A stretch of 64,000 nucleotides of DNA from Roseibium sp. TrichSKD4 (GTDB lineage: Bacteria; Pseudomonadota; Alphaproteobacteria; Rhizobiales; Stappiaceae): the NCBI RefSeq assembly GCF_000148725.1, contig NZ_GL476319.1:453772-517771 (forward strand), in the 5' to 3' direction. The notes beneath the pieces were generated by a model that was not told the origin of the DNA, ran no database searches, and saw only the letters and a program-made list of their open reading frames with translations. This document shows, piece after piece, positions 1-64,000 of the stretch. A program made the translations under genes and the position numbers. Every line of letters starts with the position of its first letter. Position 1 is the stretch's first letter.

Positions 1-1625
1 ACACCGTCAAAGGTGATCGCATAACCAGACACGTCAACAGTGTCGCCTGGCGACATGGTCAGGACTTTTTCGTCCTGAAACGCGCTGGACATGACAATAC
101 CAAGTGCAGTCACACCAATGCCGAAATGCGCCGTCGCGGTTCCCCATGCAGAACCCGGCAGGCCCTTGAGGCGGCTCAAGCCACGCGTGAAGCCGATTTC
201 AAACAGCTTCACCCTTGTGACAATCTCCGCGATTGATCCAGCCATAACCCATACCGCAAGTCCGACGCCGAGAGGAGCCAGCACACGCTCCATGCCCCAG
301 AGCCAGAAAGTGAACAGGGTCATCAAAATCGCAAGGCCGAAAGCTGCATAAAGCCGCTGCGTCGCTGCAAGCAAGTCACCGCGCTTCCACGCAAGGATCG
401 GACCGAATGGAACGGCCATCAGCAATGGAACCATCAACGGGCCAAAGGTCAGATTGAAAAACGGCGCGCCGACTGAAATCTTCTCGTCAGTTACTGCTTC
501 CAGAGCAAGCGGATAAAGGGTTCCCACCAGAACCGCCGCGCAGGATGCTGTCAGGAACAGGTTGTTGAAGACCAAAGACCCTTCGCGGCTGATCGGCGCA
601 AACAAACCTCCCTGTTTCAAGAGCGGAGCACGCCAAGCATAGAGCGACAGGGAACCACCGATAAAGATGCAGAGCAGAACCAGAATGAACGTGCCGCGTG
701 CAGGGTCGGTCGCGAATGCGTGCACACTCGTCAACACGCCTGAGCGCACAAGGAACGTACCGAGCAAAGACAGGGAGAAGGTGAAGATCGCCAGAAGGAC
801 TGTCCAGACCTTCAAGGCCTCCCGCTTTTCCATCACGATGGCTGAATGCAGCAAGGCAGTACCAGCGAGCCAAGGCATGAAAGATGCGTTCTCGACCGGA
901 TCCCAGAACCACCAGCCACCCCAGCCAAGCTCATAATAAGCCCAGTAAGACCCCATCGAAATGCCGAGGGTCAGGAAGCACCACGCAAGCAAGGTCCACG
1001 GACGGACCCAGCGCGCCCAAGCCGCATCAATCCGGCCAAGAAGCAAGGCAGCAACAGCAAATGAGAAGGTGATGGAGAACCCAACATAGCCGACATAAAG
1101 AAGCGGCGGGTGGATCGCCAAACCAATGTCTTGCAAGATGGGATTGAGGTCATTGCCCTCAACAGGCGGATTTACGATGCGGTTGAACGGGTTGGACGTC
1201 GCCAGCATGAACAGGAGGAAACCAGCTGTGACCCACCCCTGAGCGCCAAGTGTGGCAGAGCGCAAGGGCGCTGGAAGATTTCCGCCAAAGACAGCCACTA
1301 ACGCGCCAAAGAACACAAGGATGAGAACCCAAAGAAGAAGCGACCCCTCATGGTTTCCCCAAACGCCGGTAATCTTGTAGATCAGCGGCTTTGCCGAGTG
1401 GGAGTTCTCCCACACATTGACGACCGAAAAGTCGGACGTGAGATAGGCGATTGTCAGTGCGACGAAAGAGAGACTGACCAGCAGGAACATGGACACGGAA
1501 ACTGGACCGGCGACGGCCATCATCCGTTCGTCTTCCTTCAAGGCGCCCCACACCGGGACCACAGACTGAATGAGTGTCAGCACAAAGGCCAGCACCAGCG
1601 CATAATGTCCAAGTTCAACGATCAT
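1..1625 (-). CDS. ccmF: Heme lyase CcmF, 3' part beyond window edge
   Basis: Inner-membrane protein of cytochrome c maturation (system I). It takes heme from holo-CcmE and, with CcmH, attaches it to apocytochrome c in the periplasm. The minus-strand frame is open from ATG at 1625 to the window edge (about 541 codons of the usual 650 or so). It begins MIVELGHYALVLAFVL and contains the tryptophan-rich WWD region typical of heme handling (ELGWGGWWFWDPVENASF) and many membrane segments. It lies 49 bp downstream of ccmE on the same strand, so ccmI-ccmE-ccmF form one transcription unit; ccmH would be expected just outside the window. No frameshift was seen in the visible part. Identification is firm. 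Confidence 0.95.
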   Translation of the reverse strand, partial: MIVELGHYALVLAFVLTLIQSVVPVWGALKEDERMMAVAGPVSVSMFLLVSLSFVALTIAYLTSDFSVVNVWENSHSAKPLIYKITGVWGNHEGSLLLWVLILVFFGALVAVFGGNLPAPLRSATLGAQGWVTAGFLLFMLATSNPFNRIVNPPVEGNDLNPILQDIGLAIHPPLLYVGYVGFSITFSFAVAALLLGRIDAAWARWVRPWTLLAWCFLTLGISMGSYWAYYELGWGGWWFWDPVENASFMPWLAGTALLHSAIVMEKREALKVWTVLLAIFTFSLSLLGTFLVRSGVLTSVHAFATDPARGTFILVLLCIFIGGSLSLYAWRAPLLKQGGLFAPISREGSLVFNNLFLTASCAAVLVGTLYPLALEAVTDEKISVGAPFFNLTFGPLMVPLLMAVPFGPILAWKRGDLLAATQRLYAAFGLAILMTLFTFWLWGMERVLAPLGVGLAVWVMAGSIAEIVTRVKLFEIGFTRGLSRLKGLPGSAWGTATAHFGIGVTALGIVMSSAFQDEKVLTMSPGDTVDVSGYAITFDG

Positions 1626-1674
1626 ATCGTTTGTTCCGCGTCCGTCCCAGGTTCAACCCTCGTTCTATAGAGGA

Positions 1675-2130
1675 TTACTGTTCTTCGCCCTGCCAATGAC
1701 CCTTGTCTTTCAGGGCTTCAGCCACCTCTTTGGGCATGTAGTTCTCATCGTGCTTCGCCAGCACGCTATCGGCAACAAATTCGCCGTTCGGTCCGATGAC
1801 CCCCTCGGTCACAACGCCCTGCCCTTCCCTAAAGAGATCCGGCAGGATGCCCTTGTAGGAAACGGCAATCACGTTCTCGGTGTCTGTCACTCGAAAGCGC
1901 ACACGGGCGTCGTCAAAGCGTTCCACCGAGCCATCTTCAACAAGACCGCCAAGCCGGATCCGTTGACCCTGAGGGATCTGCTTTTGAGCAATATCTGTGG
2001 GGCTTTGGAAGAAGACGATCTGATCATTCAGCGCAAAGAGCACAAGGCCCAGTGCCACTGCCAAAACGGCTCCAGCCGTCCCGATCATCGTCAAACGTCG
2101 TTGTTTTCGCGTCATCCGAATTGCGTCCAT
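1675..2130 (-). CDS. ccmE: Heme chaperone CcmE
   Basis: Periplasmic, membrane-anchored heme chaperone that binds heme covalently and passes it to CcmF. The protein is 151 residues if started at 2130; an ATG five codons later ([12 protein letters not shown], 2115) is the more usual alphaproteobacterial start. One N-terminal membrane segment lies at residues 15-33, followed by an OB-fold region and the conserved heme-binding motif [11 protein letters not shown] with His127. It sits between ccmI and ccmF in the expected order. Confidence 0.95.
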
Positions 2131-2172
2131 TTCAGGCTACAGGCCCCTCCGCCTGCGCCGGTCATTTTGTCT

Positions 2173-3306
2173 CTATTGACCACTCAGGCCAAGTTCTCCA
2201 GCCATCGCATCTATCTTGGCCAAATCTGCGGCATTCGATCCAAAAACGTCGCGAGCCTCGTTGAGTATCGCGGTCGCCTTGCTCTCGTCGCCCAATACAA
2301 TATAGGCACGAATGAGCCGTTGCCATTCCCCGAGCGTGCCACCATCACTAGCAAGGCGGGCAGCAAGGCCATCCACCATGCTTTGGATCATCGCCTGACG
2401 GTCTTCAGCACTCATTTCGCTGGCCGCTTCTACTTGCTCGCGGTTTGGCCCCTTCAAGGTCTCGGCCATTGTAGGTGGTGTTCCGCCGAGCTTTTGAAGT
2501 TCTTCCCGAGCTGCAGGCAGCCAAAAAGCTGTCGGATCAGCGCCCTCCAGCAAGGCTTCCCAAGCTGAAATGGCATCGTCCTTGCGCCCCTCTTGTCCAA
2601 GAGCAAGCGCGAGGAAAAAGCGCGGTTTCACTGCAGTGGGTTCCAGATCAACCGCTTTCTCAAAAGCCTCACGGGCACTCGCTGTCACCAAGCCTTCATT
2701 CGCCATGGTCAGAGCCTCACCCATGTTGGTGAAGAATTCTTGTGACGGGCCGAGAAACTCAATCGCCTTTGAATAGGCATTCGCAGACGCTTCCGGATTG
2801 TTCAGGCGCATGTAAATGGGAGCCAGAACCGCCCAGCCACGCCCATCTTGCGGGTTTTCCGCCAAATGGCGCTCTGCTCGTGCAACAAGCTCTGAGACCG
2901 ACTGGTCTTCCGGCGGTGCCGTGAGGCGCGCAGCCAAAGGTCGGTCAGGCATATTGGGCGAACCAAGATAGAGATACAAACCAAGAGCTGCGACCGGCAC
3001 GATGGCAACGGCGAGCACCTGACTGAGACGGAACCCGGCACTGGATTTTGCGCCTTCATGGGCGTGCTGAACACGATCATTAGCAGCCAGCAAACGCCGC
3101 GCAATTTCTGTGCGCGCAGCTTCGGCGGCGGCCTCATCAATCAGGCCCCGTTCCAGGTCCCGATCAACTTCTTCAAGTTGTTGACGATAAACAGCTTCAT
3201 CCGCGGCAGCGCTCGTGGCCTCGTTCGAACGCGCACGAGCCATCGGAATGAGAACCGAGAGGGACGCAGCCGCAGTCAAGGCTGCAATCAATATCCATAG
3301 CATCAT
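2173..3306 (-). CDS. ccmI: Cytochrome c maturation protein CcmI (CycH)
   Basis: Apocytochrome c chaperone of the system I haem-ligation complex. It has 377 residues: an N-terminal membrane helix (residues 2-20), a cytoplasmic segment rich in Glu/Arg (VDRDLERGLIDEAAAEAART, the usual CcmI signature), a second membrane helix near residues 95-115, then a TPR-containing periplasmic domain (about 140-270) that binds the apocytochrome C-terminus. It is first in the ccm operon. An AT-poor gap of 85 bp separates it from the next gene upstream. Confidence 0.92.
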   Translation of the reverse strand: MMLWILIAALTAAASLSVLIPMARARSNEATSAAADEAVYRQQLEEVDRDLERGLIDEAAAEAARTEIARRLLAANDRVQHAHEGAKSSAGFRLSQVLAVAIVPVAALGLYLYLGSPNMPDRPLAARLTAPPEDQSVSELVARAERHLAENPQDGRGWAVLAPIYMRLNNPEASANAYSKAIEFLGPSQEFFTNMGEALTMANEGLVTASAREAFEKAVDLEPTAVKPRFFLALALGQEGRKDDAISAWEALLEGADPTAFWLPAAREELQKLGGTPPTMAETLKGPNREQVEAASEMSAEDRQAMIQSMVDGLAARLASDGGTLGEWQRLIRAYIVLGDESKATAILNEARDVFGSNAADLAKIDAMAGELGLSGQ

Positions 3307-3391
3307 GGGCGCACTATAGACATTGCAGAGGCTTGAAAGGCAAGCGCGAATTCCTGCGACCAGCGGTCGCTCTAGAAACTATAATGAACGC

Positions 3392-4894
3392 CTATCGTCC
3401 CGATTTCGCACCTGCACGAACAGGTCCTTTGCGCAGCGACGCGGTTTGCCCTGCAGGACGGTCCTTTACCGGTTTACGCTCTGGCAGACCGAGAGCCGAC
3501 TGACGGCTTCGGCGGAGCTGGGCAGCATAGTCGCCCCCATAATAGAGCTCGCATAACATGATGGCATTGTCCGCTGCCGCCAATACCGCTCTCTGTTCAT
3601 TCCCAATCACGCCAGACAGGTCATTGATCAACCAGCGGGTGGTAATTTCCAACATTTGTTCAACGGCTTGGCGAGTTTTGTTCGTCAAGTCGTTGACCGC
3701 AAATGTATCAGGCGCATTCCGCACCATGACAAAAACGCGGAAAGACCGGATCGCGTTGGACGTCAGTTCATGATCAATCAGAAGGTTTCCGTCCTGATCA
3801 ATTTTTGGCACGGCAATCGCACTACGTAACAGCCCCGGAACAGACTCCAGTTCTTTCGCAACAAGATTGGAAACCGACCGCTTGATGGCAGTTAGCTGGT
3901 CCCGCCAAGCCCGATGTTGGGACAAGTCAAGCTCAACTTCCAACCCTCGAAGCACTTCGTGGTAATCGGAAAGAGCAACTGAAAACCCGATCGGATCGGG
4001 ATTAAATTTTCTGTGATCGTGTGCCAGAAGTGCAAGACGCTCAACTTCGGAGATCGCAATCGTCATCAAAGGCGTGAATTCAGAATTGGCGAGATCTGCA
4101 AGATTGTTTACGCCTGCAAGGCGGATCCCGAATCCGGGCAACATCGCCGGATGGCTGGTCCGGGAAAGCAAAGCACCGGCAAGGATATCAACGCTGCCCT
4201 TATGCTTTTTCAAAAATGCCTGACAGCGCTGCAGAAGATCCGTATCCACCTTGAAACGATTGGGATAGAGCGTGTCCGTGTAGGGCTCAAAAAGATCAAT
4301 CAGATCGGCTTCCATCTGAAAGACGCGGTAGACTTCCTTCAGCTCCGCCAGGCCGCGTGCGCCACCCATTTCTGCTGATAACCGACGACGGTTCAGTTCT
4401 GCTTCGTCCGAACTCTCCAGAGCAACCCGGAAGGCAACAATGGCCTTGTCCTGAAGGCTATCAATCTCAAGCGCGAGCTCGTCATCCGTGCAATCAGGGT
4501 CCTCTGCCCGCTCGATCACTGCAGAGATTTCTTCCGTCAGCACATCGCGCTTCAGCCACAACCAGATCTTGTTCAGCATGGAACGAAGAATGCGGCCCGG
4601 TTGTTTTTCAGCGAGCATCTCGTCAATCAGGAAGTCATCAAGCGGCTTGAAAAACATCCGCTGAACCTGATTTTTCCGAATCATGGTCGATTGCGTGTCT
4701 CGAAACGTCTCTTCAACTGGCTTGCCACTTCGAACCATGTCTAAAGAAGCTCCAAGGATGACACCCAGATTTGGATCATCGGACCCTGCGGCCTGCGATT
4801 TCTCAAGCCGCGCAACAAGTGAGCGAACAGCTTTCGGGCTCAACTCGCCCAAATAAGTCTGAATTTTATCCGTAACCAGTTTTGCGTTTTTCAT
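3392..4894 (-). CDS. Conserved hypothetical protein, about 500 residues
   Basis: No family recognised. The frame opens at a GTG (4903), but the ATG at 4894 (MKNAKLVTDKIQTYLGEL) is a more likely start; no strong ribosome site is seen for either. The protein looks soluble and largely alpha-helical, without signal peptide or membrane segment. It carries acidic and basic helical stretches and a basic low-complexity tail (RKPVKDRPAGQ, then KGPVRAGAKSGR). The long open frame and host-like codon use make it a real gene. It is co-directional with ccmIEF but 85 bp away, so it may or may not be in their transcript. Confidence 0.75.
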   Translation of the reverse strand: MKNAKLVTDKIQTYLGELSPKAVRSLVARLEKSQAAGSDDPNLGVILGASLDMVRSGKPVEETFRDTQSTMIRKNQVQRMFFKPLDDFLIDEMLAEKQPGRILRSMLNKIWLWLKRDVLTEEISAVIERAEDPDCTDDELALEIDSLQDKAIVAFRVALESSDEAELNRRRLSAEMGGARGLAELKEVYRVFQMEADLIDLFEPYTDTLYPNRFKVDTDLLQRCQAFLKKHKGSVDILAGALLSRTSHPAMLPGFGIRLAGVNNLADLANSEFTPLMTIAISEVERLALLAHDHRKFNPDPIGFSVALSDYHEVLRGLEVELDLSQHRAWRDQLTAIKRSVSNLVAKELESVPGLLRSAIAVPKIDQDGNLLIDHELTSNAIRSFRVFVMVRNAPDTFAVNDLTNKTRQAVEQMLEITTRWLINDLSGVIGNEQRAVLAAADNAIMLCELYYGGDYAAQLRRSRQSALGLPERKPVKDRPAGQTASLRKGPVRAGAKSGR

Positions 4895-5045
4895 CGGAAA
4901 CACTTTTTGCCGGAATAAATGGCTGGCTTAGAACTACGTGGAAAACTTAAATAAACATTGAACAAATGGCATAGCCTATTGTGCGGGCTACAGAATTAGC
5001 CACGCACCGCCATGAGATTTATTTGCCGTTACGGAATTTTGACTG

Positions 5046-5480
5046 TCAACTGAGCGTTTGCCAGCCGCCGTTTTCGGTCTTGCAGGCGGTTCCCCGAGAT
5101 TTAACCGGCGCGCCTTCCAAAACAAGCTCATGAACGAATTCGCGGCAAGTCGTGTCATTGACGTGATAAACGGGACCTGGACGCACAGTTCCACTGCGTC
5201 CTGTACGAACATTTTCCCATGCGATTGATGCCCCAACACCATCAGTCCGAAGTGCCTGCTTTTGCGCAGCAATCATCGCACGGTGATCAGAGGCGTCCAG
5301 TTTTTTGGCAAAATCATTTGTCAGGAGGTTCGCAATAGCAGAATTAGCGTCCGTGCCCGCAAGAGAACCGGAAGCGCCAAAGGACGAATCATATTGGCCA
5401 CCGCCTCCGGATGCAGACATCGCTGAACATCCGGCCAATCCGGCCGAAACCACCAATACGGTTACAAATCCTGCACGCAT
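5046..5480 (-). CDS. Surface-antigen-like lipoprotein (17 kDa antigen family)
   Basis: Small envelope lipoprotein of 144 residues. The signal peptide ends in the lipobox LAGC (Cys18), so the mature protein is probably lipid-anchored. The C-terminal half (DHRAMIAAQKQAL, WENVRTGRSGTVRPGPVY, TCREFVHELVLEG, GTACKTENGGW) matches the alphaproteobacterial 17 kDa surface antigen outer-membrane lipoprotein domain as I recall it. GGAGGG lies 6 nt before the ATG. The exact role is unknown for the family. Stands alone between the 500-residue protein and feuQ. Confidence 0.8.
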   Translation of the reverse strand: MRAGFVTVLVVSAGLAGCSAMSASGGGGQYDSSFGASGSLAGTDANSAIANLLTNDFAKKLDASDHRAMIAAQKQALRTDGVGASIAWENVRTGRSGTVRPGPVYHVNDTTCREFVHELVLEGAPVKSRGTACKTENGGWQTLS

Positions 5481-5602
5481 GCATTCCCTCCGTCACACCG
5501 ACCGCATTCAGATTTTCCCCGCAAGGAAGATTTGTTGCGAATCATTGTGGCCGAACTGAGCCCGACCAACGCGTATGATCAACAAAAGTGTATCATAAAT
5601 TC

Positions 5603-7045
5603 CTAAAGGGCGGGCAGAACAAGCCGCACTTTCAAACCACCAAGGTTAGAGCGGTCCAACTCCAACCGACCGCCATAAAGTGCAGCCAGATCAGCTACGA
5701 TTGAAAGACCCAACCCGGTTCCTGGGACAGTCTCATCAAGACGCCGTCCTCGCTTGACAGCCTCTCGGCGTTCTTCCTCCGACAATCCAAGCCCATCGTC
5801 CTCAATCAGGATTTCCAGCATTTCCCGTCCACCACCTTCCAGAAGCGGCACGCATTTGGCACTGACACGGGAGTTCGCCCATTTGCAGGCATTATCGATC
5901 AGATTGCCGGTCATCTCCTCCAGATCCTGACTTTCCCCGCGAAACCTCAGGGTTTGCGGGGCTTCCAGATCAAGCAGAAGCTCTCGATCACGATAGATTT
6001 TTTCCATCGCACGGACGAGACGGGATAGGGTCGGCTCGACTTCGCAGGACACACCAATAACCCGCCGCTGCGCAGCCATGCGGGCCCTTTCAAGATGGTG
6101 CTGGATTTGCGTCGACATGATGCCGGCCTGCTCGCTGACCTTGTCAGCAAAAGCACCCTCATGCGTCCTGGCTTCGTTGGCTATAACGCTCAAGGGTGTT
6201 TTCAGACCGTGGGCCAGATTCCCAACATGGGTTCGCGCCCGCTCCACGATTTCGCGATTGGATGTAATCAATGCATTCAGCTCGATAGCAACTGGTGCAA
6301 TTTCGGTTGGAAGGTTCTCGTCAATCTGATCCGCCTCCCCTTTGCGAACAGCACTCAACGAACCGCGCAAACGCACAAGCGGCCGCAGGCCAACACGCAC
6401 CTGCAGAAACACAGCTCCAATGAGGCCCAAACCAAACACGATAAGCGTGAACGCCACCTGACGGGCAAACTCCGCAACCTCGGCTCGGAAATCTGCTGTC
6501 GCTATGGCAACAGCAACGACCAGCTTATCGCTGCCGATCTCAATTTCACTTTGATAGAAGCGCACTTCCTGTCCGGACGGGTCTTCACCAAACCCGCTAA
6601 AAGACGGCACGCCTTCAAGTGCAGGTAACGGAAGCGGATCACCAACCAGAGAAAGCGAGGCAAAGACGATTTCATTGCTTTCAGCGCGCCTCACGGTCCA
6701 GTACCAACCTGACAGAGGCAGAGAAAATCGCGGTTCGCCAAGACTGCGCGGTGCGCGAAAGTTCACAGGAGCATCTGCTGTGTCACTTTCCACCACCATG
6801 TCAGCCAACAGCGAGCGCACATAGACTTCCAGCTGTGCGTCAAACGCCCGCTCTCCGGCGGAACGGTAAAGGCCAACCAGGAAGAAACCCGCTACTGCCA
6901 GCGCAATAACCGACCATACAGCTGCCACAAGAACCAGACGACCGGCAAGAGACCGCTGGCCAACCATTCTTCTGGTTTGTGATTCCCCCGCCCCCGCATC
7001 TCCTGCATTGTCAGCATCAGGGGCCGTTTCACGCTCACGCGTCAC
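5603..7045 (-). CDS. feuQ: Sensor histidine kinase, FeuQ/PhoQ-like
   Basis: Inner-membrane sensor kinase. I place the start at GTG 7045, overlapping the end of the response regulator by 11 bp (the open frame itself runs back to 7087). Layout: an N-terminal membrane helix (about residues 30-55), a periplasmic sensor region, a second membrane helix (about 200-220), HAMP, then an HisKA-type segment with His279 in NLAHGLKTPLSV. The ATP-binding domain has the N box (GNLIDNACKWA) and glycine boxes (DDGLGL, GTGLGLSIVAD). All catalytic motifs are intact, in contrast to its broken partner regulator. Gene order small periplasmic protein, regulator, kinase is that of feuNPQ of Sinorhizobium; the symbol is assigned by analogy. 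Confidence 0.8.
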   Translation of the reverse strand: MTRERETAPDADNAGDAGAGESQTRRMVGQRSLAGRLVLVAAVWSVIALAVAGFFLVGLYRSAGERAFDAQLEVYVRSLLADMVVESDTADAPVNFRAPRSLGEPRFSLPLSGWYWTVRRAESNEIVFASLSLVGDPLPLPALEGVPSFSGFGEDPSGQEVRFYQSEIEIGSDKLVVAVAIATADFRAEVAEFARQVAFTLIVFGLGLIGAVFLQVRVGLRPLVRLRGSLSAVRKGEADQIDENLPTEIAPVAIELNALITSNREIVERARTHVGNLAHGLKTPLSVIANEARTHEGAFADKVSEQAGIMSTQIQHHLERARMAAQRRVIGVSCEVEPTLSRLVRAMEKIYRDRELLLDLEAPQTLRFRGESQDLEEMTGNLIDNACKWANSRVSAKCVPLLEGGGREMLEILIEDDGLGLSEEERREAVKRGRRLDETVPGTGLGLSIVADLAALYGGRLELDRSNLGGLKVRLVLPAL

Positions 7046-7701
7046 CGGCTTCCCCCATCCGGTAACCAAGGCCGCGGATTGTCTCAATCATGTCCGAGCC
7101 GATTTTCTTGCGCAGCCGCCCGACAAAGACCTCAACCGTGTTCGAATCGCGATCAAAGTCTTGGTCATAGAGATGCTCGATCAGCTCGGTGCGCGAGATC
7201 ACCTTGCCCTGATGATGCAGCATGTATGACAGGAGCGATACTCGTGAGATGTGAGCTTGATTGGGCCACCATCCACCGTGACACGGCCAGACCGCAAGTC
7301 GAGACGAACCTTGCCGCAGGTCAACTCGTTGGATGCATGTCCGGCAGCTCGTCGCACAAGAGCGCGAACCCGGGCCAGAACTCTTCCATGTGAAACGGCT
7401 TTGCGACGTAGTCGTCAGCTCCAGCGTCAATCCCGGCGACCTTGTCAGACCATCGGTCACGAGCTGTCAGAATAAGAACCGGCATTGTCCGGCCATCCCG
7501 GCGCCAGTTTTCCAAAACGGAAAGTCCATCCAATTTGGGAAGCCCGAGATCAAGAACGACAGCGTCATAAGGTTCCGTGTCGCCAAGGAAATGCCCCTCT
7601 TCCCCATCCTGCGCGCTGTCGACGACATAGTCAGCCTCTTCCAGTGCTGTCACAAGTTGGCGATTAAGATCTGCATCATCTTCAACGACGAGAAGGCGCA
7701 T
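7035..7701 (-). pseudogene. feuP: Response regulator FeuP-like, two frameshifts
   Basis: OmpR/PhoB-type response regulator. The receiver domain is complete from 7701 (MRLLVVEDDADLN, phosphoacceptor Asp51, Lys101 in AKPFHMEE). Immediately after this, near 7381, the frame is lost: one missing base before TTCTGGCC would give the normal ELLARVRALVRRAAG. The linker and first part of the DNA-binding domain then continue in a second frame, and near 7235 a second missing base (TATCGCTCCTG) shifts to a third frame that gives the intact wing (LLSYMLHHQGKVISRTELIEH onward to LGYRMGEAGDA, stop at 7035). Adding one base at each site gives exactly 222 codons, the family length. So either two sequencing errors or a recently inactivated gene. 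Confidence 0.85.
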
Positions 7702-7734
7702 TGTGTTTATCCGCTATTCAATAAAAAGAGAAAA

Positions 7735-7986
7735 TCAGTTTGCGCTAACAACCTTGGTGGTCACCTTGCCATTGACCAGAACCGAGAGCCGGTAGACATA
7801 TCCGCCCCCCTCCTGACACAGCTGCGCCTTGACGATTTCCCCACCTGCCTGACTTTGCACGGCTGCAAGGGGTTTAGCCTTGCCCGAAGCAACAACTGAC
7901 CGCGCCTCACCTTGCGACAGGCACGCAGCACTTGCTGTTCCGGCAAGCAAAAGGAAAACAGAAAAGAACGCAAACAGTCTTATCAC
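7735..7986 (-). CDS. feuN: Small periplasmic FeuN-like protein
   Basis: 83-residue exported protein. The open frame runs back to 8148, but the best start is GTG 7986, preceded by AGGAAG at 8 nt; this gives a clean signal peptide (VIRLFAFFSVFLLLAG, cleavage after TASA) and a PepSY-like mature domain (CLSQGEARSVVASGKAKPL, GGGYVYRLSVLVNG). In Sinorhizobium FeuN is an 83-residue periplasmic inhibitor of the FeuQ kinase, encoded just upstream of feuP; the length, location and order agree. It is 33 bp upstream of the regulator, so probably the first gene of the operon. Confidence 0.75.
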   Translation of the reverse strand: MIRLFAFFSVFLLLAGTASAACLSQGEARSVVASGKAKPLAAVQSQAGGEIVKAQLCQEGGGYVYRLSVLVNGKVTTKVVSAN

Positions 7987-8208
7987 GGGAATTCTTCCTA
8001 GTTTGCCGGCCAACCCCAACCGGTAGTTGCCGCCGTTATAAGTGTCTCCGGCTGAACATGACCTGAACAGTCGGTTCATGGCAAATAGAAATAGGTTAAC
8101 CGCATGGGTCAAGCCCTCTGCCCGCACTGAGGCGCCCAAAATGATCATTCATTCTATAGAGATAGCTTATGCTGACGGATCATTGCGAAGGCATTCAAGT
8201 CTAAGTTT

Positions 8209-8997
8209 CTACCCGGCAATGTTACCCGCCACGGCGCTAGAGCCCGTCAACTCGGGCGTATTGTCCTGAAGGCGATTCCTCAAGGCTTTTCGCCAACGGT
8301 TCCGGCCATCAGCCTTTGCTTTCAAAGGCGCCTGATCTGCTGCCTGTATCGCGCCATCTATCGTGTTCGCCGCATCGTGTTCGGCCAGACCAATGCTGAT
8401 CGACACATCAATTTCATGCTCATCTATCTCAAAGCGCAAGCGGGCCACATCGGAACAAAGGTCAGTGGCGAGCTCCTGAGCTTTACGCCAATCAAGTTCA
8501 GGCAGAAAGACTAGAAACTCCTCCCAGCCCATCCGCACAACCCAATCACGGTCCCGAACATTTTCCATGAGCGTACCGGCGATCTGAACCAGAACTTCGT
8601 CGCCAACAGGATGACCAAAGCGGTCATTGATTGACTTGAAATGATCGACATCCACCATCATTACAACCGCAGGCGCAGCCTGCGTCTCCGCCTGAGCCTC
8701 AAAGAAACGGCGCCGGGTCGTTGTACCCGTCAAGGCATCAGTGGCATGGAGGAGTTTGATTGTCTTATGGGCCAGCTGCAGGTGCATGATCTGGCGGCAC
8801 GCAAATAGCGACATGCACGACGACAAGAAAAGCGCAATCAGGAACATGCTTGGGGCTGCGGCAGCGAACACCTCTAGTGGCAATAAAATCCAGCCAATCA
8901 GGCCGGTCGTCGCAAGCGCAATGAGTACCGTGATGGTTGTCCAAAACAGAACATCCCAATTGTTCCGCATCTTCAAGCGTAATGAACCTGTATTCAT
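8209..8997 (-). CDS. GGDEF-domain protein with degenerate active site
   Basis: 262 residues: two membrane helices (about 15-40 and 43-65), then a GGDEF-type diguanylate cyclase domain (ATDALTGTTTRRRF, DVDHFKSINDRFGHPVGDEV). The signature loop reads RMGWEEF (residues 155-161) instead of RxGGDEF/GGEEF: the second glycine, needed for nucleotide binding, is a tryptophan. The downstream motif is also altered (ADQAPLKAKADGRNR for the usual ADxALYxAK). It may therefore be catalytically weak or a receptor or scaffold. No phosphodiesterase domain. Stands alone; the 262 bp upstream is AT-rich and holds no gene. Confidence 0.85.
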   Translation of the reverse strand: MNTGSLRLKMRNNWDVLFWTTITVLIALATTGLIGWILLPLEVFAAAAPSMFLIALFLSSCMSLFACRQIMHLQLAHKTIKLLHATDALTGTTTRRRFFEAQAETQAAPAVVMMVDVDHFKSINDRFGHPVGDEVLVQIAGTLMENVRDRDWVVRMGWEEFLVFLPELDWRKAQELATDLCSDVARLRFEIDEHEIDVSISIGLAEHDAANTIDGAIQAADQAPLKAKADGRNRWRKALRNRLQDNTPELTGSSAVAGNIAG

Positions 8998-9259
8998 GAC
9001 GCAACTTCCCTAAGGTTCAACTCAACCCCTGATAGAGTAACGCAGCCACTCTCCACCCAAAACATAACAAAAATATATGAAACTGATTACACAACCATTA
9101 GTATATATTTTTTTAAATTGCAGATATGCTTTTGAGAGCCTCAAAATTCCAAAAAGCCCTTCCAAACATTCATTCCAACGCCAAATAGCCGATCGCCATG
9201 CTACGTTCATTTGGCACCGGTATTTGTGCACAACAGCTTTTTGAATAAGGATTTAAAAA

Positions 9260-10303
9260 ATGAGCGACTATTTTCTCGCATTCTGGAATCTAGAAAACCT
9301 GTTTGGACCAGAAAACCACCCCCACCGGCTGGACTGGGTCAAAAAGGATATCGCCAGTGATCTCGTCGGATGGACACAGGCGCTTTACGACAAGAAACTG
9401 GCACAGCTGGCGAGTATTATTCGTCAGATGAATGATGGCGCAGGCCCTGACATTTTGGGTGTCTGCGAGGCGGAAGATGAACACGTTCTCAAAGACCTCA
9501 TCAACACGCTCGCTCCCAGCCTACCAAACAGAAACTATTCCGTGATTGCTGAGACCAACGATCTCAGCTATCGCGGCATCGATACCGCCTTTATCTATGA
9601 CAAGGGCCGGTTTTCCGTCGATGAAGCGCTGGTTTTCAATCACCGCGTCATGCGCCGCACTGGAACACGGGATATCCTGCAAGTCACCTTCAAAACCAAT
9701 CAGGGCCGGCGAGAACTCGTGGCCATGGCCAATCACTGGCCATCCCGTTACGGAGGCGCAGGCCCAGAGGCGAGCGCGGGATTTCGAGCAACAGCCGGAG
9801 AAACTCTCTCCTATTGGCATAGCCGCATCTTTGAAGAAGCGACAAAGAAGGACCGTACACCAGTGATCGCCTTTGGCGACATGAATGACGACCCTTGGGA
9901 TCGCAGCTTGACAGTCAACGCGCTGGCAACGCGTGAACGCGGCGATGTCGAACGCGCTCGCTCACCAAAATTCTACAATCTCGCATGGGAATACCTCGTC
10001 ACGCCAGCTATCGACCACAAAGGCAATTCCCGCATGCTGGAGGGCACGCTCTACTACAATTATAACGGCAACATTTTTGACCACCTGTTGGTCAATCGCC
10101 CACTTGTCGACGCCAACCCAGATAGCGAATTCAAGTATGTTGACGGCAGTGGCGGCATTATCGCGTTTCCGGAAATGGTATCACACAGAACGGGCGATGG
10201 TCCGATCCGCTTTGGCTTGCCAGAAGGAGATGCCGCCTCGAACGTGAATGAGGCCGGTTATTCAGATCATTTCCCCGTTGGGCTGAAGATCCGCGAAGTT
10301 TGA
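9260..10303 (+). CDS. Endonuclease/exonuclease/phosphatase family protein
   Basis: 347 residues with the metal-dependent EEP fold. Visible catalytic elements in order: FWNLENLF near the N-terminus, GVCEAEDE (metal-binding Glu), ANHWPSRYGG, FGDMNDDPWDRS (Asp/Asn pair) and the C-terminal YSDHFPVGLKI (catalytic His). No signal peptide, so probably cytoplasmic, although many relatives act on extracellular nucleic acids or phospholipids. The substrate cannot be told from sequence. A GGAT-like ribosome site precedes the ATG. Confidence 0.85.
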   Translation: MSDYFLAFWNLENLFGPENHPHRLDWVKKDIASDLVGWTQALYDKKLAQLASIIRQMNDGAGPDILGVCEAEDEHVLKDLINTLAPSLPNRNYSVIAETNDLSYRGIDTAFIYDKGRFSVDEALVFNHRVMRRTGTRDILQVTFKTNQGRRELVAMANHWPSRYGGAGPEASAGFRATAGETLSYWHSRIFEEATKKDRTPVIAFGDMNDDPWDRSLTVNALATRERGDVERARSPKFYNLAWEYLVTPAIDHKGNSRMLEGTLYYNYNGNIFDHLLVNRPLVDANPDSEFKYVDGSGGIIAFPEMVSHRTGDGPIRFGLPEGDAASNVNEAGYSDHFPVGLKIREV

Positions 10304-10348
10304 TCGCTGACGACTTGCCAAGTTGGTGTGGCTGCGTATCGTATCTTT

Positions 10349-11059
10349 ATGGACAGCGCAGCCACACATCAGCTGAATCGCGCCCTTTTGGCGAGTGCCT
10401 TTGGTTTAGGTTTGTTGATAGCCTCTTCAACCTCGGTTTCAGCCTGCTCACTTTCGCTGGTGCTGGCCATGGATGTCTCCGCCAGTGTCGATGCGACCGA
10501 GCACGACCTTCAATTAAATGGCCTTGCGGATGCCCTGACAGACCCGTCTGTGATGACGGCCATTGGAAATGTTGGCGGCATCTGGCTGACAAGCTTTGAG
10601 TGGAGCGGACGGTACAATCAGAAAACGCAGCTGGATTGGCGTTTTTTGGTCAATGAGGCTGACATTAAAGCCGCAGCTGATGTGATCGCCGCACAGCCTC
10701 GCTCCCAAACAGAGTTTCCAACCGCGCTTGGATATGCTCTGGGACACGCATCCGTTTTGCTAACGCGTGCGCCCGAAACGTGTGAGCGGAATGTCATCGA
10801 CATGGCTGGAGACGGCGTCACGAATGATGGCTTCGGCCCCTCAAGCGCCTACAAGGCCTTTCCGCTTGCAGATGTGACCGTGAACGGGCTCGTGATCGGT
10901 GAGGATCAAAACGCCATCCGCTACTACCATGATGAAGTTATTCATGGTCCGGGCGCGTTTATCGAAATCACCGACAGTTTCGAAGGCTATAGAGACGCGA
11001 TGATCCGCAAGCTGCTTCGAGAAATCCGGGGCGATCAGTTTGCACTCAATCTCCCGTAA
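10349..11059 (+). CDS. Exported DUF1194 (VWA-like) protein
   Basis: Open frame from GTG 10328; the ATG at 10349 gives a better N-terminus. A signal peptide (RALLASAFGLGLLIASSTSV, cleavage near ACS) is followed by a von Willebrand-A-like domain of the DUF1194 family: LAMDVSASVDATEHD resembles the MIDAS metal site DxSxS, with later RNVIDMAGDGVTND. The family is widespread in alphaproteobacteria with no fixed function; metal-dependent adhesion is possible. It lies 45 bp after the EEP gene and may share its transcript. Confidence 0.8.
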   Translation: MDSAATHQLNRALLASAFGLGLLIASSTSVSACSLSLVLAMDVSASVDATEHDLQLNGLADALTDPSVMTAIGNVGGIWLTSFEWSGRYNQKTQLDWRFLVNEADIKAAADVIAAQPRSQTEFPTALGYALGHASVLLTRAPETCERNVIDMAGDGVTNDGFGPSSAYKAFPLADVTVNGLVIGEDQNAIRYYHDEVIHGPGAFIEITDSFEGYRDAMIRKLLREIRGDQFALNLP

Positions 11060-11070
11060 GTACATTCGAC

Positions 11071-12135
11071 TTATTGCAAGATCTCCTGCAGTGCCCTCAC
11101 CAGAGCCCTGCATTCATCATCCGTGCAAATTGAAATCCTGAGCCAATTCTCAATTCTCGGTTTTGAGAAATGACGTACCAAAATTCCGCGCGCCCTCAAA
11201 CCAGCCTGCAGTTCAGCTGCAGGAACTGAACTATGAGACACAAACAGGAAATTTGTAGCGGACGGCAGACTGGAAAAGCCCAGCTCTGCCAACTGACCTG
11301 CCAGTTTTTCACGCGATGCGATGACTTTGGACCGCGTTTGCTCAAATCCCTCTGCGTCTTCCCACGCCGCCTTTGCCGCAACCAGAGCCAGACGGTCGAG
11401 TGGATAGGAGTTGAAACTGTCCTTGACCCGGTTCAGACCTTCAATCAGGTGCGGCTGCCCAACTGCGAACCCCACCCGCGCACCAGCCAAACTGCGCGAC
11501 TTGGAGAAGGTTTGAACAACGAGAAGATTTTCATAACGCGGCACAAGACGCACCGCACTTTCCGCACCAAAGTCGACATAAGCCTCGTCGACAATGACAA
11601 CCACATCCGAGTTCTGCTTCAGCACCTGTTCAATTTTTTCCAGTGGCAAGGCAATGCCTGTCGGCGCGTTGGGATTGGCTATCACCACACCGCCGCAAGG
11701 GCCCTGATAATCATCAAGGTCATATTCGAAGGTCTCGTTAAGCGGAAAGGTCGTGTATTCCACGCCAAACAGCTGACAATAGGTCGTGTAGAAGCTGTAG
11801 GTGATATCGGCAAAGACGATGCGTGGCTTGCCGGTGAAAAAGGCGTTGAACGCATGGGCCAGCACCTCATCAGAGCCATTGCCTGCAAAGACCTTCTCTC
11901 GCGTCAAACCAAAGGATGCAGCGATGCTGTCGCGCAGGCCGCCAGCAACGGGATCAGGATAAAGCCGCAACTCATCCCCTGTCGCCGCCTGAATAGCCTC
12001 AAGCACCTTGGCAGAGGGACCATAAGGGTTCTCATTGGTGTTCAGCTTGATAAAGGTCTGCCCCTTGGGCTGCTCTCCCGGAACATAGGGAACGAGTTTT
12101 TCAACCAGTGGGCTCCAGAACCGGCTCATAGTCAT
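11071..12135 (-). CDS. hisC: Histidinol-phosphate aminotransferase
   Basis: PLP-dependent fold-type I aminotransferase; in histidine synthesis it transfers an amino group between glutamate and imidazole-acetol phosphate. The start is set at ATG 12135, where AGGA lies 5 nt upstream; the open frame extends to 12171. Visible: LNTNENPYGPS near the N-terminus, NPNAPTG, VIVDEAYVDF (PLP-binding Asp and Tyr), TFSKSRSLAGARVGF (Schiff-base Lys, about residue 212) and the C-terminal ENWLRISI (carboxylate-binding Arg). It is alone here, away from other his genes except hisI at 25.7 kb, so it could also act on another aromatic or phosphorylated amino acid. Confidence 0.85.
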   Translation of the reverse strand: MTMSRFWSPLVEKLVPYVPGEQPKGQTFIKLNTNENPYGPSAKVLEAIQAATGDELRLYPDPVAGGLRDSIAASFGLTREKVFAGNGSDEVLAHAFNAFFTGKPRIVFADITYSFYTTYCQLFGVEYTTFPLNETFEYDLDDYQGPCGGVVIANPNAPTGIALPLEKIEQVLKQNSDVVVIVDEAYVDFGAESAVRLVPRYENLLVVQTFSKSRSLAGARVGFAVGQPHLIEGLNRVKDSFNSYPLDRLALVAAKAAWEDAEGFEQTRSKVIASREKLAGQLAELGFSSLPSATNFLFVSHSSVPAAELQAGLRARGILVRHFSKPRIENWLRISICTDDECRALVRALQEILQ

Positions 12136-12263
12136 GCTTCCTGAAAGGTGTGTCCTTGGAAAAGGCAACATAGAGCATTCTGAAACACAGACACCCTTTT
12201 CCTTGCAAAAAGATCAGGTACCCAACCACTTATAGCAATGAGCAAAAGGGATCGGGACACGGC

Positions 12264-12977
12264 ATGAGCACTCCCCATCAAAACGCCTTGGGCCAACCGG
12301 TCGGAGCGCCGGTTGACGTTACCTTCCCACGGCCCGTTCCGCCTAAAACGCCCATGATCGGTCGGTTTTGCTCGCTCGTACCGGTGGATATCGAGGCCCA
12401 TTCCAAACCCTTATTTGAGGCCTACAAGCACGATCACGAGGGAAGAAACTGGACCTATCTGCCCTATGGCCCGTTTGACCGGCTAGAGGACTTCCAAATC
12501 TGGATGAGATCAACCTGTCTTGGCGAGGATCCGCTTTTTCACAGCATCCTTGATCCCGCCGGCACCCCCATCGGGTTGGCCAGCTTTTTGCGGATCGACC
12601 CGGCAAGCGGTGTAATCGAAGTTGGGCACATCCACTTCTCTCCGCTGCTCCAGCGCCATCCGGCAGCGACTGAAGCCATGTTCTTGATGATGCGCCGCGT
12701 GTTCGACGAGCTGGGCTACCGCCGCTATGAATGGAAATGTGACGCGCTCAACGCTCCGTCTTGCCGGGCAGCAGAACGTCTTGGCTTTCAGCACGAAGGC
12801 ACGTTCCGGCAAGCCACCCACTACAAGGGCCGCAATCGCGACACCGCCTGGTTCGCGATTATCGACACGGATTGGCCGCACGTAAGATCCGCGTTTAAGG
12901 CATGGCTTGATCCGGAGAATTTTGATGCAGATGGACGGCAGAAAGCGCGGCTTAAAACAATTCCGGACCGTGACTAA
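12264..12977 (+). CDS. GNAT-family N-acetyltransferase (RimJ/RimL-like)
   Basis: 237 residues. Acetyl-CoA-dependent transferase of the Acetyltransf_3 type: N-terminal VPVDIEAHSKPLFEAYKHD, then FHSILDPAGTPIGLASFLRI, GHIHFSPLLQRHPAATEAM (acetyl-CoA site) and CDALNAPSCRAAERLGFQHEGTFRQA. Relatives acetylate ribosomal protein N-termini or small molecules; the substrate here is not predictable. Divergent from the aminotransferase; converges with the Na/Pi transporter, whose stop lies 10 bp away. Confidence 0.85.
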   Translation: MSTPHQNALGQPVGAPVDVTFPRPVPPKTPMIGRFCSLVPVDIEAHSKPLFEAYKHDHEGRNWTYLPYGPFDRLEDFQIWMRSTCLGEDPLFHSILDPAGTPIGLASFLRIDPASGVIEVGHIHFSPLLQRHPAATEAMFLMMRRVFDELGYRRYEWKCDALNAPSCRAAERLGFQHEGTFRQATHYKGRNRDTAWFAIIDTDWPHVRSAFKAWLDPENFDADGRQKARLKTIPDRD

Positions 12978-12986
12978 CCTAACTGT

Positions 12987-14654
12987 TCAAATGACTTGCA
13001 AGCGACTACGCAGGAGTTCTCCGCGCTCTTCCAGGATCGGATAGCCGATGGTGGAGAAAGATGTGTTAATGAGCTTTAGCGTGTTCAGAATATCGAGGTG
13101 AAACGCACTGGTCTCGATAGTTTCCGAGTTGCTTGCTCCCAATCTCTCCATATGCCGCCTCTGCAAGTTGTTCAAAAGCTGCCGGGTGCGCTCTTTCTGC
13201 TGAACCAAATGCCGTGCCGCTTCGGGGTTTTGTGTCAAGAGCACATCAATTCCTAACTGAATATTATGCAGAACAAGGTCAAAAAACTCATCAAGTTCCA
13301 CCTGACCTTCATCGGAGAACTGAAGCTTTTGCTCCCTGAGGCGCTGAAACACCCGTAGCAACTTGTTGGACATGAGGTCTGTCGCTGTTTCCAGGCTGAT
13401 CGCTGTTGTGGTTAGCGCCTGCGCCTTTTGGATCTCCTCGGGCGTGCATTTGCTGGCCTCAATCTTGGCCAGAAAGTATTTCAACTCCTGAAAACGCCCC
13501 AACACAACATTCAACATGTGCCGCATTTTCTTGACATCATCGTCAGTCAGTTTGTCCGCCTTCTCCCAAATTTCCCGAACGCAGACTTCCAGCAATTCCG
13601 CCAGCCGAAGGGTCTCCCGGATGGAACCATTCAAAGCCCGTTGCGGATGGGCAAGGGTTTCGGGCTTCAGTGCAGTTATGCTGGTGAAAAAGTCCCGGTC
13701 CTCAGATTGTCTGTCAGCCGGCAAGAGCATCAACGCAAACCGCGAAACAAGAGAAACCAGCGGAAGACCTATGCACAACAGGGTAAGATTGAAGAGCAGA
13801 TGAAAATTAATCACCTGCTGTTCCAGTGAGTCGCCAGGAACCGAAGGAAGAACTGCCATTCGTTCCATGGCAAACAACAAGACGGTGGCCCCGCCTCCCC
13901 TCAAAATTAGGTTGCCCAGCACCATCTGTCTTGAAGCAGAAGGGGTAGAATAGGTCAGGATGAACGCAATGATCGCGCCGCCGAGGTTTGCCCCCAGCAC
14001 CATGGCAAAAGCCGCTGGCATTGGCAGGATACCCTGCCCAGCCAATGTCACCCATAGAAGAACGGAAGCAACGCTGGAATGCACTGCCCAAGTGAAGAGC
14101 GCAGAAACCAGAAACGCCACGGGTAGGTCCTGCCCGAGATAAACCATAATCAGTCGGGCTGTCTCATTTTGCTGCAGTGGAGCACTGGCGTGAGCAAGCA
14201 AATCCAGAGACAGGAAAATCAGCGCCAGCCCGAGGATGATCCGGCCCGCCTGACGAAACCGCTTGCTGCGGCCCTTCAAGTGAAAAACCCCTCCGACCAG
14301 CAGCAGAACGGGCGTGGCAATATCGGGCCGAGAAATGAGCAACTGGGTAACAACCGCCGACCCAAGATCAGCCCCGAGAAGAATTGACAATCCCGCGGGT
14401 GCAGCCAGCAATCCATTCGCCAGAAAGCCGGATGTTAGCAGGGCAACTGCAGTCGAACTTTGCAAGAGAAGCGCAGAAACGCCGCCAGTCAAAGCCGCCC
14501 TCAATCGATTGTTGGTGGATCGGCGAAGCCATTTGCGGAGATTCGCCCCAAGCGATCGCTCAAACCCTGTTCGAACTAGACGCACTGCCCAAATCAAAAG
14601 GGCAGCGGCCCCGGCCACCTGAATCGCAAAGCTGAAAAACCCGAACTCGTTCAT
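12987..14654 (-). CDS. Na/Pi cotransporter family protein with PhoU-like tail
   Basis: Inner-membrane phosphate transporter or exporter of the NptA/YjbB type. Start chosen at ATG 14654 (MNEFGFFSFAIQVAG) with AAGGTG upstream; the open frame runs to 14759. The protein has about eight hydrophobic segments including the duplicated QSSTA-like repeats (LLQSSTAVALLTSGF and the related VHSSVASVLLWVTL) that define the family, then a long helical C-terminal PhoU-like region (about residues 330-550) expected in the cytoplasm. Single gene. Confidence 0.88.
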   Translation of the reverse strand: MNEFGFFSFAIQVAGAAALLIWAVRLVRTGFERSLGANLRKWLRRSTNNRLRAALTGGVSALLLQSSTAVALLTSGFLANGLLAAPAGLSILLGADLGSAVVTQLLISRPDIATPVLLLVGGVFHLKGRSKRFRQAGRIILGLALIFLSLDLLAHASAPLQQNETARLIMVYLGQDLPVAFLVSALFTWAVHSSVASVLLWVTLAGQGILPMPAAFAMVLGANLGGAIIAFILTYSTPSASRQMVLGNLILRGGGATVLLFAMERMAVLPSVPGDSLEQQVINFHLLFNLTLLCIGLPLVSLVSRFALMLLPADRQSEDRDFFTSITALKPETLAHPQRALNGSIRETLRLAELLEVCVREIWEKADKLTDDDVKKMRHMLNVVLGRFQELKYFLAKIEASKCTPEEIQKAQALTTTAISLETATDLMSNKLLRVFQRLREQKLQFSDEGQVELDEFFDLVLHNIQLGIDVLLTQNPEAARHLVQQKERTRQLLNNLQRRHMERLGASNSETIETSAFHLDILNTLKLINTSFSTIGYPILEERGELLRSRLQVI

Positions 14655-14974
14655 ATTCACCTTGATTGGCACATCAAAAAGCGCACTTTGTACGCTTTTC
14701 ACCAATTTAGGGTTTTCCCGTACTCGATGCAACTCGTAGATACCAGCAAGACGGACCAAAACAACGAGATAAACAGATTTCTATCAGCCAAAAGCAACAT
14801 CGAGACCGGCTAGGAAAGCACAGGCCAAAGCGCAACAAACTCCACTTAGCTGGCCGTTAATATCAACAGTCCAACACCATTCCTCTTATTCTGTTGTTCT
14901 ATCCACGCTGCCCTTCTCTGCCTATGGCAAAAAAATACAGCTGTTTACGAATTCAAACCAATATGTTTGCGGTT
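14655..14974. other. Intergenic region, no gene seen
   Basis: About 320 bp, AT-rich near 14860-14960, between the Na/Pi transporter (reading away) and the 3' end of the reductase. Short frames here have no ribosome site and no recognisable product. It presumably carries the transporter promoter on its left and the terminator of the reductase gene on its right; no convincing hairpin with a T-run was found. Confidence 0.4.
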
Positions 14975-15910
14975 TTACATTTTCTTCGGCGAAAAACTTC
15001 GCTCAATACCTTTTATGCAAGCAACAAGGGTGGAGTTAACTGGAGTGGAAACTCCCGCCTTGAGTCCTGCTCGAACAACTGCCCCATTTATGAAATCAAT
15101 TTCTGTGATCATTTGGCGTTCTATGCTTTGCAAAACTGAGGTTTTGAATTCAAACGGCAAACCAGAAGATGCTTTAATCCATGCGTCCTGCGGGTTCTCA
15201 ATTTCCAGGTCTATTTCCAGAGCCTCCGCAACAGCCATTGCTTCTGCCACAGCAGCGACACCAATTTCCTCAACTTCAGAAAGGTCATATAGATTTCCAA
15301 AATTGAGACCGGTAATCCCGGACAATGCTCCTGCAGCAACATTAATCAAGAATTTGTCCCACATTGCCCCCACGATATTGTCCGTTGCAGTTGTCTTTAA
15401 CCCCGCAGCAGAAAACGTTTTTTCGACCAAAGACACTCGTGAAGTCAGACTACCATCGAGTTCACCGATAATCGTTTCCTTACCCTCAACACCAGACTGT
15501 ACGTGTCCGGGCGAAACCATCATTCCACCAACAAAGGTCTTTCCGGCTATGACCTTATCGCGACCTACGACTTCGGCAAGCAAGTCTTCTTGCCCCAATC
15601 CGTTTTGCAAAGACATTACTACCGATTGATCCCCGACCAAATTGAGCGCGGAAAGCATGGCCTCTTTGGTGTGGAAGCTTTTGACGAGAACTAAGACTAG
15701 ATCAACAACCCCCAATACACTTGGATTGTCATACGCAGCGACTTTTACAACATCCCTTGAACTGGACGTTTCAACCACGAGTCCATTTGAGTTGACAGTA
15801 TCTACAAACTGCTTGTCGATATTGATTAGGAAAACATCATTGCCAGCCAAAGCAAGGTGCCCCCCAAACACTGATCCCATTGCACCAGCACCCAGAATTG
15901 CAATTTTCAT
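14975..15910 (-). CDS. 2-dehydropantoate 2-reductase family protein
   Basis: NADPH-dependent ketopantoate reductase (ApbA/PanE) family, 311 residues. The N-terminal Rossmann motif GAGAMGSVFGGHLALAG is intact, followed by LVKSFHT, SLQNGLGQED (catalytic region) and the C-terminal helical domain with Lys in MWDKFLINVAAG and a conserved Glu/Asp in TEIDFINGAVV. The family includes enzymes on other 2-ketoacids, so the pantothenate role is not certain. Its base composition is clearly more AT-rich than its neighbours and it stands alone, which suggests acquisition by transfer. Confidence 0.8.
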   Translation of the reverse strand: MKIAILGAGAMGSVFGGHLALAGNDVFLINIDKQFVDTVNSNGLVVETSSSRDVVKVAAYDNPSVLGVVDLVLVLVKSFHTKEAMLSALNLVGDQSVVMSLQNGLGQEDLLAEVVGRDKVIAGKTFVGGMMVSPGHVQSGVEGKETIIGELDGSLTSRVSLVEKTFSAAGLKTTATDNIVGAMWDKFLINVAAGALSGITGLNFGNLYDLSEVEEIGVAAVAEAMAVAEALEIDLEIENPQDAWIKASSGLPFEFKTSVLQSIERQMITEIDFINGAVVRAGLKAGVSTPVNSTLVACIKGIERSFSPKKM

Positions 15911-16195
15911 GATAACCTTTCGCTATGAATCAGAAAAATAACGTTAGGTTATGTTCATCAAACGCATTAGCACAAGTACGTATCAGAAAAAAATAGCCAG
16001 AGTAAAAACAAATACTTACACGCCGGAAAATCGACTAAGAATAGCACTAGGCGTGATGACTTACCAAAAGCATCCACTTGCCAATAACCGCAAATTGTAC
16101 ATGGCAAGATCCAGATACTTCAAAGCTTTGGCTCACCTGATACATCAATCTGGATCTGCAAAATCGCCGTGCAAGGGAACGGCAAGCTAGCATAA

Positions 16196-17038
16196 CTACC
16201 GCTTCAACAACCGCTTGCGTTTGTCGGCGGGGCGCATTTCCATGACCTTGTCGAACAGGAAGTCCATGACTTCCTTCTGGTCCTTAAAGCCTGACAGCGT
16301 TTCATAGGGGATCAGTGCCCCCGCGCGTGCCGTAATGGCCTTACCGACAATGCGTCGGAACTCACGCACCAAAAGAGCCAGCCGCAATGTCAAAGAAAAC
16401 CCACTGACCCAGTGGAACAACCACGAGTTCTGACCCTCAAAATAGATCGGCAAAACTGTCACCTTTGAAGACCGGATCAGCTTGGCGGTGAAGGTTTTCC
16501 ATGGAAACTCTTCAGCGCGGGCAAACGGTTTTGGTGCTGTCGCCACACCGCCCCCGGGGAACACGATAATCGTTGTACCCTCTGCCAGAAGCTTGAGCGC
16601 TTCCTTGCGGGTCGCCATGTTTGTCTTCAGCGCTTCCTTGGTCTCTTCAAAGTCAACGGGAAGCGAATAGGGGCGCACTTCCGGCACCTTCAAAAGCTCA
16701 TTGTTGATCATGATCTTGAAGGGGTGACCAAGCTGCTCTGCCAAGGACAGGATCGCAAGCCCATCACCAATGCCATAGGGATGGTTGGCAACAATAACCA
16801 GCGGGCCTTCCGGCAAGTTTTTCGGTGGCCATTCGCCGCCACTCACCGAGACATCAATCTTGATCAGGCTAAGCAGATCGCTCCAGATGTAATCGGACGT
16901 GCCCACCATGGAGTCGCGCCAGATTTCATAAACTGACATGAGCTTGCGGCGACCGGATATCCCCTCAATCGTGCGAATGAGAAGGCGTTTATGCCAAGGA
17001 TGGTCAGGGTTGGCGTAACTGAATTCAGCTTGATCCAA
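16196..17038 (-). CDS. Lysophospholipid acyltransferase family protein
   Basis: 280 residues. Starts at TTG 17038 (no ATG near the N-terminus fits better). The PlsC-like fold is shown by VANHPYGIGDG (acyltransferase motif I, slightly longer than the classical HxxxxD) and IVFPGGGVATAPKP (motif III-like). It probably transfers an acyl chain to a glycerophospholipid or an ornithine-lipid precursor at the inner membrane. The 285 bp upstream is AT-rich and holds no supported gene. Confidence 0.8.
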   Translation of the reverse strand: MDQAEFSYANPDHPWHKRLLIRTIEGISGRRKLMSVYEIWRDSMVGTSDYIWSDLLSLIKIDVSVSGGEWPPKNLPEGPLVIVANHPYGIGDGLAILSLAEQLGHPFKIMINNELLKVPEVRPYSLPVDFEETKEALKTNMATRKEALKLLAEGTTIIVFPGGGVATAPKPFARAEEFPWKTFTAKLIRSSKVTVLPIYFEGQNSWLFHWVSGFSLTLRLALLVREFRRIVGKAITARAGALIPYETLSGFKDQKEVMDFLFDKVMEMRPADKRKRLLKR

Positions 17039-17123
17039 GGCGCGTCACTCTTGATCGTGCATTTAGCGAATTGAAACCCGATAGCCTCAGGTCATTGCAG
17101 TTTTGTGACACCTATCACAACAA

Positions 17124-17160
17124 AGGGGAAAGTTCACTCAATCGAGATCATCTTTCCCCT
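17124..17160 (-). terminator. thrS: Probable terminator of thrS
   Basis: A 9-bp perfect stem (AGGGGAAAG / CTTTCCCCT) with a 19-nt loop, 27 bp past the thrS stop. On the minus strand it is followed by TTTGTTGTG, a short U-rich run. Confidence 0.55.
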
Positions 17161-17186
17161 CAAGTATTAAATAAGTTCTGACCGAA

Positions 17187-19157
17187 TTACTTCAAGTCTG
17201 GCGGAACAGCCTCGGAGCGGAAAGCCTCGATGGCCTCATCAAGGCTCATGGCCGTTTGATGCTTGGAGCCTAGACGGCGAATGTTGACCGACTTTTCTTC
17301 CGCTTCGCGCATGCCGCACACCACAATGGCCGGAACCTTGGCCAGCGAGTGCTCGCGGACCTTGTAGTTGATCTTCTCATTGCGGAAATCGGTTTCCACC
17401 TTGAGACCAGCAGCCCGCAGCTTTCCAGCAACCTCGCGGCCATAATCATCGGCCTCGGAGGTGATCGTGGCGACCACCACCTGCAGCGGCGCAAGCCACA
17501 GCGGGAAGTGACCGGAATAGTTTTCGATCAAGATGCCGAGAAAGCGTTCCATGGAGCCGCAAATCGCGCGGTGGATCATCACCGGCGTCTGCTTCTCGCC
17601 ATTGTTGTCGACGTAGAACGCGCCGAAGCGTTCCGGAAGGTTGAAGTCGACCTGCGTGGTGCCACACTGCCATTCACGGCCAATGGCATCGCGCAAGGTG
17701 TATTCAAACTTCGGACCGTAAAACGCGCCCTCACCCGGCAGGATGTCGGTCTCGACACGGCCACCGGACTGTTCCTTGATCTGCTCCAGAACCTTGCCCA
17801 TCACCTCTTCGGCGTGATCCCAAAGCTCATCCGAGCCGACCCGCTTTTCCGGGCGGGTGGAAAGCTTCACGACAATCTTTTCAAAACCGAAATGCTCATA
17901 GACTGACAGAATCAGGTCGTTGATTTTCAAGCATTCTTCCGCCATCTGCTCATCGGTGCAGAAAACGTGCGCATCGTCCTGCGTGAAGCCGCGCACGCGC
18001 ATCAAGCCGTGCATTGCGCCGGACGGCTCGTAACGGTGAACCACACCAAACTCGGCCATGCGCAGCGGCAGGTCGCGGTAGCTTTTCAGGCCGTGCTTGA
18101 AGATCTGGATATGGCCCGGACAGTTCATCGGCTTTAGGGCAAAGACATGGGTATCCTCGTCTTCCGGGTCTGCGCCCTGAACGGCGAACATGTTCTCCTT
18201 GTACCAGGCCCAGTGACCGGAGGTCTCCCACAGCTTGGTGGAGAGAACCTGCGGCGCGTTGACTTCCTGATAATCCCCGGAAAGACGCCGGCGCATGTAG
18301 GACACAAGGTTCTGGAAAAGCGTCCAGCCCTTGTCGTGCCAAAACACAACGCCCGGTCCTTCTTCCTGAAAGTGGAACAGGTCCATTTCGCGGCCAAGCT
18401 TGCGGTGATCGCGCTTTTCCGCCTCTTCCAGCATGTGGAGATAGGCTTTGAGATCCTTATCGTTCGCAAAGGCGGTGCCATAGATGCGCGACAGCATCGG
18501 ATTGTTGCTGTCCCCGCGCCAATAGGCTCCGGCCACCTTCATCAGCTTGAAAGCGGTGCCAATTCGGCCCGTTGCATCCATATGCGGACCACGGCACAGG
18601 TCAAACCAGTCGCCCTGCTTGTAGATCTTGATGTCCTGATCTTCCGGGATCGCGTCGACCAGCTCCACCTTGTAGTCCTCGCCCATTTCGGCAAAGACCT
18701 TTTTGGCCTCCTCGCGGGACCAAAGCTCCTTGGTGAACGGCTGATTGCGCTGGATGATCTCGCGCATCTTCTTCTCGATCACCTCAAGGTCGTCGGTCGC
18801 GAACGGCCAGTTTTCCTTGGTGTCGGGATGAACGCGCTTGAAGTCGTAGTAAAAGCCGTTCTCGATCACCGGACCGATGGTGACCTGCGTTCCCGGCCAC
18901 AGTTCCTGCACCGCCTCGGCCAGAACGTGCGCCGCATCATGGCGGATCAGCTCAACAGCGCGCGGATCATCGCGAGTGACGATCTCAATGGTAGAGTTTT
19001 TGGAAATCGTGTCGGACAAATCGGCCAATTCGCCATCAAGGGCAACGGCCACGGCCTTTTTCGCCAAAGACTTGGAAATGCTGGCCGCCACATCGGCGCC
19101 GGACACCCCGTCTTCAAACTCACGAACGGAATTGTCAGGAAACGTCAGTTGAATCAT
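17187..19157 (-). CDS. thrS: Threonyl-tRNA synthetase
   Basis: Class II aminoacyl-tRNA synthetase charging tRNA-Thr, cytoplasmic. 656 residues from ATG 19157, which has AGGAG 8 nt upstream; the open frame extends to 19187. Domains in order: TGS (residues 1-60), the editing domain with [11 protein letters not shown] and the zinc/editing residues, the class II catalytic core (motif 2 region [20 protein letters not shown], motif 3 near the C-terminal third with [15 protein letters not shown]) and the anticodon-binding domain ending in SEAVPPDLK. Single-gene unit with a hairpin downstream. Confidence 0.97.
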
Positions 19158-19418
19158 GCGTTTTCTCCTGCTCACTCCTGCAGACAAGGCAGGTAAGCGT
19201 TTTGTGTTTATTGGGCGCGGGAAGCTTTAGGGGATTTGGGGTCTAAGGGCAACAGGTGCAAGGGAGGGAATGGGGGTCAGGGGCCAACCTCAACAATTGA
19301 CGCAAATTTGCTTGCCGGATTCTTGCTGACCCGAAGAACTAAGTTTTAACCGAAAGTGATCAAGTTACGCTTGGTCATTTATGAATTCATTGCCCACTGC
19401 CAATAAGGGATTATTTTG

Positions 19419-19883
19419 ATGATCGACTACAGCTGGGCCATGAGCATTATTTTTATTAGCTTTGGCCTAATTTGCATGCTCAATTTTGAAGGCAGTATTC
19501 CCAATAGGGGACTATTTTTTCTGGCTATTTGCATGCCCATTATTGGATAATGGTCCGGAATGACGGTCGCAAACTTGGCTGCGCATGCGCAGGCCGGCCT
19601 TGTGGCAATGGCGTTAGGCTTTTTGTTTTTCACGTTCGTAATTCAAAGTGTAGGCTTAGCCAAATCAGCAATGGTTATCGCACTCTGGTTGCCTACTAAC
19701 TACATCTTTACCAAGGCTTACATGCTAGTTCTCATTGGCACGGGCATGTTCACTATCGCAGTATTCATAGCAAAAATTAACCCGAACCTGCCTAACCCAT
19801 TATCCAAACACTTCACAGCGATTTTATTTATATGTGCGGGATTGCTGGTTTCACCCCATCTCACATTAAATGTCGGCTATTGA
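19419..19883 (+). other. Small membrane protein frame with in-frame TAA
   Basis: From ATG 19419 (AAGGGA about 9 nt upstream) a 43-codon hydrophobic frame ends at TAA 19548-19550. The same frame continues through TGGTCCGGA to ATG 19560 and on to 19883, a 107-residue protein with about three membrane segments (VAMALGFLFFTFVIQSV, YMLVLIGTGMFTIAVFIA, FTAILFICAGLLVS). Either two small membrane proteins in tandem or one 154-codon gene split by a stop. No family recognised; AT-rich compared with thrS. Confidence 0.45.
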
Positions 19884-20015
19884 AGCAATCGATTATCATC
19901 GTATTCGCACAGCAAGCAATTTTTGCACCTGAAGTCAAAATTCCTGAAGTATTTATTCTTCGAAAAATACCATTTTTGAAGTTAGTGGATTCGGGAAATA
20001 CAGCACTTTATTCCC

Positions 20016-20363
20016 TCACCCCAACCGATCCTTCTCCGCGATATGCTCGCCAGTCCAGCGCCCATAGCGCCAGGGGAGATACCAGCGGGCATCTTGGGGC
20101 AGTTGGTCGGGGATCGGATCATAGCCGTCTGCGCCCCACGGGTTACAGCGCAGGATACGGGAAAGGCCCAGCCAGCCTCCGCGCCACAGGCCAAAGCGTT
20201 TGAGCGCGTCGGCGGTATATTCCGAACAGCTCGGCGCATAGCGGCAGGTCCGCCCCATGAACAGCGACAAGGAATGCCGGTAGACCCAGATCAGACCAAG
20301 CCCAATGCGCGCCGGGATGGACGCGGCAGCAATGTCGGACTTTGATTTTTCAGGTGGGCACAC
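20016..20363 (-). CDS. yidD: Membrane protein insertion efficiency factor YidD
   Basis: 115 residues from GTG 20363. Peripheral inner-membrane protein thought to aid YidC-dependent insertion. The family signature is clear: GLIWVYRHSLSLFMG, CRYAPSCSEYTADALKRFG with the conserved cysteines, GGWLGLSRILRCNPWG and GYDPIPD. In many alphaproteobacteria yidD is near yidC/rnpA or a NifU-like gene; here the scaffold gene is 4 kb away with an inserted-looking region between. Confidence 0.95.
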   Translation of the reverse strand: MCPPEKSKSDIAAASIPARIGLGLIWVYRHSLSLFMGRTCRYAPSCSEYTADALKRFGLWRGGWLGLSRILRCNPWGADGYDPIPDQLPQDARWYLPWRYGRWTGEHIAEKDRLG

Positions 20364-20470
20364 GATCTTGGCTGTTCACTCTTGAAGTTACTGCTCTTGG
20401 TCTTCCCTACCCCAGCCCATTCGCCATTCCTAGTCCAACTTGAGCAGATGGCATGAGGGTGTGTTGGTGA

Positions 20471-20962
20471 TCATCGGGACATGCGGTCGTGCATCTCCTG
20501 AACATCCTTTGGCCATTGGGCCTTGATGAAGGAGAGAACCGCGAGGATTTCCCCGTCATGTAAGATGCCTTCAAAAGCTGGCATGGACAGCACAGGGTCA
20601 TCGGACAAAAGAGCAGCGGCGGAGCCATATTTCGTGATGCGAAACAACAGCTCTTCAGAATGGTGCCAAGTGTGGCCGGTCTGATCATGCGGCGGGGCGG
20701 GCAATTGTCCGTTTTCATCTGGCGTTTGCCAGTTCGCAGCACCTTGCAGATTGTCCCCGTGGCAGGAAGCGCAGTTGTCCGCATAAACTTGGCTGCCCAT
20801 CGCAACCACCTCCGGGTTATTCGGCGCAAACAGAAATTCGGACGTCGTGGGGTCAAAACCGATACCAGTTTTTGGATCAGCCATAAGCCACAATCCAGCG
20901 CCGACGAGCCCGACAATCCCGAGAACAAAAAAGCTAAGTAAAGTGATGGTTCTTCTGGGCAT
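20471..20962 (-). CDS. Membrane-anchored c-type cytochrome
   Basis: Start chosen at ATG 20962 with AAGG 6 nt upstream; the open frame runs back to 21145 without support. An N-terminal anchor (TITLLSFFVLGIVGLVGAGL) is followed by one class I cytochrome c domain: CASCH heme-attachment motif in SQVYADNCASCHGDNLQG and a probable axial Met in VLSMPAFEGIL. It would face the periplasm and depend on the ccm genes at the start of the window. Last gene of a four-gene set with a DUF411 protein and two small envelope proteins, a grouping often linked to copper stress; that link is an inference. Confidence 0.88.
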   Translation of the reverse strand: MPRRTITLLSFFVLGIVGLVGAGLWLMADPKTGIGFDPTTSEFLFAPNNPEVVAMGSQVYADNCASCHGDNLQGAANWQTPDENGQLPAPPHDQTGHTWHHSEELLFRITKYGSAAALLSDDPVLSMPAFEGILHDGEILAVLSFIKAQWPKDVQEMHDRMSR

Positions 20963-21044
20963 ATCAGCCTTCGCAAGGTCCACAGTCTCGGAAACGCTTG
21001 GACGCCCCCCCTCGCCCAAGCGTCGTGTTTTTAAAAGACGTCGC

Positions 21045-21527
21045 TTAGTTCGCGCCGAATTCCATGAAAGGCTGAGGCTTTGCGCCCGACTTACCCGCCA
21101 AGGAGAACACGGTGTAACGCGCATCCGGCCTTTCGCCCATGCCAACAGAGCCAGCAGGCATGCCCGGGACGGCTATTCCGCGAATATCAGGCTGATCGTC
21201 AAGCATCTTAGAGATCGCCGCCGGTGGCACATGGCCTTCAACCACGTATTTCTTGCCCATTTCGACAACTGCCGTGTGACAACCCTGCATGTCATCTGGA
21301 ACACCCGCCTGCTGGCGAATTGGAGTCAGGTCTTCCATGTTGTGCACGACAACACGATAGCCCTCCGCCTCCATCCGCTCCGACCAGGCCGTACAGCATC
21401 CACACCAAGGCGTTTTGTAGACGGTCATCCGCCCTTTCGAGCCGTTATCGTCGGCCAGTGAGGCACCGGAGATCAGCAACGCAGCAGCGACGAGACCACT
21501 GGCAATGGAACGCTTATTTTTCAGCAT
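21045..21527 (-). CDS. Exported DUF411 metal-binding protein
   Basis: 160 residues from ATG 21527 (GAGGA 8 nt upstream, located inside the preceding gene's end). Signal peptide ending near GASLA, then the DUF411 domain: VYKTPWCGCCTAWSERME with a CxCC thiol site, HNMEDLTPIRQQAGVP, GCHTAVVEMGKKYVVEGHVP and GIAVPGMPAGSVGM. Family members are periplasmic and occur with copper-handling genes. It overlaps the upstream 88-residue gene by 14 bp, pointing to translational coupling. Confidence 0.88.
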   Translation of the reverse strand: MLKNKRSIASGLVAAALLISGASLADDNGSKGRMTVYKTPWCGCCTAWSERMEAEGYRVVVHNMEDLTPIRQQAGVPDDMQGCHTAVVEMGKKYVVEGHVPPAAISKMLDDQPDIRGIAVPGMPAGSVGMGERPDARYTVFSLAGKSGAKPQPFMEFGAN

Positions 21528-21780
21528 GTTGCTTTTCCTCAACCATGGACGCGGGGCACTTCTTGCCCATCAAAACATGCAACAAGCCATGCATGAGGAC
21601 GCAGGAAAGAAACGTGGACGCCAACCAGAGACTATCGGTCGATGTCCATGCGTCCACTCCACCACTTGCAATGAAATAAATTGCTCCGCCCGCCACCATG
21701 GCAAGGCAGCAGATCAACATCACGGCGTATGATGCCGTATGACCGCGCATAGGCGCGCCACTTTGATTATCTAAGTTCAT
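21514..21780 (-). CDS. Small membrane protein in copper-type operon
   Basis: 88 residues from ATG 21780 (GAGG 6 nt upstream). Two hydrophobic segments (ASYAVMLICCLAMVAGGAIYF and a second near residues 52-70, LWLASTFLSCVLMHGLLHVLM) with Cys, Met and His residues inside them, which would suit metal handling. The tail GKKCPASMVEEKQHAEK contains the ribosome site of the DUF411 gene. I do not recognise a named family; it resembles the small DUF2933-type proteins found in metal-resistance operons, but weakly. Confidence 0.65.
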   Translation of the reverse strand: MNLDNQSGAPMRGHTASYAVMLICCLAMVAGGAIYFIASGGVDAWTSTDSLWLASTFLSCVLMHGLLHVLMGKKCPASMVEEKQHAEK

Positions 21781-21843
21781 ACCGAACCTCATCTTCAGTC
21801 ATCCGAAACGCGGCTGAAGGCCACGCATGAATTTTCAAAAAGA

Positions 21844-22209
21844 TCAGGCTGATATTGGGGGCGGATCGACAGGGCGCGGATTGGCCGGTCGCGCCACACG
21901 CACCAAGGTTGGTTCAAGCGCCGACTTCATGGCGTTTAAAGTGATGCTCGGGGCCTCTGAAAGGGCAAGACAAAAGGCTGGGCAGTCCTTTGCGGAGCCA
22001 TCAGCCGTGTGACCATCCAATAGCGCCTCACAGCAGAGAGGCATCGCAGACATCTCTTCTGCGGGTTCCTCTTCCCCGGTCACTCCGTGGAGAGAGGCTT
22101 TGTGAGGGGCCTCAAGCACTGACGAATTCAAATGCGGTATTGTGCTTCCAATCGCGGCCTGCAAGCCGAAAGAAAACACAACCAACAAAATTGTAAATGC
22201 AAACCGCAT
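21844..22209 (-). CDS. Exported Cys-containing small protein, unknown
   Basis: Start placed at ATG 22209 (AGGG 6 nt upstream; the frame opens at 22230). 121 residues: signal peptide (MRFAFTILLVVFSFGLQAA), then a polar region with CCEALLDG and CPAFC, which could form disulfides or bind metal, and a proline-rich end. It heads the operon with the small membrane protein, DUF411 and cytochrome c genes. No family recognised. Confidence 0.6.
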   Translation of the reverse strand: MRFAFTILLVVFSFGLQAAIGSTIPHLNSSVLEAPHKASLHGVTGEEEPAEEMSAMPLCCEALLDGHTADGSAKDCPAFCLALSEAPSITLNAMKSALEPTLVRVARPANPRPVDPPPISA

Positions 22210-22310
22210 CCAGACCCTGCACCACATCAAGAAAAGTCCACTATGAACTTTCCAGCAGGCGGAAGGTCAAGCGGTGTCACCAAAGGACGCGTTTGGGTCT
22301 GTGAAGCGCT

Positions 22311-22386
22311 GGCTCAGCAGGCTTCTGCTTTCGTTGTCTCACCCGCCTCGATCTGTTCAAGCGCGTCGACGACCGAAAGCAGCTAA
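22311..22386 (-). pseudogene. Duplicated 3' fragment of the NifU-like scaffold gene
   Basis: Read on the minus strand, this stretch encodes VVDALEQIEAGETTKAEAC followed by a stop, almost the C-terminus of the complete scaffold gene at 24277 (VVDALEQIEAGQTADAEAKAC). There is a 29-bp identical core at 22342-22370 and 24311-24339, and a second identical stretch (GGCTCAGCAGGCTT) at the gene ends. Both copies have the same orientation and lie 1.97 kb apart, bracketing the TetR/hydrolase pair. Confidence 0.8.
22342..22370. repeat. 29-bp direct repeat, left copy
   Basis: Identical to 24311-24339. It begins CCCGCCTCGATCTG and ends GCGCGTCGAC. It is part of the duplicated scaffold-gene end and may mark the left junction of an inserted segment. 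Confidence 0.85.
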
Positions 22387-22484
22387 AGCCCGCATACACC
22401 TAGTTGATCCAACAGCGCCTCATTCTGTGGGGGCAGCACATTAATAGCTGTGTAATGTGTTAAAATAAAAGCCGCTGGCCTGCG

Positions 22485-23111
22485 CTATTGACTCAAAATC
22501 CTTGTTTCTCCGGTGATCCCGGCCAAACCGTGTTTTAGGTACAGTTCGATCTCTTCTGCTGGCACGTTTTCTTTTTGCATCCTCATTGCGCCAGCATGGA
22601 GAGAGTCAATTTGGTGCGCAGCTGTCATTGTCGGAATGTCCTGCCTGAATTCACCTGTTATCTTGCAATTATCTATCCAGGTCGCAAAGCTTTCCAAAAA
22701 GTGAGTGCGCAACCAATCCAGGACTTTCATTGTTTCGGGTCCCATTTTGTCTCGTTGCATGCGCATGTTGACAAACAAACAGCTTTTCGGGATGCCCAGA
22801 GCGTCTCTGTCTTGCATCAGGAAAGTGATAATATCCATCGACGTATCGGTGAGCGGTTTCTTGCAACGGAGAAGACCGAGAAACGGATCAACGGCTATTT
22901 TTTGATAGGTTTGCAGGGCTGCTGCTTTAAGGCCGTCGTCATTGCCAAATTCGCGGTACACACCGGGTTTAGATACCTGAAGTGCCTTACTGATGTCACT
23001 TATAGACACTTGGGAAGCTCCTTGCTCCCAGTACTTAATCATCGCAACATTCAAGACTTCGTCCCGGATCAAGGTCTTAGGTCTGCCACGGGATTTTTCG
23101 CCTAATTTCAT
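22485..23111 (-). CDS. TetR-family transcriptional regulator
   Basis: 208 residues. N-terminal helix-turn-helix of TetR type (RDEVLNVAMIKYWEQGASQV, then SISDISKALQVSKPGVYREFG) and a ligand-binding C-terminal domain of the AcrR-like group (KSCLFVNMRMQRD, HAGAMRMQKENVP). Divergent from the hydrolase gene, with an almost perfect palindrome in the shared 82-bp promoter region; it probably represses both. More AT-rich than flanking chromosomal genes. Confidence 0.9.
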   Translation of the reverse strand: MKLGEKSRGRPKTLIRDEVLNVAMIKYWEQGASQVSISDISKALQVSKPGVYREFGNDDGLKAAALQTYQKIAVDPFLGLLRCKKPLTDTSMDIITFLMQDRDALGIPKSCLFVNMRMQRDKMGPETMKVLDWLRTHFLESFATWIDNCKITGEFRQDIPTMTAAHQIDSLHAGAMRMQKENVPAEEIELYLKHGLAGITGETRILSQ

Positions 23112-23149
23112 TTTCGTACTTCTAGGTATTTTATTATTGATTTTTGAAT

Positions 23150-23169
23150 TTCGTACCTATAGTTACGAA
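23150..23169. promoter_or_regulatory. Palindromic operator between tetR and hydrolase
   Basis: 20-bp palindrome TTCGTA-cCTATAGt-TACGAA with one mismatched pair. A related half-site (TTCGTACTTCTAGGTA) lies at 23113-23128, just upstream of the regulator start. Size, symmetry and place fit a TetR operator controlling both divergent genes. Confidence 0.75.
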
Positions 23170-23193
23170 AATCAAATGACGACTTCCAGCTAA

Positions 23194-24159
23194 ATGTTAC
23201 GAGACCTCCAAATGCCAAATGATCCTCTTGGTTTCTTTGCCAGAATGAATGCGATTAGCTTGATGCTAATCACTCCGGAGTACTACCGGGTTAGACGATT
23301 ACGCTCGGCAAAAGCCTCTGAAATTGATTACGAGGATTCGCAGTTCCAAATGCGCACAGAGCGTATGGAGCTTGACGGGCTCAATGTTCGCTTTGCTCAA
23401 AGCCGGAAGGAAAATCGCCCGACCGTATTGTTCCTCAGCCCTCTGCCTCAGAGCATTCTTTGCTACAATGCGGTATGGGCGCAGTTGGAAGAAGAGTCAG
23501 ACCTCATCGCTGTTGATCTTCCGGGGTTTGGCGGCAGCGACGGCAACTCCAACCATATGTTATTCGCAGCACAAAGCGCATTTCTTGAAAAGTTCATCGA
23601 TGCGTTGGGTCTGTCAAATGTGCATATTGTTGCGCCCGACATCGCCATGCCAATAGCAATGCACTACGCAATTCATCGAGAACACAAAGCAAAAAGCCTG
23701 CTAATCGGCGATGGTCCTGGGATATTGCCATCTGCAGACGGAAGTCTGATCAGAAAGATTGTCTACTCTGGTTTTTGGCGCACAATGGTGAGAATAAACG
23801 GCGCAAAAACCTTCCTCGCTGGCGCATTACAACTAGGATATTTGCATTACCGGCCGACAAAAAATGAACTTGACGACTATGTGAGCTCATATCTGGGCCG
23901 GATCGGCCAGATTACACAACACTTCAAACAATATCCCGAGGGCTGTCAGGATCTGACGGCGAACATAAAAAACCTAAAAGTGCCAGTGCAAGTATTCTGG
24001 GCGGATGAAGACGCTTTTTTGAAGGTTGAGAACGCTCATCAATTGCATGATTGTTTATCTAACAGCACCCTGCATGTGTTCCAAAATTGTGGCCATTTTT
24101 GCTATCAAGATAAAAGCACTGAGTTTGCAGATTTAGTACGTAAATGGATCGCAGACTAG
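23194..24159 (+). CDS. Alpha/beta hydrolase with aspartate nucleophile
   Basis: 321 residues (alternative ATG at 23212; no clear ribosome site for either). Alpha/beta-hydrolase fold: oxyanion region FLSPLPQS in place of HGxP, DLPGFGGSDG, nucleophile elbow IVAPDIAMPIA with Asp149 where esterases have Ser, acid in WADEDAF and catalytic His in NCGHFCYQD. An Asp nucleophile is the mark of haloalkane dehalogenases and epoxide hydrolases, so hydrolysis of a xenobiotic or an epoxide is likely. It differs from textbook dehalogenases in lacking the HDWG motif. Controlled with the divergent TetR gene. Confidence 0.8.
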   Translation: MLRDLQMPNDPLGFFARMNAISLMLITPEYYRVRRLRSAKASEIDYEDSQFQMRTERMELDGLNVRFAQSRKENRPTVLFLSPLPQSILCYNAVWAQLEEESDLIAVDLPGFGGSDGNSNHMLFAAQSAFLEKFIDALGLSNVHIVAPDIAMPIAMHYAIHREHKAKSLLIGDGPGILPSADGSLIRKIVYSGFWRTMVRINGAKTFLAGALQLGYLHYRPTKNELDDYVSSYLGRIGQITQHFKQYPEGCQDLTANIKNLKVPVQVFWADEDAFLKVENAHQLHDCLSNSTLHVFQNCGHFCYQDKSTEFADLVRKWIAD

Positions 24160-24276
24160 GAGCGGAAACAATTGCTTGTTGGGCTAGGCCAACTTGGTCC
24201 ACTCCAGCTGAATAATGTCGAGCCGCTTCTGGAACATTCGGCTTTGGTTGGTGAGTGCGCGCTCAAAGGCGCGGGC

Positions 24277-24735
24277 TCAGCAGGCTTTTGCTTCTGCGTC
24301 AGCTGTTTGCCCCGCCTCGATCTGTTCAAGCGCGTCGACAACGGCATCGAAGGTTAGAAGCGTTGAGGCGTGGCGGGCCTTATAGTCGCGCACCGGCTCC
24401 AGAAATTTCAGGTCTTCAAACCGGCCTGTCGGCGGTTCGCCGCCTTCTTTCAGCATGGCCCGCATTTTCTGGCGCACCTCGCGCAACTCGTCCGGGGTCG
24501 CACCAATCACATTTTGAGCCATGATGGACGAGGCCGCTTGGCCAAGCGCGCAGGCTTTCACATCATGTGCAAAGTCCTGCACCACTCCGTTAGCCATGGC
24601 GAGATCCACCACAACTGTTGAACCACACAGCTTGGAATGAGCCTTCGCAGAAGCCTGCGGATTGTCGAGACGGCCCGTGCGCGGGATGTTTCCGGCAAAC
24701 TCCAGAATCTTGCTGTTGTAAATATCGTCCAGCAT
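24277..24735 (-). CDS. NifU/SufU-like iron-sulfur cluster scaffold
   Basis: Start chosen at ATG 24735 (GAGG 6 nt upstream). 152 residues of the IscU/SufU N-terminal type: LDNPQASAKAHSKLCGSTVVVDL (first Cys), VKACALGQAASSIMAQNV (second Cys) and a C-terminal helical part, GRFEDLKFLEPVRDYKARH. Scaffold or sulfur-transfer protein for Fe-S cluster assembly. It stands next to folE, a common alphaproteobacterial arrangement. Its 3' end is duplicated at 22.3 kb. Confidence 0.88.
   Translation of the reverse strand: MLDDIYNSKILEFAGNIPRTGRLDNPQASAKAHSKLCGSTVVVDLAMANGVVQDFAHDVKACALGQAASSIMAQNVIGATPDELREVRQKMRAMLKEGGEPPTGRFEDLKFLEPVRDYKARHASTLLTFDAVVDALEQIEAGQTADAEAKAC
24311..24339. repeat. 29-bp direct repeat, right copy
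   Basis: Inside the intact scaffold gene; identical to 22342-22370. Confidence 0.85.
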
Positions 24736-24979
24736 TCTCGCCTCTTTGTGACTTACAGTGAGCAACCAACCAATTGCGGTTCACGCCTTACATCTTATAT
24801 AGATTGGCATTGGCGGAAAATCCGCAAGTGGAAGTTCGGTCGCAAATATATTACCCAACGTCGCGTTGTTGGCATTATAAAAGGCTCCTTACTCCGAAAT
24901 TGAGGTGGCATGCAATTGACACGGAAACAATGCCGAAACTATTCCCGCCCATGATGATCCGCACACCTCCGGATGGCGT

Positions 24980-25654
24980 ATGACGAATAAAGATACAAAA
25001 GCAGCAGCGAGAATCCCGATGGACGCAGTTCTGAAATCGGTAGGAAAAACTTTCGAGCGCAAATCTCCCGACAAATTGTCTCGCCCCTCGCGCGCCGAGG
25101 CCGAAGCCGCCGTGCGCACTCTGCTCGCCTGGACTGGGGATGACCCCGAGCGCGAAGGCCTGCTGGATACGCCCAAACGCGTCGCCAAGGCATTCGAACA
25201 GCTCTATGCGGGCTATTTTGAAGATGCATCTGAGCATCTTGAGCGCACGTTTGATGATGTTGGCGGATACCAAGACATCGTTCTGGTGCGCGGCATTCCG
25301 TTCCATTCCCATTGTGAACACCACATGCTGCCCTTCATCGGCGAAGCACATATCGCCTATTACCCGGCTGAAGGCGTCGTTGGCCTGTCCAAGCTCGCAA
25401 GGGTCGTGGACATCTACGCAAAACGGCTTCAAACGCAGGAAAACTTGACGTCAGAGATTGTATCGGCGATTGACGATGCGCTCGCACCGCGCGGGTTGGC
25501 GGTGATGCTTGAGGCAGAGCATCAGTGCATGACCATGCGGGGCGTTCAAAAGCCCGGTGTTTCTACAATCACCACCCAGTTTACAGGCGTATTTCAGGAT
25601 GATCCGGCCGAACAGGCCAAATTCATGACCCTGTTGCGCGGCGGAGCCAGATAA
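24980..25654 (+). CDS. folE: GTP cyclohydrolase I
   Basis: Converts GTP to dihydroneopterin triphosphate, first step of folate synthesis. 224 residues. Zinc and active-site motifs intact: [52 protein letters not shown]. The first 35 residues are an unconserved extension. Followed 27 bp later by hisI. Confidence 0.96.
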
Positions 25655-25681
25655 GCTCCGCTTTTGCGAGGAGCTGACTGC

Positions 25682-26137
25682 ATGTGCTCAACCACTTTTG
25701 CAGACCGTGGGTCGAAGGCTGAGATCGAAACCGGCTCAGCCTTCATGCCAAAATTCGATTCCGATGGCCTTATTGTAGCTGTTGTTACCGACGCGGACAC
25801 CGATCAAGTGCTGATGGTCGGCTACATGAACGCAGAAGCACTCCATCGCACAATTGAAACCGGTGAGGCCTGGTACTGGAGCCGTTCCCGGAAAGGCTTC
25901 TGGAAAAAAGGCGAAACCTCAGGCCAGGTGCAAAAGGTTCAAGCCATTCTGACCGACTGCGATCAGGATGCGCTCGTGGTCAAAGTCCGCGTAGAAGGCA
26001 ACGGCGCGACATGCCACGTCGGCTACAAATCCTGTTTCTTTAGAAAAGTCTCCAAAGCGGACGATGGCAGTGTGTCCCTCGTCCATGACGGTGGAGACCG
26101 GGTTTACGATCCGGAAGAGGTCTACGGAAAATCCTAA
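25682..26137 (+). CDS. hisI: Phosphoribosyl-AMP cyclohydrolase
   Basis: Histidine biosynthesis, opens the purine ring of PR-AMP. Start at ATG 25682 with GGAG upstream (the frame opens at TTG 25664). Conserved: MVGYMNAEALHRTIETGEAW, WSRSRKGFWKKGETSGQVQ, DCDQDALVVKV (metal-binding Asp/Cys) and GATCHVGYKSCFFR. Stand-alone HisI without the HisE fusion, as is usual in alphaproteobacteria. In tandem with folE and with a strong hairpin behind it. Confidence 0.95.
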   Translation: MCSTTFADRGSKAEIETGSAFMPKFDSDGLIVAVVTDADTDQVLMVGYMNAEALHRTIETGEAWYWSRSRKGFWKKGETSGQVQKVQAILTDCDQDALVVKVRVEGNGATCHVGYKSCFFRKVSKADDGSVSLVHDGGDRVYDPEEVYGKS

Positions 26138-26147
26138 AATAAAGGCG

Positions 26148-26171
26148 CGCGGCATCTCTTTAGATGCCGCG
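26148..26171. terminator. Hairpin between convergent hisI and CBS gene
   Basis: Perfect 10-bp stem CGCGGCATCT / AGATGCCGCG with tetraloop CTTT, 10 bp after the hisI stop. It can serve both converging transcripts; no direct T-run follows on the plus strand. Confidence 0.65.
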
Positions 26172-26197
26172 GCTAACTTAATGCGCGACTTTTTCTC

Positions 26198-26638
26198 TCA
26201 GGTCATGGAGATGTAGCTGCGCATTTGCTCGGCTTCCATTTCGGCCTGTGCAATCTTGAATTTCACCACATCCCCGATCGAGATAACCCCAGTCACCTTG
26301 CCATCATCCGTCACCGGAACGTGGCGGAAGCGCCCGGCGCTCATTTTCGCCATCACAGCGTTTACACTGTCAGCATCGGTGCAGGTGACAACCGATTTGG
26401 TCATGACTTCTGACACAGGCTTTTCCAATGCAGTCGGACCGCTGGTACCAATTGCCTTCACAATGTCCCGTTCGGAAATGATGCCCTCAATGTGCCCGGC
26501 GTCATCCGCGATCACGATTGCACCGATCTTGTGCTCAGCCAAGGTCGTGCAAATGTCGCTCAGCAACGTCGTGCTTTTTTCGGTAATGACGTCATGGCCC
26601 TTCGTGCTCAAGATAGAGGCAACATTCATCGGCTTCAT
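26198..26638 (-). CDS. CBS-domain protein
   Basis: 146 residues made of a tandem CBS pair (a Bateman module): VASILSTKGHDVITEKSTTL and VSEVMTKSVVTCTDADSVNA, with the usual IIVSERDIVKAIG-like (IISERDIVKAIGTSG) and GVISIGDVVKFKI ends. Such small proteins bind adenine nucleotides and act as energy sensors; partner unknown. Alone. Confidence 0.9.
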   Translation of the reverse strand: MKPMNVASILSTKGHDVITEKSTTLLSDICTTLAEHKIGAIVIADDAGHIEGIISERDIVKAIGTSGPTALEKPVSEVMTKSVVTCTDADSVNAVMAKMSAGRFRHVPVTDDGKVTGVISIGDVVKFKIAQAEMEAEQMRSYISMT

Positions 26639-26785
26639 CCTCCCAAATCAGGACGGATCAACTCAACTGATCCATTCCCTGCATCATGACAACAAACGTT
26701 GGGTCAACGCAACCAAGCTGTTTCGCCGAATTGCCAAATAAGGTTTGGCCGCAGAAAACCCGTCTTGCGCCTTAGGGTCAGGACC

Positions 26786-27541
26786 CTAAAACCTGCGCTG
26801 AGGCACAGGGTCGAAGAACGGAAACAACAGGAGACCGGCAACAAACCCGCCAATATGCGCCTGCCAGGCAACTGATGCCCCACCAGCCCCTGCCCCGCCA
26901 AGACCAAACACCAGATTGAGACCAAACCAGATTGCGATGAAAACAAGAACCTGCTGATTGGAGAGGCTCTGCTTCAGCGAAACAGCGGGCACCATATACG
27001 CCCCCGCATCCGCCCGCCGGAACGCACCGAGCGGACCGCCGAGTTCAAAAATGAACCGCAATGCTGCGGCCATATGCCCTGACACAATGGCAGAGGCCCC
27101 AATCACCGGGGCAGAACTTCCAAAATTGGTGGCAAGATGAGCTGCAGCCCCTGCCACAGCGTACAAGGCAGAGATCCCCAAAAAGCGCTTAGTTCCGAAA
27201 CGGCGCGCCAGGGCTCCGCCGAAGATCGCCATCCAGAGCAAATTGAAAACAATATGCATCGTACTGCCGTGAAGCAGCGAATAGGTCACAAAACTCCAGA
27301 TGTCCGCAGCCAGACCGCCCGGAACTTCCCCAGAGGCAAAAACTTCCGGGACATATCGGACCGGCCAAAAGGCGAAATACAAAAGCACCTGATTGTCAAT
27401 TGACACAGGTAGCAAGAACGTTCGCACAATATGGATCGCCGCCATAATCCCTGCGAGCCAGACAACCACATCCGGAAGGTTCAACAACGGCGGGCGTTCA
27501 GACTTCGGCGGTTCAGGTGGGGTGAAATTGTAAACGTTCAT
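26786..27541 (-). CDS. Rhomboid-family intramembrane serine protease
   Basis: 251 residues, six or more membrane helices. Catalytic Ser150 in IGASAIVSGHMAA (the usual GxSG appears as GASA), catalytic His229 in WQAHIGGFVAG, and Asn100 of the oxyanion site in HGSTMHIVFNLLW. All key residues are present. Substrate unknown. Confidence 0.9.
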   Translation of the reverse strand: MNVYNFTPPEPPKSERPPLLNLPDVVVWLAGIMAAIHIVRTFLLPVSIDNQVLLYFAFWPVRYVPEVFASGEVPGGLAADIWSFVTYSLLHGSTMHIVFNLLWMAIFGGALARRFGTKRFLGISALYAVAGAAAHLATNFGSSAPVIGASAIVSGHMAAALRFIFELGGPLGAFRRADAGAYMVPAVSLKQSLSNQQVLVFIAIWFGLNLVFGLGGAGAGGASVAWQAHIGGFVAGLLLFPFFDPVPQRRF

Positions 27542-28044
27542 TCCGGCTCCTCGCGCTTACATCTGATGTACGACATTTGGCCAAACAGACAAGCAGCAAG
27601 GCGCATGAAATTGCCAAGAAGGTGAACACGGCAACCAGAGCCAAGGTCCAATGCTCGAGCATAACCCGTTGGTCCAAAAGAAAAAGCACCAGATACCCCG
27701 TTGGACATCCGGTGCTTTCATAGCCCCCTGTTACGTCGCGTCCCCACTCTACCCAAGAGACATCCAGCCACGAAGACACAAAATTCTTCACAAGCTTCAG
27801 GCTTTTTCAACAGCGCCTGAGCCGTAACATTTATTTAACGTGCCAAAACCATTCCCATGTTGCAAGATTTACCTCTTGTTAACCTTAATCGATCCGGAAC
27901 GGGGCATTATTCGCGCAAATGAGCCAATTGGCACGCCCCCTGCTTAGTAAGGCCTGTAAACCAAGGGCAGTGATGCACTGTCCCAAATTTAGACAAAAGG
28001 TGCACCAAATTGGGTAAGGGGCACCAACGAGTGGGGCGAAAGAG
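27542..28044. other. 503-bp intergenic region with an orphan terminator
   Basis: No convincing protein gene. An open frame on the minus strand (27513-27791) runs through a strong terminator hairpin and has no ribosome site, so I reject it. The region holds the rhomboid promoter, the hairpin described separately, an AT-rich block at 27820-27900 and the promoter of the PAS gene. Confidence 0.5.
27679..27770 (-). ncRNA. Candidate small RNA ending at orphan terminator
   Basis: On the minus strand a 12-bp stem (AAAGCACCGGAT / ATCTGGTGCTTT, one G-U pair, 27679-27718 area) is followed by TTTTTCTTTT, a textbook Rho-independent terminator, yet no gene ends here. TTGAAAAAG at about 27810 could be a -35 box. 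The 5' end is a guess; only the terminator is directly visible. Confidence 0.3.
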
Positions 28045-28692
28045 ATGAAAAACGGCGTAACACAAACACTTTATTCCTATTGGGATGAACTGCGCGGTGT
28101 CCGCCCGGCTCCAAACCGCAGTGAAATCGATCCAGGTCAAATCCGTGGCCTGCTCGGTGACACCTTTATTCTGGAGTCCAACTCCCCTCACGAAGCCAGA
28201 TACCGCCTCGCTGGAACGCGCCTGTGTTCGACACATTGCCGCGAACTAAAGGGCAGAAATTTCCTCCGTGGTTGGAACGAAAAGGATCGCGAAGCGCTGG
28301 AAAGCCTGCTCGCAGCCGTTCGTGAAGATGCTGCGGCGGCCGTCATCGGTGTCGCCGGCCATACAGAGCGCAAGCAGCAAATCTCCATGGAAATGCTTCT
28401 GCTGCCATTGAACGTACCAGGTGAAGGCCGCGTTCGTATCCTTGGCTGCTGCACGCCGATGGAGCGTCCTTATTGGCTCGGCCTGCATCCCATTTTGAGC
28501 CAGTCCATCAACAGCCTTCGCCTTGTTTGGCCGGATGAGCGTCCGTTCTTTGTGGAACAGTCTGACCGGGTTCCAAACCCGATCATGCCGCGTTTCAAGG
28601 TGGAAGACATGCCAATCCCGCCTTCATCCCTTCCGCAAGGTGCGGAACGCAAGGTCGGTCACTTGACCGTTTACTCCGGTGGAAAGGCCTAA
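28045..28692 (+). CDS. PAS-domain protein
   Basis: 215 residues, one PAS domain of the PAS_5 type that is common in Hyphomicrobiales (YSYWDELRGVRPAPNRSEID, ALLG-like GLLGDTFILE, YRLAGTRLCSTHCRELKGRNF) with a short polar tail. No output domain, so a small-ligand sensor or adaptor. AAAGAG precedes the ATG. It precedes a PilZ gene by 134 bp, which suggests a link to surface or c-di-GMP control. Confidence 0.8.
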   Translation: MKNGVTQTLYSYWDELRGVRPAPNRSEIDPGQIRGLLGDTFILESNSPHEARYRLAGTRLCSTHCRELKGRNFLRGWNEKDREALESLLAAVREDAAAAVIGVAGHTERKQQISMEMLLLPLNVPGEGRVRILGCCTPMERPYWLGLHPILSQSINSLRLVWPDERPFFVEQSDRVPNPIMPRFKVEDMPIPPSSLPQGAERKVGHLTVYSGGKA

Positions 28693-28826
28693 AACGCGGA
28701 TAAACTGCCGTTAGGGCGGCGCGCCTTACACTTCATTAACCGTAGTTGTTTAATGATTCTGGATGTTGAGTGATATTAGTTTCATCCTGAACTTAGACAA
28801 CGCGGTTCGCCGCTCTCATAGGTAGA

Positions 28827-29477
28827 ATGGGCATGGATGCCGAACTGGCAACAGCTACGCAAGCACCCAGAACACTGCAGGCGCTAGACAAGCGTCGGCA
28901 CCAACGCGTAAAGGTAAACATCCTTGGTCGCTATATGCTGGAAGATCGGCGGGAGTACCCCTGCCAGGTGATCGACATGTCTCCCGGCGGTATGGCTCTG
29001 ATTGCGCCTGTGTCTGGCCAGGTTGGCGAGCGCATCGTGGCATACCTTGATCAGATGAGCCGGGTTGAGGGAAAAATCACCCGAACATTTGATGGCGGCT
29101 TTGCTGTCGAACTTCGCAATTCTGTCCGGAAACGGGACAAGATTGCCAGCATTCTGACTTGGCTGGCCAACAAGGAAGCTCTCGACCTTCCCGAAGATCG
29201 TCGTCACGACCGCTTTATTCCAAAGAACACCCTCACGCGCATCAAGCTCCCTGACGGGACCGAGCACACCTGCCGCATTTCAGATTTGTCGCTCTCCGGC
29301 GCAGCCATCAGTACGGATTTGGATGTGGAAGCCGGGGATGCCATCGAGATCGGCAAAATGAGTGCCCGCGTTGTACGCCGTATTGAAGGCGGCATCGCTG
29401 TTGAATTCGGTGAGGTTCAAAACCGCGACCTGCTGGAGCGGACAATCACGGTCGACCCGAAAGAGCTGAAGTCCTGA
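28827..29477 (+). CDS. Tandem PilZ-domain protein (c-di-GMP receptor)
   Basis: 216 residues with two PilZ domains. The first has RRHQRVKVNILGRY and DMSPGGMAL; the second has RRHDRFIPKNTLTRI and DLSLSGAAI. Both keep an RxxxR-like arginine pair and the D/NxSxxG motif that together bind cyclic di-GMP. Followed directly by a strong terminator, so a single-gene unit. Confidence 0.88.
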   Translation: MGMDAELATATQAPRTLQALDKRRHQRVKVNILGRYMLEDRREYPCQVIDMSPGGMALIAPVSGQVGERIVAYLDQMSRVEGKITRTFDGGFAVELRNSVRKRDKIASILTWLANKEALDLPEDRRHDRFIPKNTLTRIKLPDGTEHTCRISDLSLSGAAISTDLDVEAGDAIEIGKMSARVVRRIEGGIAVEFGEVQNRDLLERTITVDPKELKS

Positions 29478-29506
29478 CCTGATACATCAGCCCATCGGAA
29501 GTTTGC

Positions 29507-29533
29507 AAGCCGCTGCCCCGCAGCGGCTTTTTT
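29507..29533 (+). terminator. Rho-independent terminator after PilZ gene
   Basis: 8-bp GC stem GCCGCTGC / GCAGCGGC with loop CCC (extended by A-T pairs), then six T. 30 bp past the PilZ stop. Confidence 0.9.
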
Positions 29534-29912
29534 GTGTTTTGCACCGCCAGTTCAGCTTTTCTGCGACCAATTGAACGCCCAAACAGGGTGTTGCAAATTT
29601 TTTTATCTTTTTTTTCGCGCATTTTCGCCGCGCGTCTCCACCTCACTATTCAGAACCTTACGTCATAATATCAAAATACTTGGCATGCACCGCACGCCTC
29701 CATTTCCCTCTTTATCCATATTTTTCAGATGGATACAGAGACTCATTAGAATTTTATACGATATTGCCGCAAGTTTTCTTCAAAAGAAGAATGCAATTTA
29801 TTCAAAACAATACTCAATTTAATTAAAGTATAAATCAAAGTATAACGCCAGTTTTATCTGAGCAGAAAAAGAAGAATGACATCGTTAGGCCAGCCTTGGG
29901 GAGGGCGTTACG
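29534..29912. other. AT-rich intergenic region
   Basis: About 380 bp. The frames seen here are low-complexity and unsupported. The last 110 bp are very AT-rich (runs such as TTTAATTAAAGTATAAATC) and probably contain the promoter of the cysteine peptidase gene. Confidence 0.45.
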
Positions 29913-30527
29913 ATGAAAACTTCAAAACTACTATCTTTCGCTGTTGTTGTAGGTGGTCTTGCTTTTGGATGGACTGCTAGCGCTGAAGCCTCACCAACAC
30001 GTTTCATGGAAATGAATTCTGCAACCTCGGCACCGATCGGTCACAAGCAATTCTGCTCTGACAACCGGTCAGCCTGTCGCGGCTCCACATCAAATCCGGT
30101 GGTCGTGCGCCTTAGCAAAGAGCTGTGGCAGCAACTGATCGACGTGAACAACCGGGTCAATCGGCGAATCCGGCCTATGACGGATGTCGCCTATTTTGGC
30201 CGCGAGGAATATTGGACCTATCCGGTCAACGGCATAGGCGATTGCGAAGAGTATGTGCTGGAGAAACAGCGCATCCTGATGGAAGCCGGATGGCCGAAAA
30301 GCGCCCTGCTCATCACGGTTGCCAAAGACATCAAGAATGCAGGTCATGCAGTTCTGACGGTCCGAACAGATCAGGGCGACATGATCCTGGACAACCAGAT
30401 CGAAGCGGTTCTGCCTTGGTATGCCACGCCTTACCGCTACATCAAGCGCCAGTCACCGAAGGCTCCGGCCAAATGGACAGGCATTTCCGACACACGGGCA
30501 ACCACGGTCAGCAGCCTGACCAACTAA
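29913..30527 (+). CDS. Periplasmic transglutaminase-like cysteine peptidase (LapG-type)
   Basis: 204 residues. Signal peptide (LLSFAVVVGGLAFGW, cleavage near ASAEA), then the bacterial transglutaminase-like cysteine peptidase domain: catalytic Cys111 in GIGDCEEYVLEKQRIL, His145 in NAGHAVLTV and Asp160 in MILDNQIEAV. LapG, the best known relative, cuts large adhesins from the cell surface under c-di-GMP control; a PilZ protein is encoded just upstream. No LapD or large adhesin is in the window. GGGGAGGG lies before the ATG. Confidence 0.88.
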   Translation: MKTSKLLSFAVVVGGLAFGWTASAEASPTRFMEMNSATSAPIGHKQFCSDNRSACRGSTSNPVVVRLSKELWQQLIDVNNRVNRRIRPMTDVAYFGREEYWTYPVNGIGDCEEYVLEKQRILMEAGWPKSALLITVAKDIKNAGHAVLTVRTDQGDMILDNQIEAVLPWYATPYRYIKRQSPKAPAKWTGISDTRATTVSSLTN

Positions 30528-30687
30528 ATCGAACGAAACATGGATGGGTAGGGCCTTTCAGGTCCATGGAACGATCCGGTCGCGTCCCCACCCTCCCCAT
30601 CCCTACCACGACCGGATCCAGGGAGCCGATCTGCCCCCGCATGATTGGCTCCCGCCTCTTTTAAAAACTGCACCTCCAAACACCTTG

Positions 30688-30736
30688 GGCCACGCTTCTG
30701 CTCCTCACTTGGTTGCAGCCAGCGTGGCCTTTTTTT
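30688..30736 (+). terminator. Rho-independent terminator
   Basis: 9-bp stem GGCCACGCT / AGCGTGGCC, 24-nt loop, then seven T. Two more inverted repeats lie between it and the peptidase gene: GATCCGGTCG / CGACCGGATC (30573-30622 area) and GGGAGCC / GGCTCCC (30619-30651 area). Confidence 0.75.
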
Positions 30737-30817
30737 CATATTGTGATTTTAAACGACCCTTAGGGTCAGGACACCAGCGACACCAAACTGCGCAATCAGA
30801 ATTTGAGAGAGAAGACG

Positions 30818-31486
30818 ATGACACAGGACGTCTGGATCAGCAGTGTTGGCAGTAACCACCAATTGTTCGACAAGCCAGGAATACGTGAGAAGTATTTCGG
30901 TCAAGACTGGGCGCACCCGACCTTTATTTTCGGGGCAACAACTGATGAGCAGATGCAGTATTTCTATCGTTATAGAAGGGCAGATAAGTTAAAACGCGAA
31001 GAACTTCTAGAAGCGGCCTATGTCTTCGATGAAAAACGCTGGTCTAAGGTCAAAGACCTATTTGCCCTTGAAGGCTTTTACGCAGTCAAAGGCAAATTGG
31101 CCGAAATCCTCAAGCAATTCGATCTGGGGGGAACAGACTTGGTCGAGTTTCCGATCTATCAGGCGGACAAGACCACACAGCTGCCCGGCCCATACTATTT
31201 CCTGAATTTGGGGTCTCGAAAGGACAGTTTTCTGATCGAGAAGACAAATGGCGCTCGTCTCCTAGGCCGACACGCCCAGACAGGGGAAGAGGTTTGGGGC
31301 GGTCCTATGGTTCCCAAGGATGGTGATGTCGCTGTGTCTTCAGCTGCGCTTGAAGGCGCGGACCTTTGGGTTGAACCAAAGTACACCGGCAAAATTTTCA
31401 TCAGCGGTCCCCTTCATGACGCCATCGAGGCCGCGCGTCTCAAGATCGATTTTCGTTTCACAAAAGCTCGCATTGTTGAGGAGTAA
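30818..31486 (+). CDS. Imm11-like (DUF1629) immunity-type protein, first copy
   Basis: 222 residues from ATG 30818 (GAGAGAAG upstream; the open frame starts at TTG 30803). Soluble, no signal. The central part LVEFPIYQADKTTQLPGPYYFLNL, followed by an SRKDSFLIEK stretch, resembles the Imm11/DUF1629 fold, in which a [FY]xxP block is followed by YYxLN and an R/K-D pair. The family is known as immunity proteins of polymorphic toxins. No toxin is encoded nearby. The downstream gene is a distant paralogue. Confidence 0.6.
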   Translation: MTQDVWISSVGSNHQLFDKPGIREKYFGQDWAHPTFIFGATTDEQMQYFYRYRRADKLKREELLEAAYVFDEKRWSKVKDLFALEGFYAVKGKLAEILKQFDLGGTDLVEFPIYQADKTTQLPGPYYFLNLGSRKDSFLIEKTNGARLLGRHAQTGEEVWGGPMVPKDGDVAVSSAALEGADLWVEPKYTGKIFISGPLHDAIEAARLKIDFRFTKARIVEE

Positions 31487-31541
31487 GGTGGCCGAAATTA
31501 TATCTCCCGCACCGAATTTTTGATGGAGCTGCTTAGATGCC

Positions 31542-32192
31542 GTGGTTGATAGCCCCCCCCGTGCCGCGTTGTGTATTTTTGCCGATGGTGAAAAGGAAAC
31601 GGATGCCGTTATCGAGCAACTAAGCACGGCTTTGCAGCGCGAGCAGAAGTTATGGCTCGTCCAAGAGATCTCTCTTCGAACAGGATTTGCATTCCCAGTG
31701 CCCGATATGGTGCACAAGCTTTACCTTACGAAAGAATTGAAAGGCGAAGCCGACTTCATCCAAGGTGGTGGAAACTGGACCATATCCGATCGTGTTGTTG
31801 AAGCAATCGAAGATCTTGAACCGGGGGTACACCGCTATTGGCCGGTAGATGTCTTTAATAAGGATGGCAGTCTTGCCGGGCGCTGGTGGTTCTTGAACAT
31901 CTGCAACCGGCTGGACACGCTCGATCTGGAAAAATCAAAGGTCAAGGGAAAGCTGAAAGAGCCATACGGTTTCCTCGTGCCGGATTTCATCTTTTCGCTG
32001 AACTATGAACCTCTCCCAAACGGCCCTGAGCTGTTGGTCTGCCGCAGGGACGCTATCAAGAATCATGCAGTTTGGTGCGAATACCGGCTGCAAAACAGCA
32101 CTTTTATTTCAAACACTCTGAAGGAGCGTCTAGACGCTTTCGACCCGCCCCTGACCGGCATCGGTTTTGAACTGCAAACCGGCCTTTCGTGA
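31542..32192 (+). CDS. Imm11-like (DUF1629) immunity-type protein, second copy
   Basis: 216 residues from GTG 31542. The core PGVHRYWPVDVFNKDGSLAG, then RWWFLNICNRLDTLDLEKSK, is a better match to Imm11 than the first copy. The start is in doubt: GGAG sits 8 nt before ATG 31536, which opens MPWLIAPP in another frame; one more C in the run of eight C at 31553-31560 would join this ATG to the main frame. So the true start may be 31536, with a homopolymer slip or phase-variable tract. Ends 1 bp before the stop of the convergent carbonic anhydrase gene. Confidence 0.6.
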   Translation: MVDSPPRAALCIFADGEKETDAVIEQLSTALQREQKLWLVQEISLRTGFAFPVPDMVHKLYLTKELKGEADFIQGGGNWTISDRVVEAIEDLEPGVHRYWPVDVFNKDGSLAGRWWFLNICNRLDTLDLEKSKVKGKLKEPYGFLVPDFIFSLNYEPLPNGPELLVCRRDAIKNHAVWCEYRLQNSTFISNTLKERLDAFDPPLTGIGFELQTGLS

Positions 32193-32723
32193 TCAGGAAA
32201 CCTCTTCCAGGTCCTCGGCAAAGCGCTTCCAGTTCGCCACATAGCCCGCGGCCGACTTGGTAATGCCCTCTGCTGCCGGCGGTCCCAGCTCTTTCACCAC
32301 TTTGCCCGGTACGCCGACAACGAGGGAATTGTCGGGAATGACCTTGCCTTCCGCCACAAGCGCATTGGCTCCGATGATGCAGTTGGAGCCGATGACTGCG
32401 CCATTGAGAATGGTTGCGCCCATGCCCACCAGCGAATTGTCACCAATGGTGCAGCCATGCAGGATGGCCTGATGGCCAATGGTGCAGTCCGCACCAATGG
32501 TCAGCGGATAGCCCATATCCGTGTGGCAGACTGCGCCGTCCTGCACGTTGGAGCGCTCTCCAACATGGATCAGCTCATTATCGCCCCGCAGAACAGCGCC
32601 GAACCAGACGCTTGCCTCCCGGTCCAGTTTCACCTTGCCGATGACACTGGCATTGGGGGCGACCCAACATGCGCCCTCACCCGGCGTTTCGGGTGATATG
32701 TTGCCAAGCTTGTAAAGAGCCAC
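32193..32723 (-). CDS. Gamma carbonic anhydrase-like hexapeptide protein
   Basis: 176 residues from GTG 32723 (GGAAGGACG upstream); the frame runs back to 32972 without support. Left-handed beta-helix with hexapeptide repeats ([53 protein letters not shown]). The three metal His expected for the family are visible in [17 protein letters not shown]. Catalytic activity of this branch is unproven. Confidence 0.9.
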
Positions 32724-32760
32724 AGTCCGTCCTTCCCTATCGCAGAAACTCAGGCCAGGG

Positions 32761-33087
32761 TCAGGCCAAAGAGTGCGCCAGCCCGAGGGCCACCTGCACC
32801 ACAAGAAGCCCGGAGCACAGGCTCCACATGCCTGCGATGGTTGACGAGGCAACCAACCAGCCGAGGGGGCGATTTTCAATCCTGCGACCGCGAATAGCAT
32901 TGCGCATGATGATGAACGGACCGGCAAAGAGCACCATAAAAATGCCACTGACGATGCCGGTGAGGCTTTCAATTGAAAAATTAAAACGGGGCGGTTCTTT
33001 GGTCAGAAGTTGGTAGAGGCTGCCCAAAACACCGGCAGCGACAAAGCCCGCGCACGCGATATACACCGCTAGTATAAGCTCAAACAC
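32761..33087 (-). CDS. Small conserved membrane protein
   Basis: 108 residues from GTG 33087 (weak site). Three membrane segments: [39 protein letters not shown] and [20 protein letters not shown]. It resembles the uncharacterised alphaproteobacterial DUF6949-type proteins. 38 bp upstream of the carbonic anhydrase gene, probably one transcript. Confidence 0.7.
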
Positions 33088-33312
33088 AACCCATTAACCC
33101 CCTGTTAACCTTTCACAGCCGAAGCTGAAACAGAATTCGTACTGGGTCAACAGCAATTTGCGTGCCGTTTTCTGATCCTGCGTTAACTGGTTGGAATGTC
33201 TAAAAATTCGACCGGTCAAAATTACGGATCATCCCGATCTGGGACGGTATGTGCCGGGACAGGACGCCAAAGTGAGACACTTGGCGAAAAGTCCCCGGTT
33301 GAAGGCAAATGA

Positions 33313-34077
33313 ATGGACTACTACACGCTGCCAGATGCCACAGGAATAAAGCCAAGGCACTTCCACGCCTTGCTGTGGGGTTTGTGCGGCCTGGCTGTCC
33401 TCTATACCAGCCATCTTGCTGTGGAAATTGTTGTCGCTGTCTCAAACAGCCCTGCCCGTCAAGTGGCAGAAGCTCCTGATCAGTATCAGCTGGGTGGGCA
33501 CACACTGTCGGTTCCCGAGCCTTACCTGAAGACGTCAGACTACAGCTTCTTTGAGCGTTCAGGCACCAGCAGCGCGCGCCAACGACTGGAACTGGCGGTT
33601 GTCTGGCCAACAATGACGCCAGCTTCACACACCCGCTCGGCGCAAATGTCACTCGGCAACGGCTCCAACCTTGTTCATCTCGATATCAAGCACGAGAAAC
33701 TGGTCGAGAGCTTGAGTGAGCAAATTGAGCCCATGTTCCAACGGCTTGCCACAACCCCTGCCATTAAAGGGCCAGCTGGGCTGAATGTCCTGACGCTGTC
33801 ACCATCAGCGGGAATGGAACAGGACGAAATCATCTATGAAAGCCAATCCTCCGGCCATTATGCAGCCCGCTGCAAAAAGCCCAAGGGGTCGACACAGGCC
33901 ATTTGCGAACGCTCATTTGAAGTCGGCGGCGAGTTGACAGTTACCTATCAGTTTGAAAAGCCCCTGCTGGCCAATTGGGGCCGTCTGGAGCGCCGCACGC
34001 GTGAACTGGTAGAGGCTGCCATCCTGCAAAGCGAAAAGCCGGTCGCTACAATGAAAAAGGCCTCCCCGACCGGATAA
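33313..34077 (+). CDS. Hypothetical membrane-anchored protein
   Basis: 254 residues. One N-terminal membrane helix (ALLWGLCGLAVLYTSHLAVEI, residues 19-40) and a periplasmic-looking globular domain with a pair of cysteines (CKKPKGSTQAIC). No family recognised. It ends in the terminator stem, and is convergent with DUF3126. Confidence 0.7.
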   Translation: MDYYTLPDATGIKPRHFHALLWGLCGLAVLYTSHLAVEIVVAVSNSPARQVAEAPDQYQLGGHTLSVPEPYLKTSDYSFFERSGTSSARQRLELAVVWPTMTPASHTRSAQMSLGNGSNLVHLDIKHEKLVESLSEQIEPMFQRLATTPAIKGPAGLNVLTLSPSAGMEQDEIIYESQSSGHYAARCKKPKGSTQAICERSFEVGGELTVTYQFEKPLLANWGRLERRTRELVEAAILQSEKPVATMKKASPTG

Positions 34078-34094
34078 GTGTCGGAAAGGCCTTT
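34056..34094. terminator. Bidirectional hairpin terminator
   Basis: Stem AAAGGCCT / AGGCCTTT with an inner CCGAC / GTCGG stem. It overlaps the last codons of the upstream gene and suits both convergent genes. Confidence 0.6.
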
Positions 34095-34123
34095 GGCATT
34101 TCAGAAAACCTGAGCGGCCGTTC

Positions 34124-34342
34124 TTAGCCTTCGTCTTCCAGATCAAATTCCAGAATGGCCATCTGGAAGTTCCAGCTCAAATCATCATCTTCGTCATCCC
34201 GGTAGATCACGCCGATGAATTCGTCACCGATATAAACTTCCGCGCTGTCGTCCTTCTTCGGACGCGCACGCACCTGCAAAGCTTGAAGGTCAAACTTCTT
34301 TTTGAGGTAAGCTTCAAGTTTCTTGATTTCTTCAGGGTTCAC
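34124..34342 (-). CDS. DUF3126 family protein
   Basis: 72 residues: NPEEIKKLEAYLKKKFDLQ, then RPKKDDSAEVYIGDEFIGVI and an acidic end (DDEDDDLSWNFQMAILEFD). Small acidic cytoplasmic protein conserved in alphaproteobacteria, often beside cysE as here. Function unknown. Confidence 0.9.
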   Translation of the reverse strand: MNPEEIKKLEAYLKKKFDLQALQVRARPKKDDSAEVYIGDEFIGVIYRDDEDDDLSWNFQMAILEFDLEDEG

Positions 34343-34418
34343 CGGGCGTCTCCTGCTAAATTTCGACTATCTCGGCTGCGGACCCTACACCAATCAGCCC
34401 TCTTGCCAAGAGTTGCGT

Positions 34419-35264
34419 TCAGCTTTCCCCGTGTTCCTTTGCCGCGTCTCCGCACAAAAGCTGGTTCATGCTGCGCGATGGTTCCGGACACCCGGCCTGC
34501 CCCACAACCTTGGCCGGCACACCTGCAACAGTGGAGTTGGGCGGCACGTCCTGAAGGACCACGGACCCGGCCGCAATCCGCGAGCAATGGCCGATTTCCA
34601 GATTGCCCAGCACATTGGCCCCGGCCCCGATCAACACGCCATGGCGAATTTTCGGGTGGCGGTCCCCATCTTCCTTGCCCGTGCCGCCAAGCGTCACACC
34701 TTGCAAGATCGACACATCATCTTCAATCACCGCAGTACCGCCAATGACCAGCCCGGTTCCATGGTCGATAAAGATCCCGCGCCCGACCGGAACCGCCGGA
34801 TGAATGTCGATCTGGAACACTTCCGAAGCCCGGCTCTGGATATAAAACGCGAAATCCTCACGCCCCTGCCGCCACAGCCAGTTGGCCAGACGGTGGGTCT
34901 GCAATGCATGGAAACCTTTGAAGTAAAGCACTGGCTCCAGATAACGGAAGCAGGCCGGATCGCGGTCATAAACGGCGACGATATCAACCCGCAGGATCTC
35001 GCTCAGTTCCGGCTCAACCGCCAGAGCTTCCATATAGGTCTGACGGATCAGCGAGGCTGACACGATATCCCGGCCAAGCCGCTGACCCAACCGATGGATC
35101 ACGGCCTCTTCTAGCGTCTCGTGATTGAGAACCGTCTCATAAACAAAGGAGGACAGCGCAGGCTCTTCCACCACCATGGCCTGAGCCTCTTCCCTCAGCT
35201 GGCGCCAGACCGGATCATGCAATGCAATTTTCGCGGCGCTCTGCTGCGGTGTCGTATTCGACAT
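34419..35264 (-). CDS. cysE: Serine O-acetyltransferase
   Basis: Makes O-acetylserine for cysteine synthesis. 281 residues with the N-terminal helical SATase domain (VWRQLREEAQAMVVEEPALS) and the C-terminal hexapeptide beta-helix: IHPAVPVGRGIFIDHGTGLV with catalytic His/Asp, GVTLGGTGKEDGDRHPKIRH. AAGGAG precedes the ATG. 76 bp upstream of DUF3126 on the same strand. Confidence 0.96.
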   Translation of the reverse strand: MSNTTPQQSAAKIALHDPVWRQLREEAQAMVVEEPALSSFVYETVLNHETLEEAVIHRLGQRLGRDIVSASLIRQTYMEALAVEPELSEILRVDIVAVYDRDPACFRYLEPVLYFKGFHALQTHRLANWLWRQGREDFAFYIQSRASEVFQIDIHPAVPVGRGIFIDHGTGLVIGGTAVIEDDVSILQGVTLGGTGKEDGDRHPKIRHGVLIGAGANVLGNLEIGHCSRIAAGSVVLQDVPPNSTVAGVPAKVVGQAGCPEPSRSMNQLLCGDAAKEHGES

Positions 35265-35413
35265 GGCTTGTCTCCTTTTTCAAGCCCTATAACACATCCC
35301 CCAAAACATAGGGTGGATTGCGGCTAATTCCAAAGTCAAACTTGCTCTAACGGTCAAGCTTTGCTTTCCATACTCGGAAAAATACGCACATTCTTTTAAG
35401 GCAGGCCCAACGC

Positions 35414-36229
35414 ATGACAGACCAAGCAGCGCTCCAAACGGCTCCCCTCGTCTCTATTCGCAAAGAGGTCGACGGGAGCATTGGCTGGCTGATCGTCGAC
35501 AATGAGCCGAAGAAAAACGCGCTTTCGCTGGCCATGTGGCAGGCGGTGCCAGAGGCAGTCAACCAACTTTCCGGTGATCCCGCCATACGTATGATCGTCT
35601 TAAGAGGTGTGGGAAGCGAGAGCTTTGTGGCTGGCGCTGACATTTCCGAATTTGAAGCCACCCGCTCAACTGCGGAAAAAGCAAAGACCTATGACAAAAT
35701 CAACGTGGCAGCTTGCGAGGCGCTGAAAGCAGCAGAAAAGCCGACACTCGCCATGATCCGTGGGCACTGCCTCGGCGGCGGCCTTGCCCTGGCCCTCGCC
35801 TGCGATATGCGGATCTCCGCTGACGGTGCGCAATTCGGCATTCCAGCTGCGCGCCTTGGCCTTGCCTATCCGCTGGGGCTGGTTGCCGATGCCCTGCGGG
35901 CTGTTCCCGCCTCGACTGCCAAACGCCTGATCTTCACCGCCGAGCGCCTTGGCAGCGAAGAGGCCCTGCGCCTCGGCCTGATAGACGAGCTGGTGGCCGA
36001 AACTGAACTGGAAGCCCGCACACGCGCGCTGGCGAAAACCATCTCTGCCAACGCTCCCCTTACCTTGCGCGCCGCCAAGATCGCCATCAACGCCCTGTCT
36101 GAAGGCGCATCTCCGGAAAGTCGGGCCGCCGCTCAATCCGCCGCTGACACCTGCTTCGACAGCGCCGACTTTATCGAAGGCCGCACCGCGTTTTTGGAAA
36201 AACGAACGCCGGTATTTGAGGGGAAATAG
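35414..36229 (+). CDS. Enoyl-CoA hydratase/isomerase family protein
   Basis: Crotonase-fold enzyme, 271 residues. Oxyanion-hole segments VAGADISEFE and RGHCLGGGLALALACDMRI are intact; the position of the second catalytic Glu is occupied by a glycine-proximal region (IPAARLGLAYPLG) where the usual hydratase Glu of PExxLG is replaced, so a pure hydratase role is doubtful. Substrate unknown. Confidence 0.85.
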   Translation: MTDQAALQTAPLVSIRKEVDGSIGWLIVDNEPKKNALSLAMWQAVPEAVNQLSGDPAIRMIVLRGVGSESFVAGADISEFEATRSTAEKAKTYDKINVAACEALKAAEKPTLAMIRGHCLGGGLALALACDMRISADGAQFGIPAARLGLAYPLGLVADALRAVPASTAKRLIFTAERLGSEEALRLGLIDELVAETELEARTRALAKTISANAPLTLRAAKIAINALSEGASPESRAAAQSAADTCFDSADFIEGRTAFLEKRTPVFEGK

Positions 36230-36300
36230 CCCTCCAACCGTCTCGGCAGACGAGCCGACTGCGAGTGATGATGAAAAACGGATAGACATATCCTCTGCCG

Positions 36301-36363
36301 TCCCGGCCTACGAGCCGGGACCTCCCAGCCCCCAACAACAAGGCCCCGGATCAGGTCCGGGGC
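36301..36363. repeat. REP-like pair of intergenic palindromes
   Basis: Two GC-rich hairpins after the crotonase gene: TCCCGGC-ctacga-GCCGGGA (36301-36320) and GCCCCGGA-tcagg-TCCGGGGC (36343-36363). They look like the repeated intergenic palindromes of alphaproteobacteria. The first could also end the transcript. Confidence 0.6.
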
Positions 36364-36397
36364 GGCGCAAGTCTGCATAATTCGCCGCTTCGTCATG

Positions 36398-36415
36398 CCA
36401 TGGCTTAGACCATGG
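36398..36415. repeat. Short palindrome, copy 1
   Basis: CCATGG-cttaga-CCATGG. A close relative lies at 39521-39540 with similar flanks (CTTCxTC before it). Confidence 0.6.
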
Positions 36416-37260
36416 GCTCCATTGCAGTTTTTTTACGTAACCCGCATTGGAGCACGGTTTTCGACCTCAGAGGTTATTTCTTGGAGCAAGGCACGCACAG
36501 CTTCATTTCGACTTTTTGGATTTGAGCGTGCGAAATAGGAAATGGAGGGCGGCTTTGGGAAAACGCCCTCAACAACCTCCAAGTCGGAGGAAATGTGTAG
36601 TCCATTCATCAGTGACACACCAAGCCCAGCACGCGTTGCAGCTAAAATGCCAGATACACTTGGGCACTCAAATACAGTTTCGAACTGATGTCCAAACTCG
36701 GAGCCATCCGATTCTACCCAATGTTTGTAGAAGCAATTCTCGTCAAAGGCCAGAAACGGCACGCTTAAACGCGGCTTCAACAACAGATCATGCGACTTGA
36801 TCCAGTGCAGCCGATCCTCAAAGAGCACAACATCATCGGCGCGCACCTCTTTCTTCAGTACCTGCAAAACCGCAATATCAATTTCGCCAGCAGAGAGCCA
36901 ATGAGACAACGTCAAGCTCTGGCTGATCCGCGTACTGACGTTTGTATCGGGGTGCAAACGGGTAAACCGTCCAAGAATACGCGCGACATCACCGCCCGTT
37001 GTATCCTCCGTCATGCCCAATCGGATAGTTCCCGATAGGGGTTTCTTTCCAAGTGCAGCCAGAGCTTCATCGTGCAAATCCAAAATTCGGCGGCCATAGT
37101 TCAACAAACGAGTGCCAGCCTCAGTGAACAACGGACCACCTGCTCGGCGGGCTAAGAGTTCGCATTGTAGTACCTTTTCCAAACGCTTTATTTTGTGACT
37201 CACAGCAGGTTGCGACAGTGCCAGATGCTCAGCTGCACGTGTCACTCCACCATGGGCTGA

Positions 37261-38424
37261 TACCAACCGTCAAAATTCAGAACCGATGGGCCCAATCTCG
37301 CATTCCGATGGACATGATGGTCCATGGTTGTTCAATTAACCTGTTCCATGCGCGGCAACAGATATCGATGATTTGTTCGTAGGATTTGAAGACCCGGTTT
37401 GACAGCCAGTTATCCCTGATGAACTGCCATAGGTTCTCGACCGGGTTCAATTCGGGAGACCTCGGTGGCAATGGGAGAAGGGTAATGTTGTTGGGAATGT
37501 CGAGTTTGCCAGATGTGTGCCAGCCAGCCTGGTCAAGGATGACAACGGCGTGGGCTCCCGGAGCGACTTGCGACGAGATTTCCTGAAGATGCATTTGCAT
37601 GGCCATGATGTTGCACTTGGGAAGGACGAGCGCAGCACCGACACCCCGTTCCGGGCAGATGGCCCCAAATATCCATGCTGACTTTGTCCGCTGATCCTTG
37701 GGGGCCCGCGGCCTTGTCCCGCGTTTTGCCCATCGCCTTGTGATCTTGGTCTTTTGACCCACACGCGCCTCGTCCTGAAACCAAACCTCTATCGGGGTGC
37801 CGCTTTCAAGCTGATTGCCGATTTCCGCCAGTTCGGCTGGGAAGCTTTTTTAAAATCCTCGACGGCAAACTCGTTTTGCGCCGGATGCTGCGGCCGGGCC
37901 GTCAGACGCCGATAACCCGCATTCTTCAGCTCCCGCGATACGGTACGCTCGTCAACGACAATGCCAAATTCAGACAGGATCCACGCAGCGAGATCCTTCA
38001 AGCGCCAACGTACCACTGCATCCACCGATGGATACGGGCCTCGTTCGACAATCTCGATCAACGCACGACGCTGCTGCTCGTCAAGTTTTGAGGGGCGACC
38101 TGACTTGGGCGTATCCTTCAGACCATTGGGACCAGAAGCATTGAAACGCAGCACCCAATCGCGAATGATTTGGAGCGTCACTCCGCCAATATGAGCTGCG
38201 TCCGAACGGCTCCCCCCATCATAGATCACCGCCAATGACAAAAGGCGACGGGTCTGTTTGGCGTCCCGGCACACCCTCGCCAACCGGCGAAGGGTACAAC
38301 CGTCAAAGTCATCTCGAAGCGGTATCGCGGCTCCCATGGCAAACTCCCATCGTTTGCCATCTGGAATCATATTCGCAACAAAACCGGAAGCCCAAATATG
38401 AGTCACTTCATCTGACGTTTGGTA
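37261..38424 (-). mobile_element. IS630-family insertion sequence, 1164 bp
   Basis: Terminal inverted repeats TACCAACCGTCA (left) and TACCAAACGTCA (right, inverted), with the trinucleotide TCA on both flanks. IS630 elements classically duplicate TA; the TA at each tip could be that duplication, but only the 3-bp reading restores the host LysR frame. It carries one transposase gene in two frames. Confidence 0.88.
37277..38337 (-). CDS. IS630 transposase, two frames joined by -1 frameshift
   Basis: N-terminal part from ATG 38337 (MGAAIPLRDDFDGCTLRRLA) with a helix-turn-helix (GGVTLQIIRDWVLRFNASG) and a second one before EFGIVVDERTVSRELKNAGY. The zero frame ends at 37789; the DDE part continues in the -1 frame: VWFQDEARVGQKTKITRRWA (first Asp), VVILDQAGWHTSG (second Asp) and LPPRSPELNPVENLWQFIRD (Glu). 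The switch point is the run of six A (37846-37851 on the minus strand) in GATTTTAAAAAAGC. Such frameshifting is common in this family. Fused product about 353 residues. Confidence 0.85.
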
Positions 38425-38568
38425 TGATATCGCCACCAACGCACGTAAACCTTCTATATCTAGTCGCTAAATCATTCAAAATTTCTATCGCCTTATCACA
38501 ATCATTCATTTGAGTAATTGAATACCTGACCTCTAATGGTTGGAAAAGCGGAAAATGGAGTCTCTTTC

Positions 38569-39402
38569 GTGACACATCTTGTTAACCAACATGCAATCAT
38601 CAACGGCACGCGTATCGCGCACGGCATACACGGAGATGGCGCGCCTGCTGTTTTGCTTCACGGTACACCGTCATCCTCCTATATCTGGCGTAATATCTTG
38701 CCGGCCCTTGTTGGGACTGGTTACAAGGTTCACGTTTTTGACTTGCTTGGATACGGTCTATCCGAACGACCACAAGATCCCGCAATTGATACCTCCGTAA
38801 CGGGTCAGGTAACTATTTTGGAGGGCTTATTGGACGTTTGGGGGCTCCATGACGCCCACATCATCGCACACGATATTGGCGGCGGTATTGCACAAAGATT
38901 TGGTGTTCAGTCACCGGAACGAATGCGCAGTCTGACCATGATCGATGTCGTTAGTTTCGACAGCTGGCCCTCTAAACGTACGCATGAACAAATGCAGGCC
39001 GGACTGGAAAAACTGATCAAAGCAAACGATGTGGAACATCGCGAGCATTTCCGCGAGTGGCTATACTCGACGGTCGAAAACAAAGCAAAACTGGCCGAAA
39101 CAGCGATAGAGACTTACCTCAACTTTATTTGCGGTCTGGTCGGACAAGGCAGGTTGTTTCAGCACCAAGTAATGCACTACGACCCAAAGCACACAGAAGA
39201 GGTTGCTCCTCGTTACGCCGAACTTGGCAAAAAACCAGTACAACTAATTTGGGGCGCCGATGACGCTTGGCAGGTCGTTGATTGGGCGCACAAACTGCAT
39301 GAAGCAATTCCTGGTTCAGAGTTGCACGTACTCGAAAATTGCGGTCATTTCTCAATGGAAGACCAGCCGGAAAAATTTCAGCCTTATTGGCCGATTTTCT
39401 GA
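38569..39402 (+). CDS. Alpha/beta hydrolase, haloalkane dehalogenase-like; end frameshifted
   Basis: Start taken at GTG 38569 (GGAG 8 nt upstream); the ATG at 38536 has no site. LLHGTPSSSYIWRN oxyanion loop, DLLGYGLSERP, nucleophile elbow IIAHDIGGGIAQRFG with Asp102, acid in WGADDAWQ and His in LENCGHFSMEDQ. Asp as nucleophile points to a dehalogenase or epoxide hydrolase type. The last codons read QPYWPIF, but one added base near 39383 gives LLADFLNRNE and a stop at 39414-39416, the usual ending of the family; the core is unaffected. Confidence 0.85.
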   Translation: MTHLVNQHAIINGTRIAHGIHGDGAPAVLLHGTPSSSYIWRNILPALVGTGYKVHVFDLLGYGLSERPQDPAIDTSVTGQVTILEGLLDVWGLHDAHIIAHDIGGGIAQRFGVQSPERMRSLTMIDVVSFDSWPSKRTHEQMQAGLEKLIKANDVEHREHFREWLYSTVENKAKLAETAIETYLNFICGLVGQGRLFQHQVMHYDPKHTEEVAPRYAELGKKPVQLIWGADDAWQVVDWAHKLHEAIPGSELHVLENCGHFSMEDQPEKFQPYWPIF

Positions 39403-39520
39403 ACAGGAATGAGTAACTGAGGCATCAAGAGCTGGCTGATGGAAAAAACTGAAGGGCGGCCCGTCAAAAATAGATGAGGCCTGAACTTCACCAAGCCTAT
39501 TTCGCTCGCCACTCCTTCAT

Positions 39521-39540
39521 CCCATGGCTTCGACCATGGG
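39521..39540. repeat. Short palindrome, copy 2
   Basis: CCCATGG-cttcga-CCATGGG, 7-bp stem. It matches the copy at 36398-36415; the two flank the LysR/IS630/hydrolase segment. Confidence 0.6.
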
Positions 39541-39650
39541 ATCTACTCCGTAATGTTTCCTGACAGTAGTAGTTTGAAGCGGAACGGGATGGATGTCATG
39601 ATCAAGTCATGGCGAGGCGCATTGAGGCGACTTTAAGCGGAACCAAAATC

Positions 39651-39687
39651 AAAAAGCACCTGCTTGAATCATAACTTCAAGCAAGTG
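39651..39687 (-). terminator. Terminator of the two-hydrolase operon
   Basis: On the minus strand, a 12-bp stem CACTTGCTTGAA / TTCAAGCAGGTG (one G-U pair), 7-nt loop, then C and five T. Confidence 0.85.
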
Positions 39688-39752
39688 AATCTGCTTATCA
39701 GCATCAGCACATAAACAATTGGCAAAGTTAACCAATCAGCATTTCCACCGAG

Positions 39753-40628
39753 TCACACATTGGCAAACAGATCGGTCAGAAACGTCTCAACAGCCTCAGC
39801 GAAAACGTCATTCTTGTCGCCCGCCACCATGTGGCCGGCATCCTTGATATCGACGAACTTCGCGTGAGGGACGAGCTGCAAAAACTCATCGACATATTCC
39901 TGTGAGACCAGTTCTGAATTACGCCCACGCACCAGCAAGACCGGAAGTTTGAGCTTTGCTGCAGCCGCCACCAACTCGTCCTGAACCAGCTGACGATCAT
40001 CCGGATTAACGCGTTTTGAGCCCTTGATGAATTTCGGGTCCCAATGCCAGCGATATCGCCCATCGTCATGAAGACGCAGGTTCTTGGAGAGGCCAGACAG
40101 GTTTTTTGGCCGGGTGCGATTTGGGATGTAGCTGGCAATCGCATCCGCCGCTTCTTCCACAGATCCGAACCCGTCTTCCAACTTCTTGGCCATGAAACCG
40201 ACGATCTTTTGGACCCCGCCCATATCCATGCGCGGAGTGATGTCGACCAGAACAAGAGCAAAAAGCACGCCGGGCTCAAAAGTCCCTTCCGACAAAATTC
40301 CCGCTAGACCGCCAAGTGAGGCACCAACGAGTACAGGCCGCGCACCATTACGCTCCTTGATCTGCCGGGACACCTCGACAAGGTCCTTGCCAAAGTCGTG
40401 GAAATTATAATTTCCAGACGGCACCCATTCACTTTCGCCGTGGCCCCGCTGGTCCATGCAATAAACAACATGCCCAAGCGCGGCGATCCGTTCTGCCGCC
40501 GCATCCCAGGAGTGCCGGGTTTGCCCGCCGCCATGCAGCAAAAGCACCGGACGGCCGTTTTCTCCCACCTGATCCGCGATCAAGGCGTTGCCCTCAGCCC
40601 CTGTGAAGGTCACTGTTGTGCGATTCAT
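39753..40628 (-). CDS. Alpha/beta hydrolase (serine type)
   Basis: 291 residues. LLLHGGGQTRHSWDAAA, DQRGHGESEWVPSGNYNFHD, nucleophile LVGASLGGLAG (Ser), acid in VRGRNSELVS and His in DAGHMVAGD. Esterase or peroxidase-like; substrate unknown. 4 bp downstream of a paralogous hydrolase, so co-transcribed. Confidence 0.88.
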   Translation of the reverse strand: MNRTTVTFTGAEGNALIADQVGENGRPVLLLHGGGQTRHSWDAAAERIAALGHVVYCMDQRGHGESEWVPSGNYNFHDFGKDLVEVSRQIKERNGARPVLVGASLGGLAGILSEGTFEPGVLFALVLVDITPRMDMGGVQKIVGFMAKKLEDGFGSVEEAADAIASYIPNRTRPKNLSGLSKNLRLHDDGRYRWHWDPKFIKGSKRVNPDDRQLVQDELVAAAAKLKLPVLLVRGRNSELVSQEYVDEFLQLVPHAKFVDIKDAGHMVAGDKNDVFAEAVETFLTDLFANV

Positions 40629-40632
40629 GCCT

Positions 40633-41382
40633 TCACGCCCTGCTCAAGAAATCCAGAACACCCTGCTTGTAGACCTTGTCGCCAACAGCGACCATGTGAT
40701 CGCGGCCGGGAATATCCAGAACGTCAGCATTCAGCATCAAATCGGCCAATTGTTGGGCAGACCCGGCAATGTCGTCCTTGGTCCCAACCGCCACCAGAGC
40801 TGGAACAGCGATCCCGGAAACTTCCTCTTCAGAGATTTTTTGACGAGACGAGCGCATGCAGGCGGCAAGGGCCAAACGATCGGAGCCGGTCTGCTCGGCA
40901 AAGGCACGGAACGCACGGCCCGTCCGGTCAGAGATATCCTGAATGCGGTCGGTCTCCAGCGCACCGGCGATCGGTTCCGGATCGCCAATCCCGCTGATCA
41001 TTCCATAGCCCAGCCCGCCAAAAATCACCCGCCGCACCTTTTCTGGATGCTTGAGGGCCAGAAACGCACTGATCCGCGCGCCCATGGAATAGCCCATGAC
41101 ATCGACCTGATCGAGGCCCAGATGCTTGATCAGCTCATACGCATCTTCGGCCATCATCGGCGCGCCATAGGCGTCAGGGTCATGAAACTTGATGCTCTCG
41201 CCATGGCCGCGATTGTCTATGGCGATGACGCGACGACCGCTTTTCACCAGTGTGTCGACCCAACCGGGGTAAACCCAATTCACCTGCTTGTTGGAGGCAA
41301 AGCCGTGGATTAAGAGGATCGGCTCCCCTTCGCCTTCATCCAGATAGGCCAGATCGATACCATCATAGCTAAAACGCGGCAT
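40633..41382 (-). CDS. Alpha/beta hydrolase (serine type)
   Basis: 249 residues. ILLIHGFASNKQVNWVYPGW, DNRGHGES, nucleophile VMGYSMGARISAF (Ser), and His in IPGRDHMVAVGDK. First gene of the two-hydrolase operon. Substrate unknown. Confidence 0.88.
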   Translation of the reverse strand: MPRFSYDGIDLAYLDEGEGEPILLIHGFASNKQVNWVYPGWVDTLVKSGRRVIAIDNRGHGESIKFHDPDAYGAPMMAEDAYELIKHLGLDQVDVMGYSMGARISAFLALKHPEKVRRVIFGGLGYGMISGIGDPEPIAGALETDRIQDISDRTGRAFRAFAEQTGSDRLALAACMRSSRQKISEEEVSGIAVPALVAVGTKDDIAGSAQQLADLMLNADVLDIPGRDHMVAVGDKVYKQGVLDFLSRA

Positions 41383-41611
41383 ACCAAAGATAACCTTTAC
41401 GTAAACGGAAAACTCAATTCATCCCAGCTTACGCCGTGACGACCTCAGACGCAAAATCTTTCCGTCTTTGCGGCTCAACAGCACAGCTTCGCACGCAGGG
41501 GCAATATTACGCAGCAATCCCGGTGTGAAACTTCGCCTGCCCCCTACCCAAGCACTGGCGAAAGAGCTATGTTCCGGCACAAATACCAATCAAGGCAAAG
41601 GGGTTCGGCCC

Positions 41612-41857
41612 ATGGCGGATCAGGTTGTCCCGCATTTCCAGAACACGAGCGGGCATGAATCGGTGGCGATTGGCGCGCGTGAATTCATGTGCATTGGCGC
41701 ACGCCCGCCCTTCGACCATCCGCATGTCTTTTTGGACATGGGCACAGAAAACGAAATTGTGTGCCCCTATTGCTCGACGCTTTTCAAGTACGACAGCACC
41801 CTGCAGCCAACAGAATCCTCACCGGCTGATTGCAGCTGGACCCCAGCTGCCGCCTGA
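41612..41857 (+). CDS. Zinc-finger protein, NDUFS6-like (zf-CHCC)
   Basis: 81 residues from ATG 41612 (AAGG upstream); the frame opens at 41468. The zf-CHCC pattern is clear: CIGARPPFDHPHVFLDMG and IVCPYCSTLFKYD, giving Cys-His-Cys-Cys. The mitochondrial relative is the complex I subunit NDUFS6, so a role in respiratory chain assembly is possible. 15 bp before the FAD monooxygenase gene. Confidence 0.85.
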   Translation: MADQVVPHFQNTSGHESVAIGAREFMCIGARPPFDHPHVFLDMGTENEIVCPYCSTLFKYDSTLQPTESSPADCSWTPAAA

Positions 41858-41872
41858 TAGGCTCAAGATAAA

Positions 41873-43075
41873 ATGCCTGAACGACCAAAACGGGCCTTTC
41901 CAGTCGTCATCTCTGGCGCTGGCATTGGAGGCCTGACAGCTGCGCTCGCACTACACGATGTGGGTTATGACGTTTGCCTTTTGGAAAAGGCTCCGGCACT
42001 GCTCGAAGCGGGCGCAGGTCTTCAGCTTTCTCCGAACGCCTGCTCCGTGATAGAAAAACTCGGCGTTCTGGATGATCTCGTGGCAAAAGCCGTCCGGCCT
42101 TCCAAAATCAATATTCGAAGCGGCAAAACCGGCAAAACTGTGGGCCAAGTTCCCCTTGGCGATAGTATTGTGGAACGCTATGGCCACCCTTATCTGGTCC
42201 TTCACCGCGCAGATCTACAGGCAACACTTCTGCAGCATGTGCAAGACCGTCCCGGCATCGAGCTTCGGCTCGGCTGTGAACTCCACGATCTTGAATTTGG
42301 CGATACCGACCACGTGACTTGCCTTTACCGCACAGGCAAAGACATTGATGCAGTTGGTACCAAGGCGATTATCGGCGCAGATGGTGTGTGGTCAAAAACA
42401 CGCTCCTTCATTCCAGAGCACAATCATCCCAAATCGACCGGACAAACCGCCTACCGAACCACCATCCCGATGAAGGGACTTCCCACAGCCTATCATGACC
42501 AGACGCACCTCTGGCTGGGGCGCAATGCCCATGTGGTGCACTACCCCGTTTCATCTGGAAATGAATTGAACATCGTGGTTCTGATTGAAGAACACTGGCG
42601 TGAAAAAGGCTGGTCTGCCCCAGCTGACGCCAGCATGGTCAACGCTGCGCTTAACGGTTGGTCCCCGGAGCTCCTTAGTCTCGTCGAACGCTCTCCGAAA
42701 TGGTTGAAATGGGCCCTGTGCGGCGTAGATGCCAATGGCCCTTGGAGCCATCGCAATTTGACCCTCTTGGGCGACGCCGCCCACGGCATGTTGCCTTACG
42801 CGGCCCAAGGAGGTGCCATGGCAATTGAAGATGCCTTTGTGCTGGCCCGCACCCTGAAAAAAACGAACGGTGACGCGCATTCTGCCTTCCGCATCTTTGA
42901 AGCGACGCGAAAGGAGCGGGTGAAGAAAGTTCAGACCCTCGCCTTCCGGAATGCCTCCATCTATCACATGGGTGGCCTCATGGCCCTCGCCCGCAACACC
43001 GTTATGGGCATGATGCCCCCTCAAAAAATGCTTTCCCAGATGGATTGGATCTACAGCTGGAAAGCTGAGGTTTGA
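41873..43075 (+). CDS. FAD-dependent monooxygenase
   Basis: 400 residues, PHBH/salicylate hydroxylase-type. GAGIGGLTAALALHDVGYDV (FAD), then ADGVWSKTR (DG motif) and LLGDAAHGMLPYAAQGGAMA (GD motif), all intact. Could act on an aromatic compound or, as in some alphaproteobacteria, on a quinone precursor. Probably co-transcribed with the zinc finger gene. Confidence 0.88.
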   Translation: MPERPKRAFPVVISGAGIGGLTAALALHDVGYDVCLLEKAPALLEAGAGLQLSPNACSVIEKLGVLDDLVAKAVRPSKINIRSGKTGKTVGQVPLGDSIVERYGHPYLVLHRADLQATLLQHVQDRPGIELRLGCELHDLEFGDTDHVTCLYRTGKDIDAVGTKAIIGADGVWSKTRSFIPEHNHPKSTGQTAYRTTIPMKGLPTAYHDQTHLWLGRNAHVVHYPVSSGNELNIVVLIEEHWREKGWSAPADASMVNAALNGWSPELLSLVERSPKWLKWALCGVDANGPWSHRNLTLLGDAAHGMLPYAAQGGAMAIEDAFVLARTLKKTNGDAHSAFRIFEATRKERVKKVQTLAFRNASIYHMGGLMALARNTVMGMMPPQKMLSQMDWIYSWKAEV

Positions 43076-43157
43076 GCCCTTCCCCGTAGACTTGACCTCT
43101 TGAGCCAAACAGCAAGCTGGGCTAAAGCCTTGCACACTTTACCGCACAGGAGTTGGC

Positions 43158-43910
43158 ATGGCCGAAGAACACCCGAATGGAGAGGTCACAGCAGCGTTTC
43201 TCGTCATTGGTGACGAAATCCTGTCAGGGCGCACCAAGGACAAGAATATCGGCTTTTTGGCCGAGTATCTGACGGCTGTCGGGATTGACCTGCGCGAGGT
43301 CCGTGTCGTTCCAGACGAACAGGATAAAATCGTCAGTGCCGTCAACGCCTTGCGCAATGAATATACCTATGTCTTTACCTCCGGCGGCATCGGCCCGACC
43401 CATGATGACATCACGGCGGACAGCATAGCTGCCGCATTCGGTGTCTCAATCGGTGTCGATCCGCGCGCCCGCGCCATTTTGGAAGATCATTACCCGGAAG
43501 GCCAGCTGACCGACGCCCGGCTGAGAATGGCCCACATTCCGGCCGGCGCTGACCTTATCGAAAACAAGGTGTCCAAGGCCCCGGGCTTTCGCATTGGCAA
43601 TGTGCATGTGATGGCCGGTGTGCCGTCCATCATGCAGGCTATGGTCGACGCGATTGTTCCGACTTTGAAAACCGGACGGAAAATCCTGTCCCGCACTGTC
43701 GATGCTGATCTGCCGGAGAGCCGATTGGCACAGCGCCTCGGTGAGATTCAGGCTGACTATCCGGACACGATGATCGGCTCCTATCCCCGCGCCAAGGATG
43801 GCCGGTTCACCACACAAATTGTCATTCGCTCCCGTGATGAAACCCCATTGGCCAATGCAACGGCAGCTGTGGAAGCAGCTGTGGTTGAAGCCTCAAATCA
43901 GACCGCCTGA
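43158..43910 (+). CDS. CinA-type MoCF-domain protein
   Basis: 250 residues. MoaB/MogA-like competence-damage domain: FLVIGDEILSGRTKDKNIGF, FTSGGIGPTHDDITADSIAA, GFRIGNVHVMAGVPSIMQAM. It lacks the C-terminal nicotinamide-nucleotide amidase part, which is common for alphaproteobacterial copies. Overall role uncertain (pyridine nucleotide repair is suggested for the family). Confidence 0.9.
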   Translation: MAEEHPNGEVTAAFLVIGDEILSGRTKDKNIGFLAEYLTAVGIDLREVRVVPDEQDKIVSAVNALRNEYTYVFTSGGIGPTHDDITADSIAAAFGVSIGVDPRARAILEDHYPEGQLTDARLRMAHIPAGADLIENKVSKAPGFRIGNVHVMAGVPSIMQAMVDAIVPTLKTGRKILSRTVDADLPESRLAQRLGEIQADYPDTMIGSYPRAKDGRFTTQIVIRSRDETPLANATAAVEAAVVEASNQTA

Positions 43911-43922
43911 AAAGGACCCTCC

Positions 43923-44432
43923 ATGGAAAACCCAGCTCAAGACAAAGCATTTCCCGTATCCTGGGACATGTTCCACCGCGACGCGCGCGCCCTTGCCTGG
44001 CGCTTGAAAGATCAAGGTCAGTGGAAGGCGATTGTGTGCATCACCCGCGGCGGTCTTGTTCCCGCCGCCATCGTCGCGCGTGAGCTGGGCATTCGCACCA
44101 TCGAAACGGTCTGCATTGCCTCCTATCACGACTATGAAAACCAGGGAAAACTGGAAGTCATCAAGCCAGTTGACGGCAACCTGATTGATCTGGAAGGCGG
44201 CGAAGGCAACGGCGTTCTGGTGATTGACGATCTGGTCGACACCGGAAAGACAGCAAAAGTCGTTCGCGAAATGCTGCCGAAGGCGCATTTTGCCACCGTT
44301 TACGCGAAACCGGTCGGTTGTCCGATGGTCGACACCTTCGTCACCGAAGTGTCTCAAGATACTTGGATCTATTTTCCGTGGGATATGGGCTGGCAGTTTC
44401 AGCCGCCGCTCTCCCGCGACACCAAAGGCTAA
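43923..44432 (+). CDS. gpt: Xanthine phosphoribosyltransferase
   Basis: 169 residues. Purine salvage enzyme. The PRPP loop [15 protein letters not shown] and [18 protein letters not shown] are intact, ending in [16 protein letters not shown]. 12 bp after the CinA-type gene, so one unit, ended by a terminator. Confidence 0.93.
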
Positions 44433-44454
44433 GTCTCGACCACTCAGTTTAAAA

Positions 44455-44479
44455 GGCGGCTCTGCGGGGCCGCTTTTTT
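44455..44479 (+). terminator. Rho-independent terminator after gpt
   Basis: GCGGC / GCCGC stem, 8-nt loop, then six T; 23 bp past the gpt stop. Confidence 0.85.
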
Positions 44480-44659
44480 GTTGCGCGACTGCAACACCGG
44501 CAAAGGACTCGCCCCTTATACAGGCTCTTCACCAATTGGTGATGGGTCCGCCCCCTTTCCGGCACATTTCGCGTGTTAGGGGGCATGAAACGTTAACGCT
44601 GTCGCCCTATCTCTGATAAGGGCGTCCTCGACCGATACACTGACTTTCTGGGACCCTTG

Positions 44660-45325
44660 ATGCTTACTCGCCGCCTGTTTCTTGTTTCCGGCACCGCAGC
44701 TCTTTTGGCTGGCTGTGCCAACTCGCAACGCCAACTTCCAGTCGGCGTTCAGGCGAACCCAAACGCGAAACGCATCGATCCTGAATATTTGACCATGTAT
44801 CGCGCCATGCCAGAGGAAAAATTTCCGATCCCGGCTGTGGACCTGAAAGATATCGACCCCGTCTATTTCCGTCAGCTTGTTGATTACACCGCTCCAGAGC
44901 CGGTGGGCACCATCATCGTTGATACGCCCAACCGCTTCTTGTACCTGACGATGGAAGGCGGCAAAGCCATGCGCTACGGTGTTGGCATTGGCCGTGCAGG
45001 TTTTGAGTGGGGCGGAGCTGCCCGCATCGCCTACAAGCGCGAGTGGCCAACCTGGACACCGCCCGCGGAAATGATCGAGCGCCAACCGGAGCTGGAAGAA
45101 TTCCGCAATGGCATGGCACCTGGCATTGAAAACCCGCTCGGCGCACGCGCGCTTTATATCTTCGAAGGCGGCCGAGACACGCTGTATCGTGTCCACGGAA
45201 CAGCAGAAACCTGGTCCATCGGGAAGGCTGTCTCCTCGGGCTGCGTGCGGCTTTTGAATCAGGACATTATCGACCTATACAACCGTGTGCCGAACAACAC
45301 GCGTATCGTCGTTCGTCAAACCTGA
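44660..45325 (+). CDS. L,D-transpeptidase (YkuD family)
   Basis: 221 residues from ATG 44660. Twin-arginine-like or lipoprotein signal (TRRLFLVSGTAALLAGC, lipobox LAGC). YkuD domain with the catalytic motif YRVHGTAETWSIGKAVSSGCVR (first 20 of it: YRVHGTAETWSIGKAVSSGC) followed by VRLLNQDIIDLYNR; Cys and His are in place. Forms 3-3 peptidoglycan cross-links or attaches proteins to the wall, in the periplasm. Confidence 0.9.
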   Translation: MLTRRLFLVSGTAALLAGCANSQRQLPVGVQANPNAKRIDPEYLTMYRAMPEEKFPIPAVDLKDIDPVYFRQLVDYTAPEPVGTIIVDTPNRFLYLTMEGGKAMRYGVGIGRAGFEWGGAARIAYKREWPTWTPPAEMIERQPELEEFRNGMAPGIENPLGARALYIFEGGRDTLYRVHGTAETWSIGKAVSSGCVRLLNQDIIDLYNRVPNNTRIVVRQT

Positions 45326-45331
45326 TCTGGA

Positions 45332-46036
45332 TCAGAACTCAAGTGCGACAGTCCGGTTCACCTCAATGGCCTCGGGTGTGACACTGCACCCAACAGCATA
45401 AGCCTCAACACCAGCTGCCTTTGCGGCTGCAAACGCCGCAGCGTAGTTCGGGTCAATATCCGATGCCAGAGACAGCCGGTCGCAATCAGGTCGCTGGACC
45501 ATAAACACCATGGCCGCGCGGTGCCCTTCTGCAACCATATCCGCCAATTCACCCAGATGTTTGGCCCCACGGGCGGTCACAGAATCTGGAAACTCAGCCA
45601 ATCCGGCTTGCCGCATCAAATGCACATTTTTCACCTCCACATAGGTGGTGCTGTGCTCGCCGCCTTCTAAAAGCAGATCAATGCGGGAATTCTTGCCGTA
45701 TTTGACTTCCCGGCGCAGCGTTTCAAAACCGTTCAACTCGGAGATCTTGCCCGCAACAAGCGCCTCCTCCACCAGCTTGTTCGGATAGGCCGTGTTGATG
45801 CCGACAAGCGCTCCATCCGCCTCGATGATTTCAAACGAGTACTTTAGCTTGCGCTTCGGTTTGTCCGATTGTGACACCCAGACCTTTGAACCTGGCTCCT
45901 TGAGGCCAAGCATAGACCCCGGATTGGCGCAGTGTGCGGTAATCTCCTCCCCGGTTTCATCCAATACAATATCAGCCAGAAAACGTTTGTAACGCTTGAC
46001 CAAATGGCCAGTTTTTAACGGAGCAGGAAATTTCAT
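45332..46036 (-). CDS. sfsA: Sugar fermentation stimulation protein SfsA
   Basis: 234 residues from ATG 46036 (the frame opens at 46057). Family signature: FPAPLKTGHLVKRYKRFLAD, HCANPGSMLGL, NSRIDLLLEGG, YVEVKNVHLMR and DSVTARGAKHLGEL; the D-ExK pattern points to a nuclease-like fold. DNA-binding role proposed for the E. coli protein. Confidence 0.93.
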   Translation of the reverse strand: MKFPAPLKTGHLVKRYKRFLADIVLDETGEEITAHCANPGSMLGLKEPGSKVWVSQSDKPKRKLKYSFEIIEADGALVGINTAYPNKLVEEALVAGKISELNGFETLRREVKYGKNSRIDLLLEGGEHSTTYVEVKNVHLMRQAGLAEFPDSVTARGAKHLGELADMVAEGHRAAMVFMVQRPDCDRLSLASDIDPNYAAAFAAAKAAGVEAYAVGCSVTPEAIEVNRTVALEF

Positions 46037-46071
46037 CGAAGACCCATAAAGAGGCAAAGACAGCAGAAGGC

Positions 46072-47517
46072 TCAGCGCGACCAGAAATCCGGATCGAGCA
46101 GCACGAGAACGGTGAAAAGCTCAAGACGGCCCATCAGCATCGCAAAGGACAAGAGCCATTTCGCCCCTTCAGGCAAAGGTGCAAAATTGCCGGACGGACC
46201 AATGACCGGACCAAGCCCCGGTCCGACATTCCCAACCGATGTGGCGGCAGCAGAAACGGCAGTTACCAGATCCAGCCCGAAGAACGACAGGGCCAGCGTG
46301 ATGATCCCGACCGTGCCGAGATAAACCACCAGAAAGGCCAAAACGGAGAAAGAAAGCTCGGGTGTCAGGCGCGTGCCGCCATATTCTTCCGACATGACTC
46401 GGTGCGGACGCACCATCCGGCGCAGATGGGCCCGCACCGTGCCGAAGAACACCAAAAACCGAAAGATTTTGATCCCGCCTGTGGTTGAGCCCGTGCACCC
46501 ACCGACGAACATCAAGAGTAGGGCAATGCCGATAACCGGCGGGCCCCATTCCGTAAAATCTCCCAGCGCATAACCCGTACCCGTCACAACCGAAATCACG
46601 TTGAATGTCGCCTTGAGCAGCGCCTGATCCAGTGGGAAGTCCATTTCCACACCGAGATAAATCGTCAGCGTAAGTGAGACGATCGCCAGAAACGCAATCA
46701 GGACACGGACTTGGGGGTCGTGCCAAAACAGCAAGGGTTGTCCGCGGAGCGCCTGAATAATCAACACAAACGGCAATGCGCCAATGACCATGAATACCAC
46801 AGCCACCCAACCGGAGGCCGGGTTGGTGAAATAGCCAAAGGAGAGATCGTGCGTGGAATAGCCACCCGTCGCAATGGTCGTCAGGGCATGGTTGAAGGCG
46901 TCAAACAGGTCCATGCCGGTTGCGAGATAGGCAACAATGCACAGCACAGTCAAAAACAGATAGGCCAGCCCGATCAGACGGATCAGCTCCACGGAGCGGC
47001 TGACAATCTTTTCCGAGCGGTCAGAGCTTTCGCTTTGAAATAGCTGCATCCCACCAATACGCAGGAAAGGCAGCAAAACGATTGCCATAACGATGATGCC
47101 GACGCCGCCCATCCACTGCATGATCGACCGCCAGATCAGCAACCCTGGCGGCAGATAATCAAGGCCGGACAAAACCGTTGACCCGGTTGTCGTAAACCCG
47201 GAAACCGCCTCAAAAACAGCGTCCGCATAGCCGATTCCAAGCCATAGAAACGGCAGCGCGCCAAAGGCTGGCAAAGTAGCCCACGCAAGCGTCGTCAAGA
47301 CAAAGGTCTGCCGGGTGTCCAACCCCTTTTCCAGCGATCCACCAACGGAAATCGACAGCAGCATCCCAAGCAGTCCAGTGAAAAGCGACGAAAAAACAAA
47401 AGCCTGCCAGTCCGGGTTTTTCAGCGCGACATCCACAATCGCAGGAATGAGCATGGCGGTGGCCAAACCGACATACAAAAAACCGAGAACATTGAGGACG
47501 GGTCGAAAAGAGATCAA
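46072..47517 (-). CDS. trkH: Potassium uptake protein TrkH
   Basis: 481 residues. Trk-type K+ channel subunit of the inner membrane with four pore loops (FTTTGSTVLSGL, ALTTIATGGYSTHD, TGTGYALGDFTEW, ATSVGNVGPGLG) that form the selectivity filter. TrkA is not in the window. 35 bp downstream (upstream side of sfsA start), same strand as sfsA. Confidence 0.93.
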   Translation of the reverse strand: MISFRPVLNVLGFLYVGLATAMLIPAIVDVALKNPDWQAFVFSSLFTGLLGMLLSISVGGSLEKGLDTRQTFVLTTLAWATLPAFGALPFLWLGIGYADAVFEAVSGFTTTGSTVLSGLDYLPPGLLIWRSIMQWMGGVGIIVMAIVLLPFLRIGGMQLFQSESSDRSEKIVSRSVELIRLIGLAYLFLTVLCIVAYLATGMDLFDAFNHALTTIATGGYSTHDLSFGYFTNPASGWVAVVFMVIGALPFVLIIQALRGQPLLFWHDPQVRVLIAFLAIVSLTLTIYLGVEMDFPLDQALLKATFNVISVVTGTGYALGDFTEWGPPVIGIALLLMFVGGCTGSTTGGIKIFRFLVFFGTVRAHLRRMVRPHRVMSEEYGGTRLTPELSFSVLAFLVVYLGTVGIITLALSFFGLDLVTAVSAAATSVGNVGPGLGPVIGPSGNFAPLPEGAKWLLSFAMLMGRLELFTVLVLLDPDFWSR

Positions 47518-47850
47518 ATCTGTCTCGTCAGGTCACAGCAAGAGTGCAGGCAACCGGGCAACATACTGCCGCACGGTTGAATCGCAGACCTTTCCTACCC
47601 TGTTTCAGATTTTTTTCAATGCTGGAAAGCACGATACCCAGATCCGCGTCTTTGCGACCGCTTAACCCGAGAGATCACTTAACTTGCTCAATTCACCGAA
47701 CATGAAATAGTTGCTCACAGCCATTCATCAACCTAAAATACATTCAACAAAAAAGAACAAGATAACTTTAGGTAATTTGTACATTAATACTATTGACCAA
47801 TAGAAATACTCCTTTAAGGGGACCGCATTGTCTTTTTATAGGAGAATTTT
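47518..47850. other. Intergenic region before the DUF898 gene
   Basis: About 330 bp, GC-rich near trkH and AT-rich near 47690-47840. No gene seen. The AT-rich end, with GGAGAATTTT directly before ATG 47851, should hold the DUF898 promoter. Confidence 0.45.
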
Positions 47851-48899
47851 ATGTCTACTCCCTCGAACATTGAACAGTTCGAATTCAAAGGAAACGCGAA
47901 GGAATGGTTTGGCATTTGGATTACCAATGTCCTCCTTCCATTGTAACCCTCGGAATATACTCGGCTTGGGCCAAGGTTCGCACTAAGAAGTACTTCTACC
48001 AAAACACCTATGTCGCAGGCCGTAACTTTGACTATCACGCCACAGGCAAGCAAATCCTGATTGGCCGGATCATCGTCATTGCAGCGCTACTGGTTTATTC
48101 CTTCCTCAACGCAGCAAGCCCGGCCCTCGGTGGGATATTGGCCTTGGTTCTCCTCGCGTTACTTCCTTACCTTCTTGTGCGCAGCGCGAAATTCAATGCC
48201 CGCAACAGCAGCTGGTCGAATGTTCGCTTTAATTTTGATCAACCCATGGGCTACGCCTACAAGGTCTACCTGCTTTACCCGATCCTGATGGCGCTGACGC
48301 TCTACACCACACAACCTTTCTGGGCGCGCTCCACCAATCGCTTTGGAATCGGCGGTCATCGTCTTGGCAAATCCCGCTTCACTTTCGACAGCGGCATCGG
48401 GCCATTCTATGTGGCAGCCATTTCGGCTGTAGTCATTGCCGCCATCGGCTTCGGGTGCTTCTTCCTGCTTGCCTCTGGCCAGACCAGCTTTATCAGTGCG
48501 CTTGAAAGCGATGTCCCGAACTTCGAAACTGATCCAAAAGCCATTTTTGCTCTGGTTGTTTTGATCTTCTTCTTCGCTGCAGCTCAGGTCGTCTACCACG
48601 CGCTGATCCGCAATCATGTCTTCGGGCACAGCAAGTTGGATAACCACAAATTCCACTCCACAATCTCGGCAGGTAGCCTGCTTGCAATTACCCTCACAAA
48701 CCTTGTCATGGTTGTGTTCACGCTTGGCCTTCTGCTGCCCTTTGCGCAGATTCGCATGCACCGGTACCTGGCTGAAAACACGTTTGTGGAACCTCATGGC
48801 TCTATCGATGCCTTTGCCGGTGAAATCATTGCCGACAGCGGAGCAATTGGCGACGCCTATTCCGACATTGAAGGCGTTGACCTCGGCATCGCCATTTAA
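47851..48899 (+). pseudogene. DUF898 (YjgN-like) membrane protein, frameshifted
   Basis: The true start is ATG 47851 (GGAG 6 nt upstream): STPSNIEQFEFKGNAKEWFG, then IWITNVLL, after which the frame ends at 47946. One added T in CTCCTTCCATTG gives LLSIVTLGIYSAWAKVRTKK, the family core, in the frame that runs to 48899. The rest is intact: NTYVAGRNFDYHATGKQIL, several membrane helices and a C-terminal part. With the base restored the protein has 349 residues. Sequencing error or real frameshift; the adjoining M48 gene overlaps its stop by one base. Confidence 0.8.
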
Positions 48900-49951
48900 T
48901 GCGGTCCAACGGCAAAACGAAAATCAGGGGTCGGGCCTTCAAGCCCGGCTCCTCTGAAATGTTTGAGGCGGAGCTCGTCTGTTGGATCAACAGCTCTGAA
49001 GTGCTTCTTTTGCGCGAAGATGACCGAACGCTTCTCACGCGCTGCCCGGCCAATGCAATTGATCTTGGCCATGTCGTCGGGTCCGGCCCTGTCAACGTAA
49101 CATTGGCTGATGGCTGGTTGTTCCAGACAGATGATCACGACATCACCATTTTGTTGAACGAGAGCGGCCTCAGTCGCAATCTACGCAGTTGGGAGGCGCT
49201 CCGCCCCCGGCTCGTTTCCGTGGTGCTGACAACCATCGTCTGCACATGGCTGTTATGGAAATATGGCCTCGGCATTCTCGTGTCCATTGCCATTGCCCTC
49301 ACCCCGCCGCCGGTTATCAACGCCATGGACTATTCCGCCATGCAGACGCTGGACCGGTTGCTGGCAGACGAAACAGAACTCAGCGACAAACAGCAGGACA
49401 AGGCCCAAGGCATATTTCTGGATTTGGTCCGTGAGCTTCCCGCTGATCAACGGGATGGATTTGAGCTGCATTTCCGCAAGTTCCCGGAGGAATTTGGGCC
49501 CAACGCCTTCGCACTACCCGGCGGGACGGTGGTTTTAACAGACGCCTTGGTCAACGAATTTGCTAAGGACGATGATGCCATTGCCGGTGTTTTGGGCCAT
49601 GAAATCGGGCACAAGGTTGAAGCCCATGGCATGCGCCAGATCTACCGCTCACTATCCGTCTACTTCCTGATTGCGCTGATTGCCGGAGACACCGGCCCCT
49701 TGCTGGAAGAGTTTTTGCTGGAAGGCCAACTTCTCCTGCAATTGTCCTTTTCCCGCGATCATGAACGCGCTGCCGACGATTTTGGCCTCACCTTGATGTC
49801 AAAGGCCGGCTACGACCCGGAAGGCCTCAAACGCTTCTTCGCAGCCCTGGAAAAATACGACGGCGACAGCGACTGGTACTCCACCCACCCCCTCAGCAAG
49901 GACCGCGTGGACTCCATCGAGAATTTTATTGAGTCAGGAGAGTATCGGTGA
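48899..49951 (+). CDS. M48-family metallopeptidase
   Basis: 350 residues; start ATG overlaps the DUF898 stop (TAATG). Two membrane segments near residues 105-135, then a zinc protease domain: HEIGHKVEAHGM (HExxH), third ligand in SRDHERAADDFGL. HtpX/Oma1-like membrane-associated protease. DUF898-M48 pairing is common in proteobacteria, suggesting joint envelope quality control. Confidence 0.92.
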   Translation: MRSNGKTKIRGRAFKPGSSEMFEAELVCWINSSEVLLLREDDRTLLTRCPANAIDLGHVVGSGPVNVTLADGWLFQTDDHDITILLNESGLSRNLRSWEALRPRLVSVVLTTIVCTWLLWKYGLGILVSIAIALTPPPVINAMDYSAMQTLDRLLADETELSDKQQDKAQGIFLDLVRELPADQRDGFELHFRKFPEEFGPNAFALPGGTVVLTDALVNEFAKDDDAIAGVLGHEIGHKVEAHGMRQIYRSLSVYFLIALIAGDTGPLLEEFLLEGQLLLQLSFSRDHERAADDFGLTLMSKAGYDPEGLKRFFAALEKYDGDSDWYSTHPLSKDRVDSIENFIESGEYR

Positions 49952-49984
49952 ATTGGGCGGCAATCAGCCCACAATAAGACATAA

Positions 49985-50185
49985 GCGGCAAGAAAGTTTG
50001 GTGCAGATGAGAAGAAGGATTTAGAACGCTTTTCATCGCCCGATCTTCTGGATGAGCTGGTGGATATGACAGCTCAGATCTCTGATGATCCCGTCATTCA
50101 TGACGCCCTTGCCGCTCTTGATTCTGATGCGCCTCTGCCATCAAAGCGTCAATCACCCTCACCTTTCCAAGGACCGCGCCCATGA
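49985..50185 (+). pseudogene. 3' remnant of an unknown gene of the mobile element
   Basis: Open frame of 66 codons without start, closed upstream by TAA at 49982. It encodes RKFGADEKKDLERFSSPDLL, then a stretch rich in Asp and Pro, and ends in ATGA overlapping the mobC start, as expected in an operon. The 5' part is lost, so the left end of the element is truncated here, about 35 bp after the last chromosomal gene. Confidence 0.55.
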
Positions 50186-50640
50186 GCGGTTCTGTGAAGG
50201 TGAAGCCCAAGCGTATGGCTCCGTTTCCACTGCGCTTGACTTTAGGTGAGCGCAAAGAGCTGGAACGCCGTGCCGGTGAGATGGCCTTGGGGGCCTATAT
50301 CAAAGCCGTCTTGTTTGCTGATGGTGTCAAGCATCGCCGCCGTGGTGCACGGGCTCCGGTCAAGGATCATGTCATTCTCGCCAAAGTGCTGGCCTGTCTT
50401 GGATCAAGCGGGCTGGTGGAGAGTCTGGAGCGTTTATCCAAAGCTGCCGAGAGCGGTGTCATCCAATGGGATGCCGATGCGCCCGCAGCGGTGCGCAAGG
50501 CCTGTGAAGACATTGTCCTCATGCGCTTGCTCTTGATGCGGGCTCTGGGCTTTCAGGTTGATGAGGACGCACTCTCTTCATCCCTGCGCCAGAGTTTCAA
50601 TCAGGCGGCTTGTGATCCTGACCGGGGTTTGGAGGAGTGA
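50182..50640 (+). CDS. MobC-like relaxosome protein
   Basis: 152 residues. RHH-type N-terminus (RMAPFPLRLTLGERKELERR) and a helical remainder, of the plasmid mobilization MobC type. Its place directly before the relaxase, and its weakly basic nature, support the call. Would bind oriT and help the relaxase. Host-like GC. Confidence 0.75.
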   Translation: MSGSVKVKPKRMAPFPLRLTLGERKELERRAGEMALGAYIKAVLFADGVKHRRRGARAPVKDHVILAKVLACLGSSGLVESLERLSKAAESGVIQWDADAPAAVRKACEDIVLMRLLLMRALGFQVDEDALSSSLRQSFNQAACDPDRGLEE

Positions 50641-50644
50641 TGCC

Positions 50645-51928
50645 ATGATCCTTAAAGGCTCACAGCGCGGTGGGGCAATCAATCTCGCCGATCATTTGAT
50701 GAATGACCGCGAGAATGATCATGTCACCTTGGTTGAAGTGCGCGGTTTTGTTGCCCGTGACCTGCATGGCGCATTGGCGGAAGCCTATGCCATCTCCAAG
50801 GGCACAAAATGCGAGCAGTTTTTTTTCTCGCTGTCTCTCAATCCTCCCAAAGAGATTGTTGCCTCGGAACAGGATCTGATTGATGCGGCCAATCAGGCCG
50901 AAGAGAAGCTCGGCCTGCACAACCAGCCCCGTGCCATTGTGTTTCATGAGAAGGAAGGTCGTCGCCATGCCCATGTGGTGTGGTCTCGCATTGATGGGAT
51001 CTCCATGAAGGCCATTCCGCTTCCGCATTTCAAAAACAAGCTCATGAGTCTTGCGCGGGATTTGTATCTTGAGCATGGCTGGGAGCTGCCCGAAGGCCTG
51101 CGCCGCGATGGTGGCAAGTCCCCCTTGAACTTCACCCTTGCCGAATGGCAACAGGCCAAACGTCTGAAGCTTGATCCGCGGGAGATCAAACAGAGCTTTC
51201 GCGATGCCTGGGATCGATCTGACAGTGCCAAGGCGTTTCAGCATGCGCTGGAAGACAAAGGCTATTTCCTTGCCAAGGGTGACAGGCGGAGTTTTGTTGC
51301 GCTTGATATTCATGGCGAGGTCTTCTCTGTCCCCCGCATGCTTGGGATCAAAACCAAAGAGGTCAAACACAAGCTGGGTGATCCTGAGAGCCTTGCAAGT
51401 GTCGATGACACCAAGAGCGCGATTGCTCGCAAGGTCACCGATCATATCCATGAGTATATTGAACAGGTGGATGCCAAGCATGATCAGGACATGCAGCCGC
51501 TCACCGATCAAAAACTATCCATGAGAGCAAACCACCGCAGTGAACGCCAGCACCTCAAAGCCAAACAGCAGGAGCGCGAACAAGCGGAGACGCGCGCCCG
51601 CAATGCCCGTATGACCACAGGCCTGCGCGGTCTTTGGGATCGGGTCTCGGGCAATCGCGCCAAGGTGCAAAAGCAAAACGAGCAAGAGGCTTGGCTTGCT
51701 GCCAAGCGTGATCTAAAGCAACGGGATGAGCTGGTCAAAGCGCAAATGCTGGAGCGACGCAAGATCCAGCTTGAGCTCGACAAACTCCGGCGTAAACACA
51801 TCAAGGATCGACAAATCCTCTACCGCGATATCACTCAAGCCATGCGGATGAGTGATCAAGTTGAGCGCATGCAAAGGCAAGACAAAACACGCGATCACAG
51901 CCGCGAGTATCGAGGGCCAAGTCTGTAA
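50645..51928 (+). CDS. Relaxase/mobilization nuclease
   Basis: 427 residues from ATG 50645 (GGAGGAG 9 nt upstream; the frame opens at 50558). MobA/VirD2-like N-terminal domain with motif III as EKEGRRHAHVVWSRID (metal-binding His near residues 107-109) and earlier EQFFFSLSLNPP. The C-terminal third is a charged coiled coil. It nicks oriT and leads DNA into the recipient. Downstream of mobC by 4 bp. Confidence 0.85.
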   Translation: MILKGSQRGGAINLADHLMNDRENDHVTLVEVRGFVARDLHGALAEAYAISKGTKCEQFFFSLSLNPPKEIVASEQDLIDAANQAEEKLGLHNQPRAIVFHEKEGRRHAHVVWSRIDGISMKAIPLPHFKNKLMSLARDLYLEHGWELPEGLRRDGGKSPLNFTLAEWQQAKRLKLDPREIKQSFRDAWDRSDSAKAFQHALEDKGYFLAKGDRRSFVALDIHGEVFSVPRMLGIKTKEVKHKLGDPESLASVDDTKSAIARKVTDHIHEYIEQVDAKHDQDMQPLTDQKLSMRANHRSERQHLKAKQQEREQAETRARNARMTTGLRGLWDRVSGNRAKVQKQNEQEAWLAAKRDLKQRDELVKAQMLERRKIQLELDKLRRKHIKDRQILYRDITQAMRMSDQVERMQRQDKTRDHSREYRGPSL

Positions 51929-51945
51929 GACTGGGATGAGTTGAA

Positions 51946-53052
51946 TTACATCACCTCAGTAGAGTTCATAACATTCAGCCAATACCGCGTATAGCGCCTT
52001 TCACCGGTCTTGATGAGAGCGCCTTTTTCAACGAGATCGGCCAAATCGCGGGTTGTTGTTGGCCTAGTGGCGCCTGTAATTGCCATGTAATTATCAGCGC
52101 TCAGCCCGCCCTTGAACCCTTCAGGGCCTTCACGGAACATCCGTGCGATGGCTTTTTCTTGCCGTTCATTCAAGTGTTTGCGAAGCCTGTCATACAACTT
52201 TGTTTTTGCGATTAAAAATTCAATCAGCCGCAATGAATATGACTGCGCTTCCAATATGGTATTGGCGAAGTAAGCAATCCAGTCTTGAAGATGAAGCGTC
52301 TTGTTCGAGCGCTCCAAATTCCCGTAGTAAGCCTTTTTCTTGGATTCAATGGCATAGGACAGCGCAAGAAGCGTTGGTTGCCCAAGATTTTGAGATAAGG
52401 CTTTTTCAGCAATCGCCCGCCCAATGCGACCGTTTCCGTCTTCGAATGGGTGAATAGATTCAAAGTAAAGATGGGCAATGCTGGCACGCGTGAGCGGTGA
52501 CATGCTTTTACTGGTGTTAAACCAGTCAATAAAGCGCTCCATTTCCAAAGCGACGCTGGATGATGGCGGGGCTTCAAAATGTATTTTGGGAGCATAATCC
52601 GCACCAGAGACGATTTGCATCGGCTCGCTATGGGTTCGATATCGCCCAATATCGTTGAGATCTGTACGTCCTCTTGTCAGCATTCCATGCCAGTCAAAAA
52701 GCATTTTATCCGATAGCGGTTCATCATAAGTCTGATAGAGAGCCGTCATCATGAGGGCGATACCTTGCTCTGCAGGAGTTGCACGCTTGGCCGTTGTATC
52801 CAGACCAAAGTTGCGCCGAAGAGAGGCTTGAACGGAATCCCGATTGAGGAACTCTCCCTCAATGGCAGAGGTTTTAATCGCCTCTGTGCTGATCAGATCG
52901 ATGATAAAGTCATCTTTGTCCTTGGAAGTGATATGCCTGAGAGCGCCAACAACCACGCCAGATTGTTTTAAAAAATCAGCTTCCAAATCTGTCAATGCAC
53001 TCTGATCATAGGTAAAGCTGGGCCAATCAGGGTGCTGCCAGTTCCATTGCAT
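51946..53052 (-). CDS. Fic-family AMPylase with DUF4172 and winged helix
   Basis: 368 residues. N-terminal DUF4172 (MQWNWQHPDWPSFTYD), inhibitory motif TSAIEGE (residues 61-67, class II type), Fic core HPFEDGNGRIGR (residues 201-212, catalytic His201) and a C-terminal winged-helix region (FKGGLSADNYMAITGATRPT). All AMP-transfer residues are present, so it can be active once the inhibitory helix is moved. Opposite in direction to the mob genes, with its own promoter that carries an inverted repeat. Target unknown. Confidence 0.9.
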   Translation of the reverse strand: MQWNWQHPDWPSFTYDQSALTDLEADFLKQSGVVVGALRHITSKDKDDFIIDLISTEAIKTSAIEGEFLNRDSVQASLRRNFGLDTTAKRATPAEQGIALMMTALYQTYDEPLSDKMLFDWHGMLTRGRTDLNDIGRYRTHSEPMQIVSGADYAPKIHFEAPPSSSVALEMERFIDWFNTSKSMSPLTRASIAHLYFESIHPFEDGNGRIGRAIAEKALSQNLGQPTLLALSYAIESKKKAYYGNLERSNKTLHLQDWIAYFANTILEAQSYSLRLIEFLIAKTKLYDRLRKHLNERQEKAIARMFREGPEGFKGGLSADNYMAITGATRPTTTRDLADLVEKGALIKTGERRYTRYWLNVMNSTEVM

Positions 53053-53068
53053 GCGTTATAGGGCTCCT

Positions 53069-53108
53069 TTCTATAACTCATAATACCATTATTTTGTGAT
53101 TTATAGAA
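53069..53108. promoter_or_regulatory. Inverted repeat in the fic promoter
   Basis: TTCTATAA ... TTATAGAA, with symmetry extended to TCA on each inner side (24 bp between arms), 17 bp upstream of the fic start. A third, related half-site (TTCTATCAATCA) follows at 53113-53124. Likely an operator, perhaps for autoregulation by the Fic winged helix. Confidence 0.5.
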
Positions 53109-53282
53109 CAGGTTTCTATCAATCATCCGCGTTCGCCATGGGCGCGAGGATTGGGATAACACGACTACTCTTGCCGATTAGGGTGGGCTTACCCCGATTA
53201 CCCCTGATCTTACGCCTGACCTTCTGACCAAAATGCTCTTCTTGGAACGGGTTGTCACTTCCGTTCATCTAAGGAGAAGAGT
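53109..53282. other. Intergenic region between fic and virD4, possible oriT
   Basis: No gene. Contains an imperfect palindrome (GGGT-gggctt-ACCC near 53184) and ends with AAGGAGAAG before virD4. A nick region for the relaxase could lie here or upstream of mobC; neither can be proven by eye. Confidence 0.3.
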
Positions 53283-55061
53283 ATGACGGACAAACCCAAA
53301 ATCCCTCGTATCAACGGGGGTTCATTTCCACCATCGGCATTCCTCAAGAACAAAACAGAACGGTTTATCACCGGGCTGTTCCTTGGGCTGTTTGGTATGA
53401 TCATCGCAGCGCAAACAGGCGTACTCGATAGTCTGCTGCATACACGTCTGGGGCATTATGCGCCGGACCTGACAATGTACCGTGTCAGCGTTGTTCTCAT
53501 ATCCGGGGCGATCGGCTTTGTCATTGGCTGGCTGATTGTCCCTGCCAAAGATCCACTGCGCCAAGTGACACTTGGCGTCATGCTGGGTGGACTAATCGCC
53601 GTGATTATTCTTGATCACGGCCAACTGGGATGGATGGGCGCGGCCATCGGGAGCGCCATTGCGTTCGCTGTGGGTGTTCACTATTGGACCGGCGGTTTGA
53701 TGGATAAGATCCGCCAAACACCCAATACATTTGGGACAGCTGCATGGGCGACCATCGCTGAGCTGATGCAGGCCAGTGTCCTCACACTGGAAGGCTTTGT
53801 GCTGGGATATGTGCAAGACCCATCATCCCAAACATCCGAGCCACTGTCTTATACAGGCGTGCGTCATCTTTTGACCATTGCCTCGAACAGATCGGGCAAA
53901 GGCACAAGCGCCATCATCCCAAACCTACTGCGCTATGCAGGATCGGTTCTGGTCGTTGATCCCAAGGGGGAGAATGCGATGATCACCGCCAAGTGCCGCA
54001 AGGCTCTGGGTCAGGCGGTTTATATCATCGATCCTTGGGGCATCACCGGCATGGCAGCGGCCTGCTTTAATCCGCTTGATTGGCTTGTCGCGGGCGATGT
54101 CGATATCTCTGATAATGCCATGTTGCTCGCCGATGCCATCATCATGGCCTCAGGGGGTGATGAGCGGTTCTGGGATGAAGAAGCCAAGGCCTTGTTGCTG
54201 GGTCTGATCCTCTATGTCGCCTTGAGCAAGGATGAGGATGGGCGTCGTCATTTGGGGCGTGTGAGTGATTTGCTTTTGCCGGATGGCGCAGAGCTCAATG
54301 CACTGTTCAAAAACATGCTAGCCTCCCCCAATCATGTGGTCCGCTCCACCGGGGCACGCTGCTTGCAAAAAGAAGAAAAGCTGCTCTCCAACGTCATGGC
54401 TTCTGTCCAAGCCCAAACGCATTTTCTGGATAGCCCACGCTTGCGCGAAAGCCTGTCCCGTTCGGATTTCCGGTTTGAGGATCTGAAGACCAAGGCAATG
54501 TCGGTCTATCTGGTCTTGCCAGCCGACAAGCTGAACAGCCATGAGCGGTGGCTGCGTTTGTTGATCCAGCAGGCCTTGACGGTCAATGCCCGCAACATCG
54601 AACAAACACCGGACAAGCCCGTCTTGTTCCTGCTTGATGAAATGCCCGCCTTGGGCAAGCTCACCATGGTTGAACAGGCCTTTGGCTTGATGGCGGGCTT
54701 TGGCATTCAGATCTGGGGGATCTGCCAGGATCTCAGCCAGTTAAAACGGATCTATGGGGATGGCTGGGAGACCTTTGTCTCCAATGCAGGCATGATCCAG
54801 TATTTTGGCTCGCGCGATAACATGACGGCGGAGTATTTCTCCAAGCTGTGCGGTGTGACCACGGTCTGGGATGTCAGCACGGCCCTTGCGCGGGCAATTG
54901 GTGTCTCAAACGGTCAGCATACGAGCCATTCCAGCACAACCACCGACACGGAGAGCGTGTCGGGCAAGCAGCGCAAACTGGCCTATGCGGATGAGTTGAT
55001 GCGCCTGCCCGACGACCACCAGCTTGTCTTTATCGAGAATATGAACCCGATCAAGGCGTGA
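53283..55061 (+). CDS. virD4: VirD4/TraG-type coupling protein, C-terminus lost to IS3
   Basis: 592 residues. Four N-terminal membrane segments (residues 27-130), then the coupling-protein ATPase: Walker A in ASNRSGKGTSAIIPNLL (about residues 200-216) and Walker B in VLFLLDEMPALG (about 445-456). It ends VFIENMNPIKA; the family continues past this point, and the stop TGA belongs to the IS3 tip (TGATC). So the last native codon is at 55058 and some tens of residues are missing. All core ATPase motifs remain. Confidence 0.88.
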   Translation: MTDKPKIPRINGGSFPPSAFLKNKTERFITGLFLGLFGMIIAAQTGVLDSLLHTRLGHYAPDLTMYRVSVVLISGAIGFVIGWLIVPAKDPLRQVTLGVMLGGLIAVIILDHGQLGWMGAAIGSAIAFAVGVHYWTGGLMDKIRQTPNTFGTAAWATIAELMQASVLTLEGFVLGYVQDPSSQTSEPLSYTGVRHLLTIASNRSGKGTSAIIPNLLRYAGSVLVVDPKGENAMITAKCRKALGQAVYIIDPWGITGMAAACFNPLDWLVAGDVDISDNAMLLADAIIMASGGDERFWDEEAKALLLGLILYVALSKDEDGRRHLGRVSDLLLPDGAELNALFKNMLASPNHVVRSTGARCLQKEEKLLSNVMASVQAQTHFLDSPRLRESLSRSDFRFEDLKTKAMSVYLVLPADKLNSHERWLRLLIQQALTVNARNIEQTPDKPVLFLLDEMPALGKLTMVEQAFGLMAGFGIQIWGICQDLSQLKRIYGDGWETFVSNAGMIQYFGSRDNMTAEYFSKLCGVTTVWDVSTALARAIGVSNGQHTSHSSTTTDTESVSGKQRKLAYADELMRLPDDHQLVFIENMNPIKA

Positions 55062-55114
55062 TCCTCCCCCTTTGAAGTGGTCCATCGTTATGTTTAGGAA
55101 AACGGAGGATCAAC

Positions 55115-55393
55115 ATGGCTACGAAACGTCACAAGCCAGAAGAAATTGTCTCGAAGTTGCGGCAGGTTGAAGTCCTTGTCGGCCAAGGCATGCCGCGCAT
55201 TGATGCCATTCGGCAGGTTCGTATCACCGAACAGACGTATTACCGGTGGCGAAAGCAGTATGGTGGGATGGGAACCGACCAACTGAAAGAACTCAAACGC
55301 CTTCAGAAAGAGAACGAGCGGCTGCGCAAGGCAGTGTCTGACCTGACCCTGGACAAGTTGATCTTGTCGGAGGCCGCAAAGGGAAACTTCTGA
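55115..55393 (+). CDS. IS3 OrfA
   Basis: 92 residues: helix-turn-helix (RITEQTYYRWRKQYGGM) and leucine-zipper coiled coil (LKELKRLQKENERLRKAVSD). DNA-binding subunit of the IS3 transposase; a -1 shift near its end makes OrfAB. Confidence 0.92.
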   Translation: MATKRHKPEEIVSKLRQVEVLVGQGMPRIDAIRQVRITEQTYYRWRKQYGGMGTDQLKELKRLQKENERLRKAVSDLTLDKLILSEAAKGNF

Positions 55394-55947
55394 GCCCCGC
55401 CCGTCGTCGAGCCTGCATCAATCACATTCGTCAGCATCTCGGCGTGTCAGAGCGCCGAACCTGTCGTGTTCTGGGTCAGCACCGGTCTACGCAGAGGAAA
55501 CCTCCAGCAGGGCGTGCTGACGAAGAACGTCTTGTGGCGGATATGATCGCACTCGCCCGTGAGTTTGGCCGTTACGGTTACAGGCGTATTGCAGCTCTGC
55601 TCAGAGATGCTGGTTGGCATGTGAATGACAAGCGTGTTGAGCGGCTGTGGCGACGAGAGGGGCTGAAAGTGCCAATGAAACAACCGAAGAGAGGGCGGCT
55701 CTGGCTGAACGACGGATCATGTGTCCGGCTGCGGCCAGAGTATCCCAATCATGTCTGGAGCTATGACTTCGTGCACTGCCGAACCAATGAAGGAAAAGCG
55801 TTCCGGACACTGAACATCCTGGACGAGTATTCCCGAGAGTGCCTGGCAATCCGGGTGAAGCGAAATCTGAACTCCACCGACGTGATTGATGTGCTAACGG
55901 ATCTCTTCATCCTGCGAGGTGTTCCAGCCTACATCAGATCAGACAAC
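55390..55947 (+). pseudogene. IS3 OrfB, 5' part (interrupted)
   Basis: Frame -1 to orfA, starting LSPARRRACINHIRQHLGVS. Integrase core begins with GRYGYRRIAALLRDAGWHVN, first catalytic Asp in NHVWSYDFVHC and second in AYIRSDN, where the IS110-family element interrupts it; five foreign codons follow to a stop at 55965. Confidence 0.88.
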
Positions 55948-55966
55948 GTCCTATATTCGGAATGAC

Positions 55967-56207
55967 TGGCTGCTTTGGCATCAGGTCATTGTCGTGCTGA
56001 GCATTCTCGGCACGTTTGAATTTGCGTCAGTTTGGCTTTTTGATCAACAACATGTCTCTCCCATAACAAACACAGAGTACGCTTTTGCGGCTCTCACCGT
56101 CCTTAAGACGAGATCTCTCTGTCGTTGAGCAGAAGGCCTGAACATTATCTACGAGGTCGAATGTTCGCCTCTACGGCCCTGTCAGAGAAGGGTCCTTCTG
56201 CCGTCGA
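55967..56207 (-). ncRNA. Probable bridge-RNA region of the IS1111-type element
   Basis: 240 bp of non-coding DNA after the transposase stop. In the IS1111 group the bridge RNA, which pairs with target and donor DNA, is made from this end; in the IS110 group from the 5' end. The role is inferred from element type; RNA folding was not computed. Confidence 0.4.
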
Positions 56208-57440
56208 TCATCCCTCAAAGAAGGGACGATAGGGTTCGCCGCGTTTGATGATCCCGTGTACGGTGCGGGCCATCTTGGCAGCGATTGCGGTATAGGCCTT
56301 TCGGCGCAAATGGGTGTTTTGTCGATCCTTGGCGATGTAACGTTCGAACTTGTCGCGGAAGCTGTTGGTCTTTTGCAGGATGGCAACCTGACCAGCCATC
56401 CAGAGAGTACGGCGCAATCTGGCATTGCCATATTTTGAGAGTTTGGTCTGGCCTCGGAAAGTCCCGGACTGGATCGTTGCGAGGTCCATCCCGCAAAACT
56501 TCAGAAACTGGCGGTGATGTTGAAAGCGGCGCAGGTCACCGGCTTCTGCCAATATGGTCAGGGCGTTTATCGGACCAATACCAGGAATGGATGTCAGCAG
56601 CTGATAGTCCGCATTGTTCTTGAGCAGCTCAACGGCGCGGTCCTCAATCTGATTACGCTGCGCGATCAGACCACCTCCCTCCGCGAGAACCATCCGGAAC
56701 ATCCTTACAGCGTCAGAATCTGGGGTAATTGGTAAGCCGACGGAGGTTTTTGCAGTCTTATAAATGTCTGCAAGCAAACGCTCTTTTGAGACCTTGCGGC
56801 CAACGACCTCCCAAGCATCGGCAATGAAGGCCTTTTGTTCCATGGCCGAGATAAAATGCGGCGAAGGATACCGCTCGAGGAAGGCAAAGAACCAATCACT
56901 GCGCGAACTGCGATGAAAGCGTTCTGCCTCGGGCCAATACAGCGGCAGGTAATGGGTCAGAACCCGATGCCAAAGCTCGGTCTTCGAGCGCGAGACGATG
57001 TCGTGGGTTTTGGAAAGTTCCTGAAGATCGTTCGTGCCGCACAGCATGGGGTCGTGGTAGAACTGCTCGTTCCCGATCTGCATCATGTGCAGGATGACCT
57101 GGGCATCCTTTGGATCGTTCTTGTCCCAACTGTTGTTCAAAGCCTCGCGGGTGCGGGCCAAAGCAACGGACGACACCAACTTGACTTCGAACCCTGCGCG
57201 CCCGAGCCGGTAAGCTAGGGCGCGATGGTAATTGCCCGTTGCTTCAAAAGCCGCGCGCACAGGACGACCATAGTCCAAGAGCGCCGCGATCAAGCGGTTA
57301 AAGTCGTCGAGCTGGTTCAACACAGTCAGACGGCGGCGGCGTTTTTTACCCGGAACAGCAATCAAAACTTCATGGCGAGCTTTTGCGATGTCGATCGCAA
57401 CCAAAACAGGCTCGGTCTGTGCAATATTGGCATCGGTCAT
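56208..57440 (-). CDS. IS110-family transposase (DEDD)
   Basis: 410 residues from ATG 57440 (the frame opens at 57509). N-terminal RuvC-like DEDD domain: AIDIAKARHEVLIAV (Asp), FEATGNYHRALAYRLG (Glu) and NDPKDAQVILHMMQ (Asp pair). C-terminal Transposase_20 domain: LLTSIPGIGPINALTILAEAG and a region with the essential Ser (GTFRGQTKLSKYGNARLRRT). Apparently intact. Confidence 0.93.
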   Translation of the reverse strand: MTDANIAQTEPVLVAIDIAKARHEVLIAVPGKKRRRRLTVLNQLDDFNRLIAALLDYGRPVRAAFEATGNYHRALAYRLGRAGFEVKLVSSVALARTREALNNSWDKNDPKDAQVILHMMQIGNEQFYHDPMLCGTNDLQELSKTHDIVSRSKTELWHRVLTHYLPLYWPEAERFHRSSRSDWFFAFLERYPSPHFISAMEQKAFIADAWEVVGRKVSKERLLADIYKTAKTSVGLPITPDSDAVRMFRMVLAEGGGLIAQRNQIEDRAVELLKNNADYQLLTSIPGIGPINALTILAEAGDLRRFQHHRQFLKFCGMDLATIQSGTFRGQTKLSKYGNARLRRTLWMAGQVAILQKTNSFRDKFERYIAKDRQNTHLRRKAYTAIAAKMARTVHGIIKRGEPYRPFFEG

Positions 57441-57578
57441 AGTCGGTCTCCCTTGCAGTGTGGTTTGTTGCAAAACCACTGTAGGGACCTGAGACCCGGC
57501 TATGATCACCTTCTGCGCTATTTGGTGGCTGCGCAGGCAATCATAGCCTCTGAAGCAGTGTCATTCCGAAGGTGTTAT

Positions 57579-57872
57579 GGGCCGGAGTTCATTGCTCAGG
57601 CAGTCAGGGACTGGATCAACGCTGTGGGTGCAAAGACCGCGTACATCGAACCAGGTTCGCCATGGGAGAACGGATACTGCGAGAGCTTCAACGCCCGCCT
57701 CCGAGATGAGCTACTCAATGGTGAAATCTTCTACAGCTTAAAGGAAGCACAAATCCTGATTGAACAATGGAGGAAACATTACAATACCAAACGCCCACAC
57801 AGCGCCTTGGGCTACCTACCACCGGCACCAGAAACCATCGTCCGGATGGACCAAAGCCCAGTCATGCACTAA
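57579..57872 (+). pseudogene. IS3 OrfB, 3' part
   Basis: 97 codons continuing the interrupted orfB: GPEFIAQAVRDWINAVGAKT, catalytic Glu in SPWENGYCESFNARLRDEL, ending QSPVMH. It joins 55947 in frame. Confidence 0.9.
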
Positions 57873-57875
57873 CAA

Positions 57876-58469
57876 TCAAAACGGACCACTCAGGTGGGGC
57901 TGATCACGAAAGCCGTTGTTTCTGTTTGTTTGCGCCGCGCCAGATATGACATTCCGCACAAGATTTGAAACGATAGCGATTTCGATGTCCGTTGTTAGGC
58001 ATTCCAAAAAGAACCGCAAAAGATGCTCGGGATCATCGACGTGTTTTGCGATGCGAACGACGGCAATCCACCCTGAATTTGTCGATCTTTCCAGGAACTT
58101 CTCCAAGAGTGGCAGGAAATAGGCAGCCTCTTTAGGCGCTGTATCGATCAACTTATAAATTTTGTTTTCGCCGTAATGGTGATCATTCTCACCTTCGCGG
58201 TCATAGCAGACGTCAGGATCATGAATATCGGTTGCCCAAACGCTGCTGTAGTAATGGATCAGTTCCAACGGATCAGTCGGGAGAAGCTCGTCGTAATATG
58301 CGCGAAGCCGTTGTTGGTAGTCTTCATCGGCATCGTTTCTATCAAAATAGAGCCAATCATTAACTCCGAGTGCCGCCTTATGCCATCCGGGATAGGCTTC
58401 GCGCAGGCGTGCGATCATAGCCTGTAAGTCGTCAAGTAAAACGGCATTGGAGAAAAGGCTTCTCAAATG
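57876..58469 (-). pseudogene. 3' part of the STAND gene after the amber codon, cut by IS3
   Basis: In the same frame as the 757-codon upstream part, directly behind its TAG (58470-58472): HLRSLFSNAVLLDDLQAMIA onward, helical and acidic (GENDHHYGENKIYKLIDTAP). The native sequence stops at about 57907; the last eight codons (QPHLSGPF) are IS3 tip sequence. The true C-terminus is lost. Confidence 0.75.
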
Positions 58470-60743
58470 CTAGCCAATAGTATTTAGCGCCGTTTGATGG
58501 TTGGGATCATTGGTATCAATGGCAATTTTCTCAAGGCGTGACAAAGCCGCTCGATAGTAATCAAAAATCTCTCCGTGTATTGTGGGCTGCCAATCCTGCA
58601 AAGCTTCTCCGGCTCCGATATGTTCCGAGCCTCCAGACCGAGAAAAATGCCTCGTTTCGAGCATGCGATTAAGCGCATCAACGCAGAGTTTCCGTACCCG
58701 TTCATCGGCATCGGCTAGTCCGTCATCCAACACAACGAGCTTTTCCCCAGGCGTAGCTTCTGTTCCCGATAGGTAAAGCTGGAAAAGGCCTGTGAATTGA
58801 CCAGAGGCATTGTTCGACCAGTCTTCGTTTTCCGCGGCACCGAGCTTCAGCAACAACCTGGCTGCCACATCAAACGTCTGACGGCGAAAAACCAGTTTCT
58901 CGAGTGCCCATATCGTATTTCGTCGGCCTGTTTCAAAAGCTACGAGTTCGTCGATAGTCTTTCCGGAGAGCAGCCTATTCAGGTGCTCCATTGTTGCGTC
59001 AGGCGCAAGGTGGACAAAACGGTCGAGAAGCTCTGAGCCAAATTCACTGTCAAGAGCCGCCTCATCAGGCAAAGCCTCAGAAAGCAGAGCATGACCGAAA
59101 TTCGATACCTTATCTGACCAGGACATCCAGCGTAGGCGTCCAACCATCCTCAGCTTCATTTCTTCGCTGAGAGAGCGGAACAAGTCCTCTAAAGTCCCCG
59201 CAGGGTTGCTTTCGAGCCACTGATTTGACAAGCGCATCGCTAGCGGAAGCGGCTGCACCTCGCCATAATCTCCCTGACGAAAAAGGACGCCGCGCTCGGC
59301 AAAGCGCTGCAATTCGTTGAACAATTGTCGTGCAGCCTTGCCGCAAAAAGCTGCTATCTCCTCGAGTTCATCTGCGGCATCGTTTTCCATGCCAACGATT
59401 GTAAAGAGACTCAGAAGCTGCAAGCTTTCAAAGGCTGACTGATCTACTTCATGCTCACCCCACACGATCCGCGAAATCAGGGTCTCGACCGAGCTCAGTT
59501 CTTCGTCTCCACCTTCCAAAGCACGGGATGCGAATACCGCCATCCTTGGGAAACCTTGCGACAAGTCGCGGATCAGGGAAGCATTCCGTTCGCTGACCTG
59601 TTTGTTGGTTGCCTCGGCAATATGGCCGATCAATTCATTTGACGCGGCATTGAGCTCAACAATCAGGTTGCGGCGCATGCCTTGCGCCTTAGTCTCAACG
59701 CCTATCGTTATGAGATGGCAGCGGGAGCCGTCCCGATGGACGGTTTCACTCAGCTTCGTATGGACTTGATCCGGACAATCATCGACAACCAACAGTGTGC
59801 GAGATCCGGTATCGGTAATTTCGCGCGCTATATTCGGAAGCCGATCTTTAACGTCCTCGTAGAGACAATAGATAATCTGGCTCTCGCTCAAGACATCTTG
59901 CGGCAAAGCAGTTTGGCTTGCGATGAGTTGGTGGACGAGGCGCGTTTTTCCAAATCCTGATGGTCCGATTATGCGAACGGCATTTCCTCGTGTCGCGAGG
60001 AAAGTGGATATGACTTCCTGGATTTCATCAAAGGATTTTTCCTCTGCAACCGCGGCATCGTCGTTTTGCCAGGTTTGAATTTCCGCCCCTTTGGCAGTAA
60101 ACCGTGTGTCGCCGTTTTGCTGAAATTCAATTTCAGAGATTTCAGGTGTGCGACTCCAATCCTCGAAGGTTTGAAACCCACCGAGATGAACGTCACGCAG
60201 CAACGCGTTGAGCCAGAGCGCCACCGACGGATGCGTATTCGTCCATGCAGCTAGTCTGTTGCAATCATAAATTTGGATCGAGGATAGCAGGGAAGGATCG
60301 TTACCGGTGTCTATTATCCCTTCTTGAATAGCTTTAACACGACGGTCGACGATTGTGCCGACAACCGGAGTTGGCGTTACGATGACATAACCACCACTCT
60401 GCGAAATGGCTTCCTCTAGAGCTTCGCTAAGTTTTGGCTCGTCGGAACCTTGCGAGGGCTTCGTCTGCGTTTCCGCTTTCAGACCAGCTGGAGAGGTTAC
60501 TCCCTTTTTACATTGAAAAATCGTGAAACCGCTTGGCAACCAATCGGTCTCATTCGGTCCACCTGACCATGAAACACGAGCATCATCACCACCGTCAGCG
60601 ATAGTTATCTGCGCTGGGGCTGTACCGGATCGTAAAGGAATAGAATTTTTGTTGAGTTCAGCACTGATGAGACGACGAAGGAGGTCGACGACCTGATGTT
60701 CATCCAGCCGTTTAACTTGATCGGAATTAACCACAAAAATCAT
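58470..60743 (-). CDS. Nuclease-STAND NTPase, Avs-like defence protein (interrupted)
   Basis: 757 codons from ATG 60743 (AGG about 10 nt upstream; the frame opens at 60776). N-terminal part looks like an Mrr-type endonuclease: NETDWLPSGFTIFQCKKG gives a D-(Q)xK pattern near residues 68-80. Central NTPase: Walker A in IIGPSGFGKTRLVHQL (about 255-268) and Walker B in RTLLVVDDCPDQ (about 312-322). The remainder is helical, repeat-like (LLSLFTIVGMENDAADELEE, VRKLCVDALNRMLETRHFSR). Nuclease-STAND-repeat layout is that of antiviral Avs proteins. The frame goes on past TAG 58470-58472, then is cut by IS3. Function is inference. Confidence 0.65.
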   Translation of the reverse strand: MIFVVNSDQVKRLDEHQVVDLLRRLISAELNKNSIPLRSGTAPAQITIADGGDDARVSWSGGPNETDWLPSGFTIFQCKKGVTSPAGLKAETQTKPSQGSDEPKLSEALEEAISQSGGYVIVTPTPVVGTIVDRRVKAIQEGIIDTGNDPSLLSSIQIYDCNRLAAWTNTHPSVALWLNALLRDVHLGGFQTFEDWSRTPEISEIEFQQNGDTRFTAKGAEIQTWQNDDAAVAEEKSFDEIQEVISTFLATRGNAVRIIGPSGFGKTRLVHQLIASQTALPQDVLSESQIIYCLYEDVKDRLPNIAREITDTGSRTLLVVDDCPDQVHTKLSETVHRDGSRCHLITIGVETKAQGMRRNLIVELNAASNELIGHIAEATNKQVSERNASLIRDLSQGFPRMAVFASRALEGGDEELSSVETLISRIVWGEHEVDQSAFESLQLLSLFTIVGMENDAADELEEIAAFCGKAARQLFNELQRFAERGVLFRQGDYGEVQPLPLAMRLSNQWLESNPAGTLEDLFRSLSEEMKLRMVGRLRWMSWSDKVSNFGHALLSEALPDEAALDSEFGSELLDRFVHLAPDATMEHLNRLLSGKTIDELVAFETGRRNTIWALEKLVFRRQTFDVAARLLLKLGAAENEDWSNNASGQFTGLFQLYLSGTEATPGEKLVVLDDGLADADERVRKLCVDALNRMLETRHFSRSGGSEHIGAGEALQDWQPTIHGEIFDYYRAALSRLEKIAIDTNDPNHQTALNTIG

Positions 60744-60826
60744 CTTAAAATACCTAGAGCTGAGAATATAGAACACCTCAAAATTGAAGAATCAGCCATT
60801 GCAAGCAAGCGAGTGTAGACATCGAT

Positions 60827-61108
60827 TCACAGAATACTCTTACCGATGAAACCGCGCCCCGGTAATCGGCGGATTGGACACGTCCGGCACGTCGCAAATG
60901 TCGGTCTTGCCCAAAACTGCATCATCCCGACCACCGCATTAGCCGCGTCATGCGCCTCCAGTTCGCCCCGCTTTGTACGCTCATGCCAAGCGCGCTTGCG
61001 GGTTTCGACAAAACGCCGGGCAGCGACCATGGCTTCGCAGTAAAGCTTCGGATCACGTTTAAAGACTTCCGCCGCAAACGCCTGAGGGGCGACATTTTCC
61101 CGTTGCAT
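60827..61108 (-). CDS. Small protein of the mobile element, unknown
   Basis: 93 residues, MQRENVAPQAFAAEVFKRDP, then arginine- and alanine-rich helices (ARRFVETRKRAWHERTKRGE) and a Cys pair (CRTCPIRR). No family recognised. 13 bp downstream of the integrase on the same strand, so perhaps a companion of the recombinase. The C-terminus is odd (GRGFIGKSIL). Confidence 0.45.
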   Translation of the reverse strand: MQRENVAPQAFAAEVFKRDPKLYCEAMVAARRFVETRKRAWHERTKRGELEAHDAANAVVGMMQFWARPTFATCRTCPIRRLPGRGFIGKSIL

Positions 61109-61121
61109 TCTCTTTCCCCTT

Positions 61122-62600
61122 TTATCGCTTCACCTTTCGCCGCCTTCGCCGCACGTCCGGCCCGCTTAAACTGTCAAACAGCCCGGCATCAAACGGCAAT
61201 TCGATTTTTTGAAGTTCCTTGTGCCGGTAGGCCAGCGACCCACCGTCGCCATAGTCAGGCCGTTTAAGCGCATGGCCCATCAAAAGACAGCGCAGCTCAT
61301 AATCAAGATGCGCTTCCTTCATCCGGCTTTCAAAGGAATGGCGAAGCGAATAGACCCGGTGACTGGCAGACGGCAAAAGATCCATGCGCCGCAAATGCTT
61401 CATCGCCGTTGCCGAGAAATTGGTTTCCTTGTCCCGGTAACGCGCAAAGCCGTCCGGCGCGCGTTTGAACGCTTCCAGCGCCACGCCTATCAGCGGAATT
61501 TGCCGAATGCTGGATTCCGTCTTGATTGCCCTGTCTTCCCGAAACCGGATTTCAATGAAGGGGATTTCGGCGTCCAGATAGATCTGGTCGCCCGTGATGT
61601 TGCAAAGCTCGGACGGGCGGCACCCGGTCTCAATCAGACAGAGGAAAAGAAGCGCCGCTTCCCGGTTTAAACCGTCAAAGGCAACCGGCACCAAGAACCT
61701 CTCGCAAATCCAGCTCACGGCAAATGGCGGCACGTCCTACTTCAGCGCTTTCGGATCGCGGAAGGAAAGGTTCCTAAACGGGTTTTCCCGCGTATCTTCG
61801 CCAAGGCGGCGATAATATTCGCCGTAGATCCGGCGCATGTTGCCAATGTCCCGGTTGGCGGAATTGCCGGAAAGCCGTTTCTGACCTCGTTTACCCTTGG
61901 GACCGCCGGTTACCCGCTTCTTCCACCAATCGTAAAAGGCCAGCGCATCTTCGCGGGTAATCGCGGCTAAATCCTTATCTCCCACAACCTTGATGAAATT
62001 CGCCGCCGCCCGGCGTTTGACCTTCCTGTAATTCTCTTTCTGGGTTTCGCTCTTGCCCGTCAGCTCGTCCGGCGCGATTTCATCCAGAAAGATCTCCAGC
62101 GCCTTGGACACTTTCACCGATGGCTTGGGAGCCGTGCCCAGCAAGGCTTCGGCATCCGATTGCAGCGCCAGCTCCGCCCGCGCTTTCCCTGCCCCCTGCG
62201 CCGAACGTCTTTCCAGCGCTTCCAGCCGTTCCAGAACATCGTCCAGCGGCGCTTGGGTCAAAAGGTCATGGGAAGACTTCCAGACAAATCCGAGCGCCAG
62301 CGCCCGCTTTTGGGCCGATACATACCGCGCCGTTGCCGGATCAATCGCCGCTCCAACGCCAGCGCCACCCGCACCGCCCACAACACGCGACGACGCAACG
62401 CCCATGAGCGAAGCCCAATAAAGCGAATCCGCTTCCTCCATCGCATCCCGCCGCACCCGCGCAACGTCCAGCGATTTTGTCTTGAGAGAGATTTCCAGAG
62501 ATGACCGATTGACCAGAGACCGAACGTCCACCGGCACTTGCCGCCGGTAATACCAGGTGCCGGAACGATGGCACTTCAGGAACCGATCCTTGTCACGCAC
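61122..62600 (-). pseudogene. int: Tyrosine integrase with in-frame amber codon
   Basis: From GTG 62600 (AGGA upstream). N-terminal SAM-like/DUF6538-type part and core-binding domain run to SFRDPKALK, then TAG (61737-61739), then the same frame continues: DVPPFAVSWICERFL and the catalytic domain. Catalytic residues are all after the stop: Arg in ETGCRPSELCNI, HxxR-like box SLRHSFESRM, His in LLMGHALKRPDY and Tyr in SLAYRHKELQ. With readthrough or a single base change it would be complete (about 492 codons). It adjoins the 3' end of tRNA-Leu, a classical attachment site. Confidence 0.85.
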
Positions 62601-62730
62601 CCCGTTTTCCTACACGCAATTGGGGTAAAAACTGGGGTAAATATTGGGGTAAAATCCGCCAAAACGTCAACGAAAAATTCGTGACATTCCAGATTAACTA
62701 ATGATTTCAAATGGATACAATATGGGTAAA

Positions 62731-62815
62731 TGGTGCGGACGACGGGACTCGAACCCGTATGACCGAAGTCGAGGGATTTTAAGTCCCTTGCGTCTACCAG
62801 TTTCGCCACGTCCGC
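62731..62815 (-). tRNA. tRNA-Leu (anticodon UAA)
   Basis: 85 nt including CCA. Acceptor GCGGACG / CGTCCGC, D-arm with GGTAGAC, anticodon stem AGGGA-cttaaaa-TCCCT giving anticodon TAA, long variable arm, T-arm GGGTTCGAGTCCC. The 3' end faces the integrase 131 bp away. Confidence 0.96.
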
Positions 62816-63021
62816 TTCGCGCTCTTGCCTAGCTTCTGAAACGACGTTTCGCAAGTTCCTTTGCTTGGTCCAAGTCACTTTCCCGCATCTTTTGCCAAAA
62901 GCACTGGAAATCTGAAACCGGGCTTTGTATCTGATAGGGTAAGAAACAACGGCACCCATGTAAGCGGCTTGTCATTTTGGCAGGCTGTGCCCCATCCAGA
63001 ACCAAAGCGCAAAGACAAATC

Positions 63022-63852
63022 ATGGTCTCCTATATTGATGCTGCCGAGGCACCCTTGAAAAACACCGGTCAGGTGCGCCTGTACGGTCCGGAAGATTTTG
63101 AGGCCATGGAACGCGCCTGTCAGTTGACGGCAAAGTGTCTGGATCTGGTCTCAAACATGGTCGAGCCGGGCGTAACAACCAAGGCGATTGATGATTTCGT
63201 CTTTGAATACGGCATGGACCATGGCGCGGTGCCGGCGACGCTGAACTATCGCGGTTATACCAAATCGTCCTGCACCTCGATCAACCACGTTGTCTGCCAT
63301 GGCATTCCGAACGAAAAGCCCCTGCGTGAGGGCGATATCATCAATGTGGATGTAACGTTGATTCTAGACGGCTGGCACGGCGATTCCAGCCGGATGTACC
63401 CGGTCGGGCAAATCAAGCGCGCAGCTGAACGGCTGATTGATGTCACTTACGAATCTCTCATGCGCGGAATTGCTGCGGCAAAACCTGGCAACACAACAGG
63501 CGACATTGGCGCGGCTATTCAAGCCTATGTGGAAGCTGAACGCTGCTCGGTTGTCCGGGATTTTTGCGGACACGGTCTCGGGCTTTTGTTCCACGACACG
63601 CCCAACATTCTGCACTATGGCCGCCCCGGGGAAGGCGTTGAGCTAAAGCCCGGCATGATTTTCACCATCGAACCGATGGTCAATTTAGGTCGCCCACATG
63701 TGAAGGTCCTGAATGACGGCTGGACCGCTGTGACCCGAGATCGTTCATTGTCAGCGCAATTTGAACATTCCATCGGCATCACGCCGGATGGCTGTCAGAT
63801 ATTCACCACCTCGCCGGGTGGCCTTCATAAACCCGGCTTCGACAACGTCTAA
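63022..63852 (+). CDS. map: Methionine aminopeptidase type I
   Basis: 276 residues from ATG 63022 (frame opens at 62977; weak ribosome site). Removes initiator Met. Metal ligands visible: DVTLILDGWHGDSSRMY (two Asp), FCGHGLGLLFHDTP (His), FTIEPMVNLG (Glu) and AQFEHSIGIT (Glu). Chromosomal; radC follows 10 bp later. Confidence 0.96.
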   Translation: MVSYIDAAEAPLKNTGQVRLYGPEDFEAMERACQLTAKCLDLVSNMVEPGVTTKAIDDFVFEYGMDHGAVPATLNYRGYTKSSCTSINHVVCHGIPNEKPLREGDIINVDVTLILDGWHGDSSRMYPVGQIKRAAERLIDVTYESLMRGIAAAKPGNTTGDIGAAIQAYVEAERCSVVRDFCGHGLGLLFHDTPNILHYGRPGEGVELKPGMIFTIEPMVNLGRPHVKVLNDGWTAVTRDRSLSAQFEHSIGITPDGCQIFTTSPGGLHKPGFDNV

Positions 63853-63861
63853 CGGAGTTCC

Positions 63862-64000
63862 ATGACAGGCCAGCTTCCCGGTTTTCAAGAAAGCACAGTA
63901 AAACCCAACGACCTGGCCGGTCACAGAGAACGATTGCGAGAACGGTTTAGATTGGGGGGCGAACCTGCCTTGCCCGACTATGAGCTGCTTGAACTGCTGC
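63862..64000 (+). CDS. radC: DNA repair protein RadC, 5' part
   Basis: N-terminal 46 codons, cut by the window edge. MTGQLPGFQESTVKPNDLAG and then HRERLRERFRLGGEPALPDYELLELL is the RadC N-terminal helix-hairpin-helix (UPF0758) signature. JAMM protease-like domain lies outside. Next to map as in related genomes. Confidence 0.85.
   Translation, partial: MTGQLPGFQESTVKPNDLAGHRERLRERFRLGGEPALPDYELLELL

Follow-up and report, generated by a model that had tools for sequence, protein, structure and literature searches.

A very probably decayed PD-lambda-4_A-like anti-phage defence gene on an apparent tRNA-Leu-associated mobile island

Introduction

The E. coli system PD-lambda-4 defends against phage (Vassallo et al. 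2022). Where a review lists it, PD-lambda-4 is filed only under "P-loop NTPase" (PMC10952713). Avs1-4, by comparison, carry nuclease effectors, and STAND proteins have a C-terminal sensor, according to the passages of PMC12931631 that deal with them. A literature search, not exhaustive given the variant spellings of the name, found no statement that the PD-lambda-4_A family resembles STAND or Avs proteins.

Here we describe a broken gene in a 64-kb stretch of DNA from Roseibium sp. TrichSKD4 (64,000 nucleotides; hereafter the window). The gene is very probably the decayed remnant of a PD-lambda-4_A-like anti-phage defence gene on an apparent tRNA-Leu-associated mobile island (Table 1). As a dead or dying defence gene the window copy would be ordinary in itself; its value lies in the family to which it leads.

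Table 1. Features of the defence-gene remnant and its surroundings, in window coordinates.
Feature	Position	Strand	Basis or remark
PD-lambda-4_A-like gene remnant (putative nuclease-STAND-solenoid layout)	57907..60743	-	PADLOC PDLC03991; last 349 of ~1,294 codons missing
In-frame TAG, codon 758, apparent nonsense lesion	58470..58472	-	sense codon in 7/7 relatives compared
Homologous frame past TAG, 187 codons, stop-free	57907..58469	-	dN/dS to L011 0.094
DGGDD motif (residues 50-54), which may bind metal in an endonuclease-like domain	60582..60596	-	invariant residues
QCK motif (QxK), residues 77-79 counted from ATG	60507..60515	-	Q77, K79 invariant in 31/31
Walker A GPSGFGKT, residues 260-267	59943..59966	-	G260, S262, G263, G265, K266 invariant in 36/36
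Walker B LLVVDD, residues 317-322	59778..59795	-	D321 invariant in 36/36
Tyrosine integrase of island, in-frame TAG at 61737-61739	61122..62600	-	Pfam DUF6538 + Phage_integrase on its two pieces
tRNA-Leu(TAA) beside integrase, likely attachment site	62731..62815	-	ARAGORN
IS3-family element interrupted by IS110-family element	55059..57906	.	full-length matches to plasmid copies
IS110-family transposase nested in IS3 transposase gene	56208..57509	-	Pfam PF01548 + PF02371
VirD4/TraG-type coupling protein gene, truncated at its 3' end by IS3	53283..55061	+	Pfam T4SS-DNA_transf

Results and Discussion

The window gene resembles PD-lambda-4_A

The PADLOC model PDLC03991 (PD-Lambda-4_A) matches the window protein with an E-value of 4.3e-74 for the open part and of 2.7e-78 when the TAG is written as X, in which case the match spans model positions 3-844 of 1283. 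The second PD-Lambda-4_A model of PADLOC gives 3.8e-17 and 6e-21, respectively, and mad8 is the sole other PADLOC family matched, weakly, at about 0.008. Among the PADLOC matches listed at E<=1 there is no Avs model. In the earlier note, made from the letters alone, the protein was called Avs-like and its family went unrecognised; the Avs-like layout stands (see below), but the family can be named, and it is PD-lambda-4_A-like. Four plasmid relatives of 1,260-1,295 residues match the PD-Lambda-4_A model as well, to position 1272-1277 of 1283 in three of them and to 1045 in one.

Two Enterobacter proteins that match the model at 1,777 and 1,764 bits served as stand-ins for canonical PD-lambda-4_A. 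The window protein is 26% identical over 734 columns to the first of these (1,777 bits), and an intact relative of 1,294 residues from Shinella (L011) is 25% identical to the near-canonical copy over 864 columns, the best BLASTP segment stopping at L011 residue 832. By sequence similarity, then, the window protein is related to PD-lambda-4_A, an anti-phage protein, but divergent from it. The two are alike in their comparable size, in the nearly end-to-end model match of three of the four relatives scanned, and in invariant DGGxD and QxK residues that the near-canonical Enterobacter copy also has. The differences are an identity of only about 25-26% to the Enterobacter stand-ins and, in the window copy, the break and the loss of 349 residues.

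Some databases may give PD-lambda-4 a second component. Among the 10 proteins scanned as neighbours at seven of 52 family loci (one to three per locus) we saw no consistent partner gene, nor did one appear among the single neighbours scanned in each of L001 and L002 or the two in each of the near-canonical Enterobacter loci (L093 and L094), where none of the four neighbours matched a PD-lambda-4 model. The neighbours scanned include an HNH endonuclease, NERD, TniQ, HEPN/Toprim, Abi and Fic proteins, and housekeeping genes.

An amber codon and an IS3 end truncate the frame

Homology of the minus-strand frame begins at an ATG at 60743, and the earliest possible start is a GTG at 60776. The earlier note had described one long frame that is split by a TAG, continues past it and is ended by IS3, and frame analysis agrees: residues 1-945 of the Shinella protein align without a gap, at 83% identity, from 60743 to 57909 and straight through the TAG. 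Past the TAG the frame continues for 187 codons. Two details of the earlier description need correction, however: the boundary between IS3 and the gene lies at 57906/57907 and not at 57876, the stop at 57876-57878 that next closes the post-TAG frame being within the IS3 end; and where 945 codons had been taken as the full frame, the full-length protein would have been about 1,294 codons long. When the 187 post-TAG codons were shuffled 20,000 times, a stop appeared every time, which, with the gap-free match to L011 across the TAG, excludes a chance open frame. When the window was searched with the intact Shinella protein (tblastn), the missing 349 codons were not found, other matches having E-values of 1.8 or worse. 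With a TAG at codon 758 and its last 349 codons lost, the gene is not complete.

Scans with the family alignment picked out 74 candidate stretches in bacterial and archaeal genomes, which gave 49 loci, and 47 in viral contigs, which gave three; a single-protein scan of the viral contigs returned no relatives. A frame of about 1,200-1,300 codons is open in 46 of these 52 loci, which are partly non-independent (L031 and L001 of the plasmid set, for example, are one record); in 44 it was seen directly, and in L031 and L050 after the start had been rechecked. Such long frames are spread over Alpha-, Beta- and Gammaproteobacteria, cyanobacteria and a few other phyla. At E<=1e-20, the PD-Lambda-4_A model matched in 17 of 397 genomes of the order of Stappia indica and in none of 14 control genomes. 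The frame is shifted in two close relatives (L014, Mesorhizobium, and L015, Stappia), closed after 89 codons in L021, lost just short of the contig end in L017 and cut by the contig end in L058. Homologues ending naturally at position 757, a possibility raised along with the first description, did not emerge among the 52 loci: L026 alone stops near the place of the TAG, about 100 bases from its contig end, with no family likeness in any of the three frames. L014, L015 and L026 are thus broken in different ways, the first two by frameshifts and L026 where its similarity to the family gives out near its contig end, and these lesions may be sequencing or assembly errors.

At the place of the TAG, all seven relatives compared (L011, L012, L013, L014, L015, L016 and L056) have a sense codon. 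Since, in addition, most relatives are open over about 1,200-1,300 codons, the comparison indicates that the TAG is a nonsense lesion. Together with the truncation by IS3, set against mostly intact relatives, this supports the suggestion that the gene is a defence gene in decay. The TAG could also be a sequencing or assembly error that leaves the IS3 truncation as the only real lesion. A single codon is affected, and the draft genome of the relative L014 likewise shows a single small lesion; but the integrase next door has an in-frame TAG of its own, so that the island may plausibly be decaying as a whole, and we regard an error as improbable.

A STAND ATPase between a putative nuclease and a predicted solenoid

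AlphaFold2 modelled the 757 open residues, together with 35 relatives, with a mean pLDDT of 85.3 and a pTM of 0.79. In the PDB, Foldseek placed the model closest to the STAND-TPR protein 6mfv (E 3.2e-9) and next to Avs3 bound to terminase (8dgc, 4.1e-9), with SAMD9, NOD2, CED-4, Apaf-1 and NLRC4 among the further top matches. The best 50 rows range in E-value from 3e-9 to 1e-4, with ORC, clamp loaders and other AAA+ proteins in the lower ones, and their whole-chain query-normalised TM-scores are low (0.17-0.30). Pfam matched AAA and nSTAND only below threshold, plus a few other weak matches, and searches by sequence for a solved relative of the open part returned weak matches only (E 0.046 or worse). 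From the top E-values of the model and the Walker motifs, a STAND ATPase fold is well supported. The last 824 residues of L011 were modelled as nearly all helical (pLDDT 86.1), and this C-terminal model matched importins, CAND1 and other HEAT solenoids in Foldseek. The C-terminal part of the family is therefore predicted to be a HEAT-like solenoid.

In the N-terminal domain, D50, G51, G52 and D54 are invariant in all 31 aligned sequences, near-canonical PD-lambda-4_A among them, and so is E91. We take the pattern DGGxD...QxK, with E91, to be a restriction-endonuclease-like signature of PD-(D/E)XK type, and this motif makes it plausible that the domain is a nuclease. In hhalign, the domain aligned with E. 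coli Mrr below significance, at E 0.066 and a probability of 0.8%, its DGGxD falling on that of Mrr, and the unrelated control BtsT gave E 0.37. The N-terminal domain of the window copy has no Pfam match, and no nuclease family is found among the Pfam matches of 31 members. The best Pfam family among those members, AIRS (two members, best E 9.2e-6), was taken as spurious, as were two other matches to the domain, one with C3HR3_4r (8eoz, E 6.3e-4), assembled from a number of weak segments, and one with a portal protein (E 0.67). Of the original description, the QCK motif, the Walker A and B motifs and the helical repeats were thus all recovered, the repeats as a predicted solenoid in the C-terminal model of L011; structure prediction of the 757 open residues returned the STAND fold, so that the STAND half of the term nuclease-STAND stands on model, Foldseek and motifs, and the nuclease half is backed by the invariant motif only.

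The window protein shares with Avs3 (8dgc) the order of an N-terminal effector-like domain, a STAND ATPase and C-terminal repeats. It departs from the Avs/AVAST proteins in the PADLOC result given above and in its solenoid, which is HEAT-like by Foldseek. With 6mfv and receptors of the NLR/Apaf-1 type it has in common an ATPase core of STAND type and the helical segments behind it; the N-terminal domain is another one, and identity in the structural alignments is about 9-16% among the matches listed. By analogy, an intact protein of this family most probably operates in the manner of an Avs/NLR receptor. Its C-terminal HEAT-like solenoid would recognise a phage product, whereupon the central STAND ATPase would switch state and oligomerise, and the N-terminal DGGxD...QxK domain would then cut nucleic acid, so that the phage is cleared or the cell killed. 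These models suggest that PD-lambda-4_A-like proteins are STAND sensors of Avs/NLR type, perhaps nuclease-armed. In the window copy, the nonsense codon at 758 and the IS3-associated loss of 349 codons would each remove part of the solenoid, and with it the sensor. The product, if any, is likely to be a fragment of 757 residues whose sensor is incomplete and, as much of the sensor is missing, the window copy is probably inactive.

Substitutions point to a recent break

Between the window copy and L011, dN/dS is 0.085 before the TAG and 0.094 after it, ratios that are rough because dS is high (0.88 and 1.6). When changes were polarised with L013, synonymous and non-synonymous changes on the window lineage numbered 102:23 before the TAG and 25:11 after it; on the L011 lineage the corresponding counts were 75.5:28.5 and 12:8. 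Given that the substitutions give no sign of relaxed selection, the break looks recent. Between L011 and L012, the non-synonymous distance is 0.125 before the place of the TAG, 0.236 after it and 0.25 in the tail; such a rise toward the C-terminus in intact copies would be as expected of the sensor part.

The same figures bear on whether the 757-residue remnant is a working short form, with nuclease and ATPase but without the full sensor, for example an effector that is constitutive or switched on by a partner. Motif domain, ATPase and first repeats are all still present in the remnant, complete with the family-invariant residues, and amino-acid changes are not in excess on the window lineage. 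However, dN/dS is similarly low past the TAG, a pattern that would then reflect selection before the break; 46 of the 52 loci are open for about 1,200-1,300 codons, and L026, the one that stops nearby, loses family similarity at its contig end. We therefore find a working short form very hard to credit, and continue with a decayed gene.

Amber codons in the defence gene and the integrase

The integrase beside the defence gene has an in-frame TAG as well. Among 12 relatives of the integrase (of 16 loci fetched), 11 have a single frame of 439-528 codons, and the frame of L075 has 259. Conservation among these relatives is poor around the integrase TAG. At eight places in the window, two long open runs of one frame are divided by just one stop; it is a TAG at two of them (the defence gene and the integrase), a TGA at five and a TAA at one, and the latter six may be ordinary gene ends. 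In 33 other long frames of the window, hand-picked from the list of open reading frames and not a curated gene set, the stops are TAG in eight, TGA in 14 and TAA in 11. ARAGORN detected tRNA-Leu(TAA) as the only tRNA in the 64-kb window.

Readthrough of the TAG by a suppressor tRNA or by recoding, which the earlier note had entertained, would give a longer product from a regulated or recoded gene that is not decayed. It would account for the 187 conserved, stop-free codons past the TAG, for the second in-frame TAG in the neighbouring integrase and for the restriction of TAG to these two of the eight single-stop interruptions. Programmed readthrough should leave the TAG conserved, but it is present at this place in none of the seven relatives compared; TAG is not depleted as a stop, ending eight of the 33 picked frames; the window holds no tRNA but tRNA-Leu(TAA); and low divergence past the TAG is equally well explained by a recent lesion. 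Even if the codon were read, the frame would still lack the last 349 residues. Amber recoding was accordingly judged unlikely on stop usage and on the sense codons of the relatives, and readthrough as an account of this gene is, of all the readings considered here, the one to which we give the least credence. Scarcely better are the prospects of two broader proposals, that the host reads TAG as sense often enough to yield longer products from both gene and integrase, the two ambers acting as a regulatory switch, or that the 757-residue nuclease-ATPase, lacking its sensor, has been retained because it acts as an effector set free. A decayed defence gene with a nonsense codon remains the preferred reading.

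The defence gene lies on an apparent island beside tRNA-Leu

The defence gene sits between IS3 and the integrase, which in turn adjoins tRNA-Leu(TAA) and map. Because three of seven related loci (L071, L072 and L074) have a BLASTN match to the tRNA close to map, arranged as in the window, tRNA-Leu(TAA) is suggested to be the attachment site of the island; a second copy of the tRNA end was not found within the window. Among 297 genomes of the order of Stappia indica, the three best counterparts of the map protein share 83-85% identity with it, so that the host probably belongs to Hyphomicrobiales. In a DNA comparison with positions 57000-63000 as query and pieces over 150 bases, similarity to the five closest relatives was limited to the defence gene (57912-60746), and the gene therefore seems to move as a single-gene unit. 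The locus and the broken copies in close relatives illustrate how readily such genes may be gained and lost.

Farther along the window, a MobA/VirD2-type relaxase gene and a gene for a Fic-domain protein (with DUF4172) lie at 50558-53052, beside the VirD4-type gene.

A composite IS3-IS110 element abuts the truncated genes

The right end of IS3 truncates the defence gene, and its left end clips the 3' end of the VirD4-type gene, which has 592 codons here and 616 and 617 in two relatives. The flanks of IS3 show no target duplication, and the two ends of the element are similar. Given the missing duplication and the clipped VirD4-type gene on the other side, an IS3-mediated deletion would explain both cuts better than a simple insertion.

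The IS110-family element is inserted within the codons for the DDE motif of the IS3 transposase, between SDN and GPEF. A literature search on IS110 elements inside IS3 turned up nothing pertinent. Either the IS3-IS110 pair moves as a unit, or this group of IS110 elements targets the conserved catalytic motif of IS3. The same nesting at the same site was seen in all six plasmid copies aligned (of 12 listed), with 61-86% identity by segment, and at least 80% of the composite is covered in 13 of 334 matching plasmid records.
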